In this document: in pieces, positions 1-64,000 of the stretch
Position numbering within the stretch: the stretch's first letter is position 1
Layout: each line of letters begins with the position of its first letter
Assembly (NCBI GenBank): GCA_025266875.1
Contig: JALLLT010000014.1
Location: forward strand, 744,001-808,000
Direction of reading: 5' to 3'
Length of the DNA stretch: 64,000 nucleotides
DNA from: Fennellomyces sp. T-0311
Taxonomy: Eukaryota; Mucoromycota; Mucoromycetes; Mucorales; Lichtheimiaceae
The notes under the pieces: generated by a model
Seen by the model: the letters and a program-made list of their open reading frames with translations, nothing else
What the model was told of the DNA's origin: nothing
Database searches by the model: none
Position numbers and translations under genes: made by a program

Positions 1-2
1 TG

Positions 3-1001
3 ACCAGCTTTGATACGATACTTCGGTCGTCGCCCAATCTCGTATCTCTTCACGTGGGCAAAAGCATTAATTTACCTGTTTTGTTGCCTACTATCATACA
101 TAGCTGTCCCAAGCTCAAAAAATTCAGTACCAATGTGTATAACGTTTTTGAAAGCGTGGTAGATTACGAGAGTATGCTACCCGGTTCTAACGGACTCGAG
201 TTTCTTACATTTGAACCAGCTTATGAGATTCAACGTTCGGTGACGCCATACTTACGCAGCCTTATCGAGAACAATCGCACGACACTCAAACATATCCGGC
301 TTTATATAAAAGCAACAGAAGAGAACATCTCAGACTGGCAATTTCTTTCATCAACCATCATGGATAACCTAGTCCAGCTTTCAATTGATCTGCGGTCATG
401 CTCGCCTGTCTTTTACAGCAATCTCCCAAATATGCTCCGCTGCTATCCCCAGTTAGAAACACTACGATTGGAAAGCTATTACGACGCGGACTCCCTTTAC
501 CAACCCACACTACCCAGTCTATCAGTGATGTCCCATATATTCGACACAATACGTGGAATGGAGCACCTTACACACCTTAAATTCAAAAGTATACAGATTT
601 GCTCACCTTCATTTCAGATACTCCTTCAGCACCACGCCAAGCGAAACGCATTGCGACGACTGGAGATATACGAATGCATACGATTGACAAATGCGTTATT
701 GCAAGAAGTTCTGAGGATCAAAAGTTTGGAATATCTAGGCATCTCATTGGAGCATACTACAGAAGCAGATGACGAAGAAGGATCAGTGCCCATGACTCCC
801 CGCTTTTCATTACTTGGTCAATTACCACAGCTATCTACTCTCTTTCTTCACCAGGGGAAGCTTAATACTGTACACGATGATGCCCAAGATATTATGGAAT
901 GTGCGGCGCTACGAACGTTGCTAATGTACGATGTAGAGTTGGGTGGTGTAGATGAACAGAGACTCCAGGAACGAATTCCACTGTTTAGGCGATACGTATA
1001 G
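3..1001 (+). CDS. F-box/LRR-like protein, 3' part (5' end outside window)
   Basis: The reading frame is already open at base 3 and runs without a stop to TAG at 999-1001, so the start lies upstream; the GTG at 54 is only an internal codon. The roughly 332 visible residues are leucine-rich with irregular LRR-like strands (for example SSPNLVSLHV, CYPQLETLRL, RIKSLEYLGI, QLPQLSTLFL). This is the usual layout of the large mucoralean F-box/LRR families, in which a short N-terminal F-box recruits an SCF ubiquitin ligase and the LRRs bind substrate. The F-box itself is not visible here, so the class is inferred partly from the decayed neighbour at 1157-2681, which is a paralogue and does start with an F-box-like stretch. 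No intron is evident. Confidence 0.7.
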   Translation, partial: TSFDTILRSSPNLVSLHVGKSINLPVLLPTIIHSCPKLKKFSTNVYNVFESVVDYESMLPGSNGLEFLTFEPAYEIQRSVTPYLRSLIENNRTTLKHIRLYIKATEENISDWQFLSSTIMDNLVQLSIDLRSCSPVFYSNLPNMLRCYPQLETLRLESYYDADSLYQPTLPSLSVMSHIFDTIRGMEHLTHLKFKSIQICSPSFQILLQHHAKRNALRRLEIYECIRLTNALLQEVLRIKSLEYLGISLEHTTEADDEEGSVPMTPRFSLLGQLPQLSTLFLHQGKLNTVHDDAQDIMECAALRTLLMYDVELGGVDEQRLQERIPLFRRYV

Positions 1002-1156
1002 AAAGCATAAGAGTAACAGCATTGCAGTTTACAATCCTCATTTTAATAAAGTCGGAACAGACCATGATTCCCAATGATTCCAATGGCATACAACGAACCT
1101 GCCAGCCGCGATGTTTTGGAAATTGAGTAATACAATAACAAAAGTACGCGCGTGCC

Positions 1157-2681
1157 ATGTCGTTCAACAATGCATCGTCGCAAGCTCTTGACGATCGGTT
1201 GGAACAACTGAGACGCTGCCCCGCAAATATTTTGACTCAAGTGCCATACGAGATGCTGTGTTCTATTCTCGGTTACATCACTGCTCAACTATGCGAACGT
1301 CTACAGGAATTGACGTGGTGCCGCTTTGCAGTGCCCGGTGTCATGGCGAGTCATCTCTATCGATCCCAAGGATCAAATACGGGCACAACCTGAAAAGATT
1401 TTCCATATTCTCCCAACATCTTGAAAAAATGTATGCTCGTTGCGGAGTTCTGGACGTGCTAGTCAACTTCCTTGAGACATGTCACCCTTCCCGTTTTTCG
1501 AAACGAACGGAATTTGGCTATCGCCGAAGGACGGTTGCGCCCAGTAAATGATTGCTTCAATCAAGTGTAAACTCATGATCTACCGTTATCGTGAGTGAAT
1601 AAGCGTTCTTATCAAGCAATCTACGACTATCTCTGTTGTGTCTCGCTGACCTCAACGAATTCTCATGCATCATACCACCACCCACCTTTTGCTTACGTGT
1701 GCGGTTTCAATATGCCAGAACCTTACATCCATACTATTCAAAGCTCCCAGAAATACGTGGTCTGAATACGATTAATCATCACTTGTAACATCGCAAAATT
1801 GCATAAACATTATTACCATCACCGGCCAACCTTAATACCATTTTTCGATCGTCACCGAATCTTGTATCTCTTTATCTGGATAGAGACGAAAATGAATTCG
1901 CATCGCTACATACTATTGCAAAGCATTGCCGGAAGCTCAAAGGGTTGTACGGGACACACAGTTATCTTTATAAATTTAAAGGCGCTCGCGGATGACAAGA
2001 AAATGTTACCAGAAACGGATGGGTTAGGGTTACTTGCTATCGGACCTTCATCCGTGGTCACGAAATATGTCTACCCTCCTGACGAGCAACCACCACACAT
2101 TTGAACATCTCCCTCTCATATCGCTGCATCAAGCAAGAGGATTACGGTTTGGCAATTTCTTTCGTCGTTCACCATGAGCAATCGAATTCACTTTTCGGTC
2201 GACCTGCATGGGTGCTCTCCTGAGTTTTGAAGCCAGATATTCTACGTTGCTATCCTGGCTTCCAGACACTTCAATCCGATATCTGGAGTGCTAACGACAC
2301 CTGGAGAATCCAATGCATCCCCTTTACCATCACTAAGATATTCGATACGGTGTATGAGATGGAATGCATTCTACATCTCGAATTTGATTGCATGGATATT
2401 TGTCCGTCCTTGTTTCTAACACCACTTTATCATCTGGCCAATCGAAGCATTATGCAATGATTCACCTTTCCAAGGAGTTATCGCTTTCGGTGTTGCATCT
2501 AATATCGAGAGACAAAAGCTTGGGAGGTCTTTGTATTTCTCTGGAACCTAGCCGAGTTTTCGCCACAGATGCCACAGCATGCGTTCGCTCGCTTCGCCGC
2601 TTGCCGCATTTGTCTAGCCTCTGGACTTTATCACGTGAAGCTGATCGTAGACGATGCAAAAAACGATCGCTGAATCCATGA
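1157..2681 (+). pseudogene. Decayed paralogue of the upstream F-box/LRR gene
   Basis: It starts with ATG at 1157 and an F-box-like segment (NILTQVPYEMLCSILGYIT), then breaks into short frames. Several blocks align at nucleotide level, in the same order, with the intact gene at 3-1001. The block near 1840-1880 matches bases 20-60 (both encode a phrase like SSPNLVSL). The block near 2170-2280 matches 358-470, including the CYP motif. The block near 2330-2430 matches 530-630. The frame changes between blocks and stops interrupt it, for example TGA at 2227. It therefore looks like a tandem duplicate that lost function. It also supplies the family's N-terminus, which the truncated neighbour lacks in this window. 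Confidence 0.75.
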
Positions 2682-4564
2682 ATCCAAGGAAGCTGGGGAT
2701 CTATGAGTTGGATAAAGACAATGAAAACATCTAGTTGCGAAAGCGAAACCTCGATAGGCTCGGTAACCCATTCTTGGGAATGTTGAAAGGGCTACGTACG
2801 TCAACACGTTAGCTTGATGTGTACGATTGGCACATAATTGCAGCAAATAAATACGCCTTTTTCAAGACACGTATTTTTAGTGGTTGGGATGTATGGCTGG
2901 ACTCTTCCAATGTCTTGGATGATGATGGCTGATCAACGTAATAGGTGGTACAACCCAATTAGGTGAAAAAAGTAAATCCACTAAACCCAATGGAGGCAAC
3001 GGTTCCGGGCTTCATCCATTGTCGGTAATCTTGAATAAGCTAACTGGGTATAGATTTATTTTATCAGCCAGGACCACTGACCATTACATAATAGTGGTTG
3101 GGAAAGATAAAAGGCTAATGACCCCAAGTTCCTGTACTTTTATCAGAGATAATGGCGTTCTAGCCGAAACTATCACTGCGATAACAAGAACTCAAGAGAG
3201 ATCAAGATCACTGGTGTATCCTTTCTTTGTGAGATTGCCGTTTCTAGTCTTACAGTTTTACCTTTTGCAGCCCAAAGGTTTGATGATTGCTATAAATTAC
3301 TGCATCATGTGAGGACGGGCGAAGCATCAATATATTGAAGCAATGCAATGTAGATTATATGTGCTTCACTTTATATGTATAAAAAGGCAAGATCATGTGC
3401 TGTCAACCATATTTTTCGATGCGACATACCCATCCATCAACCTAATTTATCTTTTTACCCCGGACTCGAAAAAAAAAAAAAAAACTTTGCGTTACCAAGA
3501 TGCGGGGTTTCTTTTTGGTGTGAAAGAAAAAACACCTGTACCAAGATCAAGGGAGATGAAAAGGGGGAAATGGAAAACAGCCACCCCTTATCAGATGATG
3601 GAATCCTTTGGTGCACGGACAGGTCATCCCAGAGCATGACATGTTACCAAGTAACCTCTTCTCCCGGGTAGCGAATGCAATTCACATGGTACAGTGAGTT
3701 AAACATGGTAGATTAGTAACAAAAAAAAAAACGCGGGATCCGATCTTTTTCAAAAAAAAAAAAGTGTCAAGAAGTTCTAATTTCACACACAAGGAAATGT
3801 GATGACAAAAAATAAAAAGGTGGGCGATTTGCCTAGACCATAAAGTGATCGATTTAATATGTTGGCAAGGTGAGTTATCTTGCGCCTCGATTATAATTAT
3901 AATGGTGCCATTTTTCCAAACAGTAGTAATGAAAAAGGAAATTTTTCTGTGTGCATTCCAGACCACATGCACATTTGTTGTTGGTTTTTTTTTCTCTAGC
4001 ATTGAATACCAGATTTGAAACAACCCGATGCCCGTGATTTACCGCGGGTTCGTGGAGCATGTTGTACGATAAGAGAATGTGGTCGCGCCCTTTATTCGAT
4101 GTAACATGCCCTTTTAAAACCTATCGCCGTACACTATACAGAAAGGCAATCGGCTGTAATGGAGATCCACTGACTACTTGTTTGGGTAACATTTGAAATA
4201 TGACAAAGGGGTGTTTAAATGTGTGAAGCACTTCTTTGTAGCACACATTGGATCGTCGTTCTAGATAGCTTTTTTAATAACACCATGGTTTCAATATTTC
4301 ATTGTAGCTGAGCAACAAAAAAATATATGTTTATATTTACCAGCAAGACACGTGTATCGATGTAACTGTGTTTGATTTGTCAAAGCCCAGAAACACCGTG
4401 AAACAGGTAATGCACGCTCCTTCATCCTTAAGGGGGTACAAAGAAGTAGCCGTGGGTCCAGAATTCGGCCCAAAATTGATGGCCACATCGCCGTTTTTGG
4501 CTTCATCTTTTTTTAACTTTTTTTTTTTTGATATACTTGACCCCCACTTTTTTTTTGCTGCAAT
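2682..4564. other. Intergenic, no supported gene
   Basis: AT-rich sequence with several A or T runs (around 3469-3484, 3720-3732, 3762-3773, 4521-4530). The open frames here are short, overlap one another on both strands, and show no domain, signal peptide or codon pattern that persuades me. The last 60 bases, rich in T, are the likely 5' flank of the small gene starting at 4565. Confidence 0.5.
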
Positions 4565-4810
4565 ATGTCAACCCAAGACGCGATTCTCCAAATGGCGCTT
4601 TCCGATCACGACGAAGCGCTCGAGACATTGGGGTGTGTGGTTGCCATGACTGAGCTTTATGACCATTGCGATCATTACTATTACGATCGAGAGGAAGCTG
4701 CGCAGGAGGCGCTCTTTAGCGAAGAAGAGCTTTTAGTGATTCAGGCTTACTTTGAAAACGAGGAGATATTGGATGAAGAAATGTTGACACTCCTTACTGA
4801 TGATGCATAG
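4565..4810 (+). CDS. Small acidic protein, 81 aa, unknown
   Basis: ATG at 4565 follows a long pyrimidine-rich leader, as at other starts in this window (for example 6620). The 81-residue product is strongly acidic (Glu/Asp concentrated in the C-terminal half, with motifs such as FSEEELLVIQAYF and EEILDEEMLTLL) and has an HCDHYYYDRE cluster. It has no signal peptide or membrane segment. The C-terminal part should form amphipathic helices. I do not recognise a family. It could be a lineage-specific single-exon gene; the strong composition bias argues against chance, but no homology can be claimed. Confidence 0.45.
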   Translation: MSTQDAILQMALSDHDEALETLGCVVAMTELYDHCDHYYYDREEAAQEALFSEEELLVIQAYFENEEILDEEMLTLLTDDA

Positions 4811-4965
4811 GAACTGCCATAGGAATTTTTATTATTGTAGCTATCTGACAACCTAGAATATGAAAACATTATATACTACAGCAAAGTAAAAAAAAAAAAA
4901 ATGAGCGGGGAGGGTTGATTACATGCAAGTTGAAAAAGAGAACGATGCGGGGTAAAAGGGGGGGT

Positions 4966-5028
4966 TTGTGTGTGTGTGTGTGTTGAGTGTGTGTGTTGAG
5001 AGTGTTGAGTGTGTGTGTGTGCGTGTGA
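4966..5028. repeat. Interrupted (GT)n microsatellite
   Basis: Runs of GT interrupted by GTTGAG units lie directly downstream of the stop (on the minus strand) of the gene at 5081-6098, so the repeat falls in its 3' flank or 3' UTR. Confidence 0.85.
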
Positions 5029-5080
5029 GGTGTTTGGGGGGGAGATAATGCTAAAAGATAAGAACACAAAGCAAAAGGGC

Positions 5081-6098
5081 CTAGGCACACGACCTCTTTA
5101 ATTCTGCGGCGATTTCTTCTTTTGAAAGTCCAGACTTTACGAGCTGCTTGACGAGATTGGCTCTTGCGCGGACCCGCCGTGTTTTCTCCTTCTCCTCGGC
5201 CAGCAGGTGTTCATAATCGTCCTCATGCGAACGTTTGCCCAGCAAGGCCACGTCATCGGTTGTGGTTGCGGTGGAGACAATGACGGCTTGGCGGTTTTCG
5301 GGGAGAGTGATAAAACTTGCGGTAGTTGCGGTTGCGGTAGTAGCGGTTGCTTTTGCGGTTGCGGCTGCGACGGCGGCTGTGGCTGCGGCTTGCTGCTGCT
5401 GTTGGCGATTTATATCTGGGTAGGACGAGACCCAGGCCTGGAGGCTAGGCTCGTTGTCGATCGAATGCGTGATGCTTTGGATCGACATGGGCCATCCGGC
5501 AATATTATTGTTGTGGATGGTTGTCATGGTGGATGTGCTCGAGACGTCCTCGCCCTCGGCGTTTTTGGATGTGGTCGTCGTAGTTGTCGTGGTGATTGTT
5601 GTTGTGGTAGCACCAAACGCACCGTGCAGCTCATCCCAGTAAGGAAAGCGTCGCAGGACCTCTTCTATTAGAGTACAGAAAAAAATAAAATTTAGGGAAC
5701 AAATCGCGGCTTAATCCAAAACTCAAAATCGACTCACTTTTCACGTCCGTTTCTTGAGCACCGGCCTTCCGCCACTGGCTGCCGATCACGTCGTACCATT
5801 CCCGTGCAATCCTGTAATTGCTTTGCAGGGTGGATATCTTGCTCGCGACATCCTTGGCCAGTCGGTGATGAATGCCGACCTGCTGCATCTGCTCAAGAAT
5901 TTCCTGCAGCAGCAATTTCTTCGGCATGCGGTTGTCGCTGTCGTCCCGCCACTTGGTCGCATAGTTCGCAGAGAGCCACTGGACGACCACTTGCATCGAG
6001 CAAGGCCCACCGTTAACTCCGTCTTTGAGCCAGCTCTTGTAGGGCTTCTTGTGGTGTCGCCGACCAGAAGGCGGCGGGGAAGTTTCGGAAGACACCAT
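5081..6098 (-). CDS. Myb/SANT-like DNA-binding-domain protein
   Basis: Two exons, 6098-5738 and 5664-5081, join across a 73-nt intron (donor GTGAGTC, acceptor CTAATAG) and give 314 aa. Start ATG is at 6098; frames further upstream carry no better start. The N-terminal 130 residues are a compact helical domain with conserved-looking Trp and aromatic positions (SWLKDGVNGG, VVVQWLSANYATKW, REWYDVIGSQW, RRFPYWDELHGAF), as in the Myb/SANT-like (trihelix-like) domains found in fungal regulators and transposon-derived proteins. Low-complexity stretches follow: poly-Thr, poly-Gln and a long Ala/Thr run. The C-terminus is a basic helix (EEKEKTRRVRARANLVKQL). A nuclear DNA-binding role is inferred from the fold resemblance only. 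Confidence 0.7.
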
Positions 6099-6619
6099 GG
6101 CCAGTAGAAAAAAGGTTGGTTTGTGTTTTGAGAGTTTGGAGAGAAAAAAAAGAGTGGATGAAAAAATAAAAAAGTGAGAAAAGAAGAAGGAGGTGGTTGG
6201 GGGTGATATTGCAGAACAAATATAGCAAAAAAAGGGCCTGGCGAGGCCTGCTGTGACCCAATTGAGCAAGTTGAGACACCAATCGTAAAGGGGAGATGCG
6301 TTTTTTTTCTGTAACCCAGCACAGGTTCTTTTTTTTTTTGGCTGGCGGTTTGTAGCTCGCCCCCCCTCGCAGAACCCCCCCTTTTTTCTATAGTTTATTT
6401 ATTTGGGTCAATGCGATCCGCCTTGCTGGTTGGCCAATGACAGGCCCTTTTGGTATGGCTTCGTCGGGATGTTGTTGTTGAGCGCAACGAAACGACACGA
6501 CAACAGCAAGCCAAAAAAAGCCCGCAGAAGCTTTGAAAATTTCTTTGTGTCATTCAAGCTCCTCTTTCTTTTTTTTTCTTTTACACTTTTTTTTTATATT
6601 ACTTTTTTTGTTGCTTGAC

Positions 6620-7177
6620 ATGCCCACATCAGACCCGCCGCCACTGCCTCCACCATCCGCCCTGTTCGGCTCGTCCCTGTTCGATTACCACCGTCAGCGC
6701 CCGCTCTACATCCTGCCACCACCGCCTGGCTACCACCATCCACCGCCGCCGCCACCGCCGCCGTCATCATCATCACTCCACCAACCGCCCTACGGCTCGG
6801 GTGTCAAACGTGAATTGAGCGATCCGGACCACTTCATAAAGAAACGACGCACCGCAGACGACGGCCAGCAGGAGATCAACGCGGCCCGCACCCTGGCGTC
6901 GTTCGCCACCGCAAAGCTCACCGAGGAGTGCTGCGGCTGTCAAGGCGATCCTTCATGTGACCGCTGTGGTCATCCGAGACATACCGAAAGCTGGAAGGCC
7001 GGCATGTCCAAGCGACAGCAGGTGCAGATCATGGAGGTATGTGTGGAAGCCAGAAGAAAGCGCTCTATTTTTTTTAGTGCGTGATTTTTTTTAGCGTAAG
7101 ACTAACGTCAACACTTCCAGGCAGCACAAATTCTGATGGACATTGCACGTTGTGGCATGCGAGTGAGCGTGGCCTGA
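6620..7177 (+). CDS. Proline-rich protein with small Cys cluster
   Basis: Exons 6620-7036 and 7121-7177 join in frame across an 84-nt intron (donor GTATGT, branch-like ACTAAC, acceptor TTCCAG), giving 157 aa. Residues 1-60 are dominated by Pro, with a run of eight prolines and His/Tyr between. A basic patch (KKRR) that could act as a nuclear localisation signal follows. Next comes a short Cys/His cluster (CCGCQGDPSCDRCGHPRH) that could bind zinc, and then a helical C-terminus. I do not recognise a family. The gene is divergent from the Myb/SANT-like gene at 5081-6098, with about 520 bp of T-rich shared upstream region. Transcription and splicing look likely; function is unknown. Confidence 0.65.
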
Positions 7178-7285
7178 AAACTTTATATTGTATACACACA
7201 CACATCACATTCCCCCCTCTCTCTCTCTGCACCCGGTATAAAAAAGATAAAAGAAAAAAGATACATAGCATCGCCTCCCCTCCCG

Positions 7286-7287
<2 letters not shown>

Positions 7288-7319
<32 letters not shown>
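7288..7319. repeat. (CT)n microsatellite
   Basis: About 15 CT units in the region between the convergent genes ending at 7177 (+) and 7417 (-). Confidence 0.9.
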
Positions 7320-7322
<3 letters not shown>

Positions 7323-7416
7323 GACCTGCTTCGAAACGGCATCGCCCTCAACGTGCCAAATTGTATAATATCCCTCTTTTGCAAAAATGTGTAAAAATAA
7401 AAAACATCCCCACTTT

Positions 7417-8337
7417 TTAGCCATGCGTCAATGGCAGTACAATCATCTCCAGTAGTTCATTTGTCCAGCTCTCCCGCACTTGGTTGACCCACGCCTCATC
7501 CATCACCAGCGTGTGCCGCTCCAGGTTCAGCATCGCCCCCGCAAGGTGCCGCTCCGTCCTGGCGCTCGTGACCAGTGTCAGCCAAGTCTCGCGTTCCTGG
7601 ATCCAGCTTTCCGATACCGCCGTCCACAACAGCGCCATCTCGAGCTGCACCAGCTGGTACGCCACTTGCTCAATGTTGGTCGGCTCCCGATCCACCCATT
7701 CGCGTCGTCTCGCCAACCACCGCGGCGACTTGTGTCTATTGGCAATATGTGATTCATACAGCCGCAGCTGATCCGTCAATGCCTTGATGTTGCCAAGGAT
7801 CGATGTCTCGTACGACGGTGGCGCGTCTCCCTCCACACGTCGAGTCGGTACCGGTGACGTCGTAAATGCAGGTGGAGGGCTTTCAGGTCGACGTGGCTGT
7901 TCTATGCGTTGTTCCGACTCTACTTGACTATCATCGTCGTCGTCATGACCCTCATGGCCATCGCTAGTGTCGTCACTTTGATCCCTAGGCACCATCAGTC
8001 GCCGCAGCTGTTGCGCTAATCGATCGAGTTTGCCATCCATGGCTTGCAGCATGCGCCGACTTTCCGCCGCTTCCGGCACATGCACCTGCCACGCACTGCT
8101 GAATTCAGATACGGCCATTCGTTTGGGAAGGAGCTCTTGATGCGTGGCGGGATCGGTCTCAAAGGGAATCAATTTGTCAGCCGATGTCAATGCGGTGGCG
8201 GACGGAACAATAGCTTGCACATCGTTGAGAAACAGGTATTGTGTCTGGTTTATGCGGCGAACCGGGATACGGAAGATTTGGTCATTGTACTCGATCACCT
8301 TGTACTTTTCTTCAGAACTGGATGCCTCGTTGTCCAT
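7417..8337 (-). CDS. Orphan protein, 306 aa
   Basis: A single-exon frame with ATG at 8337 and stop TAA at 7417-7419. The N-terminal third has mixed beta-like sequence (IEYNDQIFRIPVRRI). The middle is a disordered acidic segment with a D-rich run (HDDDDDSQ) and Pro-rich linkers. The C-terminal 120 residues are helical and Trp-rich (SESWIQERETWLTLV, NQVRESWTNELLEMI). I see no signal peptide or membrane span. The length, start context and composition suggest a real gene, probably lineage-specific. No family is recognised and no function can be proposed. It is convergent with the proline-rich gene. Confidence 0.65.
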   Translation of the reverse strand: MDNEASSSEEKYKVIEYNDQIFRIPVRRINQTQYLFLNDVQAIVPSATALTSADKLIPFETDPATHQELLPKRMAVSEFSSAWQVHVPEAAESRRMLQAMDGKLDRLAQQLRRLMVPRDQSDDTSDGHEGHDDDDDSQVESEQRIEQPRRPESPPPAFTTSPVPTRRVEGDAPPSYETSILGNIKALTDQLRLYESHIANRHKSPRWLARRREWVDREPTNIEQVAYQLVQLEMALLWTAVSESWIQERETWLTLVTSARTERHLAGAMLNLERHTLVMDEAWVNQVRESWTNELLEMIVLPLTHG

Positions 8338-8503
8338 TGTGTCCAACCAAAAAAAAATGGTAAAAAAGAAGAGCGGTAAATTATGTATTGCGCAGTCCCT
8401 AGCGAGGGTCTAAACGCTTATATCTTTTATATATATAGATGCGCTTCCCTTTCATGATGAACCCCGTGTAGCGATGGACCCACGATCGACCCCATGTCTA
8501 GCG

Positions 8504-10186
8504 TCAGTAGTTGTATCGATGCTGCCACAAACATAGAAATGTAAGAAACAACAGCCCATAAGGGAGGAGGAGGAGGGGAAGGGTGTTTATGCATGAATCC
8601 GGCAGAAAACAATTCATACCTGGAGATCCTGCAGCATGTCTTGGAGCTATCCACGAGGGGTTTTAACATGAGTCAACCGGAACAACTGTGCAGTACTGCG
8701 CGCGCATGCTTACCTTTGTCGTAGCATTCTCTGCCAAATCACGTACAGCGTCCAAATCCGCGGATGTCTGGGCAACAAACTTACGTGCCATATGAACTGC
8801 CTGGTCCTGCAAATTATCCCAATCCTCCGTGCCAGTGGGCGATCGAGACATCTCCACCTCGCGCCCGAAATACTGGTCCGATGAAATGGCCTTTGAATTC
8901 TGGAACTGGGATAGTCGGCCTTGTTGCTCCGCCGACACTGCCGGATCGTATTCGTTTCTACCAAAGTATTGATCCGAAGAAATCGCTTTGGCGTTACCAA
9001 ACTTTTCGCGCGCGCTTTGCGATGGCTCTTCTTCCTGATACACCATCTTTTTGCCTGATACACTGTTGCTGTTGCTGTTGCTGTTGACGTTCATACGAGC
9101 CATACCGAAACCGAGCTTTTCGTACGCATCCTCCTCGTCCTTTGGCTGCTTGGTGGCCGAAGGATCCTGATACGCCAAGCGAGATGAAATGTTGCGCGGC
9201 CCATCCTCCTCAGGTTGTTCCTTTTCATCACTGTCATAACCCAGTTTGGCCTTGCGCTCGCTCTCTTCCTTGGCCCTTGCCTCGGCTTCTTCAAAGTTGA
9301 AATTGACCGGCGCCTTTTTAATGCCGAGCTTTCCCGCCTTGGCACCTACGCGACGGGCTCCAATGGCCGATCGCGTTGACCGTGCTGTTGCTGTTGAACG
9401 AGGCGACTTTACAACCGGCGACACGGGTTTTGGCTTTTCTTCTTCTTCTTCTTTTGGAGTTTCCGTCTTTGGAGTGTCTGCTGTCGTTTCCGTTGGTGTC
9501 GATACAGGTGATGTTGTCGCCGCCGTCGCTGATTCCACTTGTTCCGCTGGTGTATCTATCTCAATCACAACCGTCGTTGGGTTCCTGTATATATATATAT
9601 CCCTGTGAGAAACGTGACGACGAATGACTCGCCTGTAGCCAAAAAAAAAAAAAAAACTTACGCGACCGCGTCCTCAGCTGCACGCTTCTCCAAGAGCTTT
9701 TTGTATTGCTGACCAGCTCGACTCGTGTATTTGACCTTGGCGTCATTGCTGGATCCTGCACTGCTCTGCGAGGCGTTCTTGGAGAAATATTCGTTGGCAG
9801 CTTGGTTGCCACCCACAGCCATCAACCGAAGTTGCTCCCACGTCCAAGAATCAAGGACAGTGGATCTTTATAAACCAAACCTTAGCATTGGCAAATCAAC
9901 AAGAGACCCACCATCGTACCTGACAAAGCTAATGTGTACACCGAGATTACGATGGGCAGAAGAGCAGTCGGTACATAAATACACACCAAACGATACAGAT
10001 GCCCAGGTTGGATTCTTGGAATTGCAATCAAAGCACACCTAAAAAAATGGGATGATGAAGTTGCGTTAGAAACACAGCATCTTTTGATCCTGCTCAGCCA
10101 ATGGCCCAAAGACGAACCTTGTTGTATCGGTTCTGCTTGAGCTTTTTGAAAACAAGCTGGATCTGTTCCTTGCTGGGTTCTGGCAT
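8504..10186 (-). CDS. GLO3: ArfGAP of the GLO3/ArfGAP2-3 class
   Basis: Six exons: 10186-10118, 10038-9920, 9865-9662, 9584-8714, 8646-8620 and 8521-8504. All phases agree and the product is 435 aa. GLO3 is the GTPase-activating protein for Arf1 in COPI retrograde transport from Golgi to ER. The ArfGAP zinc finger is at the N-terminus: CFDC, 16 residues, CTDC, then [15 protein letters not shown] with the arginine finger and LDSWTWEQL. The central region is a charged linker. The C-terminal half carries two GLO3-type repeats ([12 protein letters not shown] near residue 320 and [12 protein letters not shown] about 35 residues later), diagnostic for this class. Introns are 54-98 nt. The intron before exon 4 has two acceptors 18 nt apart (exon start 9584 or 9602), both in frame. 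Confidence 0.95.
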
Positions 10187-10249
10187 CAGTTCAAGTCTAT
10201 CGCGTGAAGTATGGAAATAGAAAAGGGATCGCTCGCCAGCTGAGGTGCA

Positions 10250-11406
10250 AAATTAGAATCAATGCGCCTATGTGCATTGTACACGTACGTTGCATTTGCA
10301 CAGCCCATTTGGATTTGCATGCATTCTCTTCTGTATTCGTTTTTCCCCGCGTTTTTATCGCTCTTGGATACAGTAGCAACCACATTCATCCATTCAATTA
10401 TCCATGAATAGCACCGTTGCCACGTACGTAGGATTCGAACCGGTTTGACACAGGAACACTTGGAGTCTGAGAATCTTCTGGTATTTGCAACTAAATCTAT
10501 TGACATGTCATTAAGTAGACTATGCATTCGCTTGATACTATGAATAGTCTATGCTTCTTTTAGCGAAACTGCTCTTCTAGATACTAAAAATATGTGCTAA
10601 ATAGTATGCGAAAATCGAATCTTGAGAGATACAAGTTTTGGAGCACCACGGACTAGCATTCCAAGATATATATATATGGCGCATTATAGCAATCACGTAC
10701 ATAACACAGCTATGCAAAGCCGGCGTTATATAGATGACAAACCAGCCATTATCTCTATAACTTGATGAGGATATCATGCAGTTAACGTGGGAAACCGCTT
10801 GAGCGAATACCGCCTCAGAATGCATCCAGAAAAGGACTAGATCAAGTTTTAAAGAGTTTGGTGCAATGTGGCATGATAAGGCTGCCATAAATGGGTACGA
10901 TCATCTGGCCAACGAATACCGAGGACGTAGCACATTATGGTTGCATAACAATGCATTGGCAATTAATATCGTACATATCTCTCTCGTTTATGTCTATAAA
11001 TAACTGGCTTTTCTTGGGGTTAGCATTTACGTCGGTACTTGTCAAAGAGACCACAGTGCAGCTCCTGCTACTTCTTTTCTATACCTCAACGGGGACATCG
11101 GAATTGTTCCGACGTACGTAGATGAGTTCAATGACCACATTCTTATGTGGATTATGTTAGTGAGTGCCCTATGTAATAGTGCAGGAATAATGTATTAAGA
11201 TGACAAACAACATATCCACCAAGTCAAGCTATTTCTGAACGCAAGGAAATAAAAATAGGCTCAACATTATGTAAATAGCAATGTCATTATCACTATAAAT
11301 GTTTACACAATTCTTTTGTGAAACTGACAAGGTATGTAAAGTTCTAAAAGAAAAGCAAAAGTAAAATGAAATGACGCTTGCGCCGTAATGAAGATGGATA
11401 GGTGGT
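10250..11406. other. Intergenic, one Pol III B-box-like site
   Basis: No gene is supported. Short frames on both strands lack features. On the minus strand, 10441-10431 reads GGTTCGAATCC, a perfect tRNA B-box/T-loop consensus, and a 5-bp pairing (GTTGC/GCAAC) flanks it. The D-arm and A-box are absent, so this is at most a tRNA relic. The part from 10560 to 11406 shows nothing I can name. Confidence 0.4.
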
Positions 11407-12631
11407 TTAGTCGCTACCATGGCGTCTGCGAACGCGTCGAGTTTCCTCCGTATTCAATTCCGCTTCATCACGGCCACGACGCCGACTACAAGTAAAAGGC
11501 AAATTAGATAACAATGCCGGTAGTAAGAATAGCCTATGAAAATAAACGTTACCTTGTCTGTACAGGATGTACTTGTTCCTGCGGCTGCACAAGTTCTTGT
11601 TCCATTGGCTCTTGTTGCGCAGGTTCCTGGGCCGACTGTGGTTGACCTTGGCCGTTTTCTGCTGCGTTTTCTTGCACAGGTGCAGGCTCCTCATCGAAAA
11701 ATCGTACGAGCTCAAAATGAACGTGCCGCGGTTCCGGTGGCGGATGGTCGACATCAACGCGCCCTTGTCGCGTCTCGGGTGGAGGAGGATTATGGCGCGT
11801 ATTGTATCCGTGGTGGGGTTGAGGTCGGGCATAACGATTGCGCATCTCGGTTGCAGACGTATTCCATTCTCTCTCAATATAGTAACGCGCCATCCAGTTG
11901 TCTTCGCACTCGTCAAGATGAACCTGCGGTTTGCTATTATGCAGCAAATCTCTGTAAAACTGCATGATAAATTCCTTGAGATCATCGCTTGGAAATCGGC
12001 TATACGGTAAAGTGGAATCGGCTTTCGAACATAGACCACGCATCAGTCGGACCGCAACATAGGCAGCTTCCTTCAAATGGCGAACCATGGCTTCCACCTC
12101 CCGGCCAACTTCAGCGTGATGAATGTCCTCTTCTCGCCGATTATCGATAATCGTCGTTCTTAACCCCATTTTAATGTCTTGAATCGTAGGCTGACGACGT
12201 ATTAAGCCCACCGATGTCATTTCATGGGGATAGGCTGTGAGTTCAATTGAAGGCGTGAAATCTGCCAGGCCAGGCGGCGGTGGAAAATCACGATTGTCTT
12301 CCATCTGCGTAAATTCGTACAGCTGTTGCATTTGCGCGCGGAGGTCTCGATATCGCTGTCGAACATCCTTCAAAATATCTTCATAATTATCGTACCGGGG
12401 AAGTCGTTCCTCTCGTTCAACGCCATTGTTTTCCTGTTGTTGAACAGCTTCGTCGGTTCCTCCATTCGCGTCTTCATCGTGAGACGACGCATTTGTTTCA
12501 GTTTCTTCGTCATTCGAATGTTCCGATCCAGTTTCGGTAGTTTCTCGTTGTTCTGGCGAAGGAGTACGACCAGCTAAATCCTCGTAGCGATAAGGAGCAG
12601 GTTGTGTAACCCTTTCTGATGATCCGCTCAT
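11407..12631 (-). CDS. Orphan acidic/Gln-rich protein, 385 aa
   Basis: Exons 12631-11553 and 11485-11407 join in phase across a 67-nt intron (donor GTAACG, acceptor CTTGTAG). The first 75 residues are disordered and rich in Glu, Ser, Thr and Asn. A coiled-coil-like stretch follows (DILKDVRQRYRDLRAQMQQL). The middle 150 residues look globular and helical (VEAMVRHLKEAAYVAVRLM, DDLKEFIMQFYRDLL). The C-terminal 100 residues are Pro/Gln/Glu-rich, and the second exon ends in a very basic tail (RRRGRDEAEL to RRVRRRHG). No domain is recognised. A promoter shared with a small divergent ORF (12765) lies 134 bp upstream. Probably a lineage-specific gene. Confidence 0.7.
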
Positions 12632-12764
12632 TGGTTTCGGTGTTGTGATATTGGCTGAAACAAATCATCCCAAATTTATATACAACTTTATGGCGAATAC
12701 GTGTTGATAACAAAGTCCATTTCGGTCATACGGTGACCAGAATAAAGTGACTTACGCATCAAAG

Positions 12765-12938
12765 ATGAGCATCGAACATCCACAGAGTATGGAAGACACA
12801 ATGAACAAAAAACAACTTTGGGATACATTTTCCTACTTATTCGTCGATTGCATCGTTGGTGTCATTGTTTACGTCGGACGCTTTTTTTTTATCTGCTGCG
12901 TGTTCTCGCTTTTTGTCGTAGTCAGTGAATGGATGTAA
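12765..12938 (+). CDS. Possible small membrane protein, 57 aa
   Basis: The ATG at 12765 opens a 57-residue frame. It has a hydrophilic N-terminus (about 20 residues) followed by one or two hydrophobic segments (VDCIVGVIVYVGRFFFICC and FSLFVVVSEW), so it would be an inner- or endo-membrane microprotein if made. It is divergent from the orphan gene at 11407-12631 with a 134-bp gap. There is no homology evidence and chance is possible at this length. Confidence 0.3.
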   Translation: MSIEHPQSMEDTMNKKQLWDTFSYLFVDCIVGVIVYVGRFFFICCVFSLFVVVSEWM

Positions 12939-13715
12939 CACTTTAGCCATTTGAATTAACGGTGAACAAAGGATACCTTGTGTCCATTGTTTTCTTTTGT
13001 TGGTGATCGTCACGGGCTACTGCTTTATTATGCAATGTCACAAAATTTCAAGTGCCCCTCTGTTATTGAGTACGATTGTTTACATTTGTGCTTGCATTCT
13101 TTTCAAAAATCAAGGAACACACAAGTCTCATTTCCATGTAATTATCTATCTCTATAACAATGGATCGAATGTTCATCGATGCTCGTAACTTTCCCAGATG
13201 CTCTTATATCGATGTATTCTTGTACACAGGGACATACTGTGTGATACGTATGCATTTTCTTACTTGGACGCAAAACCAGGTCATTAGGTGAATGTTCAAT
13301 TATTCTGAATATTGTCGGCGCTGGTTGCAATATGACTACTGTTTTAAAGATACTAAAACATAGTAGAACAAAGACCTGGATGGGTCCATTCATGATGACT
13401 TTCTTTTTTCGTTATCGTGCACGCAGTCAAGCCCAGCAAATGGGTTATCTAATTTACATACGGATTATCACACATTCCTTTACTTGCTATGGCGATGAAC
13501 GATGTTTCATCCATGGTGAATTGTATTTTAGTAAAGGCCTGCCGGAAAAAATATACGCAAAATTTTGGGTACAAAAAGTGTTTATTGATAGAGCTTTTCA
13601 CAATACGATTTTCATATTCCTGACACGTCTCGCTTTCGCTTGATCTACATCTCGTCGCGTACAGTGGCATCACCCAAATTAAAATGAACACAAGCGCACA
13701 TTACGAAAAAAATGA

Positions 13716-14736
13716 ATGGACTTTCTTATTATTGCTCGTGGATATAAAAGTGAGCACCGAAGACTCGGAAACATCAGTATTAACCGCTCCCCGCGAAAGG
13801 TATTGCAGAACCTCTTTAGTATTGGAGACTTGACAGCAAGAAGGATCATTACCCAGGACATGGATTTACCAAATCCAAAGAAGCTAGATCGCCCGAGGAA
13901 GGCACTACCGGACGAATATGTCTATGACATTTCACGATGGAATACACCATGACCGGTTTTTACAGAAACAGCAAAACGTATCTTCTGGAAAGTCGCTTGA
14001 GTAATCTGGATCGTCATGAGCTACGTAAATTGAAAATGTTTCTTGATGAGGGGTACTGTCCCCTTGATCCATCACACCAGACGAGAGGTATCATCTCTCA
14101 GACACTGTCGTCCACCAAGCTGGGGGGCGTAAGCCAATGTTGGCAATGTTTGGTGCTTTTGCAGCGTACAAAAAGACCAGCTGTCTCAGGGCTGGGATGG
14201 CTGAAGTAAGCACAATCATATGGCGCCCTATCCAAGAAGAAGAGAATGTCGGCAGGAAGCGCAAGCATGGATGTCCCCCCCAACAACAAAAATACGACAC
14301 AAGCATTCGTCCGATCTGCCACAATGCGCGTAAAGAATGCCAACATTGCTCCAGATTACCATGACTACCACAGCAACTTTAGTGCAAGTTTGCTTGAAAA
14401 ACTCTTTGAAAGATTATATATAAAAAAAAAAGTGGTGGATGGTTCTCTTCTGGATGCATCGTCCATATGGATGGTGAAAAGTATCACTTCTGCAAAGTCG
14501 ACCCAACAGCAACGTTCATGTCAAGGGTGTTCGTAACTGTTCCTTATAAAGCCAGTACCCAATGCCACCTTTTTCCAAAACCTAGAAAATCTTCTTCCAA
14601 AAAGACTCTTCTTGAACGTCTCAGCGAAAATGTGCGTGTTGCCTATGCGGTGTATAAGATTGCCACTAAATATAATCATACAGTTATGAAAGCACTCACG
14701 TGCCATTATCTACTACAGCGGATTAGAGGCCTGTGA
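13716..14736 (+). pseudogene. String of broken coding-like frames
   Basis: Consecutive plus-strand frames hand over to one another with stops between. 13716-13952 includes DLPNPKKLDRPRKALPDEY. 13937-14209 includes LSNLDRHELRKLKMFLDEGY. 14246-14536 includes SASLLEKLFERLYIKKKVV. 14467-14736 includes GEKYHFCKVDPTATFMSRVF. Composition in each is protein-like, but neither splice sites nor a single frame joins them convincingly. I read this as the remains of one gene. A multi-intron gene in poor condition is the alternative. No family is recognised. Confidence 0.3.
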
Positions 14737-15476
14737 GGCCTTGTCAAACAGCAGGTTGTACACAACCCAGAGTCACCCAATACTACCGAGGTTCAGCGTA
14801 CACATCGGCTGTATTACCTGTTTGTTTTAGTGCATTCGAATGTCTTCTTTGTGGAAAAAAAAGGCGGCCATTCAATGCACGTTGGGTATCAGCGAAATGC
14901 CGTTCATTCTGTGGCAGTTGTTGCTGGACAAAATGATGATTCTCTTGGAACCGAAAATTAATACAAGAATTATTTTACCAGCTACCAAGTATGCTTAGCA
15001 GAATAAACGCTTTCGAAGCTAAATAATGAAACCATCCAGCCGTCTGGCTACCATATGCTTTCGTTTCATGTAAATGGCTGTGATTCCAAAAAAATAAAAA
15101 GAGCAAACTTTGTATACATTTTTCCCGGCTGGATGTTAGAAACTATGCACCTGGTATTTGTATATTGAGACCCAAACACCTCCAAGCATGCGTGATTACT
15201 CTGGCGTTGGGATATGTATTTATCAGCAACCGCTTGACCATCGTTGTCCTAGAAGCATATCACAAAATCGATACTAAACTTTACGCAAGGTGCAGAGTAG
15301 CTATGTGCTATATATTGCGGGTGGCCGATACGCATCATGTGATGCACGCAAAAAGAGAGCAAACACAAACCGCTATTAACAGAATTCTTGTACGGATTAC
15401 CTATCATTACTTGATTCGATAAACTAGCTTCTAACGAGTTTTCGTACTGCATATTCACAGGAAAGTCCATCGAGTT

Positions 15477-15485
15477 TATATAAAG
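15477..15485 (+). promoter_or_regulatory. TATA box of the gene at 15555
   Basis: TATATAAAG lies 78 bp before the ATG and is followed by a CT-rich leader (CCAAACTCTCGCTCTTCAC), a common arrangement at fungal core promoters. Confidence 0.6.
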
Positions 15486-15554
15486 TCAAGAGACTTTTCA
15501 AGTCCCAAACTTTTTTTTTCCAAACTCTCGCTCTTCACTTTTGCAAAAAAACGA

Positions 15555-16181
15555 ATGCATCCATTCCTCCACCGTACTTTTGATAAGCCCTTGTGTGATG
15601 TTCTTGATGGATGTCAAAACTTTTATAATAATCTAAACAACCTGCGTACACCATCTCTTTTGGATCCTACACAACAACGACGCGAGAACAATAGCAAGAA
15701 ACGCCAACCGCCAAAAAAACCTCAGCGGGGAATCATGTGTCGTGATACTTTTGATTTGTTGCCAAAGCACGAATGGGGATACCAAGTGCTTCCTACCAGT
15801 GAACCTGCAACAATGGGTCCTTATGAAATCATTCACTGGCCGCCAATTGAGCCGCGCATTGCCACCGATGATCTTTCTGAATCAATGATGCAAGCCCATG
15901 AAACTCAACCAAGCAATGATGAACTGCCGCCGCTCAAGAAGGAACAAGATTCAAACCGCTGTGATAAAGTCGCGGCGGAGGATGAGCCATGCGACCGTTA
16001 CATCAAGCAACTTATTTGCGCGACGAGACTTTATGGTCCAGCGATTGAGAAGGAAGAGGAGAATGATTTCGTTCTAGTGACGATGCTGATGACGACAAGG
16101 ACTACGCCCGGATGCCAAGATAATGTTAACTTTTTGCCTGTATATTCAACTCCTTCTACTGTCTATGTCGTATCACAATAA
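15555..16181 (+). CDS. Orphan protein, 208 aa
   Basis: A single-exon frame from ATG 15555 to TAA 16179-16181, preceded by a clear TATA box. The sequence has a basic N-terminal third (RRENNSKKRQPPKKPQRG), a Trp/Pro segment (HEWGYQVLPTSEP, YEIIHWPPIEPR), an acidic middle and a C-terminal part with several aromatic and Thr residues. There is no signal peptide, membrane span or named domain. The promoter and length make it a believable gene; its role is unknown. Confidence 0.6.
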   Translation: MHPFLHRTFDKPLCDVLDGCQNFYNNLNNLRTPSLLDPTQQRRENNSKKRQPPKKPQRGIMCRDTFDLLPKHEWGYQVLPTSEPATMGPYEIIHWPPIEPRIATDDLSESMMQAHETQPSNDELPPLKKEQDSNRCDKVAAEDEPCDRYIKQLICATRLYGPAIEKEEENDFVLVTMLMTTRTTPGCQDNVNFLPVYSTPSTVYVVSQ

Positions 16182-17191
16182 CAATACTTGAAAAAAAAAA
16201 GCAAAAGCTGCATACACTTTATCCACTTTTTTCTTTTGATTGCTTAATTGGGTGGATGCGAAGGTACAAAGAAACTGCGTGCATAGAATGTATTATTTTT
16301 AAAGTCTCTGTGTTGGAGGGTCTTTGTATGGATACAGCCCTCCTCGACATACACTTTTATATCATTTCGTGCATTGAATTAGCGATGATAGTTCCGGTTC
16401 TAGAGTTGCCTGAATGGTTGAAGGGCGTATAGGATCCTTTCGGCTGCTCTGACCATTCGGATCTAAGGATGTCTTTGACATCTGCCCTTCAGGTCAATTC
16501 CATGTCCTGTTGAGTTTATCCCGTTCGTTCATGCAGTGTGATCCTTAGCCTGTGTAGACTAATAATTATCGTGTGTTTCATCATACTTGTAAAACTTTTT
16601 GGTACTCGACCGTGTTACGTACGTCAAATCATAGATTGAGTAAACGGTCCAAGTCAAAGAAGGATTCTTAGTTGTTTATATAGTTCAACAACCATGAGGT
16701 GTCGCTGTATATGAGAGCCACTTACGCATGTTACGCAGATATAGCTGATTGTATCAATAAGTAACATGAACGTTACATTCCTAATGGTCGTAAGCTACTC
16801 AAAAAACAGATGGTACAATGAATAGGTGTTCATGTGATCTTTACAAGGAGTGGTATGCATCACTTTCTACTTTTATGCAGTGTAGCAGTATTGATGAGTT
16901 CTACGTGTAAGTGACCAAGTCGACCATGACGTAAATGACGGACTCTAATTTCCACGTAACTTACTGGGTAAACTTTACTATTTGATAAAGGTACCGATAC
17001 TCATTATGGACGCTCGCACTTTAGTGGCATATATACAGTCAATATATTCTTTTTTTAAAACATAAAAAAAAGGAGAATAACCTTAATATGCGAGACAATC
17101 AAAAGTGACAAGAAGAGCATTTCCATGCCTCGATCCCGGTTATGCGTATGCCCGTGTTTCCTCAGTTGACGGATAAATAAAAAGCTTGAGA
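16182..17191. other. Intergenic, nothing supported
   Basis: About 1 kb without a convincing frame. A segment at 16408-16500 contains a tRNA A-box-like phrase (TGAATGGTTGAAGGGCG) but no matching B-box or acceptor stem (see rejected items). Confidence 0.5.
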
Positions 17192-17763
17192 CTATCTCTG
17201 GATAAACAACTTGCGTATCAGAGAGCAAGTGCATCTGTCAAGGATGCCGCTGCAGTCGGAAATAGAATGATCTGCTACTGCGAAAGTCCATGTTTCTCTG
17301 CATTTCACGTGGTTATGCTTTGGAAATGCATGCCCGATTAAAGTTTTCCCATTGTTTAAAAGAGAAATCGTTCGTGATCGTCGATGCTTCCAATAAACAA
17401 GTCCGGTGGGATGCGATATGCTAAGCAACAGTATGCCTCCGACAAATTCGGCGACCTTCTGTCTTATCTTTTTCGGACCCGTGATCCGTTCCGAAGCAAT
17501 TTTCAGGGTAAGCATCTAAAGAAAGAGAAGATATCGCAAGCAGCACGTGGATAAAAACGATTCATCATTGACAGCATTGTTGCACAACCGCTCTCTTTTT
17601 TCTTAAAAGGCGTTCCATAATAGTCACCATGGAAACCGGGCCGACGAAGACTGTCTCGGTCTATGTTACACAAATGCTTACCAAGCAAAACTCCTTGGAC
17701 CACAAAGGCCAATAACAAGTGCTTTGCATTCGCCTTTCGCGCGAAACAAAAAAAAAAAGCCAA
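17192..17763 (-). CDS. Weak minus-strand gene candidate
   Basis: Two adjacent minus-strand frames (17763-17503 and 17515-17192) may be parts of one gene. The second contains a hydrophobic stretch (VGGILLLSISHPTGLVYW) followed by a basic, Cys/His-containing tail, which could suit a small organellar membrane protein. The junction is unclear: TTTAG before 17515 looks like an acceptor, but I found no good donor in the right phase. It lies divergent to glutathione peroxidase. Low confidence; it may be non-coding. Confidence 0.25.
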
Positions 17764-17930
17764 GTCGGATTAGTTCAAACATGGCAAGTACACGTAGTTC
17801 TTACGTTTGCCATAATGCAAGCCATCCTAACTTTTTCTTCCCTTTCGGATTTTTCGGAGGCCGACATGATCTATAAAGCGGGCCACACGAAACCATTTCT
17901 TTTTTTTTCCCCCATCACTTTTAAACCACA

Positions 17931-18702
17931 ATGTCCAAGAAGTTTTTCGATTTTACCGTCAAAGATATCAAGAACCAAGACTGGGATCTGGGTACACTCA
18001 AGGGCAAGGTAAGCAACATGCGGCATTTTTTTAATACGGTGATCTAAGCAACGGTTTTTGACATTAAGGTTGTTTTGGTTGTCAATGTCGCGTCGAAATG
18101 CGGTTTCACCAAACAATACACTGGCTTGGAGGAGCTGTACAAAAAGTACCAAGATCGTAACTTTACTATTGTCGGATGTCCATGCAACCAGTTTGCTGGT
18201 CAAGGTATGATCCTTTATCATCACAGCATGAAAAGTGGCATATCACTCAATGGCGGTGATTTAGAGCCCGGCAGCGAAGAACAAATCCAAGAGTTCTGCA
18301 GGTTGACGTATGACGTTACCTTCCCTCTCACTTCCAAGCTGTAAGTTTTCTGACTGAAAAAAAAAGTAATGGAACATGTCGTAATCGTGGTGTCTAGTGA
18401 CGTCAATGGCGATAAGGAGGCACCTTTGTACAAGTTCTTGAAGGAATCTCAACCGGGTTTGCTTGGGTATGTTTGGAGGAGACTGGTTTACTTTTTTGCA
18501 TGACTAACATGTATTCTACAGCATGAAGCGAGTCAAGTGGAACTTTGAGGTAACTAGTGCATTCATATGATTTGTAATACGTGTCACTGATGTCTTTCTC
18601 TTTTAGAAATTCCTGATTGACCGCGAAGGCAACGTCGTCAAGCGCTATGCTTCGCTCACCGAGCCCAAGGCCATTGCCGCGGATATTGAGAAGCTCTTGT
18701 AA
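17931..18702 (+). CDS. Glutathione peroxidase (Cys type, GPX/HYR1 class)
   Basis: Six exons: 17931-18008, 18069-18204, 18265-18340, 18398-18466, 18522-18549 and 18607-18702. All phases agree and the product is 160 aa, the usual length for fungal non-selenium GPx. It reduces hydroperoxides, normally using thioredoxin. Visible catalytic elements are the peroxidatic Cys37 in ASKCGFT, the [11 protein letters not shown] signature (Gln67), the WNF motif (Trp126, Asn127), and Cys83 in EFCRLTYDV, which is the resolving Cys position of the yeast-type 2-Cys enzymes. No targeting peptide is evident, so it is probably cytosolic. A TATA-like ATCTATAAAG sits about 60 bp upstream. The gene is convergent with RIX7, which ends 175 bp downstream. 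Confidence 0.96.
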
Positions 18703-18876
18703 ATGTAGTTCTTTTTGATAACGAGTATAATCTAATGAAAGCGTAATCATTGCACAATGCAACTGTATTACAATGCAAAGAAGAAAAAAAAAGCGCGTGA
18801 TTTTCTGCGCTTCTTTTCTCATAATGGGAAAGGGAAAGGGATTTTATCAACGTCAGAGTCGAATGCTTCAACCAGT

Positions 18877-21800
18877 TTATCCAAACTTTTTTCGTAACTT
18901 GTCGTATTGTAATTTATCCTAGCGTGGGGCGTGTCAAGATACGCAGCGTGGTTGGGCACGATCAAGGCACTTACATGAGGTAATACGCTTGGGGAGACTT
19001 TGGTAAATGCCATGTCGAAATGCTCCTTCTCGACAAAGATTTCGTCGGCTGTTGCATTTGTATCCAGGACACTGCCTGACGAGTAAAATTTGCTGCGTAG
19101 CGAGGCAACTGCACTCTCACGGACCAACGATGCCAAATCCGCACCACTACAACCCACATTAGCACACTAAAATAGAAAATGCTGACTCGGGTATACCTGA
19201 AGCCTTCGCAACGAGGATCATCGGCAACCTCTTTGAGGGATACATCGGGCTTCAATGGGGTCTTTTTCGTGAGTTTGGTGAGGATATCGAGTCGTTCGCC
19301 GGGCGTTGGCAATTCGACGTAAAGTAATTTATCCAACCGACCCGGTCGAAGCATGGCCGGGTCAATCATATCCGGACGGTTGGTGGCGGCAATGACATAG
19401 ACTTGGCTTCGATTCTCGACACCATCCAGTTCCGTAAGCAAGGTATTGACCACCCGCGCCGAAGAATCCGTCTGTTGATCATCGCGTCGAGAACACAGTG
19501 CATCCAGTTCGTCGAAAAAGATGACACATGGAGACGATGCCCGCGCTCGTGCAAATACTTGACGAACACCGCGTTCACTTTCACCCACGTACTAATATGC
19601 CTTTTTGTTTCAGTCACCCAAAATTACACCACCCCTCTTATGTAGCCTAACCTTGTTGAGCAACTCGGGACCCTTGACGGATATGAAGTTGGTGTTGCTC
19701 TCATTGGCAACCGCCTTGGCCAACAGTGTCTTGCCGCAGCCCGGTGGACCCCAGAGCAAAACACCCGCCGGGGACGTGATACCGACGCGCTCAAAGAATT
19801 CCGGATGGTTGATGGGCTCCACCACCGCCATCCGCAGTTCGTCCCGCACGAAATTCAACGCACCGATATCGTCCCACGAAACATCCGGCACCGTTGCAAA
19901 GCCTTCACGTTTCGACGATGGCTGGACTTTGGGCAAGGCCAGTTGAAAATCGTGCTCGGTGATGGCCAATGATTCGAGTTGGGCCGGCGTAAGTGGTTCT
20001 TTGTGAGACTGGATAAAGTCGGCAATGGATCGCAGTTGTTCCAGCGCAGATTGCGATTCGAATTCTTCTACGCTGGTGGTTGGTATGGGTGCACGATCAA
20101 TGTCCATCGATGTTTCATCGCTCTTTGATGCGTCGTCGTTATCCGTGACTGCAGGCAATGTTCGCAAGTGTTTGAATATTCGTTTGACGGCAATGACACC
20201 CGCTTGCGTGATCAATGCCTGCAAGTCCGCACCGACGTATCCGGGGGTGGCCCGTGCCAACGCGAGGAAATCAAAGTTGCCTTCCAATCTCAGTTTTTCC
20301 GCCAATACTCGCAGAATCCTGACGTTTCGAAATCAGTTCTTTCCTTTGTCATGACACTATAGAACATACTTTTCGCGCGCCTTTTCGTCCGGAACGCCCA
20401 TGCTGATTTCCTTGTCGAATCGACCCGCCCGTCTCAACGCTGGATCCAGGGAGTCTGGACGATTGGTGGCCCCAATAATCATCACTGGCTTGTTATCCGT
20501 CTTATCCCACGACAGATCTAATATTCAATGCATTGAGCATACCGTGGCCCGCGTAATGAATCCATTGCGCTCTTTTTTTTTTACCATCCATGCACGTCAG
20601 TAACTGGGCCACGATACGGCGCTCCATTTCTCGCTGTGCTGTCTCTCGTTTCGGGGTGATGGCGTCGATTTCGTCGATAAATAACAGACATGGCGCATGC
20701 GTCTAGCGTGACAAAAACTCATCAGCCCCATCTTTGTCTGGTTCACGCAGACACACGCTTACCTTTGCATCCTCAAAGACATCTCTGATTTTCTTTTCAG
20801 ATTCGCCAGACATGCCCGAGACAATGGAAGGTGCCGAGATGTTGAGGAACGGCACGCCAAGTTCCTACACAATCCACGCATCAATCATCCCCCGTATCCT
20901 CTTCTACGCCCCTCCCGAAAGACTTACACCCGAAATGGCATGCGCAAGTCGAGTCTTGCCGCAGCCGGGAGGACCATGCAGCAAGACACCGCGTGGAGGC
21001 TGCACGCCCGTATGAATGTACACTTCCGGATGGGCCAAAGGCATAGCAATAAGTTCCATGATTTCCTCCACGCAATGATCGATCCCGCCGAGATCCGACA
21101 GCCGAGCCGAAGGAACAAACGGTTCATCGCGCGTTTCGGCTAAGTGCAGTGAATCATTTCCTTTTTTTTTAGCCTTTTGCTTTTCTACGCTTTGCCGCAT
21201 CCTCCACAATTACTTTTGATTCGCTTCGCATGGCCGCCTCCCGATTTCGTTCGCTTTTTGGTCGATTTCTTTTCGTCGACGGTAGGCGGCCCTTCTGTCG
21301 TTGGCGTGGTGGCTGTTTGGACGGGTGTGGTTGCTCCTGACTGCGATGGCGTGGTGGGTGCCGAATCCTTTTGCAGGTTCCAAAGATTCGTGACGGACTT
21401 GTTCATTGTGTTCGTTTGCTGCATAATCGGCTGGGTTGTGTTAGTCTTGGATAGGACAAGGCTCGGTGGCAGACAGTCGGTAATCCATGTTGGGTTACTC
21501 ACCAGAGCATAACCCGCGTCTTGGTCTTCGTCCGTCGACTCTTGACTAGTATCCATCCTAGTTAGTTTTAGATACAAACACGGCACCTTGGAAAGATATA
21601 ATTGTACCTTTCTTCCTGTTCGAAATCAGCCAGTACTATTGCCAAAACAGCAGTAAGTTCCTCTGTTTTTTTTTGCTAAACCAAGGTTCATTTGTAACCT
21701 TTCTCGATAATGGTTTCCAACTGCTTCTTTTTCTGTCGTCGCAGCGAAACATCCGTTTTCTGAAGGTATTCGTACAATGTCGAAACACTCAAGTCAGTAT

Positions 21801-21885
21801 TGCCTGCTTCCTTGTACCCAGCCAAGCCATCGGCCACTCGATGCTCAAGCGATCGAGACAATCGCCCAGGGCCGTTGCCTCTCAT
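18877..21885 (-). CDS. RIX7: Ribosome-biogenesis AAA-ATPase (RIX7/NVL)
   Basis: Exons read 21885-21699, 21635-21608, 21557-21503, 21418-20928, 20864-20763, 20702-20585, 20517-20370, 20318-19652, 19591-19197, 19146-18975 and 18918-18877. RIX7 is the nucleolar double-ring AAA-ATPase that remodels pre-60S particles. The N-terminus matches the NVL/RIX7 helical domain ([18 protein letters not shown]). D1 has GPPGCGKT and [10 protein letters not shown], and D2 has [13 protein letters not shown] and [10 protein letters not shown] plus [13 protein letters not shown]. The C-terminus splices to [16 protein letters not shown]. Two oddities: the segment 21502-21419 is bounded by GTGAGT and CAG with a CTAAC site but is 84 nt and stop-free, so it may be retained; and near 21185-21210 the frame changes inside the basic linker before D1, which I could not resolve with an intron. 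Confidence 0.93.
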
Positions 21886-22052
21886 TTTTCAAATGATCAA
21901 ACGTTGTCAAAAAAAAAAAAGTTATTTCCTGTACACACTTTTGGGGAAATTAAAGTCCGCATGAATCGGGCGAGTGTCCGAGCCGGGCGGCAGTGCTCTA
22001 TGGAGCAGCATTGTTGCCAGGAAACGAGATTCTTCCTCTTTTAATTGTAACG

Positions 22053-23082
22053 ATGGCAAGAGTAAGTAGTAAGAATATCCATGCAATGGTCAAACGATAC
22101 GAAGTTTCGAGCGGATGATCAAGAGGATTATACGATGACACCACGACAAAAACTGCGAAATTATCAAAAGGATTGATTGTTTATCCATCCATCCATCCAT
22201 CCAACCGAAAAACGAGAAAGAAAAAAAAACGAATGACCATTGCTTGGATACAAGCTCTCCAATTCAACACTTTATACTCATTTGACATTTTTAAAAATGA
22301 TGAACAGTTCCACGAATATCAGGTAAAGACGAGAATTGAATTTTGTTGAACCTGACCCAATGTACTGAATGTCAGGGATTGTCATTTTTAGGTGGTTGGT
22401 CGCAAGCTCCCTTCGACCAAGGAGCCCCAGCCTAAGCTGTACCGCATGCGCGTCTTTGCTCCCAACCAAGTCGTTGCCAAGTCCCGCTTCTGGTACTTCT
22501 TGAAGAAGCTCCGCAAGGTCAAGAAGGCCGCTGGTGAAATCGTCTCGATCAACGAGGTACGGAATTCATCCCGTCCCATGAATTCATCAAAACTCAATGG
22601 AGTGCATTGTAGATCCACGAGAAGCGTCCTGAGCAGATCAAGAACTTTGGTATCTGGATCCGTTACGACTCGCGCTCTGGCACCCACAACATGTACAAGG
22701 AATACCGTGGCATGTCGCGTGTCGAGGCTGTTGAGACTTGCTGTAAGTTTTTATATCCAAACCTTGAATGCCGGTAGCATCATCTCATGTACGTGTATCT
22801 ATATTAGACCAGGACATGGCTGCTCGTCACCGTGCCCGTTTCTCCTCTATCCAAATCATCCGCGTAAGTTTTTTTTTAATATGGGAAAATGAAAGGCAAA
22901 GAGAGCTTAATATGCATAATGCAATCTAGGTTGCTGAGGTCAAGTCCGCTGATGTCCGTCGCCAATACATCAGACAGCTTTTGGACAACAAGCTTGCTTT
23001 CCCCTTGCCTCACCGCGTCCAGCGCCAAGACAAGAGCCGCCGCGCCCTCTTCATTGCCAAGAGACCCTCCACTTTTTACTAA
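22053..23082 (+). CDS. RPL20: 60S ribosomal protein eL20 (L18a)
   Basis: Six exons: 22053-22061, 22308-22322, 22392-22556, 22613-22742, 22808-22863 and 22930-23082, giving 175 aa as expected. Exon 1 has only 9 nt (Met-Ala-Arg) and exon 2 only 15 nt (FHEYQ). The product matches eL20 throughout: [54 protein letters not shown], and the C-terminal RPSTFY. It is a structural component of the large ribosomal subunit. The gene is divergent from RIX7 (168 bp between starts), itself a 60S biogenesis factor, so the two could share promoter control. The first intron is long (246 nt), as is common in ribosomal protein genes. Confidence 0.97.
22180..22203. repeat. (ATCC)n tetranucleotide repeat in eL20 intron 1
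   Basis: About five ATCC units inside the first intron of RPL20. Confidence 0.8.
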
Positions 23083-23901
23083 GTGCGTTGCAACAGCTTT
23101 TTTCACGCGTCTAAAGTAGTTTCGCGCAAATAAAAAAAATTGGTTTCGACTCTCTCATAATGGCTACGTCTTTGCTGCAGTATACAGGTCATGTCAACCG
23201 CAATGACAAGTTCTAGACAATCATCTGCATTTATGTCCTATGACCTTTGTACACCCAAACATTAGCAAATGCCCTCTGACGACAGCAGAATGCTAGATTG
23301 GATCATGAAAAGAATATTCTGACACGAAACGCAATGCTTTCTTGCCTCTTGCGGGGGCACTCCCACTGGATTGCGAATCGTTCTGGTTTCTTAAAAGCAC
23401 GTTGCTATGGGTTAGATGGAGCCTGTCAGTGTTGGAGATACCGTACCTGCGCAAGCACGTCATGCCCCAATACTATGACCACCTCGATAATTGCCCATAT
23501 CGATACCGTGCTTCATTTGACGAGCAAACTTGACACTGTCGGTACCTTATGCGCATGACTAGAAGATAATGCATGGTCTGTTTCCATGTATACCAAATAG
23601 AGCCGTGACAACAAATAACAAGGCGACTCTGGATGGAAATGGAAATCTGATTAGATAATAAAACATTCCAGTAAGATTTTCAATACGAGAAAAAGGTGGG
23701 GTTAGATTGATCATGCAGACAAGGCTGAAATGGCCCGGAATGGCAAAGGAAAAGGGGATCAAGTAGCAAGATGATCGCACGAGATGACCTTATCCGACCA
23801 AGGCCGACATTCCAAGAATCATGCGTCGAGTTCTAAAGGATACCAATATAATTTACCGGGAAGCCCGTGTTAAAAAAGAAATATGCAATTTGGGGTTTTT
23901 A
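23083..23901. other. Intergenic between convergent eL20 and RFC genes
   Basis: No gene is supported. A plus-strand frame around 23340-23533 has protein-like composition (LDCESFWFLK, EIPYLRKHVMPQYYDHL) but no usable start, splice context or recognised domain. It may be a fragment of a mobile element gene. Confidence 0.4.
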
Positions 23902-25133
23902 TTATGACTTTGACAGTTTGCAGAGACGTGCGACCATTCCAGATAACTGGACCAGACTTTGATGGCCATCGAGAATTCGCATATGCGTCCTGCCAATTTC
24001 TTTGAGGAAATCCAACCGCAGGCCTTCATCCAGGTGATCCATGGTCTTGACTACCCGAAACACGGTGGTGATAATATCGAGCGTCGAGTAGCCCATTTCG
24101 TACAGTTCGCGCATATATTGATCGGCTTCCTTGATGTTGGATGTGCTGCAACTGTCGAGGATGCTTCGGATAATGACGGGATGCGGCTGGTCGCATACCT
24201 TGTACACATTTTCGGCATTGACTTGTTTAAAGCCATAAAATGTCGATTGGAGATTGTTGATGGCCTGTCGCATATCGCCGTCTGCAATGAAAATCAATGC
24301 CTGATAGCCGTCTTCCGTGATATCCACCTGTACTCGTCTACATTAGACTTTTTTTCGGGTTTCATGCAATGTCCATTGCACGTACTTTTTCCTTTTGGCA
24401 AATCATCTGTAGTCGTTTCAACATCTGTTCTTCCGTCAGTTTGGTATATCGCAATACGGCACAGCGAGACTGGATCGGCTCGATGATTTTGTTGGATTGG
24501 TTGCATGCCAGCACGAATCGCGTCGTGCTCGAATAGATTTCCATGGTCCGTCGCAATGCTTGTTGCGCTCCACCCGTCATGCTATCGGCTTCATCCAGAA
24601 TGATGATTTTGTGTCGACCTTCCGGTAATGTTACTTTTTTCTGCGCAAACGTCTTGATTCGGTTTCGAACCACATCAATGCCTCTACATCCGCTTTAGTA
24701 TGCCCATCCACTCGTTCCTTGTCCTCTAACATACCTGTCATCCGATGCGTTCAGCTCCAAGACACCGTCCTTGTATGCGTCGCCTAATAAAGTATGTGCC
24801 AGACACAACACGCTGGTTGTTTTGCCGATACCCGGCATTCCCTGGATACCCACGTTAGAATGGGGGCACGGAATAGTCTGTTTGTAAGAGCACAAAGCTT
24901 ACTGCGAGAATGAGGTTGGGCATGTTGCCATCGCGTGCAATGACACTTAATCGTGCCACCGTGTCTGGATTGCCGACAATATCTGTAATTTCAACCGGAC
25001 GGTGCTTTTCGACCCTGATCGCTTGGCTCGTGAGACACTCCCTCTCAAGCATGAAAGCGTTTTTGGATGTTTACCAAGGAAGAACGTAGTCTGTTGGTTT
25101 CGAATCGTTGTCGACTTTGGATGATTCGGCCAT
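23902..25133 (-). CDS. RFC4: Replication factor C subunit (yeast Rfc4 / human RFC2)
   Basis: Five exons: 25133-25075, 25014-24903, 24841-24735, 24683-24386 and 24327-23902, phases consistent, 333 aa. It is a small subunit of the RFC clamp loader that opens PCNA at primer-template junctions. Motifs in order: LPWVEKHRP (RFC box II), DIVGNPDT, Walker [27 protein letters not shown], Walker [10 protein letters not shown], the SRC arginine-finger motif in [11 protein letters not shown], and [13 protein letters not shown]. The phrase order and the [16 protein letters not shown] segment fit the Rfc4/RFC2 orthologue better than the other small subunits. Introns are short (50-61 nt). It is divergent from the NCBP3-like gene, with about 170 bp between first ATGs. 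Confidence 0.95.
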
Positions 25134-25263
25134 TGGGAGTTACGGTTGAAAGTGAATACGCGACCGCGTTTCTTTTTTTTTTTCACGCGCAGCAAGCGTT
25201 CGAAAAAAAAAAGGGCTGAGTTCCCATCACCTCCCCTAGCAGCTGGTTCGACGTAACCCCCTT

Positions 25264-25290
25264 TATATATATATATATATATATATATTA
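25264..25290. repeat. (AT)n run in a divergent promoter
   Basis: About 12 AT units in the short bidirectional intergenic region between RFC4 and the NCBP3-like gene, 13 bp before ATG 25303. It may serve as an AT-rich promoter core or be a neutral microsatellite. Confidence 0.85.
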
Positions 25291-25378
25291 CAGTTTACAT
25301 CAATGAGCGAAGATATACTGGAAATGGACATTGGTACATTATCGTGTACGCAATAGAGAAACGGGCAAAGGCGTTGAC

Positions 25379-26085
25379 ATGGTCATAGACATGCTGGAAG
25401 TTCCCAGTGAGGAGCCGGAAGCGGAACGCGTCGTGGTCGAGAGCAAACAAGAGGAAGAACCAAGCCAAGACGACGAGGCAACGGTTCGACGGGAAGCCAT
25501 CTATTTGCATGGACTCGATGAAATGAGCACCAAGGACATTAATGCGTACTGCACGGATCTCGACGTGAAGAAAGTCGAGTGGATCAACGACTCGTCATGT
25601 ACGTATAGCCTCCTTTTGACTTGCCCCCTTTACACAAGCATACACACATACAGAAGAAGCTTATATGACCATTTATAGGCAATTTGGTATTTGAGGATGA
25701 GGAAACGGCCAACAAGGCGATATCAAGCCTGCTGAGGAGTGACCCCGAGGATCCAGTGACGCACCGGGTTTTACGGAAAGCACGCGCTTACACGCAAGAG
25801 AGCAGTGGACACGTGTTTGATAACCTACATATACGGGTGGCGACGACCCAGGACATCAAGGAACCCGGAGCACGCGATAAAAGTCGGTATTATCTGTTGC
25901 ATGGCGAAGAACAACGACGAAACAACGGCAGTGTTTTCGACAGACTCGGAAAACGCAACGAAAATCGGCCAACGAGACGACGCCCACAGGAGCGACGAAG
26001 ATCACTTTCTCCCCAGCCGATCAGAGCCGATATAAAGATCCCTGACAGGTTAAAAGGAAGGATAGGTGCTCGACGACCGCGATGA
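25379..26085 (+). CDS. NCBP3: NCBP3-like nuclear cap-binding/RNA export factor
   Basis: Exons 25379-25598 and 25679-26085 join in phase across an 80-nt intron. NCBP3 (formerly C17orf85) binds the mRNA cap alongside NCBP1 and links to TREX and mRNA export. Its RRM-like core is clear: EAIYLHGLDEMSTKDINAY, VEWINDSSCNLVFEDEETA, later FDNLHIRVATTQDIKEPGA and KSRYYLLHG. The C-terminus is Arg-rich (RRRPQERRRSLSPQ). The start is uncertain. ATG 25379 is the only in-frame ATG ahead of the conserved domain. A more natural-looking acidic N-terminus (MSEDILEMDI) begins at 25303 but stops at 25356 in another frame, so it is either a uORF or evidence of an error or tiny intron. The predicted product from 25379 is 208 aa. 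Confidence 0.85.
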
Positions 26086-26166
26086 TAAATGGCTGTGTTT
26101 GTTTTTTATTGCACATACAACAACATACTACACGTAACTAAGAAACCATTTCTTTTTTTCTTTAAA

Positions 26167-26193
26167 ACACACACACACACACACACACACACA
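26167..26193. repeat. (AC)n microsatellite
   Basis: About 13 AC units between the convergent NCBP3-like and SR-protein genes, 16 bp beyond the SR-protein stop codon, thus probably in its 3' UTR. Confidence 0.9.
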
Positions 26194-26208
26194 TTTTTGT
26201 TTTTTTTC

Positions 26209-27340
26209 TTAACGACGTTCCGGACTACGTTCACGGTCATCCCTGCGAGATCTTCTACGGTCTTCGCGATCATATTCGCGGTCGCGACGAGGAGAGGTTT
26301 CTCTGTCGTCACGGCGACGATCGCGGCGATCATAATCCCTGTCTCTTCTGTAAAATATCTATATACAGCGAGTCAATCATCGGCACATTTCTCCTGGATG
26401 CGTCCATATACGTACTCAAATCCGAGAGGTGGCAAGTGCGGCAAAGAGGAAAGTGCAGGCCCAGAGAGAGAATATAGAAAGAGAAAGGAAAAAAGGGGAA
26501 ACTGTGTCAGAAGACTGTTGGATCTGAATACAAAGAGAGCAATGTCCTCAGGCTTGTTACGGCACAAAAAAAAAAGAAAAAAGAGTCAAAAGAGAGTCTT
26601 GGAGAGAACGATACGGACAGCCTCGAAAGCTTAAATGCCGTCTCTCCTTAACTCCTCGATCTTTTTTTTTCTTTTTCTTTTTTTTCACGGCGCAAACGGT
26701 GTGTCCAGGGTTTAAAATGACAGCATTGCAGCACGGCAGCTTGCCCAAGGCAGGAATAGAGGAATGGGGGTAGGGTACCTTCTGTCACGCCCATAATCCC
26801 GTCGGGCACGTCGTCCGCCATTCTCGCGAGGCTTTTCGCGACAATCCTTGGCCCAGTGACCTTTGGCAAAAGTCAGAATTGATTGTCCTTGTCGGCATAA
26901 AACAGGCAATGTTACCTTCTTTTCCGCAGTTGAAGCATTCATTTTCGTTGGGGCGTCGTCCTCCATTCTTTGCCCATTCAACCACGAGGTCCTGCAAGGG
27001 AAGGGATCATCAGCAGGGGCACCCAAGTTTCTTTCATTGGGGGGAGATATATAATACCTTTCCATGGACCTCATTCATGGCCTCTTCGGCATCACGCTTA
27101 TCTTCGAACTCAACGAATCCAAAGTCTATGGAAAGATAAGAAACAAAAAAGATCACAAGGTCGTGTTGCATATCTGTTACCTGTCTTGACATCCAATCGA
27201 GTGATCTTGCCATATTTCGAAAATATGTCCTCCAGTTCACGCTATGACGTATATTAAACACATTTGCAACCTTTTTTCTTTTCACGCATTCAAATTACAG
27301 TGCTCATGGATTTGGGAATACGACCAATGAAAAGCGCCAT
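26209..27340 (-). CDS. SR-like splicing factor: RRM + zinc knuckle + RD/RS tail
   Basis: Six exons: 27340-27299, 27241-27181, 27125-27058, 26991-26916, 26860-26779 and 26347-26209, all in phase, 155 aa. Order: an RRM with RNP2 LFIGRIP and RNP1-type DFGFVEFEDKRDAEEAM, a CCHC zinc knuckle (CFNCGKEGHWAKDC, split by an intron), then a tail rich in Arg with Asp, Glu and Ser (RRDYGRDRR, SPRRDREYDREDRRRSRR). This is the layout of the RSZ/SRSF7-type SR proteins that bind pre-mRNA and steer splice-site choice in the nucleus. Introns are 51-67 nt except the last, 431 nt (26348-26778), which separates the tail exon. SR genes often control themselves through such long introns, but that is an inference here. 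Confidence 0.9.
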
Positions 27341-27796
27341 GATGTCAAATTTAAGACGAGATGGGGGAATAAAAAAAAACGTTACGTGGGGGGAGAGTGA
27401 AAAAAAAGGCAAAGAGAGGAAGAAAAAGGGGGGCTAAAAACCGTGCTGGCTGGCTGCGCAATCGCTCGGCCCTGGGGGCGGTAAATTTTCATTGGCGCTT
27501 TGAAACTTTTTGTGTTGCCATGACAAAAATGTTGTTTTCTCTCTGTTGCATTGATAGTCGGCTTGTTTCCGGCACAACAAAAGAAGGTGCGGTCCGTCTT
27601 TTCATTTTTTTTAATCAGATGCAAAAAAAAATGATGGTTACCCGCAAATGATGGCTCTAAACGTTGCCGTGCGACAAACAACTTATCATTGGATCCAGCC
27701 AGATTTTCGTGACTTAAAAACTCGTTACAAAGTGTGTACCTTCCAGGTTGCCCTTACTTTTTTACACAGTCGATACCCCCTCCTTCTTTTGCCCTA

Positions 27797-29014
27797 ATGT
27801 ATGAATTCAATACCAATGACTACGGCACCCATGACACTTGGCTCATGGTCCTCATTTCATCTTTTGCCTGCATTCTAGGAGGTTTGCCGCTGCCTACATT
27901 CATTCTGCCAATGACCAAACTCACTTTTTTTTTCCCCCAGCATCGGTTGTCTTTGTGGATTCATTTTACTCGTCATCTCAATGTGCGTCGGTGCTGGAAC
28001 GACCGGCAGTGGTAGCATCATCCATGGCCTTGGGGTCGGGAGTAATGCTATTCTCAGCCCTATATACGCTACTGCCTGCATCTCGAGTACGGCTAGAGTC
28101 CGATTACGCCGTTTATTTCTACTACTTTAGTGGGATCCTGGCAACCCTCGTGATCACCCGGATCATCCACTGGATGGCTCCTGACGCCATCCACTCACAC
28201 GGCCAAGACCATCACCACCTGGAAAGTAGCTCGACAAGTACCACACCAACCCACGAGGATGAACAAGTGTTTTTGAAATCCGCTCCTACCGAAACCACGA
28301 GACTGATGCATTGGCAAGTGGAAGAGTACGGGTCAAGAGACTCACTCCAGGCACATCCAGAAAACGATTACTTTCGCATTGGCATCCAAACCGCCATTGC
28401 CATCTGTATCCACAAGTTCCCAGGTATTCCTTAAAAAAAAGCACATCCAAATGCGCAACGGATGACTCAATGCCAATAGAGGGCCTGATCATGTTTATAT
28501 CCGGCGAAGCATCTGCACGACTGGGCTTGAGCGTATGCGCAGCCATGTCCATCCACAACTTCATCGAGGGCTTCATGATAGCTCTGCCACTCTACTTTGC
28601 CACGAAATCCAGAGTCCGCGCATTTTTTTATGCAGCCCTTCTCGGCGGTATGTCGCAGCCGCTGGGTGCAGCGCTAGGTGTCGTTGCCTTGGATAACGTT
28701 TCCCAGCAACAACAAGACGCACTGTTTGGTGTCACTTTTGGAGTAGTCAGCGGAATGATGTCGTTGATAGCTATTCAGGTAAAGAGCTGTTCTACATCAC
28801 CCAAAAAAAAAGCGCAGCACAGGGGATGCATATTTGACAAAAACTGAGAGGATGCATACTAAAAAATATATTTATATATACATACACACACACACATCCA
28901 CAGAGCATGCTCCCGCAAGCGATAAAGGCGGATCCGCGGCAACGATATGTGTCTGTGTTCTTTTTTGTCGGTATATTGCTTGTTGGACTAGCATCGCTGC
29001 TCAAGTCAGTATAA
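27797..29014 (+). CDS. ZIP-family zinc transporter
   Basis: Exons 27797-27881, 27941-28423, 28480-28778 and 28904-29014, in phase, 325 aa. ZIP proteins move zinc or other divalent metals into the cytosol from outside or from organelles. The protein has several membrane segments (WLMVLISSFACILG, YFYYFSGILATLVITRII, FFFVGILLVGLASLL). A cytoplasmic His-rich loop follows (HSHGQDHHH). The two metal-site helices have IHKFPEGLIMFISG and SIHNFIEGFMIALPLY, the TM4/TM5 signature of the family. The size and HxxPEG/HNFxEG pair resemble the ZupT/Zrt3-like subfamily, which in yeast mobilises vacuolar zinc. Localisation is not visible in the sequence. Confidence 0.92.
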
Positions 29015-29775
29015 CCATACTTGTTTCGCATCTGCAACCCTCGTACATGTGCGTGCAGCTGGTCCCAATTCGCTTCTTTTGGCTCGTACCGGTTTCCGGC
29101 GCGCATCTATCTTCTTCTCTGTCCTTTGTCTCTTGTCTCTATATATCCATCTTACACCCCCCTTTTTTTAAAAGGTCCAACCGGGGACTCTCTCTCTCTA
29201 TGTGTTGTGATTTTTCTGAATACCTTTTTTTTTTACCAACATTAGAGAAGCAAGATGTAATACCCCACAGCACACACACACTTTTTTTACAACACATCCT
29301 TTAACTGTATATATAAATCGATTTACACGGATATTATTGACATTTTAAAACGAAGAAAAAAAAAGAGGGCGAGAATGCACACATAGCTTTTTCAGGGTGC
29401 ATCACGCAGCAGGGCGTCGAAAATAACAATTTTATAGTTGGGTCATCTTGCATATATCATTTTCACATAGGTGGCGCTTTTTTTTTCTTCTGGCTTCCCC
29501 TTCGTTCGTGACCTCTCTCTCCCCCCCCCCTTCAGCCATTCTATTTAAAATACACCCTTTCAAACCTTTCCACCTTCCTTTTTATCTACTTTTCTCTTTT
29601 TTTTTCTTAATATTAAGCAGCCATCCAACCATCGCCGCATCCTTTGTAAAACTAATATAATTTCGCAAAATCATATCTTAATCATTTGTGCCGGCACATC
29701 CGATTAAATACCAACAACACACTCTACGATATACCGAGTCATTTTTTCCACACCTCTTCTCAGCATATTACCATC
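29015..29775. other. Intergenic/5' leader region of the kinase gene
   Basis: Pyrimidine-rich DNA with C and T runs and no supported gene. TTTAAAATAC near 29543 and the CT-rich stretch after it are possible promoter elements for the kinase. Confidence 0.45.
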
Positions 29776-32700
29776 ATGCCATTCATGACGTACCTTACAC
29801 GCCATACCACTACAGCACCAAAGCATCAGGATGCGCAGCAAAAACGACCTCTGCCGCTACAACGGAAACGACGAGAAATTGGCGACTACTGGCTAGGTAG
29901 AACCATTGGACGTGGTGCATCGGGTACGTTATTTTTTCTCTCTCTCTTTTTTTTTTTATTTTGAAAAGGAGCCTGTCGCTCTATATATTGCAAAAAAAGC
30001 ATCTTCAATTACCTATTTCGGCTCGATAAAGGGACCTTCTACCATTCCGTTCCCCTCTCATATTATTCCCCTTGTTTATTTCGCTTGTCCTGTTTTTCTC
30101 TTTTTCTCTCTCTCGCGCACATGCAAGGCGACCGCTTTTAATGCAACACATTAAACAATTGTTTATGTGTTGTATATATGTTTTTACGACCTTACCCAAA
30201 TCTTGTCCCCCCCCCACTGTACCCACTACTCCCTATCTTTTTTTTTCTTACATGTAACGCCCTTTGACAGAAAAAAAAAAGAGTTACACCCCCAACCGAA
30301 AACGGGCGCTCCTTAATACGACAGATATGGAAAAAAGAACCAAAATAATAATTTGTTTTTTTTTCGTGTTCTGCAGGTCGAGTCAAGATTGGTATCCACC
30401 GGCATACAGGCGAACAAGTAGCGATCAAAGTGATCTCGCGGAGTCAACTTGCCACCTCTTCTACGATGGCCCGCTGTGTACAACGTGAGCTAGCTGTCCT
30501 GCAATTGCTGCACCATCCGCACCTCGTCGATCTCCGCCAAGTACTCCAGGATTCCGCTAACGTTTACTTTGTTATGGAGTACATGGAGGGCGGTGAACTT
30601 TTCCAAGTGTTATCCAATCGAGGCAAATTGCCCGAAGATGAAGCAAGACAGCTGTTTCGGCAATTGACGACCGCACTGGCCTGGTGTCATGCGCATCATA
30701 TCTGGTAATGTTTATATGAAAAAACCAAATCTATACACGTTATTGACATTTCTCTTTTTAAAAAAAATATGTATGTATTTACAGCCATCGAGACTTGAAG
30801 CCCGAAAACATCTTGCTGGACAAGGATCAAAAACACATCAAGATCGCAGACTTTGGCATGGCCGCCATTCAATCACCCGATACCCTTCTCCAGACCAGTT
30901 GCGGGTAAATGGCAGACATTGTTTTGTTAAAACAGTACAGTGTATAAACGCATTGCATTATTTTTTTAGATCCCCCCACTATGCAAGCCCGGAAATAGTG
31001 AGGGTAATGTTAATCTCTTATTTTCGACTACATATTTGTTTGTTGCTTTTTAGCTGCAATGCCTTGCGTGTTTGGGTATAATTATAGCATTGACACATTT
31101 TCTTTATTAGGGTAAGCACTACTATGGCCCGGCCACCGATGTCTGGTCGTGCGGCGTGATACTCTATGCCATGTTGACAGGCCATCTACCTTTCGATGAC
31201 GACAGTGTCAGTCGGTTACTGGCCAAGATCAAGACAGGTCGCTACATTCCCTTGCCATCCACCGTATCGCGCGAAGCCAGAGATCTCATCAAAAGCATGC
31301 TGGTTGTGGATCCTTGCAAGCGCATAAGCGTATGTATTATATTTTTAAATATATAAATAGGGGGGAGGTGTGCACTGTAATGTGATAAGAAAAAGTTTGC
31401 GTGCGTGTGCGTGTGTGTATGGAAGGGGGGGAGTTTATATGCATAATGAACTCAACTCTCTTTTTTTTCAGCTGGATGCGGTTCTGGCTCATCCATGGTT
31501 GACAAACAAGTCGTTCCTGGGTTCGGACCTTCGATTTCCCGATGCCATACCACTCCATCAAAAGCCGCATGATCCCCTGCATGATCAGGACCTACGACGG
31601 CCAGTGATCTCGGACGCGGTCGATTTAGATGGCCGGATTTGGGAAACTCTCAAAGTCTTGTGGCGCGACTGTAGCCAGGAAGACTTACTTGCGGCTTTAA
31701 CAAGTGAAGGGTAACGTATAACAATGCAAAAGCCCCTCCCTTCCCCTCCTTTTTTTTAACTAACTCTATTACATCTATTATATAGAACTAACGTCCCCAA
31801 ACTTACTTGCCGATTACTACAGCAGCGTGCGTGGCGTCAGGAGAATGGTAAAACGGTGTTTTTCTTTTTTTTGTCGTTAGCGCGTATCCCTCCTTAACAA
31901 AACATATTTGGTTTAGGCAACATTGCACAGTCAACTGCTCTTACAAGTGAGGACAATGGGTCTTCTATTGCGCCAATGACACCTCCTTTAACCCCGCATT
32001 GCCGTCACCCATATCGCCCATGTGAAGATTGTAGCTCTACGCGTGATTCGACCGTTGATACTATGAGCCGAACAATCGCTGACTTGCCCCCAACGCCGAA
32101 AAGTATCCCTGCCTTTGATTTAGATCTTTCATGGCACTCTGAGATTCATCCTATCGAAGTATTCAAGAAACGATTCTTGTAAGTTGTGTAAAAACAAAGC
32201 AATGTATACAACAAACAAGACTAACGAATGATTTTACAGTAATGAAGAAAAACCACCACGAAGACAACATCGACATACTCTCAGTCTCGATCGACGACCA
32301 GCATGTCCAAACTGCAACCAACGTTCATCTGATGAAGAAATGCTGACCAAACCAGCCGACCCAGTGCTTGTTCGGTTCGCAGATGTACAAACGACACTTG
32401 TGGGTGCATCGAGTGCACAGGATCACTTGCAGCGATTACATAAACCGCAACGTCCACCACAGACATCCACAAAATCATCACTGTTATCCAGCTGGCTTGA
32501 TACCGCTTGGGATTGGTGGACAGATCGCGTCTCCAGGCAAAAGCAAAGCAGAGTCTTTGCATTTGAACGGCCGGCAAAACACGAATGCGAGGCGGCAGGA
32601 AAATTGCATCAAATTTTAGAAGACCATTTCAATGGCAAATTAAGTGGCCGTATCTATCCTACCGGTCAAATCGTCTGGAGTGGATCATTATTAGGTATGT

Positions 32701-33050
32701 ACAGATCACCCCGTTTGCTTTCACTTTTTTTTGCTTTTACTTACCCATCGTGTACTTTTTTTCTCTTTTTAGAACAACAATGCAGTATGCAGGAGGAGTC
32801 TATCCATTTCCTGTGTCATATCAGCCCGTCTTATCCGGTCACTGCACCTGAGGATCGGGTCAAGATAAACTTTGTCTTAGTACAAGGTAACCCAAACTCT
32901 TTCACCTTTTTTAATACCCTTTATATTCATTTAATTTCTTATTTAGGTGATTCACAAGTCATGGAAAATGCAATCAAACGGTTACTACAAATTTGGAATG
33001 CATATGAACGAGACGCCAAGACGGTAGCTGCAGCCAACGGCTGGTTATAA
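29776..33050 (+). CDS. Nim1/Gin4/Hsl1-type Ser/Thr kinase with C-terminal KA1-like domain
   Basis: Eleven exons: 29776-29923, 30377-30704, 30785-30904, 30970-31003, 31111-31329, 31472-31710, 31786-31847, 31917-32178, 32240-32694, 32773-32886 and 32947-33050. Phases agree and give 694 aa. The kinase domain starts near residue 36: GRGASGRVK loop, AIKVIS with Lys67, [13 protein letters not shown] catalytic loop, DFGMAA, activation loop ending [20 protein letters not shown] and a helical UBA-like segment after the domain. The tail holds Pro-directed sites ([17 protein letters not shown]). The last 130 residues read like a KA1-type lipid/phosphopeptide module. Such kinases (Cdr2, Gin4, Hsl1, BRSK) coordinate septins, cell shape and mitotic entry. 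Intron 1 is long (453 nt). It is convergent with the alginate-lyase-like gene, stops 63 bp apart. Confidence 0.93.
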
Positions 33051-33113
33051 TTGTGTAAAAATATAGTATATTTTTTATGTATATGCAAAAACCTTTTTCT
33101 TTTTCTCTTTTTT

Positions 33114-34647
33114 TTACGTTATTAAAAGATGCATACACAGGGTGGCAACAAGGGACACCCCTAATATCAACAAAGACTGTTCTGCAGTATCACCTCCGTT
33201 TCTGACAAAACCTTCTTGGGCGCGTGCGGAATGGCTCCCCATATCCTTCCAAGGCATCGTGAGCCTGGTAATATTATACGGACGATTGTATTGATTCGCC
33301 AAATGACTTGCCGTCGCCATGTAAGTCTCGTTTCCATAAAAGACATAGGCCATTTCCAGGACTTCCACCAAATCCATGGTGGCATCGAAACCCCCGGTAT
33401 TCGTAAAATTCCATGTAGGCTCATCCAAAGCATACGGAAGCATAAAATCGAGAGCTTGCTTGATCCCCTTGTTGTCTACGGTCTGGTATCTGTGTAGATC
33501 GACTCCGAGCTGTTTGCCAATTGCAGCTAATCTAAACATGCCCTTGAGGTTAAACACGGAGTAGAACCAGGAGAATGGGCGGGCGGTTTCGAGGTACTGT
33601 TCGCCCGAGGTCAGAATCTGCTGTGCAATGCGAGTGGCAGACGCGTTTTCAACCACCTGCTTTGCCAGATCGGTTCGATTGAGGAATTGGTAAATCGATG
33701 CTCGTTGAATATCGTAATACGTTCCTACCATTATTCTTTTTTTAAAATCATCTTTTGCAAGTTAAAAACCATGGGTGTCTGTATGACTTACCGTGGTTGT
33801 TGTGAGCCTCGCCTTCAAAGATACCGTTGGGACTTTTGGTTAGCCATTCGATATACTGGGCAAACCAGAACCGAATATGCTGGTTCATCTTGGGCTTCCA
33901 AGCATCGCTGTATTGAAGAATTGCGACGGAATCGAGCAGTTCAGGCACGACATGGAAATCGATAATACCCTTAGCGCGACCTGTTTGGTAACCGCGGACC
34001 AGAGAAGCGTATTGAAGATGAGGATTCATGCGGGTTTTGGGATTGATAAACCAATCATGGAGACGAGCGACCGCCCTTTCGGCATACGTTTCATTATCAA
34101 AGTAATGATAGCCCAAAGCCAAAAACTGGACATGCTTGACGAGATTTCGAAACATCATGTAATCGGGGACCTTTTCAATTTCGGGATTGACTTTACCGTC
34201 ATGTCGGATATACGGCATACCATGGGGTTGGGATTTGTTTGGCCAAAAGTAACGCGCCAAGGACATGTAATCATGTTGATCGTTGCCACCTGGTACGGCA
34301 ATGGATTTCTGGACAACCGAAAATAGCGTGTCGTTGGAAGCGTATCGGTCTGCCTTCTTTTTCAAAAACCACAACGCATGCTGTAGTCCGTGGTCGTAAT
34401 CGAACATGTGTTCTTTGTTTTCGCGCAACACGGCAGGATCCGTCATAACAAACGGGAATGCGGATTGCGATATGTTGGTAGGTGGATCTTGCGCTTTGGG
34501 TGCCGGATAATTCCATCCACTCACATCCGGATTCATCAACGAAACGCTGTCATCATCGTCCAACGCAATGTTGCCTGGCTCATTGTCTTCGGCGCATATA
34601 CCAATCACAGCAGCAATGGAAAGTAACAAATATTCCTTCTTGACCAT
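33114..34647 (-). CDS. Secreted, probably GPI-anchored alginate-lyase-domain protein
   Basis: Exons 34647-33792 and 33724-33114 join in phase across a 67-nt intron, 488 aa. ATG 34647 gives a signal peptide (KEYLLLSIAAVIGICAED). The body matches the alginate lyase superfamily (Pfam PF05426 type): SAFPFVMTDPAVL, an all-helical barrel, and the catalytic-region motif EAHNNHGTYYDIQ, which the intron interrupts. Several N-glycosylation sequons (NIS, NET, NRT, NIT) are present. The C-terminus ends in a hydrophobic tail (LLILGVSLVATLCMHLLIT) after a small-residue region, as for a GPI signal. Fungal members probably act on uronic-acid polymers of their own walls; mucoralean walls contain glucuronan-type polymers. 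The substrate is inferred and not shown by sequence. Confidence 0.88.
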
Positions 34648-34752
34648 TTTTAGGCGTTTGTTTGTGCAAGTAAAGTAAAAAATAATAAACAAACTTTTTT
34701 AGCAGCAAAAGTGCTTAAACTATGAAACTTTCTTTATTCGCCGAGCCATGTT

Positions 34753-37501
34753 TCAAAGTGGATTTACAACGAAGTTGGCAAGATACTACATGTGCTTTAT
34801 GAGTTAAACCTGTTATATCATGGTTATAATGAAACTTACAATGACAATGTTTTGATCGTCACCATGGATACCAAGCTTTTGTTCAAGGAATCTTCGTCCA
34901 CGACGTTCATTTAATGACATACCATCTGTGCTACTTTCATCTGAATCGTCGTCGTCCGACGTCGGCCTAAAGTCTTCCAGAACAGTATCATGCTCATGCG
35001 TTTCAGTAGCAGCTGGTGTTGCTAATTCATCGCCACCATCGTCGCGCTCCTCTATTCGCCGTAGGTAACTCATGATGCGCCGCACACTCCATTTCTTTGT
35101 AAGTCCGGCGCCTTCTGATGAAGACGAATCCCAGTAATCGCTTTTTGGTGTTTTGTTGTTGATTTCTTCTACGACGGCAGCAAAGGACGAAGCACTGAAT
35201 CGTTGTGCTTCGAGGGTATACATGTGATGGTAAATAAAGGCTTTCAACGCCATTGCCATGAAAACAGTTTGTAAATACGAGAAACAGGACTTGTCCGACT
35301 AGACAACCTGTTAGCTACCAACTGTCAATAAAATTGAACACTTACTGAAAAGAACTTTATACGATCAGTAATCTGATTAACCCAATATCCGTCAAGGTAG
35401 AGTGGGCTTGTGATGAGGTTCGGATGGCTTTCATCTGTGATATCCAAACAGCTGATATCCAATTTGTAGATGCTTGCATCAATGTTGGCTTTGGGAGCGC
35501 CGACAAGTTTGATAGAATCAAGTTCTACATCGGTTAAAGTGCCATTTTGGAACCAGTGTAACACTTGGTGCTGCTGTGTTTTGGGTTGACTTGGTACAAA
35601 CACTGACAACGCCTGCACAGTGTTATGCACACGTCTTGATAGTTGCATGCGTTAATGGAATTCCAGAGAAAGATGAAAAAAAGGCACACATACTGTTGGC
35701 AAGCACTCAAAACAACAACAGGCCGGCCTGTCAACAATGCAAAGATGAGATGGGGGAGCGTGTCACCGAGTTGCTTTAGTGTATCGAGATACATATCGCT
35801 TTTACGGATGTCGTCATGCCACAAGATGCTGTGCCATCGATCATCGGAAATATCATCCTCGTCTTCTTCCATGATCGATTCCTGCTTGGCGCGTTGTCTC
35901 GGATGCGGATTTTTCATGTTCATGACGAACGTTTGACCAACCATCAACACGCCAGAGGATGGCTGAAGATACATTTCTTCGTCTTCGATCAGATCCAGGA
36001 TTTCGCTGCTGTGGCCAAAGTCATGTGTCATTTCCATCATGTACTTGATCGCTTCGGCGTACATGTCCTGGCTAATTGTACTTGCAAACGTTGGTTTCAA
36101 ATTCTCTTCCTCGCTCCTTGGTTCAATGGCCGAGACCAGTGGGATGACCGTGGTCGGAAGACTCCCGCGTTTTCGATATTGCTTGGGCTCTTGACACAGT
36201 TGAGCCAGCGATCGCAGTTTGCGTTCAAAATGGGCCACAGGGTGCAGTGTATCCACAAACTTGGGCTGTTTTTCCAATTAATTGTGGACTTTTGGGTGTT
36301 TCAACGTTTTTTTTTTACCTCATAATCACTACTGGGCTTCTCGAAGAATGATTTCACTTGATCCTCGTGACCGTGCGGCATTAATGCGAGAAGAGGAAAG
36401 ATCGGTCCTTCCGGCTTTGTGTCGCTTGGCGTTTCCGGGATCGAACTTGGAGTCGTTGGGACCAGGAAACCGTCCGAAGCTTTTCTGGAACCGGTGCCGG
36501 TGGTGCTGCTTTGCTCCGACAGCAATTCGGGGGTTGCTTCATGCATGAGTTGAACCACATACGACTCGACTGTATCGATCATCAATTTCGTCACAGTGAT
36601 CGCCTGCTGCATGGCTTCTACGGAAATATTGCATTTCTTCTTTTCGTCATCGTGTGAAACCTGCTTTTGCGTGTACTCTAGATCCATCAATCGGCACTTG
36701 AGATCAAGCGCAAAGTTCGAGAAATTGCCCTTCTTCATCAGCCTCGCCACCTGTCGAAGGAGGGGTTTAGTGGATGGTTCTGACGTACGATTATGTCATT
36801 TACCTCATTAAATCGCTCACTAAAGTCTTCGTAGCGCCACACGATCTTTTCTGGATCCCACGTGATGTAGGAGAGAGCCACTGGATGAACGTATCCACGT
36901 GCGTTTATATCGAACAATGCCAGATGATGCGTCTGTTAGGATGATTTGTTACCATAAAGGAAACTATTAAATACACACACACGACTTACAAAGGCATAAA
37001 ACTGATTCTGAGCATCGGTGGTATACACCTGAGTATCGTCTGGAATAGAAAACATGCTGGTTGCTTCGAGATCAGGATGTCTATTAACAATGGTCGATAA
37101 AGACAGCCTTGAAGCATGTACGCCTAGAACTTACTCAAACTCTGATGTTTGATCGACGGATACGATTCTTAAAACAAACGCATTAAAGTCAAACTGGTCC
37201 AATCCAAGCTTTCTTAACGTGTCCGTGCGTCCTTGATCGCTCAAGTCATAATAGCATTGTTCTGTAACCACCGCTAGCGGAAGTGGTCCTTCAAGCTCGG
37301 AAAATTCGCTAATCAGGATAAAGTCTTGAGGAGATTCATCACAGTCGATCGATCGCTTGTGGTTTTCACTAATCTGACATAAAGTCTGACCATTAGCCCC
37401 GGGGCATCCACGTTTTTTATTATTTTCATTTATAAGGACCAAGTGGGAAGAAGAATCGAACTAAAAGCTTACAGTAGATCGCTTTTTGGTTCTTCGGCCA
37501 T
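34753..37501 (-). CDS. SMCR8-like longin/DENN protein
   Basis: Nine exons: 37501-37473, 37368-37135, 37080-36990, 36932-36804, 36750-36319, 36265-35694, 35634-35346, 35298-34840 and 34785-34753, in phase, 755 aa. The start of the conserved region reads DFILISEFSELEGPLPLA, followed by FDFNAFVLRIVSVD, SIPDDTQVYT, LFDINARGYVHPVALSYIT, an LDYT-like helix (LMDLEYTQKQV) and LLTGRPVVVL with LSVFVP. These phrases match the order found in animal SMCR8 (folliculin-related uDENN/longin then DENN). SMCR8 forms a complex with C9ORF72 and WDR41 acting on Rab/Arf GTPases, autophagy and lysosomal amino-acid signalling. Whether partners exist in this fungus cannot be seen here. Folliculin (Lst7) is the alternative, but the ARGYVHP and LEYT phrases favour SMCR8. 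Confidence 0.8.
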
Positions 37502-39218
37502 TGGAAAAGCGTGGCAAAAAAAAAAAGTTAAAGGGTAGCCCTATCGAACGGACTGGGGCTTAAATTTTGAAATGCTGGAAACCGCTTTTGTAAGATCACT
37601 TTCAACTCCTTTTATCTCATACAACGGGAACCACGCGATATGGTTCGTTTTACATGCTAACGTCAATGACAGGCTACTTAAGCTTGGCATGAAAAAAAAA
37701 AAAAGATCAAAAGTCATTAGGATGAAACGTTCATGGATGACCAATCATTAAGGCAAGAGTGGCACCCGCCGCCTTGTGATCATAAGATGAAGAATCCATA
37801 AAATTCATATTCAGCCTTGATCATTCCCGTCGTTACCAACAACCCCGTAGTCCGGGCAACCATCAACAGGCATGCAGCCGTACTTGTTTTACTGTTTTGT
37901 TTAAGCTGGGTGCCCCAGGATTGTATGCTGAATAATAATATGCAGAATCTTATCAGCAATGATTGGTAAAACTGTTGAACTTATTGGTCGCAGCGAATTG
38001 TATTTAGTTAGGTGTACCGGCGGACACCAAACAATAAAGAAGGCTAGTCAGGTCATCTGTATATGGCTTTCTAAGTCAACCAGCCAGCACAGCTATTTAA
38101 GAGTGAACATGACAAAGGTGTGCATGAGTATATGTTTTAAAGCAGATGAAGACGTGTACTAATCCCACTCCGGATGCCGCCAAACCGGTTGATGATCAGT
38201 ACATAGACTTGTTCACTGAATATCACTGGGTTCCTTCCCTTTTTCCGCTTTGACTTTCATCTCAACCTTTCAAATCGCAGCTTTGATCTGATTTTACACA
38301 CGGATGGCAGATATGGAATAAGCTATAGTCATCTGGTGAAAGGGACCAAATGAAGCTTACCCGGGTATCTGCTCATTTTTGGACCGTACAGAGCCGAATA
38401 ATAATCCCAGCTTGGCAACTGTCGCTACCGGGTTCAAAGTTCGTAGCCATAGCAACTGGGCATATTGCCATGGATTTGTCATTACCACATCCGATCGCTT
38501 GCCGAGTTAACAATAGAAAACGTCATGATACTTTTATCCCAAGTATGAATCTTCACATACATAGTCGCTTCTTGTTTGATAAACAGGATAGGTATATCTA
38601 CATTAAGAATGCAAAATATTTAAAAGATCAACCATGTGCTGATAATAATGATCCCACTGGGGCTGAATGGTATGGCTTTCGGTGGTTTGACAACATGGAG
38701 AATAACTCGAACGTTCTGGCAATCCCGGATAGATAATTACCCACTCATAGTTGCCACATTTTTTGCTTTATGCGGTGGAGCCCAACGTCATTGCTGATTT
38801 TGTTGCTATTCGTTGAAGTGTTGTCCGTGGTGCTGCCGCATATTCCTAAAGTTGCCCCGATATTCATATGCCCGAGTTTGTTAGTGTTGCGATGGTGTTG
38901 TCAGTACCAGTGACAACAAAAGCGCTCTCGCTGAATAAGAAAAAAAGTACAAGCGCAGTCTTATAACCTGGTCTGGTAGGAAGCAAAAACGTATAAACTG
39001 TCAACAAAAGTGCAGCATCATGTGACACGCTTTCTACCTTTCAACCGACATGTGCGGGCTACCGTTACTGGAGGCATGTCCGTTCCAATGCGGTTACACA
39101 TGCTGTGCCGCAGCTTCTCCTTTTGCTCCGCCCACTTTTTGACAAGCCAAAATAACACATGCCCGTATAAAAAAAAACATCAAACTTGGGTTGTATTAAA
39201 GTAATAAAGAAAAACTAC
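37502..39218. other. Intergenic with one weak ORF
   Basis: About 1.7 kb between the SMCR8-like gene and YOP1. A plus-strand frame at 38350-38736 (128 aa, ATG start, segments such as YIYIKNAKYLKDQ and EWYGFRWFDNMENN) has fairly protein-like composition but no domain or neighbour context. I do not call it a gene. Nothing else stands out. Confidence 0.4.
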
Positions 39219-39900
39219 TTAATCCTTCTTGCCAATAAATTCAGATGCGACATCCGAAGCCTTCTCACGCAACTTGTTTACATTCTTATCGATATCCGTT
39301 TGTGCTTCCAAAAGGAAAGGTCGGATGAACCGTCCGTAAAGTACTTCTGCTCCCTATCATAAGCTGTGGTTTAGAATCCGAGGGGGGAAGCATACACACG
39401 CGCACACAAAACTTACCCGGAACTGAGGAAGAGTCAACCACAATACAAACACAGTCTTGATCAAAAAGTAAAAGGGAATCCAGAATAGCAATAAATCCGA
39501 AAAGTATTCCACGATCTGCACGAATCCAATCACGGTCCAGTACGTCAACCATTGCTTATCATCTTCTGGAGTAGGTGTTTCGATGGCCTTGAAGGATGCA
39601 TATGCTATACAGTACACACACATATCAGAATGTTTTGCATAGATGTGTATACAGTCGTTTGCTTTTACCTGGGTAACCCCAAGAGACGAGGCCAGTCAAC
39701 AACTGACCAGCAATGTTGAAAAAGATCATTACAAGGAAAACGGCGGCTGCGCCCAACACGACGGTTGTCTTTGGTACACCGGTTAAGCGTTCGAAATCGT
39801 TGCAATACTGAAACTGGCTGAGCTGAACATCCAGTTGAGCAATGGCCTTCTTGTATCGGGCCTGTACGCCGTCAACGCTATACAAATTTTCCGTAGACAT
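39219..39900 (-). CDS. YOP1: ER-shaping protein YOP1 (REEP/DP1/HVA22 family)
   Basis: Exons 39900-39669, 39604-39417 and 39353-39219, in phase, 184 aa. YOP1/REEP5 proteins insert hydrophobic hairpins that curve tubular ER. Visible are KTTVVLGAAAVFLVMIFFNI and a following hairpin, the family core SWGYPAYASFKAIETP, then WLTYWTVIGFVQIVEYFSD and FWIPFYFLIKTVFVLWLTLP, and the conserved GAEVLYGRFIRPFL. A soluble amphipathic C-terminal tail ends in KKD. Length equals the yeast protein (about 180 aa). Confidence 0.95.
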
Positions 39901-40022
39901 TTTGATTTTGAAAGAAAGGGGAAGAAAGGAAAAGAAGGAGACAAATGATGTTCTTCAACAAAAAAAAAATGAAGCTATATATAAACTTTTCATTGAAATT
40001 GGACCCTGTTCGCCTATTCGGA

Positions 40023-40361
40023 CTAGCTTAAGTGTTGCACAGCAGCTCCGCAACTATTACCATTTTGCCGCTGGTTGAAATACTGGCTTGGCAACTCGAC
40101 AACAGTTGGATATACTACAGTGAACGCATGCGCCAAGTCTTTCTTGTTGTTACTATTTCTATCCATCGAGCCATGGGATGACTTGCCTTTTCCGGCACAT
40201 GAGCTTACAGAAACCACCAATTTCTTGCCACTATTGTCGAATTGCTTTACAGGGAAAGAAAAATAAGGGGGTGGGGATACGGTGGATCCCACGGTGGAAC
40301 ACACTACATTTCTGCTGCTGCAGATCACTTTCGTGGTAGTCTGATCCCCAAGAACGCTCAT
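40023..40361 (-). CDS. Possible small protein, 112 aa
   Basis: An ATG-initiated minus-strand frame lying between YOP1 and ATP23. It is rich in Ser, Val and Asn, with NSGKKLVVSVSSCAGKGKSS and VVYPTVVELPSQYF, and has four cysteines. There is no signal peptide, membrane span or domain. It could be a lineage-specific small gene, or the 5' region of the neighbouring gene read by chance. Confidence 0.3.
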   Translation of the reverse strand: MSVLGDQTTTKVICSSRNVVCSTVGSTVSPPPYFSFPVKQFDNSGKKLVVSVSSCAGKGKSSHGSMDRNSNNKKDLAHAFTVVYPTVVELPSQYFNQRQNGNSCGAAVQHLS

Positions 40362-40565
40362 TCTTTCGCAAGCCTAATGTTTCGGAAGCACACCCGTTGC
40401 TATGTAATACAAACATGACAATTCACTCGACGAGCCACAAAGTGGGCACAGCAACAACAACAGCAGTGACAAAAGGCTTGGGCTCGCCGGAGCCAGAGCC
40501 GGCACAATGGGAGATCGGAATAACATACTTGTGTCTATTATGGCAGAAAAAATATGACAGTAGCT

Positions 40566-41371
40566 CTAGTAAATCTCATCAAACGGCCGGGTGTCTGCGA
40601 AACAGCTATCAAACACACTAGCCACGGCCCGCTCTGCTTCTTCCTTGGATTTACAATTTGGGTTCTCCATCACCGATAGCACTGCTCGTCGTTTAACACA
40701 TGCTTGATGCTGCTTTGTGAATGTATAGAAACCACGCTGAATCTCGCGTGTCCAGTTGCAATCACCACTCAAACTGGCTGCGCGAACCTAATCACATTCC
40801 GTTTGAGCAAATAAAGATGTATCATCATATGAAATACCTTACCTCGCTGCAAGCATGATGGCGCAAATTGAACCAATCCACCTTGAAACGCTGATGGTCG
40901 TACAAATGAATCATTTCATGAACCATCGTGTGTTCCTGATGCGTCTTTGAATTCATTCTGTTTTGGCACAACAAAATACCGTCCTCAGGCGAAAAGCCTC
41001 CTGACCGTGTAATGTCGCACGGCATACATAAAAAATCTTCTCGCTTGACTTCACGACCGATCTTGCCAAGGTGCTCTACCATGAACCGAACAGACGCACC
41101 TAAACCGCCCGCGGAATAAGAACCCTTTTTTTGATTGCAATGGTTGAATTCAATGTAACATACTATTTTTCATCAAGTTGTCGCGCCACACTTCGCATTG
41201 TCGACATTGGTATGATTCAAGTTCCTTGTCAAGATCTTTACGGAACGCTGTTTGTTCGGTTTCAGACATGCCTAGACCGGTCATGTACTGCAGCGACTTG
41301 CGCCACCGCTCGAATTTCTTCATATCCTTTAGTGAGGTCGCATTGTCCTGTTGACTTGTGCCTTCAGCCAT
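40566..41371 (-). CDS. ATP23: Mitochondrial metalloprotease ATP23
   Basis: Exons 41371-41164, 41099-40843 and 40787-40566, in phase, 228 aa. ATP23 sits on the intermembrane-space face of the inner membrane, processes the Atp6 precursor and assists F0 assembly. The zinc-metalloprotease motif HEMIH is seen in [15 protein letters not shown]. Family phrases are [43 protein letters not shown] and [13 protein letters not shown]. Cysteine pairs (QCRQC, MPCD, NPNC) fit oxidative folding through Mia40. Length fits the fungal orthologues. Confidence 0.95.
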
Positions 41372-42268
41372 TGTGTTGTCAAGGTGAAAAGCCGCCTTTT
41401 AACCCAGCATCAAAAGGTTAACTATGCCGGCCAATAGCCTCTCGAGGAGGCCCTAGTAAGTCCCGAGATGGTAATATGCGAATGGTTTTCCGTTCGAATC
41501 ATCATACCTCGTTGCAGCAGCTACTCCACACCGATCCCTTTTTATCCCTCCCTCTCCACTATCTAGTCACCAAAGTCTTCAAGGATTTACTGAGCCGCCA
41601 TGGTAACATCAGCCGGACTGTAAATCCATGTCACGTCCTATGATATGGTTCCATGTGAAAAAAAAATTGGCAGCGACAATTTCAATGATAAGAAACCATA
41701 TGCTTAAAAGACCCTCCATATTATATGACAAGGGATCTTGCTGTGCATACTTTTTTGATCAGTCACCCCTTTGTACCTAATGTTTCCTTTGGGTCGCGGT
41801 TACCACCGACCCATTCTCAGTCTTCTAAGTATACAGTAAGTGCATCAAGGTGGGCAGTCTGAATATAATACGCATAACTACGTATATAACGGTGGTGCTT
41901 CTAGAATACAGGCGGCCATTCCATTCAATAAGCATATACTTTTGTCACTAAAATTTTACATGAGGATAGATAGTAACAAACCATCTCTTTTTGTTAATTA
42001 AACTTATCTGCATCCCTCTAGATAGCGTCCGGTAGATAGGTGGTGCGGGTCTATAGACCTGGATCTATCTCTCTGTGTAAGTACATACAGCCATACTGCC
42101 AATGTAGTTATATAATAAGATTTTTCGGTCGAATTACCATCACCATCAGTAAAGTACTCCTTTCTTCCGGGCAAGGAACTCAGATCTTTCATTCAATGTA
42201 TCATCTTAATACAGAAAGTCGCGATCAGCGCACATCCATAATTTGTACATCACGTAAATCCGACGGAT
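41372..42268. other. Intergenic, left flank of the palindrome
   Basis: No gene is supported. This stretch marks the change from the dense housekeeping block to the palindrome. Confidence 0.5.
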
Positions 42269-43131
42269 ATCCTGCCATCAGTAAAACTCAGTTCGGTTTC
42301 AGCACGAGTTCGAAAGTTATATATTTTACTTGCATTCGATATAAAAAAGTATTGGGTGCGCCTCAACTTCATCTACAACTCGTTTGCGTATATATAGCCA
42401 CCGGATTTACGTAATTAGATATGCCGTAGGCCTGGGACTTTGCAGAATCTCGGACAGCCACACGTGCGCCAATCCCATCCTTATTTAGATAATACGTAAG
42501 CAAGCTTTTTCGGAAAGACTCCCGATTTTTCTACGTTTTATTTCGGTCGTTTTATCAGCTCCGTCATCTATTTACCTTTATTCCACTACTGTTTCCATAA
42601 TCGTAGATGAAGATAGTGGTAATTTTGAAATCCAGAAGTAGCCTTTTGAAGTAAATGAGCAAAGCCAAAGAAGCCAATGTGAGCTTCATAGCAAAGTGCA
42701 CCGGTTGCTTGTCTGAAAGGAGTAACGATCTGCTTGTTCAGATATGAAAAGTTGACGTGTGTGGCACGTAGCCAGGTGAGTACCGCTGAAAGCAAAAGGT
42801 AGAATCCGGTGCTGGTTTGCGAGGGGCATAGCCTCCTTGAAAGAGAGTAGATAAAGTTTTTCCGCTAAATTGCTAGGACAAAGTTTGTCAACTCTAAAAT
42901 ATTTTTGCCTCCTTCGTCATCTGAAACATATGCCCTACATAATCTCGTCACCAGTATGATGAGATGAATTTCTGATTGCCTAATCCCTCATATAATGCAT
43001 CATGATAAAACCGGCGTTATTCTTTTATTATTATTATTTTCCAAAATAGACCAAGCTATAGTGTATAATAATATGTGTTATAGACAAATAACACTTAAAA
43101 GAGTCGATGTGTGTCTACCATCACCTATAGT

Positions 43132-43584
43132 TTATTCTAAGCGTTGGCATTTGCCGCTTTCATCAGAGCTGTTGATCTTTTTGCATGTAAGGTTTTCGCA
43201 ACAGTCGGAATCTTCGTCACAAACACCGTCTTCATATTCACAGTCTCCGGAATCACCCCCGGATTCCGTACACACGGAATCAAAGTCATCACCAGATTCA
43301 CTGAAGCACTCCATATCACCACAGCATGTAGCACCACCTCGGCAGCTTCCACCCTTTGCTATGCATACTCCGTCGGAAGGCTTCGCTAGTTGACATACAC
43401 CTTCTGCAGCACCAGGGACACCATTGCTATCGTAGCACTCGTAGCCATCACAACATGTCAGCATTTCTTGTCCTCCACAAGGTTGTTCGACTCCTTGACA
43501 TGTATCGTCGGCGTAGATCATGTCGAGGCTTAATGCCAACAATACGGCAGAGAATAATAGACTTTTTCCGGAAAACTGAACCAT
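43132..43584 (-). CDS. Secreted triple-knot cysteine-rich protein, copy 1L
   Basis: ATG at 43584, stop TAA at 43132-43134, 150 aa, no intron. Residues 1-25 are a signal peptide (SLLFSAVLLALSLDMIYA). The mature part has 18 cysteines in three units of six: Cys29-36-44-45-50-64, Cys74-81-87-88-93-105 and Cys115-122-128-129-134-146. Spacing is C-x6-C-x5 or 7-CC-x4-C-x11 or 13-C, the pattern of inhibitor-cystine-knot (knottin) folds. The rest is acidic and Gly/Ser-rich. It should be exported and disulfide-stable; role unknown. Effectors, antimicrobial peptides, enzyme inhibitors and wall proteins all use such folds. It is nearly identical to 58829-59281, with one residue difference seen (Glu40 here, Gln there). 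Confidence 0.85.
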   Translation of the reverse strand: MVQFSGKSLLFSAVLLALSLDMIYADDTCQGVEQPCGGQEMLTCCDGYECYDSNGVPGAAEGVCQLAKPSDGVCIAKGGSCRGGATCCGDMECFSESGDDFDSVCTESGGDSGDCEYEDGVCDEDSDCCENLTCKKINSSDESGKCQRLE

Positions 43585-43738
43585 TTTCAATACTAATTTT
43601 ACACGTTAGATAAAAAAAGCCGGGATCACAGCGAATATTCCTTACGAGCAAAAAAAGAGGAAAGAGTATGGAGAAGAAAATGTGCGCCTCGTTGATCCAC
43701 TATTTAAAGGATTATGGCTTACGCGTAATATGTATACG

Positions 43739-43755
43739 GCGTAATGTGACGCCAC
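43739..43755 (-). promoter_or_regulatory. Shared 17-bp upstream element, copy 1L
   Basis: On the minus strand this reads GTGGCGTCACATTACGC, 154 bp before the ATG. The same element precedes the other three family members. Its GCGTCAC core contains the reverse of GTGACGC, resembling CRE/bZIP sites. Confidence 0.6.
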
Positions 43756-44083
43756 ATTTGACGGGAGACTTTGTGAGAATCCGCTAAAATTAGGAGACGC
43801 ATTTCTACGTAAGGAGGTAAAAGCGGAGGGGAATTGAAATACATCATCCAACCAGTAATTTGATCTCAATATGTTGTTCATCATGCATATCATGGAAGCC
43901 GAGTGTCAGATGTGACAAACAAAAGCACGATTGGGATTCACGTACGACATTTTGGTTGGCGTATAAAGTCCCTCTAGGAAACAAGTATCCGAATTGGCGA
44001 TGAAGGAAGCACTTGTTAATACCAAGTTCTTTAGGTGACGCATTACACCCATAAGTCTACAATTTTTGTGTTCCTGAGACGAT

Positions 44084-44690
44084 GTGCTTTCGTTTGATAC
44101 AGTATACTTTACCAACCACTATCGATTCACTCCCATTAGAACTATCCTAACCTACCAATACAAAAATGATTGGATCACGTTTATTCGTGTATGCAAGTTT
44201 TTGATCGAGCAGTGCGAACGGAATACTTTGTCAACCGCACCTTCTGGCGGAAGCTGCTACAGATCGTCCTCGGTATTGAAGAGGTGGCAGCAAAAAAAGA
44301 CTAATAGCTTGGAAGAAGAATCCCATCCTAACAGTCAAGCAAATCGTCAGGAAACTCGCGACTGGTACATCAGGATGGACACCATTCAAAACAAAACCAA
44401 AAAAAAAAACTCGAGAAGCAACTATTAGAAGATTTGAAACGTTTGAGAGTGGGTCATACAAAGACGTTTGAAACCCACAGTATCGCTCTATTAGTTCGAA
44501 AAGTCCCTACCGTACCATTAGGAGTTGCAGCTAATCAAAGGATTTTGGGAGATCGTGGAGCAGAAAGCTACATCTAGTCGCATCCCCAACCGCACTGTTG
44601 TAGAAATCGCCCGCTGGTTATACAACTACTTCTCTAAAGCCAAACGCAATGATCTTATTTCGCTTTGGAAGACAGGATAAAGAAGATTCA
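44084..44690 (+). pseudogene. Decayed coding-like fragments in left arm (mirror 57723-58329)
   Basis: Successive plus-strand frames look like remains of one gene, with phrases such as WITFIRVCKFLIEQCER, then IKGFWEIVEQKATSSRIPN and VEIARWLYNYFSKAKRNDL. Stops and frame changes separate them and no good start was found. Both palindrome arms carry the same breaks. This may be a mobile-element-derived gene; no domain was recognised. Confidence 0.3.
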
Positions 44691-45187
44691 CTTGAGGAAA
44701 GGTTCTCGAATAATGCTTAAATTACAAGTTTGAAACAACACATTGACAATGGTGTAAAGATAAACATCTACAGCTAAAAAGTGCGTGGAAAGCAGATGTG
44801 AACTCACCAAGTTATCGGTTTGGAGTTTGTATACATGTTTTCCCGCGGAACGTTATGTTTTACACGCTCATTTCGACGTTGTGATTTTAAAATGGGCAGC
44901 CTAATAGTGAGCACCACTACTATAGCAATAAGAGAGCCTTATCAGAGAAACCAATGCATGTTTCGTTTGATGCTATCCATAGACGCCATGTTACTCGTGG
45001 TTTTGGCGCATTTATTTGCCAGGGCCCTACATGCAAAGGCCATAAATATAAAGACCTGCTTGTGCGCCAACGTCGAACGATAGAAGAATGCTCGGTATAG
45101 AAGGATACTGATATAGCTGACAAACCCGCAGATATGCTGCTGAGAGTGGGATTACACTATAGAAACATAAAGACACATTAGAGCGTC

Positions 45188-45671
45188 TTATACCTGTCTC
45201 TGCGTTCTTGTTGCCACTGTACAGTTCATGTCTTTTGAACATGCGCAATGAGATGCTGCCTGTGGAATGGGAATCGTGCTGTTCAATGTACTTTGATTCA
45301 TGAACAAATCATCTGCCACAATGCCTCGCCATTTGCAATAAAAACAGTAAACGCGCGTTCTCTTATACTTTGAAACTACTTTTCCACAGATGACCAAAGA
45401 CAATCACGTGCTTAATATGACAGAGACTTTGCGGTGAACTAGTGATTGCGTGGTAAGCAGAGTCAATGCTGGCAACGGCAGCAGTATGCCAATGGGCAAC
45501 GTGTTCTCCCCGAATGAATATCGTGAACTCGCAGGAACCAGGAACTGTATTCATAGTCGCCGCAATGTCAAAGGCAGAATTTATTGGGGGTGCATGGCGA
45601 ATGCAGAAAAAACGCAAGTATGGGAAGAAAACGAATAGAGGATTTATTTTTATGAATATACATCGTGTCAA
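45188..45671 (-). pseudogene. Coding-like fragments in left arm (mirror 56742-57225)
   Basis: Two overlapping minus-strand frames, one with FTIFIRGEHVAHWHTAAVA and SLCHIKHVIVFGHLWK, the next with KRTRVYCFYCKWRGIVADD and SHCACSKDMNC. They look like neighbouring parts of one former gene. No family is recognised; both arms agree. Confidence 0.25.
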
Positions 45672-46499
45672 GTGGATGCCGGATTATCATGACGGGCATG
45701 CTTCTTGGGCTCGGGAGAGCTGATGACTCTACATATAAGGCAACAACAATTAGACGCAAGATCGACCTTTATCCTGGTTTTTTGTATACATGACCTTGAA
45801 TGATTTTGATTGGAAGACACTATGCGACCAAGTGCTCGTAGCTACTAATATATGTATGATTTGTCAACTGCTCTTGCCAAGCAAGAACGGGATGACGTAT
45901 CAACGTTATTCTGGACTGCTTGACACACTCAAAACCATTCACAAGAAGGCTCTGAGTCGTCTGGTCCCTAAAAAAACTTGTACACCTGTACTCGTCTGCG
46001 CTGGCAGGAGGCTTTTCTCTTTTTTCTTTTTTTTTCCTGCGGGGGGTGCCAGTTCTTTCTTTTTTTTTTTCGGGGATTCGCAGCGAAGCAAATAAGAGTA
46101 CAGGCGCGACCGGTGTGCATCTTGCTGGCTTCCCGATTGCAGATCCCTCCCAACCACTGGATTGCTGGGCCGAGGACTGGAAAATATTTTATTTCTAGCT
46201 AATGACCTACCTTGTTCAACTGGAAGCCAGAACCGACAAGTAAAAAAAGCAGCGCTTTTATTTAATATTGGAAAGACAAAGTGCATAGAGGCGCGCAGTG
46301 ATCTCCCCTTTTTATATTGCCCGGTCACACCCCGCGACCCGCTGATCACGGTTGTATGTTCTGCCGACCAATGAATGATCCTTGGCCTTGTTACAGCACA
46401 GCTTTCGCGTCGCTATGCTGTCCAGCCACTCACCTAGTAACTGTGCTAAGAAAATAAAGTAAGCTACCTCTTCTGCTTCCGGTCATTCCAAGAAAAAAA

Positions 46500-46720
46500 A
46501 TCGACTATGAGCCTCCTACGCCTGACGACAAGAAATCCCGTGTCTACGGGTCAAGCACGGAAATCGATCGCCAAGCAGTGGATTCCTTCGTCTCGGTAAA
46601 CAATGACGGAACAGCGTTGTGTGACAAAATATACACTTGGCCTGGGCAAAACCAATCGAGCCAAACATGCCGCGATACGGGAACACGTGCGTCTCGACGA
46701 TAAAGGCAAAACATAAGCTG
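46500..46720 (+). other. Open frame without a start (left arm; mirror 55693-55913)
   Basis: A frame reading YEPPTPDDKKSRVYGSSTEI and onward is open to about 46710 with protein-like composition but lacks an in-frame ATG. It could be an internal exon or a relic. The following 0.7 kb (46720-47440) shows nothing I can support. Confidence 0.25.
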
Positions 46721-47488
46721 TTATATAAAGAAAAAAGTTGGCAATCCCGGTTGACTGGATCTGCAGCTCATCAACACAAACAATAGCCTTCCGATGTTTG
46801 TTGACGGCACTATTCCCTCCTAACTTTCAGGTTTAGCCTCCTTAAAACAAGCGACTGTCGTTACTTCTCACGAAAATGTCAAAGTAAAAAAGAAGCTTAC
46901 GTTGCTCCAGCGCTAAGGAAACCACGATTTAAATTAAATAGACTGTTCGTTCGCATACACTTGCATCGCTGCCTAAGGTAATCATCTTTTACCATCCTGT
47001 TCTTTTGCTCACAAATATCTGCATAATGAGATGTCGTCTTGTTCCCGCATCATTCAAAACATAAACATGTGCCCAGTCAGCAATACCCACGCTAAAACGA
47101 CACCAAATAGCACCATTCCGATGTTTACTGATATACATCTACCTCTTGTTTTCCGATTTGGCAAATGATCAACGCCGCGTTCACAACCATGTCAACGTAA
47201 AGAACAAAGATTGCCTCTTTGTAGCGAAGAGCAGTGCGTATGGATTAAAAAGTACAATTTATTTTCTCATTAAGTATATCCGTCCTAAGCCGGATTAACG
47301 TTCACGAACGAAGAACGTCAGTCAAACAAGTGAAACAAAAATATCACTTCAACCATAAACAAGCCTAACAATGAAAATCTGTGCTCATGGTTGCTGTGGG
47401 AACAAACATAGTCCGGTTTTGTACCCGAACCCGTGATATCCCCATGCTCAAGCCATCAGCAGCGAAAACAACCGGCGTGGCCGTGTTG

Positions 47489-47869
47489 TCATCTTGTACA
47501 GAAGAGAACTAAATAGGAGTGTGCGCGATATTTCTTGAATCCACTTACCAGGGCAGTGTTGCGCAGGAGCGAAAAACTCGATAGTTTGCATGAAACTGGT
47601 AGTTGAACTTGAAGCATCACCTTTGCCTGTAGAAACAAGCCAGTGCGACAAGGCCTACATGAGAACCTCGTACATCTGACTAGCATTTTTCGCAAGATGC
47701 TGACTGTCACGTTTCGTTGATGAAATGCCTGGTTGATTGGGCGTTCAATCTGTTCATGCTCTTGCTCCAATACAATGGCGTTATAGCCATGAAGGCTTGA
47801 CAGTTCACTCTCATAGATATCTACGGAGATCAACACGACTAGCCAAAATAAAACCATTTGCACTTTCAT
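47489..47869 (-). CDS. Signal-peptide-bearing ORF, left arm only intact
   Basis: ATG at 47869 opens 126 residues with a hydrophobic N-terminus like a signal peptide (VQMVLFWLVVLISVDIYES). Then comes EQEHEQIERPINQAFHQRN and a short Cys cluster (CTRFSCRPC). The right-arm counterpart (from 54546) is interrupted after about 37 codons by two small changes, so this gene or relic is the clearest functional difference between the arms. The intact frame could be chance; no family is known. A diverged copy of its first exon-like part lies about 230 bp upstream (near 48010-48110). Confidence 0.3.
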   Translation of the reverse strand: MKVQMVLFWLVVLISVDIYESELSSLHGYNAIVLEQEHEQIERPINQAFHQRNVTVSILRKMLVRCTRFSCRPCRTGLFLQAKVMLQVQLPVSCKLSSFSLLRNTALVSGFKKYRAHSYLVLFCTR

Positions 47870-48130
47870 GCACAAGCAATAAGCGACAAAAGCAACTGGC
47901 GCGGCGATACCGCTGATCGTATTCCAAAGGATGATCTGCTAGTTTGTGGGTGCACTCACTATAACCCAGCATTGCTTTGTCAAGGCGAACGTTGAAGAGA
48001 TCGAACTGGAGTATAATCGTAAAGGCTGGACAGGTCACTCTCATAGGCACTTACAGAGATCAACACGCCAAGCGACCACAACCCATTGCCACCATCATGC
48101 TCAAGCCATAAGCACCAAGAACACTTGGCG
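47780..48130. repeat. Degenerate direct repeat, period about 232 bp
   Basis: Blocks near 47791-47900 and 48023-48130 align (shared phrases CACTCTCATAG and GAGATCAACACG) and encode related minus-strand phrases (VLISVDIYESELSSLHGY and VLISVSAYESDLSSLYDY). The mirror copy is in the right arm at about 54285-54635. This is an old tandem duplication older than the palindrome. Confidence 0.6.
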
Positions 48131-49426
48131 TGGTTTCGCTCTTTTGGAGGGTGTCCAATGGTTTTCTCGTGTAGAAATGCTGTGAGTTGCAATGATTCTC
48201 ATATGTCCTTATTTTCTCTATTATCTTTTCCTCTGCACCCTTCTCGACCCCTGCTCTGCAACATTTGCTGTCATTGTACCTGGCGATCCGAGTGCGGCTT
48301 GGTCGGGCGACGCCATTCGCGGACACCAATTGGTAATGCTCCTGTTCGGTTGTTGAATGTTGATTGAGTCTACATTGCGAGAGGGTTGACAGCCAAAACT
48401 CACGTAAAAGCACTGAGGAAATATTTAAAGAACGCTTGCCCTTTGGACTATAGTTGACTCGCAAGTTGAGGATCCTTTTGCTTCTTGTCTCAATAATCAG
48501 TGAACTTTGCAAACGAAGAGCAATCAGTTTACTGTTTTGGCTTCAAAGACACTCCTCGCTGCTTACATACCAAAAAAATCTACGTCCATCGCTTGTGAAG
48601 TTGGCATGGCGGGAAAAAAGCACGAGACGATAAGCGTCAATTCTTGCATGACAGCTGTTTTAATCACGAAACAACGACACTCCCTAGCGTCATGGTCCCA
48701 TAGTAAAAAAAAGGTGTAGTGTTTCGATGGTGCAGTATACGAATGAAACCATAGCAATTTGTTATATACAGTGATCTCCTTTTCCCTTGTCCCTTAATTT
48801 CTTGCGTTCCTGTGTAACGAATGATTTCGCCTGAAATAAGAACCTCCACTCTCATAGTCTGCTCAGAGCGGGATGATGATTGGACGGGAGTTGTTCAAGA
48901 AACGTTATTCTCGTCCTTTTTGCACTTTGTATGCATACTTTTCTATCATAGTCCGCTGCAAACATTAACTGCATCGAATGAAAAAAGTTTTTACACGGCA
49001 AAGCATGTGGCTGGGGTAAGTTTTCCTTTGTACAAGGAGCCATGGCGCGGCGTCATCGGGTAGCGAGCCTTTTTAATGAAAGTTTGCGCACCTATAAAAT
49101 ATATCAACATCGGAAGCAGCAGCAAACTACGTCAAGTTCAGTCTTTTTATCATAATAAAATCTCACCCGTATACGCGGCTTCTTCATATTGCACTTTACT
49201 TATGATGAAGTCAGCGCTATCCAGTGTCGTATGGGTAGGTATAGACCAGATCAGTAAAAAGTCAATCAGCAGAGCCAATTGATGGATTGAGCCATTGACC
49301 AAGCATCAAGCCAAGACCTCAATGTGCGCACTGACTGTATTATATAAGGCACCCTTAAATTGTTTCGTGTCAAATAGTATATATTATAACGGAAACGGCG
49401 TTCCAGGACACAAGCCCAATCAAGCA

Positions 49427-51099
49427 TCACTTGGTGCACAGTGCCTCGGTTTTTTCACTCAAAAGCATGCCAGAACTAGATCTCCATCCACCGCAAGCAA
49501 TGTCACTGGCAATGCGCGTACTAACGTCAGCGACAATAAGGGCAATGCATAATGGACATACAAGTTTGAATAGCTTACCCACAGCCTGGTACACGATCAT
49601 GCCCTCCATACAATTGGCATCTACACCACCTTTGCCGAACATAGCAAGCTCTAGCAAGTCCTTCGCCAAGGCAAAACTGTCGTCAGCGTGCTCTTCCGAC
49701 TTAACTTCGCCATATAGTACGGAACGCGTGCACTTGACACCAAAAAGCTGCGATACGATTGTGGTATCGCTCAATTGGAAAGCTTCAATGACGAGACCAA
49801 AAATAAAATGATGTTTTATTGTGGAAAACTACTCTCTATTTATAATGATGATGAGTCGGAACGGAGAAGGTGGATGCTTTTCTATCAGAGCCGAATCCGT
49901 GTTATCGCCGTAATCGCTAATGACCATACTGTCTTATTACGAAGGAGCGGATAATCATGCAGAGACTGAGTTAACGTGAATGGTCCTTCTTGGAGTCTGA
50001 ACCCAGATCAAGGTCTCACTGACGCACAAGCCAGTGAACAGGCCAATAGATAACTGTGCGGTTGTTGATGTTGAAATAAAGGAACGGATGCAACAAAGGC
50101 TGAGATGGAAAGGTATGTCGACAATGGATGACTGGTATGTCAGGATACGACAACGATACAGTCTGGGCGATGAGAGGTTGGGCAGTTGATAATTTCAAGA
50201 GTATCAAGCTTCGTATTGGGCCTTAACAATAGGTCAGTACGACTATTCCTCTTCCTGTTTGGAATTCCTTACCAGCGAAGGCGCGAATTCGATGACTGCA
50301 GGAGGGGTGTGAGAAAAGGAGCGAGGAAAGACGTTATGAGATCCATTTCTGGAACCTCGTTCATGATGCCGGCAGGAGGAAACGTTTCGATACTGTGTTG
50401 AACTTAGCTTCAGTGACATATTTTAGTTCTCCAATACGTACATGTTCCGTAGACCACGCACAATCTGTGCTTCCTTTGTCAGTCCCTTCTGTCGAGCCAT
50501 TCTCGCGATATCATTCCCCCCATCAGAAATATCATTCAATGTTTCGGCTGACGTATTGATTTCCTTTAATATTGGAAGTACGAATATCATCCATCATTAT
50601 AGCAATGTACCTCCAACTTGTTTTGCAAAATTTCTTTCACATCTTTGTCGAATTCTACGTCTTGGCCACAGAAATACTCCTTGACTTGGGCTGCCGTCGC
50701 GTTCAGATCATGAATCGTAAAAAGCTTGATCATATCCGGAGAGTACACCCATTGTTTCAATAGTAATATGTGTGTCAAAGCACTGACTGATTGTTAGTCA
50801 AACGCATTTTCAAAAGCCACGTGACACCTACAGCAGCTCCAACAAGTTCGTCTCCTGAAACATCTTCTGCTCTGATAGCATTTCCTTGTCACGCTTTTTG
50901 TACCCAAAAAAAGCTGGCGCGATGTCTTTTCCCCCATGTAATATGGCACTTCTGGAGCCCTGCCTACGGAAACATCATCGATATCCTGCAATGGCGCCAG
51001 GAGGTCCGGTAATAATGACCCTTCATCCTGTTGGAGTTCGCCCGTCGGATTGAAGAAGTCATGTACAGGATCCCTGGTAAAGCAACATGAGTTTCGCAT
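49427..51099 (-). pseudogene. Broken multi-exon lineage gene, left-arm copy
   Basis: Mirror of 51315-52987; see that entry for structure. The same frame breaks and the same usable splice sites are present here, so the damage predates or was homogenised after the inversion. Confidence 0.45.
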
Positions 51100-51166
51100 G
51101 CCTTTTAAACTAGTTAACTATCTTACCCCAGCCTTGTTTCTCGTACGAGAACGCCCTTCGGGTCCT

Positions 51167-51247
51167 TACACAATACAAATAACGGGTAGCAAGTCTTTGG
51201 TTCTGTGCAAAATATGATTGGTACCGCAGCTACTAATGAAGAAGTTG
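51167..51247. repeat. 81-nt spacer of the palindrome
   Basis: The unpaired centre between AGGACCC-type arm ends. Left arm ends GGGTCCT at 51166 and right arm begins AGGACCC at 51248. The flanking 40 nt on each side pair with a single mismatch. No coding potential. Confidence 0.9.
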
Positions 51248-51314
51248 AGGACCCGAAGGGCGTTCTCATACGAGAAACAAGGCTGGGGTAAGATAGTTAA
51301 CTAGTTTAAAAGGC

Positions 51315-52987
51315 ATGCGAAACTCATGTTGCTTTACCAGGGATCCTGTACATGACTTCTTCAATCCGACGGGCGAACTCCAACAGGATGAAGGGTCATT
51401 ATTACCGGACCTCCTGGCGCCATTGCAGGATATCGATGATGTTTCCGTAGGCAGGGCTCCAGAAGTGCCATATTACATGGGGGAAAAGACATCGCGCCAG
51501 CTTTTTTTGGGTACAAAAAGCGTGACAAGGAAATGCTATCAGAGCAGAAGATGTTTCAGGAGACGAACTTGTTGGAGCTGCTGTAGGTGTCACGTGGCTT
51601 TTGAAAATGCGTTTGACTAACAATCAGTCAGTGCTTTGACACACATATTACTATTGAAACAATGGGTGTACTCTCCGGATATGATCAAGCTTTTTACGAT
51701 TCATGATCTGAACGCGACGGCAGCCCAAGTCAAGGAGTATTTCTGTGGCCAAGACGTAGAATTCGACAAAGATGTGAAAGAAATTTTGCAAAACAAGTTG
51801 GAGGTACATTGCTATAATGATGGATGATATTCGTACTTCCAATATTAAAGGAAATCAATACGTCAGCCGAAACATTGAATGATATTTCTGATGGGGGGAA
51901 TGATATCGCGAGAATGGCTCGACAGAAGGGACTGACAAAGGAAGCACAGATTGTGCGTGGTCTACGGAACATGTACGTATTGGAGAACTAAAATATGTCA
52001 CTGAAGCTAAGTTCAACACAGTATCGAAACGTTTCCTCCTGCCGGCATCATGAACGAGGTTCCAGAAATGGATCTCATAACGTCTTTCCTCGCTCCTTTT
52101 CTCACACCCCTCCTGCAGTCATCGAATTCGCGCCTTCGCTGGTAAGGAATTCCAAACAGGAAGAGGAATAGTCGTACTGACCTATTGTTAAGGCCCAATA
52201 CGAAGCTTGATACTCTTGAAATTATCAACTGCCCAACCTCTCATCGCCCAGACTGTATCGTTGTCGTATCCTGACATACCAGTCATCCATTGTCGACATA
52301 CCTTTCCATCTCAGCCTTTGTTGCATCCGTTCCTTTATTTCAACATCAACAACCGCACAGTTATCTATTGGCCTGTTCACTGGCTTGTGCGTCAGTGAGA
52401 CCTTGATCTGGGTTCAGACTCCAAGAAGGACCATTCACGTTAACTCAGTCTCTGCATGATTATCCGCTCCTTCGTAATAAGACAGTATGGTCATTAGCGA
52501 TTACGGCGATAACACGGATTCGGCTCTGATAGAAAAGCATCCACCTTCTCCGTTCCGACTCATCATCATTATAAATAGAGAGTAGTTTTCCACAATAAAA
52601 CATCATTTTATTTTTGGTCTCGTCATTGAAGCTTTCCAATTGAGCGATACCACAATCGTATCGCAGCTTTTTGGTGTCAAGTGCACGCGTTCCGTACTAT
52701 ATGGCGAAGTTAAGTCGGAAGAGCACGCTGACGACAGTTTTGCCTTGGCGAAGGACTTGCTAGAGCTTGCTATGTTCGGCAAAGGTGGTGTAGATGCCAA
52801 TTGTATGGAGGGCATGATCGTGTACCAGGCTGTGGGTAAGCTATTCAAACTTGTATGTCCATTATGCATTGCCCTTATTGTCGCTGACGTTAGTACGCGC
52901 ATTGCCAGTGACATTGCTTGCGGTGGATGGAGATCTAGTTCTGGCATGCTTTTGAGTGAAAAAACCGAGGCACTGTGCACCAAGTGA
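51315..52987 (+). pseudogene. Broken multi-exon lineage gene, right-arm copy
   Basis: A recognisable gene plan remains. ATG 51315 is followed by NPTGELQQDEGSLLPDLL. Frames then shift to PAFFGYKKRDKEMLSEQK and GAAVGVTWLLKM, then LLLKQWVYSPDMIKLF. Three phase-consistent introns follow (donors at 51804, 51973 and 52142; acceptors ending at 51850, 52021 and 52192), giving EINTSAETLNDISDGG, PPAGIMNEVPEMDLITSFL and TLEIINCPTSHRPDC. The last frame has CTRSVLYGEVKSEEHADD and LLELAMFGKGGVDANC. This resembles an expanded uncharacterised Mucoromycota family ending in GEVK and LL.LA.FGK phrases, from memory only. Three uncorrected frame breaks in the 5' half (near 51480, 51560 and 51630) argue for a pseudogene. 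Confidence 0.5.
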
Positions 52988-54545
52988 TGCTTGATTGGGC
53001 TTGTGTCCTGGAACGCCGTTTCCGTTATAATATATACTATTTGACACGAAACAATTTAAGGGTGCCTTATATAATACAGTCAGTGCGCACATTGAGGTCT
53101 TGGCTTGATGCTTGGTCAATGGCTCAATCCATCAATTGGCTCTGCTGATTGACTTTTTACTGATCTGGTCTATACCTACCCATACGACACTGGATAGCGC
53201 TGACTTCATCATAAGTAAAGTGCAATATGAAGAAGCCGCGTATACGGGTGAGATTTTATTATGATAAAAAGACTGAACTTGACGTAGTTTGCTGCTGCTT
53301 CCGATGTTGATATATTTTATAGGTGCGCAAACTTTCATTAAAAAGGCTCGCTACCCGATGACGCCGCGCCATGGCTCCTTGTACAAAGGAAAACTTACCC
53401 CAGCCACATGCTTTGCCGTGTAAAAACTTTTTTCATTCGATGCAGTTAATGTTTGCAGCGGACTATGATAGAAAAGTATGCATACAAAGTGCAAAAAGGA
53501 CGAGAATAACGTTTCTTGAACAACTCCCGTCCAATCATCATCCCGCTCTGAGCAGACTATGAGAGTGGAGGTTCTTATTTCAGGCGAAATCATTCGTTAC
53601 ACAGGAACGCAAGAAATTAAGGGACAAGGGAAAAGGAGATCACTGTATATAACAAATTGCTATGGTTTCATTCGTATACTGCACCATCGAAACACTACAC
53701 CTTTTTTTTACTATGGGACCATGACGCTAGGGAGTGTCGTTGTTTCGTGATTAAAACAGCTGTCATGCAAGAATTGACGCTTATCGTCTCGTGCTTTTTT
53801 CCCGCCATGCCAACTTCACAAGCGATGGACGTAGATTTTTTTGGTATGTAAGCAGCGAGGAGTGTCTTTGAAGCCAAAACAGTAAACTGATTGCTCTTCG
53901 TTTGCAAAGTTCACTGATTATTGAGACAAGAAGCAAAAGGATCCTCAACTTGCGAGTCAACTATAGTCCAAAGGGCAAGCGTTCTTTAAATATTTCCTCA
54001 GTGCTTTTACGTGAGTTTTGGCTGTCAACCCTCTCGCAATGTAGACTCAATCAACATTCAACAACCGAACAGGAGCATTACCAATTGGTGTCCGCGAATG
54101 GCGTCGCCCGACCAAGCCGCACTCGGATCGCCAGGTACAATGACAGCAAATGTTGCAGAGCAGGGGTCGAGAAGGGTGCAGAGGAAAAGATAATAGAGAA
54201 AATAAGGACATATGAGAATCATTGCAACTCACAGCATTTCTACACGAGAAAACCATTGGACACCCTCCAAAAGAGCGAAACCACGCCAAGTGTTCTTGGT
54301 GCTTATGGCTTGAGCATGATGGTGGCAATGGGTTGTGGTCGCTTGGCGTGTTGATCTCTGTAAGTGCCTATGAGAGTGACCTGTCCAGCCTTTACGATTA
54401 TACTCCAGTTCGATCTCTTCAACGTTCGCCTTGACAAAGCAATGCTGGGTTATAGTGAGTGCACCCACAAACTAGCAGATCATCCTTTGGAATACGATCA
54501 GCGGTATCGCCGCGCCAGTTGCTTTTTGTCGCTTATTGCTTGTGC

Positions 54546-54659
54546 ATGAAAGTGCAAATGGTTTTATTTTGGCTAGTCGTGTTGATCTCCGTAGATATCT
54601 ATGAGAGTGAACTGTCAAGCCTTCATGGCTATAACGCCATTGTATGGGCAAGAGCATGA
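54546..54659 (+). pseudogene. Interrupted right-arm copy of the signal-peptide ORF
   Basis: Counterpart of 47489-47869. It starts with the same hydrophobic leader, but a two-base shortening near 54645 shifts the frame and ends it at 54657-54659. An extra T near 54527 lies just upstream. The downstream part of the frame is otherwise preserved to 54924. Confidence 0.5.
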
Positions 54660-57600
54660 ACAGATTGAACGCCCAATCAACCAGGCATTTCATCAACGAA
54701 ACGTGACAGTCAGCATCTTGCGAAAAATGCTAGTCAGATGTACGAGGTTCTCATGTAGGCCTTGTCGCACTGGCTTGTTTCTACAGGCAAAGGTGATGCT
54801 TCAAGTTCAACTACCAGTTTCATGCAAACTATCGAGTTTTTCGCTCCTGCGCAACACTGCCCTGGTAAGTGGATTCAAGAAATATCGCGCACACTCCTAT
54901 TTAGTTCTCTTCTGTACAAGATGACAACACGGCCACGCCGGTTGTTTTCGCTGCTGATGGCTTGAGCATGGGGATATCACGGGTTCGGGTACAAAACCGG
55001 ACTATGTTTGTTCCCACAGCAACCATGAGCACAGATTTTCATTGTTAGGCTTGTTTATGGTTGAAGTGATATTTTTGTTTCACTTGTTTGACTGACGTTC
55101 TTCGTTCGTGAACGTTAATCCGGCTTAGGACGGATATACTTAATGAGAAAATAAATTGTACTTTTTAATCCATACGCACTGCTCTTCGCTACAAAGAGGC
55201 AATCTTTGTTCTTTACGTTGACATGGTTGTGAACGCGGCGTTGATCATTTGCCAAATCGGAAAACAAGAGGTAGATGTATATCAGTAAACATCGGAATGG
55301 TGCTATTTGGTGTCGTTTTAGCGTGGGTATTGCTGACTGGGCACATGTTTATGTTTTGAATGATGCGGGAACAAGACGACATCTCATTATGCAGATATTT
55401 GTGAGCAAAAGAACAGGATGGTAAAAGATGATTACCTTAGGCAGCGATGCAAGTGTATGCGAACGAACAGTCTATTTAATTTAAATCGTGGTTTCCTTAG
55501 CGCTGGAGCAACGTAAGCTTCTTTTTTACTTTGACATTTTCGTGAGAAGTAACGACAGTCGCTTGTTTTAAGGAGGCTAAACCTGAAAGTTAGGAGGGAA
55601 TAGTGCCGTCAACAAACATCGGAAGGCTATTGTTTGTGTTGATGAGCTGCAGATCCAGTCAACCGGGATTGCCAACTTTTTTCTTTATATAACAGCTTAT
55701 GTTTTGCCTTTATCGTCGAGACGCACGTGTTCCCGTATCGCGGCATGTTTGGCTCGATTGGTTTTGCCCAGGCCAAGTGTATATTTTGTCACACAACGCT
55801 GTTCCGTCATTGTTTACCGAGACGAAGGAATCCACTGCTTGGCGATCGATTTCCGTGCTTGACCCGTAGACACGGGATTTCTTGTCGTCAGGCGTAGGAG
55901 GCTCATAGTCGATTTTTTTTCTTGGAATGACCGGAAGCAGAAGAGGTAGCTTACTTTATTTTCTTAGCACAGTTACTAGGTGAGTGGCTGGACAGCATAG
56001 CGACGCGAAAGCTGTGCTGTAACAAGGCCAAGGATCATTCATTGGTCGGCAGAACATACAACCGTGATCAGCGGGTCGCGGGGTGTGACCGGGCAATATA
56101 AAAAGGGGAGATCACTGCGCGCCTCTATGCACTTTGTCTTTCCAATATTAAATAAAAGCGCTGCTTTTTTTACTTGTCGGTTCTGGCTTCCAGTTGAACA
56201 AGGTAGGTCATTAGCTAGAAATAAAATATTTTCCAGTCCTCGGCCCAGCAATCCAGTGGTTGGGAGGGATCTGCAATCGGGAAGCCAGCAAGATGCACAC
56301 CGGTCGCGCCTGTACTCTTATTTGCTTCGCTGCGAATCCCCGAAAAAAAAAAAGAAAGAACTGGCACCCCCCGCAGGAAAAAAAAAGAAAAAAGAGAAAA
56401 GCCTCCTGCCAGCGCAGACGAGTACAGGTGTACAAGTTTTTTTAGGGACCAGACGACTCAGAGCCTTCTTGTGAATGGTTTTGAGTGTGTCAAGCAGTCC
56501 AGAATAACGTTGATACGTCATCCCGTTCTTGCTTGGCAAGAGCAGTTGACAAATCATACATATATTAGTAGCTACGAGCACTTGGTCGCATAGTGTCTTC
56601 CAATCAAAATCATTCAAGGTCATGTATACAAAAAACCAGGATAAAGGTCGATCTTGCGTCTAATTGTTGTTGCCTTATATGTAGAGTCATCAGCTCTCCC
56701 GAGCCCAAGAAGCATGCCCGTCATGATAATCCGGCATCCACTTGACACGATGTATATTCATAAAAATAAATCCTCTATTCGTTTTCTTCCCATACTTGCG
56801 TTTTTTCTGCATTCGCCATGCACCCCCAATAAATTCTGCCTTTGACATTGCGGCGACTATGAATACAGTTCCTGGTTCCTGCGAGTTCACGATATTCATT
56901 CGGGGAGAACACGTTGCCCATTGGCATACTGCTGCCGTTGCCAGCATTGACTCTGCTTACCACGCAATCACTAGTTCACCGCAAAGTCTCTGTCATATTA
57001 AGCACGTGATTGTCTTTGGTCATCTGTGGAAAAGTAGTTTCAAAGTATAAGAGAACGCGCGTTTACTGTTTTTATTGCAAATGGCGAGGCATTGTGGCAG
57101 ATGATTTGTTCATGAATCAAAGTACATTGAACAGCACGATTCCCATTCCACAGGCAGCATCTCATTGCGCATGTTCAAAAGACATGAACTGTACAGTGGC
57201 AACAAGAACGCAGAGACAGGTATAAGACGCTCTAATGTGTCTTTATGTTTCTATAGTGTAATCCCACTCTCAGCAGCATATCTGCGGGTTTGTCAGCTAT
57301 ATCAGTATCCTTCTATACCGAGCATTCTTCTATCGTTCGACGTTGGCGCACAAGCAGGTCTTTATATTTATGGCCTTTGCATGTAGGGCCCTGGCAAATA
57401 AATGCGCCAAAACCACGAGTAACATGGCGTCTATGGATAGCATCAAACGAAACATGCATTGGTTTCTCTGATAAGGCTCTCTTATTGCTATAGTAGTGGT
57501 GCTCACTATTAGGCTGCCCATTTTAAAATCACAACGTCGAAATGAGCGTGTAAAACATAACGTTCCGCGGGAAAACATGTATACAAACTCCAAACCGATA

Positions 57601-58657
57601 ACTTGGTGAGTTCACATCTGCTTTCCACGCACTTTTTAGCTGTAGATGTTTATCTTTACACCATTGTCAATGTGTTGTTTCAAACTTGTAATTTAAGCAT
57701 TATTCGAGAACCTTTCCTCAAGTGAATCTTCTTTATCCTGTCTTCCAAAGCGAAATAAGATCATTGCGTTTGGCTTTAGAGAAGTAGTTGTATAACCAGC
57801 GGGCGATTTCTACAACAGTGCGGTTGGGGATGCGACTAGATGTAGCTTTCTGCTCCACGATCTCCCAAAATCCTTTGATTAGCTGCAACTCCTAATGGTA
57901 CGGTAGGGACTTTTCGAACTAATAGAGCGATACTGTGGGTTTCAAACGTCTTTGTATGACCCACTCTCAAACGTTTCAAATCTTCTAATAGTTGCTTCTC
58001 GAGTTTTTTTTTTTGGTTTTGTTTTGAATGGTGTCCATCCTGATGTACCAGTCGCGAGTTTCCTGACGATTTGCTTGACTGTTAGGATGGGATTCTTCTT
58101 CCAAGCTATTAGTCTTTTTTTGCTGCCACCTCTTCAATACCGAGGACGATCTGTAGCAGCTTCCGCCAGAAGGTGCGGTTGACAAAGTATTCCGTTCGCA
58201 CTGCTCGATCAAAAACTTGCATACACGAATAAACGTGATCCAATCATTTTTGTATTGGTAGGTTAGGATAGTTCTAATGGGAGTGAATCGATAGTGGTTG
58301 GTAAAGTATACTGTATCAAACGAAAGCACATCGTCTCAGGAACACAAAAATTGTAGACTTATGGGTGTAATGCGTCACCTAAAGAACTTGGTATTAACAA
58401 GTGCTTCCTTCATCGCCAATTCGGATACTTGTTTCCTAGAGGGACTTTATACGCCAACCAAAATGTCGTACGTGAATCCCAATCGTGCTTTTGTTTGTCA
58501 CATCTGACACTCGGCTTCCATGATATGCATGATGAACAACATATTGAGATCAAATTACTGGTTGGATGATGTATTTCAATTCCCCTCCGCTTTTACCTCC
58601 TTACGTAGAAATGCGTCTCCTAATTTTAGCGGATTCTCACAAAGTCTCCCGTCAAAT

Positions 58658-58674
58658 GTGGCGTCACATTACGC
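58658..58674 (+). promoter_or_regulatory. Shared 17-bp upstream element, copy 1R
   Basis: GTGGCGTCACATTACGC, 154 bp before ATG 58829. Confidence 0.6.
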
Positions 58675-58704
58675 CGTATACATATTACGCGTAAGCCATA
58701 ATCC

Positions 58705-58715
58705 TTTAAATAGTG
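58705..58715 (+). promoter_or_regulatory. TATA-like box of copy 1R
   Basis: TTTAAATAGTG lies 113 bp before the ATG. The identical 11-mer precedes the paralogue at 60754. Confidence 0.6.
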
Positions 58716-58828
58716 GATCAACGAGGCGCATATTTTCTTCTCCATACTCTTTCCTCTTTTTTTGCTCGTAAGGAATATTCGCTGTGATCCCGGCTTTTTT
58801 TATCTAACGTGTAAAATTAGTATTGAAA

Positions 58829-59281
58829 ATGGTTCAGTTTTCCGGAAAAAGTCTATTATTCTCTGCCGTATTGTTGGCATTAAGCCTCGACATGATCTAC
58901 GCCGACGATACATGTCAAGGAGTCGAACAACCTTGTGGAGGACAACAAATGCTGACATGTTGTGATGGCTACGAGTGCTACGATAGCAATGGTGTCCCTG
59001 GTGCTGCAGAAGGTGTATGTCAACTAGCGAAGCCTTCCGACGGAGTATGCATAGCAAAGGGTGGAAGCTGCCGAGGTGGTGCTACATGCTGTGGTGATAT
59101 GGAGTGCTTCAGTGAATCTGGTGATGACTTTGATTCCGTGTGTACGGAATCCGGGGGTGATTCCGGAGACTGTGAATATGAAGACGGTGTTTGTGACGAA
59201 GATTCCGACTGTTGCGAAAACCTTACATGCAAAAAGATCAACAGCTCTGATGAAAGCGGCAAATGCCAACGCTTAGAATAA
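58829..59281 (+). CDS. Secreted triple-knot cysteine-rich protein, copy 1R
   Basis: ATG 58829 (an upstream TTG is not needed), stop TAA 59279-59281, 150 aa. Same architecture as copy 1L: 25-residue signal peptide and three six-cysteine knottin-like units. Residue 40 is Gln instead of Glu. This copy heads a same-strand array with 60754 and 62794, spaced about 2 kb, so it probably represents the original position. The surrounding promoter block (element at 58658, TATA-like box at 58705, upstream phrase GAGATCAAATTACTG) recurs before 60754. Expression and secretion are inferred from sequence only. Confidence 0.85.
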   Translation: MVQFSGKSLLFSAVLLALSLDMIYADDTCQGVEQPCGGQQMLTCCDGYECYDSNGVPGAAEGVCQLAKPSDGVCIAKGGSCRGGATCCGDMECFSESGDDFDSVCTESGGDSGDCEYEDGVCDEDSDCCENLTCKKINSSDESGKCQRLE

Positions 59282-60584
59282 ACTATAGGTGATGGTAGAC
59301 ACACATCGACTCTTTTAAGTGTTATTTGTCTATAACACGTATTATTATACACTATAGCTTGGTCTATTTTGGAAAATAATAATAATAAAAGAATAACGCC
59401 GGTTTTATCATGATGCATTATATGAGGGATTAGGCAATCAGAAATTCATCTCATCATACTGGTGACGAGATTATGTAGGGCATATGTTCCAGATGACGAA
59501 GGAGGCAAAAATATTTTAGAGTTAACAAACTTTGTCCTAGCAATTTAGCAGAAAAACTTTATCTACTCTCTTTCAAGGAGGCTATGCCCCTCGCAAACCA
59601 GCACCGGATTCTACCTTTTGCTTTCAGCGGTACTCACCTGGCTACGTGCCACACACGTCAACTTTTCATATCTGAACAAGCAGATCGTTACTCCTTTCAG
59701 ACAAGCAACCGGTGCACTTTGCTATGAAGCTCACATTGGCTTTTTTGGCTTTGCTCATTTACTTCAAAAGGCTACTGCTGGATTTCAAAATTACCACTAT
59801 CTTCATCTACGATTATGGAAACAGTAGTGGAATAAAGGTAAATAGATGACGGAGCTGATAAAATGACCGAAATAAAACGTAGAAAAATCGGGAGTCTTTC
59901 CGAGAAAGCTTGTTTACGTATTATCTAAATAAGGATGGGATTGGCGCACGTGTGGCTGTCCGAGATTCTGCAAAGTCCCAGGCCTACGGCATATCTAATT
60001 ACGTAAATCCGATGGCTAGATATACGCAAACGAGTTGTAGATGAAGTTGAGGCGCACCCAATACTTTTTTATATCGAATGCAAGTAAAATATATAACTTT
60101 CGAACTCGTGCTGAAACCGAACTGAGTTTTACTGATGGCAGGATTTCTAAATATCGTATCTATATGTTTACGCACTCAGATGCAAGTGATCAGCGTACCT
60201 ACGTACTTATAAAAATACCTGTACTATACACCACATAGGCAGAAAATGACGTTACAGTGACCGGAAGCTATATTTAAGTTAGAGTGCGATCTAAAATACG
60301 CCTGAGATCGCTACATCCCCTACGATGAAAGGATGGATATAGAATTCCAATATTTCTGTAGCTATTACATAAATATCCATTAAGAAGACATTAAGTGCCA
60401 GTCATAGTTTTAAATTGGTATTTTCTCGCCACGTCTGAGCTTGGGTTTCCACAATATGCATAATGAATGACCTACTGAGATCAAATTACTGCTAGAATGC
60501 ACTGCAACTTTCACCTATACTTCTAACTCCCTAAAGGCGTGCCTCCCGGATTACTGCCGATCATCACAACCTCTCCTGTTCAGT

Positions 60585-60601
60585 GTGGCGTTATATTACG
60601 C
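60585..60601 (+). promoter_or_regulatory. Shared 17-bp upstream element, copy 2
   Basis: GTGGCGTTATATTACGC, three substitutions from the copy 1 element or fewer, 152 bp before ATG 60754. Confidence 0.55.
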
Positions 60602-60626
60602 ATCACAAATTGTAGCAAAAAATTCT

Positions 60627-60637
60627 TTTAAATAGTG
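60627..60637 (+). promoter_or_regulatory. TATA-like box of copy 2
   Basis: TTTAAATAGTG, identical to the box of copy 1, 116 bp before the ATG. Confidence 0.55.
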
Positions 60638-60753
60638 CATCAATTAAGCACATGGATTCCTTTCTATAAGCCCATCTCTAAGTTCTTTCAGTAAGTGCGT
60701 ACTTTTCCCCTGTGATCTAAGTTTATATCTAACGCATAAACTTAGTATTGAAA

Positions 60754-61203
60754 ATGGTTCAGTTTTCCGTAAAGAGCTTACTGATTTCTGCTGCATTGTT
60801 GGCTTTGAGTCTTGACGGCATCTACGCTGATGATACGTGTCAGGCTGATGAATCACGGTGTTCGATAACCGAAAATTTATTATGCTGTGATGGCTCTGAG
60901 TGCTATAACAGCAATGGTGAACCTGGCGCTGTAGAGGGTGTATGTCGGCCAGCAACTAACAATGATGCCACTTGTGCACAAGAAAGCAGTCCTTGTCAAG
61001 GTGCTGGCACATGCTGTGGTGAACTCGAATGCGTCAGTGCTTCTGGTGACGGTTCTGATGCTGTATGTCAGTTTCCCAACTCTGGCTCCTGTGAACCTCA
61101 AGATCGAAATTGTCAGCACGATTCTCATTGCTGTCCGGGCCTCATGTGTAAAAAGTACAACGATATTGGAGATGGCAATTGCCAGCCTGTGCATGCGGAA
61201 TAA
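60754..61203 (+). CDS. Secreted triple-knot cysteine-rich protein, copy 2
   Basis: ATG 60754, stop TAA 61201-61203, 149 aa. Signal peptide SLLISAALLALSLDGIYA, then three six-cysteine units with spacing C-x6-C-x7-CC-x4-C-x13-C, C-x6-C-x5-CC-x4-C-x11-C and C-x6-C-x5-CC-x4-C-x10-C. All 18 cysteines of copy 1 are kept, while most surface residues between them differ. This is the expected picture for a disulfide scaffold whose loops evolve fast. The 5' flank is alignable with that of copy 1 for about 300 bp, so gene and promoter were duplicated together. Confidence 0.88.
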   Translation: MVQFSVKSLLISAALLALSLDGIYADDTCQADESRCSITENLLCCDGSECYNSNGEPGAVEGVCRPATNNDATCAQESSPCQGAGTCCGELECVSASGDGSDAVCQFPNSGSCEPQDRNCQHDSHCCPGLMCKKYNDIGDGNCQPVHAE

Positions 61204-62411
61204 ATAATCGGAGTGAATGCACACGCACTGACTCTCTTCCAGAGTTATTTGTCTGTAATAAACACAAGTCCTTATACACTATAGCTGCTGTGTATGCTTT
61301 GGGAGCATACACAGGAGTAACGTCTACTTTATTGAGGTGATTTATATCAAGGATTTGTCAATTAGAATTATACCTTGTCTTACTGTTAGCGAGATTATGC
61401 ATATATGCAAGAAATCGGGAGTCAAAAACCTGCGGTGCTCACTTTCGGACAGACCGAGTATAATAATAGGAGCATGACAAAGTAGCATTTCTTTGCCAGC
61501 GTTTTTATAATATGACATTTTTAAGCATAGATGATAATAAGTATCATACAATGATATCATAATTAAGTATGTGTCTCCTACGTATCGTTAAAACCGGCAT
61601 TGCACATTTATAGGTAGCACGTACGGCGCAGAAGTAGTGTTAATAAATAGCTCTCTAAATGAACTTGGATGCTAAAGTTCCTAACGTAAGGTCACCACCT
61701 ACCTGCTATTTGTTATGAAATTCGACATCTGTATTATAAACACATTGATATTCTCTCTGTTAAAGAAGTATAAAGTTCATCTATTGGGGCGGATCATCTG
61801 TTAGATCCTTATGTGCTGCAATAGTAAAGCAGACACAGATTCAGGGGGAAAGGACCATGAGTAACGTAAAAAAATATGTAACTCTTCCCCTCGTTTATTA
61901 ACCAAAAAGAAGCGATTTCCGAAATACTATATAGTAATCAAACACGTATGTAATACAGAGCGAGCAATTTCCAGGTAGTAAAACACCAGAGAAGATCCGC
62001 AAGCTGCCATTAACCGATTTCAGGTTTTGCTTTACAATATTTGATCGACCCAAGGCGATCAGCTTGTGCATACATATTTAAGCCGCAGGAGACCGGTGAC
62101 GATTCGGCAATGATGCCTCGTGAGATCAATTTCTAGTCGCAAACAGGCATAATATTGAATGACCCCAAGTCCATCGAATGAGCTTATTCATGTATCAACA
62201 AGATCAGCGAGATCCGAGACGTACCTGTATGGGTGTACATAATTAGCTTGACCTGCAAGTATCTGGGTCTGTACTCAACTCTGGAATAACAAGCAGGCAC
62301 AAATAGAGTATTTCTGTAGACCAAACTATTCGTTCGAATATATTTCCACTCTCCCCTATTTCTACCTCCTCGAAAGCGCCTCTCCTGAATTTCTCTCGAG
62401 TTTCACGTAAG
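61204..62411. other. Intergenic within the cysteine-rich array
   Basis: AT-rich, no supported gene. The first 120 bp are alignable with the 3' flank of copy 1 (shared phrases such as TTATTTGTCT and TACACTATAGCT), so the duplicated unit includes the 3' UTR. Confidence 0.5.
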
Positions 62412-62428
62412 GTGGCGTCACGTTACGC
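62412..62428 (+). promoter_or_regulatory. Shared 17-bp upstream element, copy 3
   Basis: GTGGCGTCACGTTACGC, one substitution from copy 1, but 365 bp before ATG 62794, so about 210 bp were inserted between element and gene compared with copies 1 and 2. Confidence 0.55.
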
Positions 62429-62793
62429 GTCCACCGCAAATGTGCCATGATATTTTAAGAATATAAAATAAATCCGAGATGCAATCATAGTATGTACCGT
62501 CGAATACACAGATCATAATATATGCACCATCTCCCAAAACACATGTGCAATATCTATCGGTGGTCAGTTTGCGCCACAGTGCATGAGCAACCCCCGTTCT
62601 CCCCTTTACTAGGGGCGGTCCTTTATGCTGATTATAATAGGATAGCATCTGCTCGAGTTGCAAGTCTATATAAACGGGCAATACCCTCTACTTTTTCTTA
62701 CTGCATTCTATATCAAACTCCTTTTCTGTAAGTATTTATATCGGAAACTGAAAGATTTTTTTCGCTCACGCACTAGCCTACCTAGTACTGAAG

Positions 62794-63108
62794 ATGGTCC
62801 ATTTTTCTACGAAAACTTTACTATTCTCTGCTGCATTGTTGGCTTTGAACCTTGACGGCATCTATGCTGCCGATACATGTCAAGCTGTCGATACACCTTG
62901 TGGCGGCTCGAGATTGAAGTGCTGCGATGGCTTGGAGTGTTTGGGATACTCTTATATGGACATGCCAGACGGTGTGTGTCGGCCAGTCAAATCCGAAGAG
63001 GAGCCAGCGCCTCCACCCCCAGAAGATGAGACACCACCATCCGAACCACCAGCAGATAATGAAGGCCAAAAGAAATGCCTCCTTGGCATTAAACTTTTAT
63101 GTTTCTGA
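62794..63108 (+). CDS. Secreted single-knot paralogue with Pro/Glu tail, copy 3
   Basis: ATG 62794, stop TGA 63106-63108, 104 aa. The signal peptide (TLLFSAALLALNLDGIYA) and first six-cysteine unit (C-x6-C-x6-CC-x4-C-x12-C) clearly match the family. The second and third units are missing. In their place is an acidic proline-rich linker (EEEPAPPPPEDETPPSEPP) and a short end with two cysteines (CLLGIKLLC). Either a shorter functional form or a truncated gene. Beyond the stop, another frame continues to 63190 with two more cysteines, so a frameshift is possible. A TATA-like TATATAAAC lies near 62667. Confidence 0.75.
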   Translation: MVHFSTKTLLFSAALLALNLDGIYAADTCQAVDTPCGGSRLKCCDGLECLGYSYMDMPDGVCRPVKSEEEPAPPPPEDETPPSEPPADNEGQKKCLLGIKLLCF

Positions 63109-64000
63109 GGCTTTTCATTTGGCGGTATCACAACAACGCTGTGCTCCGGGTAGTGGATCCTACCTCTGCACCAGAATTTTAAATTTGTAAGAACATGTTC
63201 TGATCCTTACTGCTCTCAAGTTCTTATAATGTCAGCTTCCGCAATAAATGGCTGGCTCTAATACGTATATATCAGTGCTTTTCTTACGTGTCATTAGTCG
63301 TAATTGGTTCTTTGAGCAAGCGGATTTTTGTGGAAAAAGGCTACCCCTTCTAGCATTCACAATAAATATTTGGTTTATAGGGAAGAACATAATTTTACGT
63401 ATACTAATCGGGAGCGAGAGTTTGTAAATGCAAATGGTAGCTGTTGAACAAACATAGCACAGGCAAGCATGGCAGGGTGACTTTCAATCGACATATATTC
63501 TAGACATATCCAATGTGTAACCAAAGAAGCAAATCGTATATGAGTCATGCCTGTTAAGAATGAGTGTTTATGGCCAGTCCAGTGACTTTTACTTGAGTAT
63601 TAGGTATAGCTTTGAATGATACGTACGCTGACAAGGACACAACCCGAATAATAATCAACTAGATCTAATCGTAAGCATCTCAAAATCAAACAGACAGATT
63701 ACTATTTTTTGCAGTATGGAAAATAGGGTATCGATCCTCCAATAGGTTTTATTCACAACTATTGAGTAAAAAACAAAAGAGTGGGAATGCGGAGAGAGGG
63801 AGGGATGTGCGTAAGGGAAAAAAAGAGTCATTGATGGCGACTTGTTATGTAAACCATGAAATTGGATTTCCAAACGTGGTCGTTTCCCATTTCCTCCAGC
63901 CTTGTACAGCGCTGCCATCCTTCTTGCTGCGCGCCACTTGGATAAATACTGATAACCATAGGGCAAATTATACTTATCAGATGATCTGATAAAGATCACC
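63109..64000. other. 3' flank of the array, no supported gene
   Basis: AT-rich sequence with no further knottin-like unit and no copy of the 17-bp element that I can find. Open frames at the end are short and featureless. Confidence 0.45.

Follow-up and report, generated by a model that had tools for sequence, protein, structure and literature searches.

In most cells, long palindromes whose spacer is short are considered unstable. In fungi, a large palindrome flanked by two outward-facing Copia LTRs is described for accessory chromosome 14 of Zymoseptoria tritici, at about 500–550 kb of that chromosome (PMC3681731). Fold-back inversions do occur in yeast and in humans (PMC7467729, PMC3907307). 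For Saccharomyces cerevisiae, the loops among those listed in the cited sections measure 3 to 44 nt, and products as well as secondary rearrangements were observed directly (PMC7467729). For inverted duplications in humans, in which the arms flank a disomic spacer, the cited account gives sequenced spacers of 766–70,466 bp and places these structures beside terminal deletions or translocations, or in rings (PMC3907307). A review describes how inverted repeats that lie close together form cruciforms by extrusion and undergo rearrangement (PMC6895784). Arm-to-arm gene conversion is described for sex-chromosome palindromes, namely those of the willow W and the mammalian ones cited therein (PMC7023750). 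In the open-access literature we found no published description of the palindrome of Fennellomyces sp. T-0311 that is the subject of this analysis. Large fungal palindromes and arm conversion are already known separately, and the present case is a further example.

The window is a stretch of 64,000 nucleotides (C46:744001–808000) from a genome of 45.6 Mb in 182 contigs; the fungus belongs to the Mucorales, family Lichtheimiaceae. Self-BLAST of the window returned one long minus-strand match, 42269–60147 against 60144–42266, with 99.58% identity over 17,893 columns. This match resolves into a left arm of 8,898 nt (42269–51166, minus strand), a spacer of 81 nt (51167–51247) and a right arm of 8,897 nt (51248–60144, plus strand), which are the long reverse-complement arms and short spacer of an interstitial inverted duplication. 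The arms differ by 15 substitutions, 12 of which are transitions, one 2-nt indel and one 1-nt indel. A preliminary description made from the letters of this DNA had named the same palindrome and 81-nt spacer, substitutions and two small length differences between the arms, and sharp outer ends; all of this holds, the palindrome and its spacer to the exact nucleotide. Within 42001–60400, 17,170 of the 20-mer positions recur in the reverse complement of the same stretch; in 20 single-letter shuffles the count was 0 every time. The palindrome is also the sole inverted pair longer than 1 kb across 104 kb of joined contig (C46:724001–828000), where the second-longest pair (662 columns, 67.5%) matches the arm gene described below to its relative. 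The 175 nt across the centre are predicted to fold as single-stranded DNA with −61.6 kcal/mol (z = −13.7), as any inverted repeat would. Near the centre, at 51138–51151, the left arm contains a perfect 14-nt palindrome (TTCTCGTACGAGAA) that is broken in the right arm by one substitution (51146 vs 51268).

Compared with the systems above, this locus shares with the Z. tritici case that it is a large nuclear palindrome of a fungus, lying in an inserted region associated with repeats; unlike the palindrome described there, it has no outward-facing LTR pair that we could find at its outer ends (PMC3681731). It resembles the S. cerevisiae products in being an inverted duplication, which there arises via a single-stranded hairpin, and differs from them in its spacer of 81 nt and in that the event is deduced after the fact (PMC7467729). 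As in the human inverted duplications, a single-copy spacer separates the inverted arms, whereas the Fennellomyces palindrome is interstitial on one contig (PMC3907307). Near-identical arms and LTR target duplications common to both arms are features that it has in common with the willow W palindromes, as far as these are covered in the cited sections (PMC7023750), but it has no HMG-box gene on its contig. We rejected a sex-locus palindrome: a genome-wide search with all 33 of 33 candidates scored gave 24 HMG-box matches, none of them on this contig. Sex genes of the Mucorales are of the HMG-box kind.

Each arm is an old mosaic made up of diverged repeats, a solo LTR and an orphan cysteine-rich gene of secreted type. 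A dispersed repeat at 45369–46434 shares 83–89% identity with eight fetched copies elsewhere, and long pieces of an older repeat at 47792–49547 are 74–79% identical to sequence fetched from five places on other contigs; the right arm mirrors both repeats. Together with its target duplication, the solo LTR occupies 49755–50157, with the LTR itself at 49760–50152 (393 nt) and the 5-bp sequence ACGAT, read by eye, on each side. Its mirror in the right arm (52262–52654) is identical over 393 nt, and no arm difference falls within 49755–50157. Two features lead us to call this 393-nt element an LTR: several copies stand in pairs some 5.36 kb apart, such as those at C107:71891 and 77252, and the element begins with TG and ends with CA. 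The solo LTR of the arms differs by 3.6–3.8% from eight compared copies that are themselves 98.3–100% alike; these eight come from ten distinct fetched places, with L014 and L018 excluded from the count, and represent the closest copies, taken from the best 40 of 359 candidates scored. More diverged copies are also present, such as one of 92% at C46:728,755 and one of 94% in L025. The LTR family (LTRs of about 394 nt, several copies 98–100% alike and paired) has perhaps been active recently. Closer to the centre, 50587–51117 contains open frames on the minus strand with no Pfam match and no other genome match among the candidates scored, and these frames are perhaps a decayed gene.

Both arms carry the repeats and, at matching positions, the solo LTR with the ACGAT target duplication; a single complete, aged arm therefore existed before copying. 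Repeat-rich arms could also suggest that one mobile element inserted twice, independently and in opposite orientation. This scenario is highly improbable. The outermost 1.4 kb turned up nowhere in the genome beyond the two arms (3 of 3 candidates scored), no third whole arm appeared among the best 40 candidates scored, and inspection by eye revealed no target duplication where the arms end. Because the outer arm end lacks a third copy and the arm combines unrelated repeats with a gene, we rejected two element insertions. The palindrome is thus one pre-existing locus duplicated in inverted orientation.

In the arm we recognised a single clearly intact gene, which lies at 43132–43584 (minus strand) in the left copy and at 58829–59281 (plus strand) in the right copy, with one codon differing between them (CAA vs GAA). 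It encodes an orphan protein of 150 aa with three CX5-6CX5-6CCX4CX11-15C modules, 18 cysteines and, judged by eye, a signal-like start; the modules of this family are knottin-like. The genome-wide family matches are four genes only (4 of 4 candidates scored), namely both arm copies and two tandem relatives in the right flank: one at 60754–61203, whose protein is 57% identical and likewise has three six-cysteine modules, and one at 62794–63108, which has a single six-cysteine module. No family homologue outside this contig was found among 5.77 billion proteins in a search that relies on shared short words (24 candidates gave 2 hits and 562 gave 3). Weak profile matches of the arm protein point to small toxin-type peptides (E 0.055–0.83). 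The match to Pfam Toxin_12 scores 18 bits, short of the cut-off of 21, and that to Dickkopf_N is likewise below its cut-off; the precomputed annotation of the protein database assigns Toxin_12 (PF07740) to this protein. Its structure prediction is of low confidence (mean pLDDT 63.8). The region 42000–51250 overlaps 71 open frames of at least 60 aa, and none of the seven scanned frames passed a Pfam cut-off. Neither tRNA genes (ARAGORN) nor Rfam families (gathering scores) were found in the window.

The right-arm copy of the gene stands in a same-strand (plus) row with the relatives at 60754 and 62794 in the right flank. Because the right-arm gene continues this row, the right arm is probably the original copy, and the left arm, inverted relative to the row, is probably the new one. 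Neither outer flank resembles the other or has another full match in the genome. The 3.8 kb to the left of the palindrome match elsewhere just two short pieces on contig C140 (73% and 67%), and matches of the 3.9 kb to the right are confined to the arm genes. The left flank carries, on the minus strand, a Peptidase_M76 gene (in pieces at 40569–40787 and 40828–41169, start near 41375 as read by eye), and another gene lies near 33114–34698. The left flank (42249–42270) also has a 22-nt inverted match to the arm (42394–42415), which we considered as a junction signature and rejected; we treat it as chance because its match to the right arm has an E of 0.24 and the orientation fails to explain the junction.

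These flanks bear on the question of whether the second arm exists at all. Fold-back artefacts, in which a chimeric or adapter-missed read adds a mirror copy to an assembly, are a known type of error, and by this account only one arm would be present in reality. One would then expect the left flank to recur beyond the right arm. The flanks show no relation to each other, and this dissimilarity disfavours a simple fold-back artefact. The excess of transitions among the substitutions and the absence of indels from the outer 1.4 kb also speak against this explanation, which we consider unlikely. On the evidence of the letters, we infer, rather than prove, that the palindrome is a chromosomal structure.

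The substitutions are distributed very unevenly along the arms, a feature absent from the preliminary description, as is the repeat-rich character of the duplicated locus. Thirteen of the 15 fall within the outermost 1,414 nt (0.92%; binomial P = 3e-9, where the test assumes independent sites and the cut was picked after data inspection), at 42394–43682 in the left arm and 58731–60019 in the mirror. The inner left-arm stretch (43683–51145) contains one substitution (47766) and both indels, and a second inner substitution follows at 51146, 20 nt from the spacer. At the outer rate, the interior 43683–51145 would be expected to carry 68.6 substitutions, whereas we observed one, or 2 when 51146 is counted. 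Inward of the outer stretch, two difference-free runs of 4,083 and 3,258 nt are separated by a small cluster at 47766–47887. An interior that diverges far less than the unconverted edges is the pattern of gene conversion between the arms, and consensus flattening could mimic it.

The main doubt is this technical one. Reads from the interior are hard to assign to an arm, so consensus building may flatten the differences there. By this explanation, the palindrome is real, read correction or polishing mixed both arms, and flank-anchored reads alone preserved the outer differences. Difference density indeed declines away from the unique flanks, as read anchoring predicts, and one of the two indels (47887) is a run of four versus five A, a kind of length difference that is a typical consensus error. 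However, flank-anchored reads, if long, should extend several kilobases inward, beyond 1.4 kb. We take flattening to be a serious rival, possible but not the explanation we would choose. Differences this uneven do not fit recent origin alone; they point to an interior homogenised by gene conversion or by the assembler. The preliminary description had offered recent origin, active homogenisation or an assembly fold-back, and had favoured real sequence. Of these, homogenisation of the interior is favoured, recent origin by itself does not fit, and the simple fold-back loses ground. Its preference for real sequence gains support from the dissimilar flanks, from the 12 transitions among 15 substitutions and from the right arm joining a row of genes of its own family.

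The outer differences could alternatively stem from the copying event itself. If the palindrome were real but too young for divergence, the outer cluster would be a burst of copying errors that break-induced synthesis of low fidelity left near the left junction, and the cluster does sit at an outer junction. The alignment with the tandem relative at 60754 covers four of the outer differences, of which one falls in a gap and three can be polarised: the right arm changed at 43467 and 43074, and the left arm at 43682. With these three sites and one relative at about 67–68% DNA identity, chance parallel change is possible at each. Both arms thus seem to have mutated after copying, judging by this comparison, which speaks against an error burst confined to the new arm, since two of the three polarisable differences arose in the right, presumably original, arm. 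Such a burst would moreover need its errors confined to 1.4 kb, and we regard it as improbable.

The reading that we prefer, and to which we give about even chances, is a real and fairly young inverted duplication by fold-back or template switch, followed by arm-to-arm gene conversion in the interior. At the left edge of the right arm, the original, a stalled fork or broken end would have folded back or switched strand through the 81-nt loop, and the arm would have been copied in reverse up to 60144. The junction of the copied arm with the left flank at 42269 would then have formed without visible homology. Subsequently, the outer 1.4 kb of both copies would have reached a divergence of about 0.9%, whereas the interior would have been kept or made alike by arm-to-arm conversion that fades near the outer border of homology. 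The fold-back step itself is not visible: the innermost 20 nt of the arms are perfect and are followed by one mismatch, an ancestral repeat is inseparable from the arm, and we found no short inverted repeat or microhomology that could be told apart from the arms.

For Fennellomyces, the palindrome amounts to a doubling of the cysteine-rich arm gene. We tentatively propose, at somewhat less than even confidence, that it is a natural palindrome, currently converting, that persists in the chromosome of an early-diverging fungus, with 8.9-kb arms, an 81-nt spacer, a homogenised interior and a conversion edge about 1.4 kb in from the outer border, built around an orphan secreted-type gene of three six-cysteine modules. 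If the identity of the interior is a polishing effect, the locus would be a warning on duplicated arms in published assemblies. If the structure is verified, it would provide a natural marker set for conversion tracts and for palindrome survival outside yeast and sex chromosomes.
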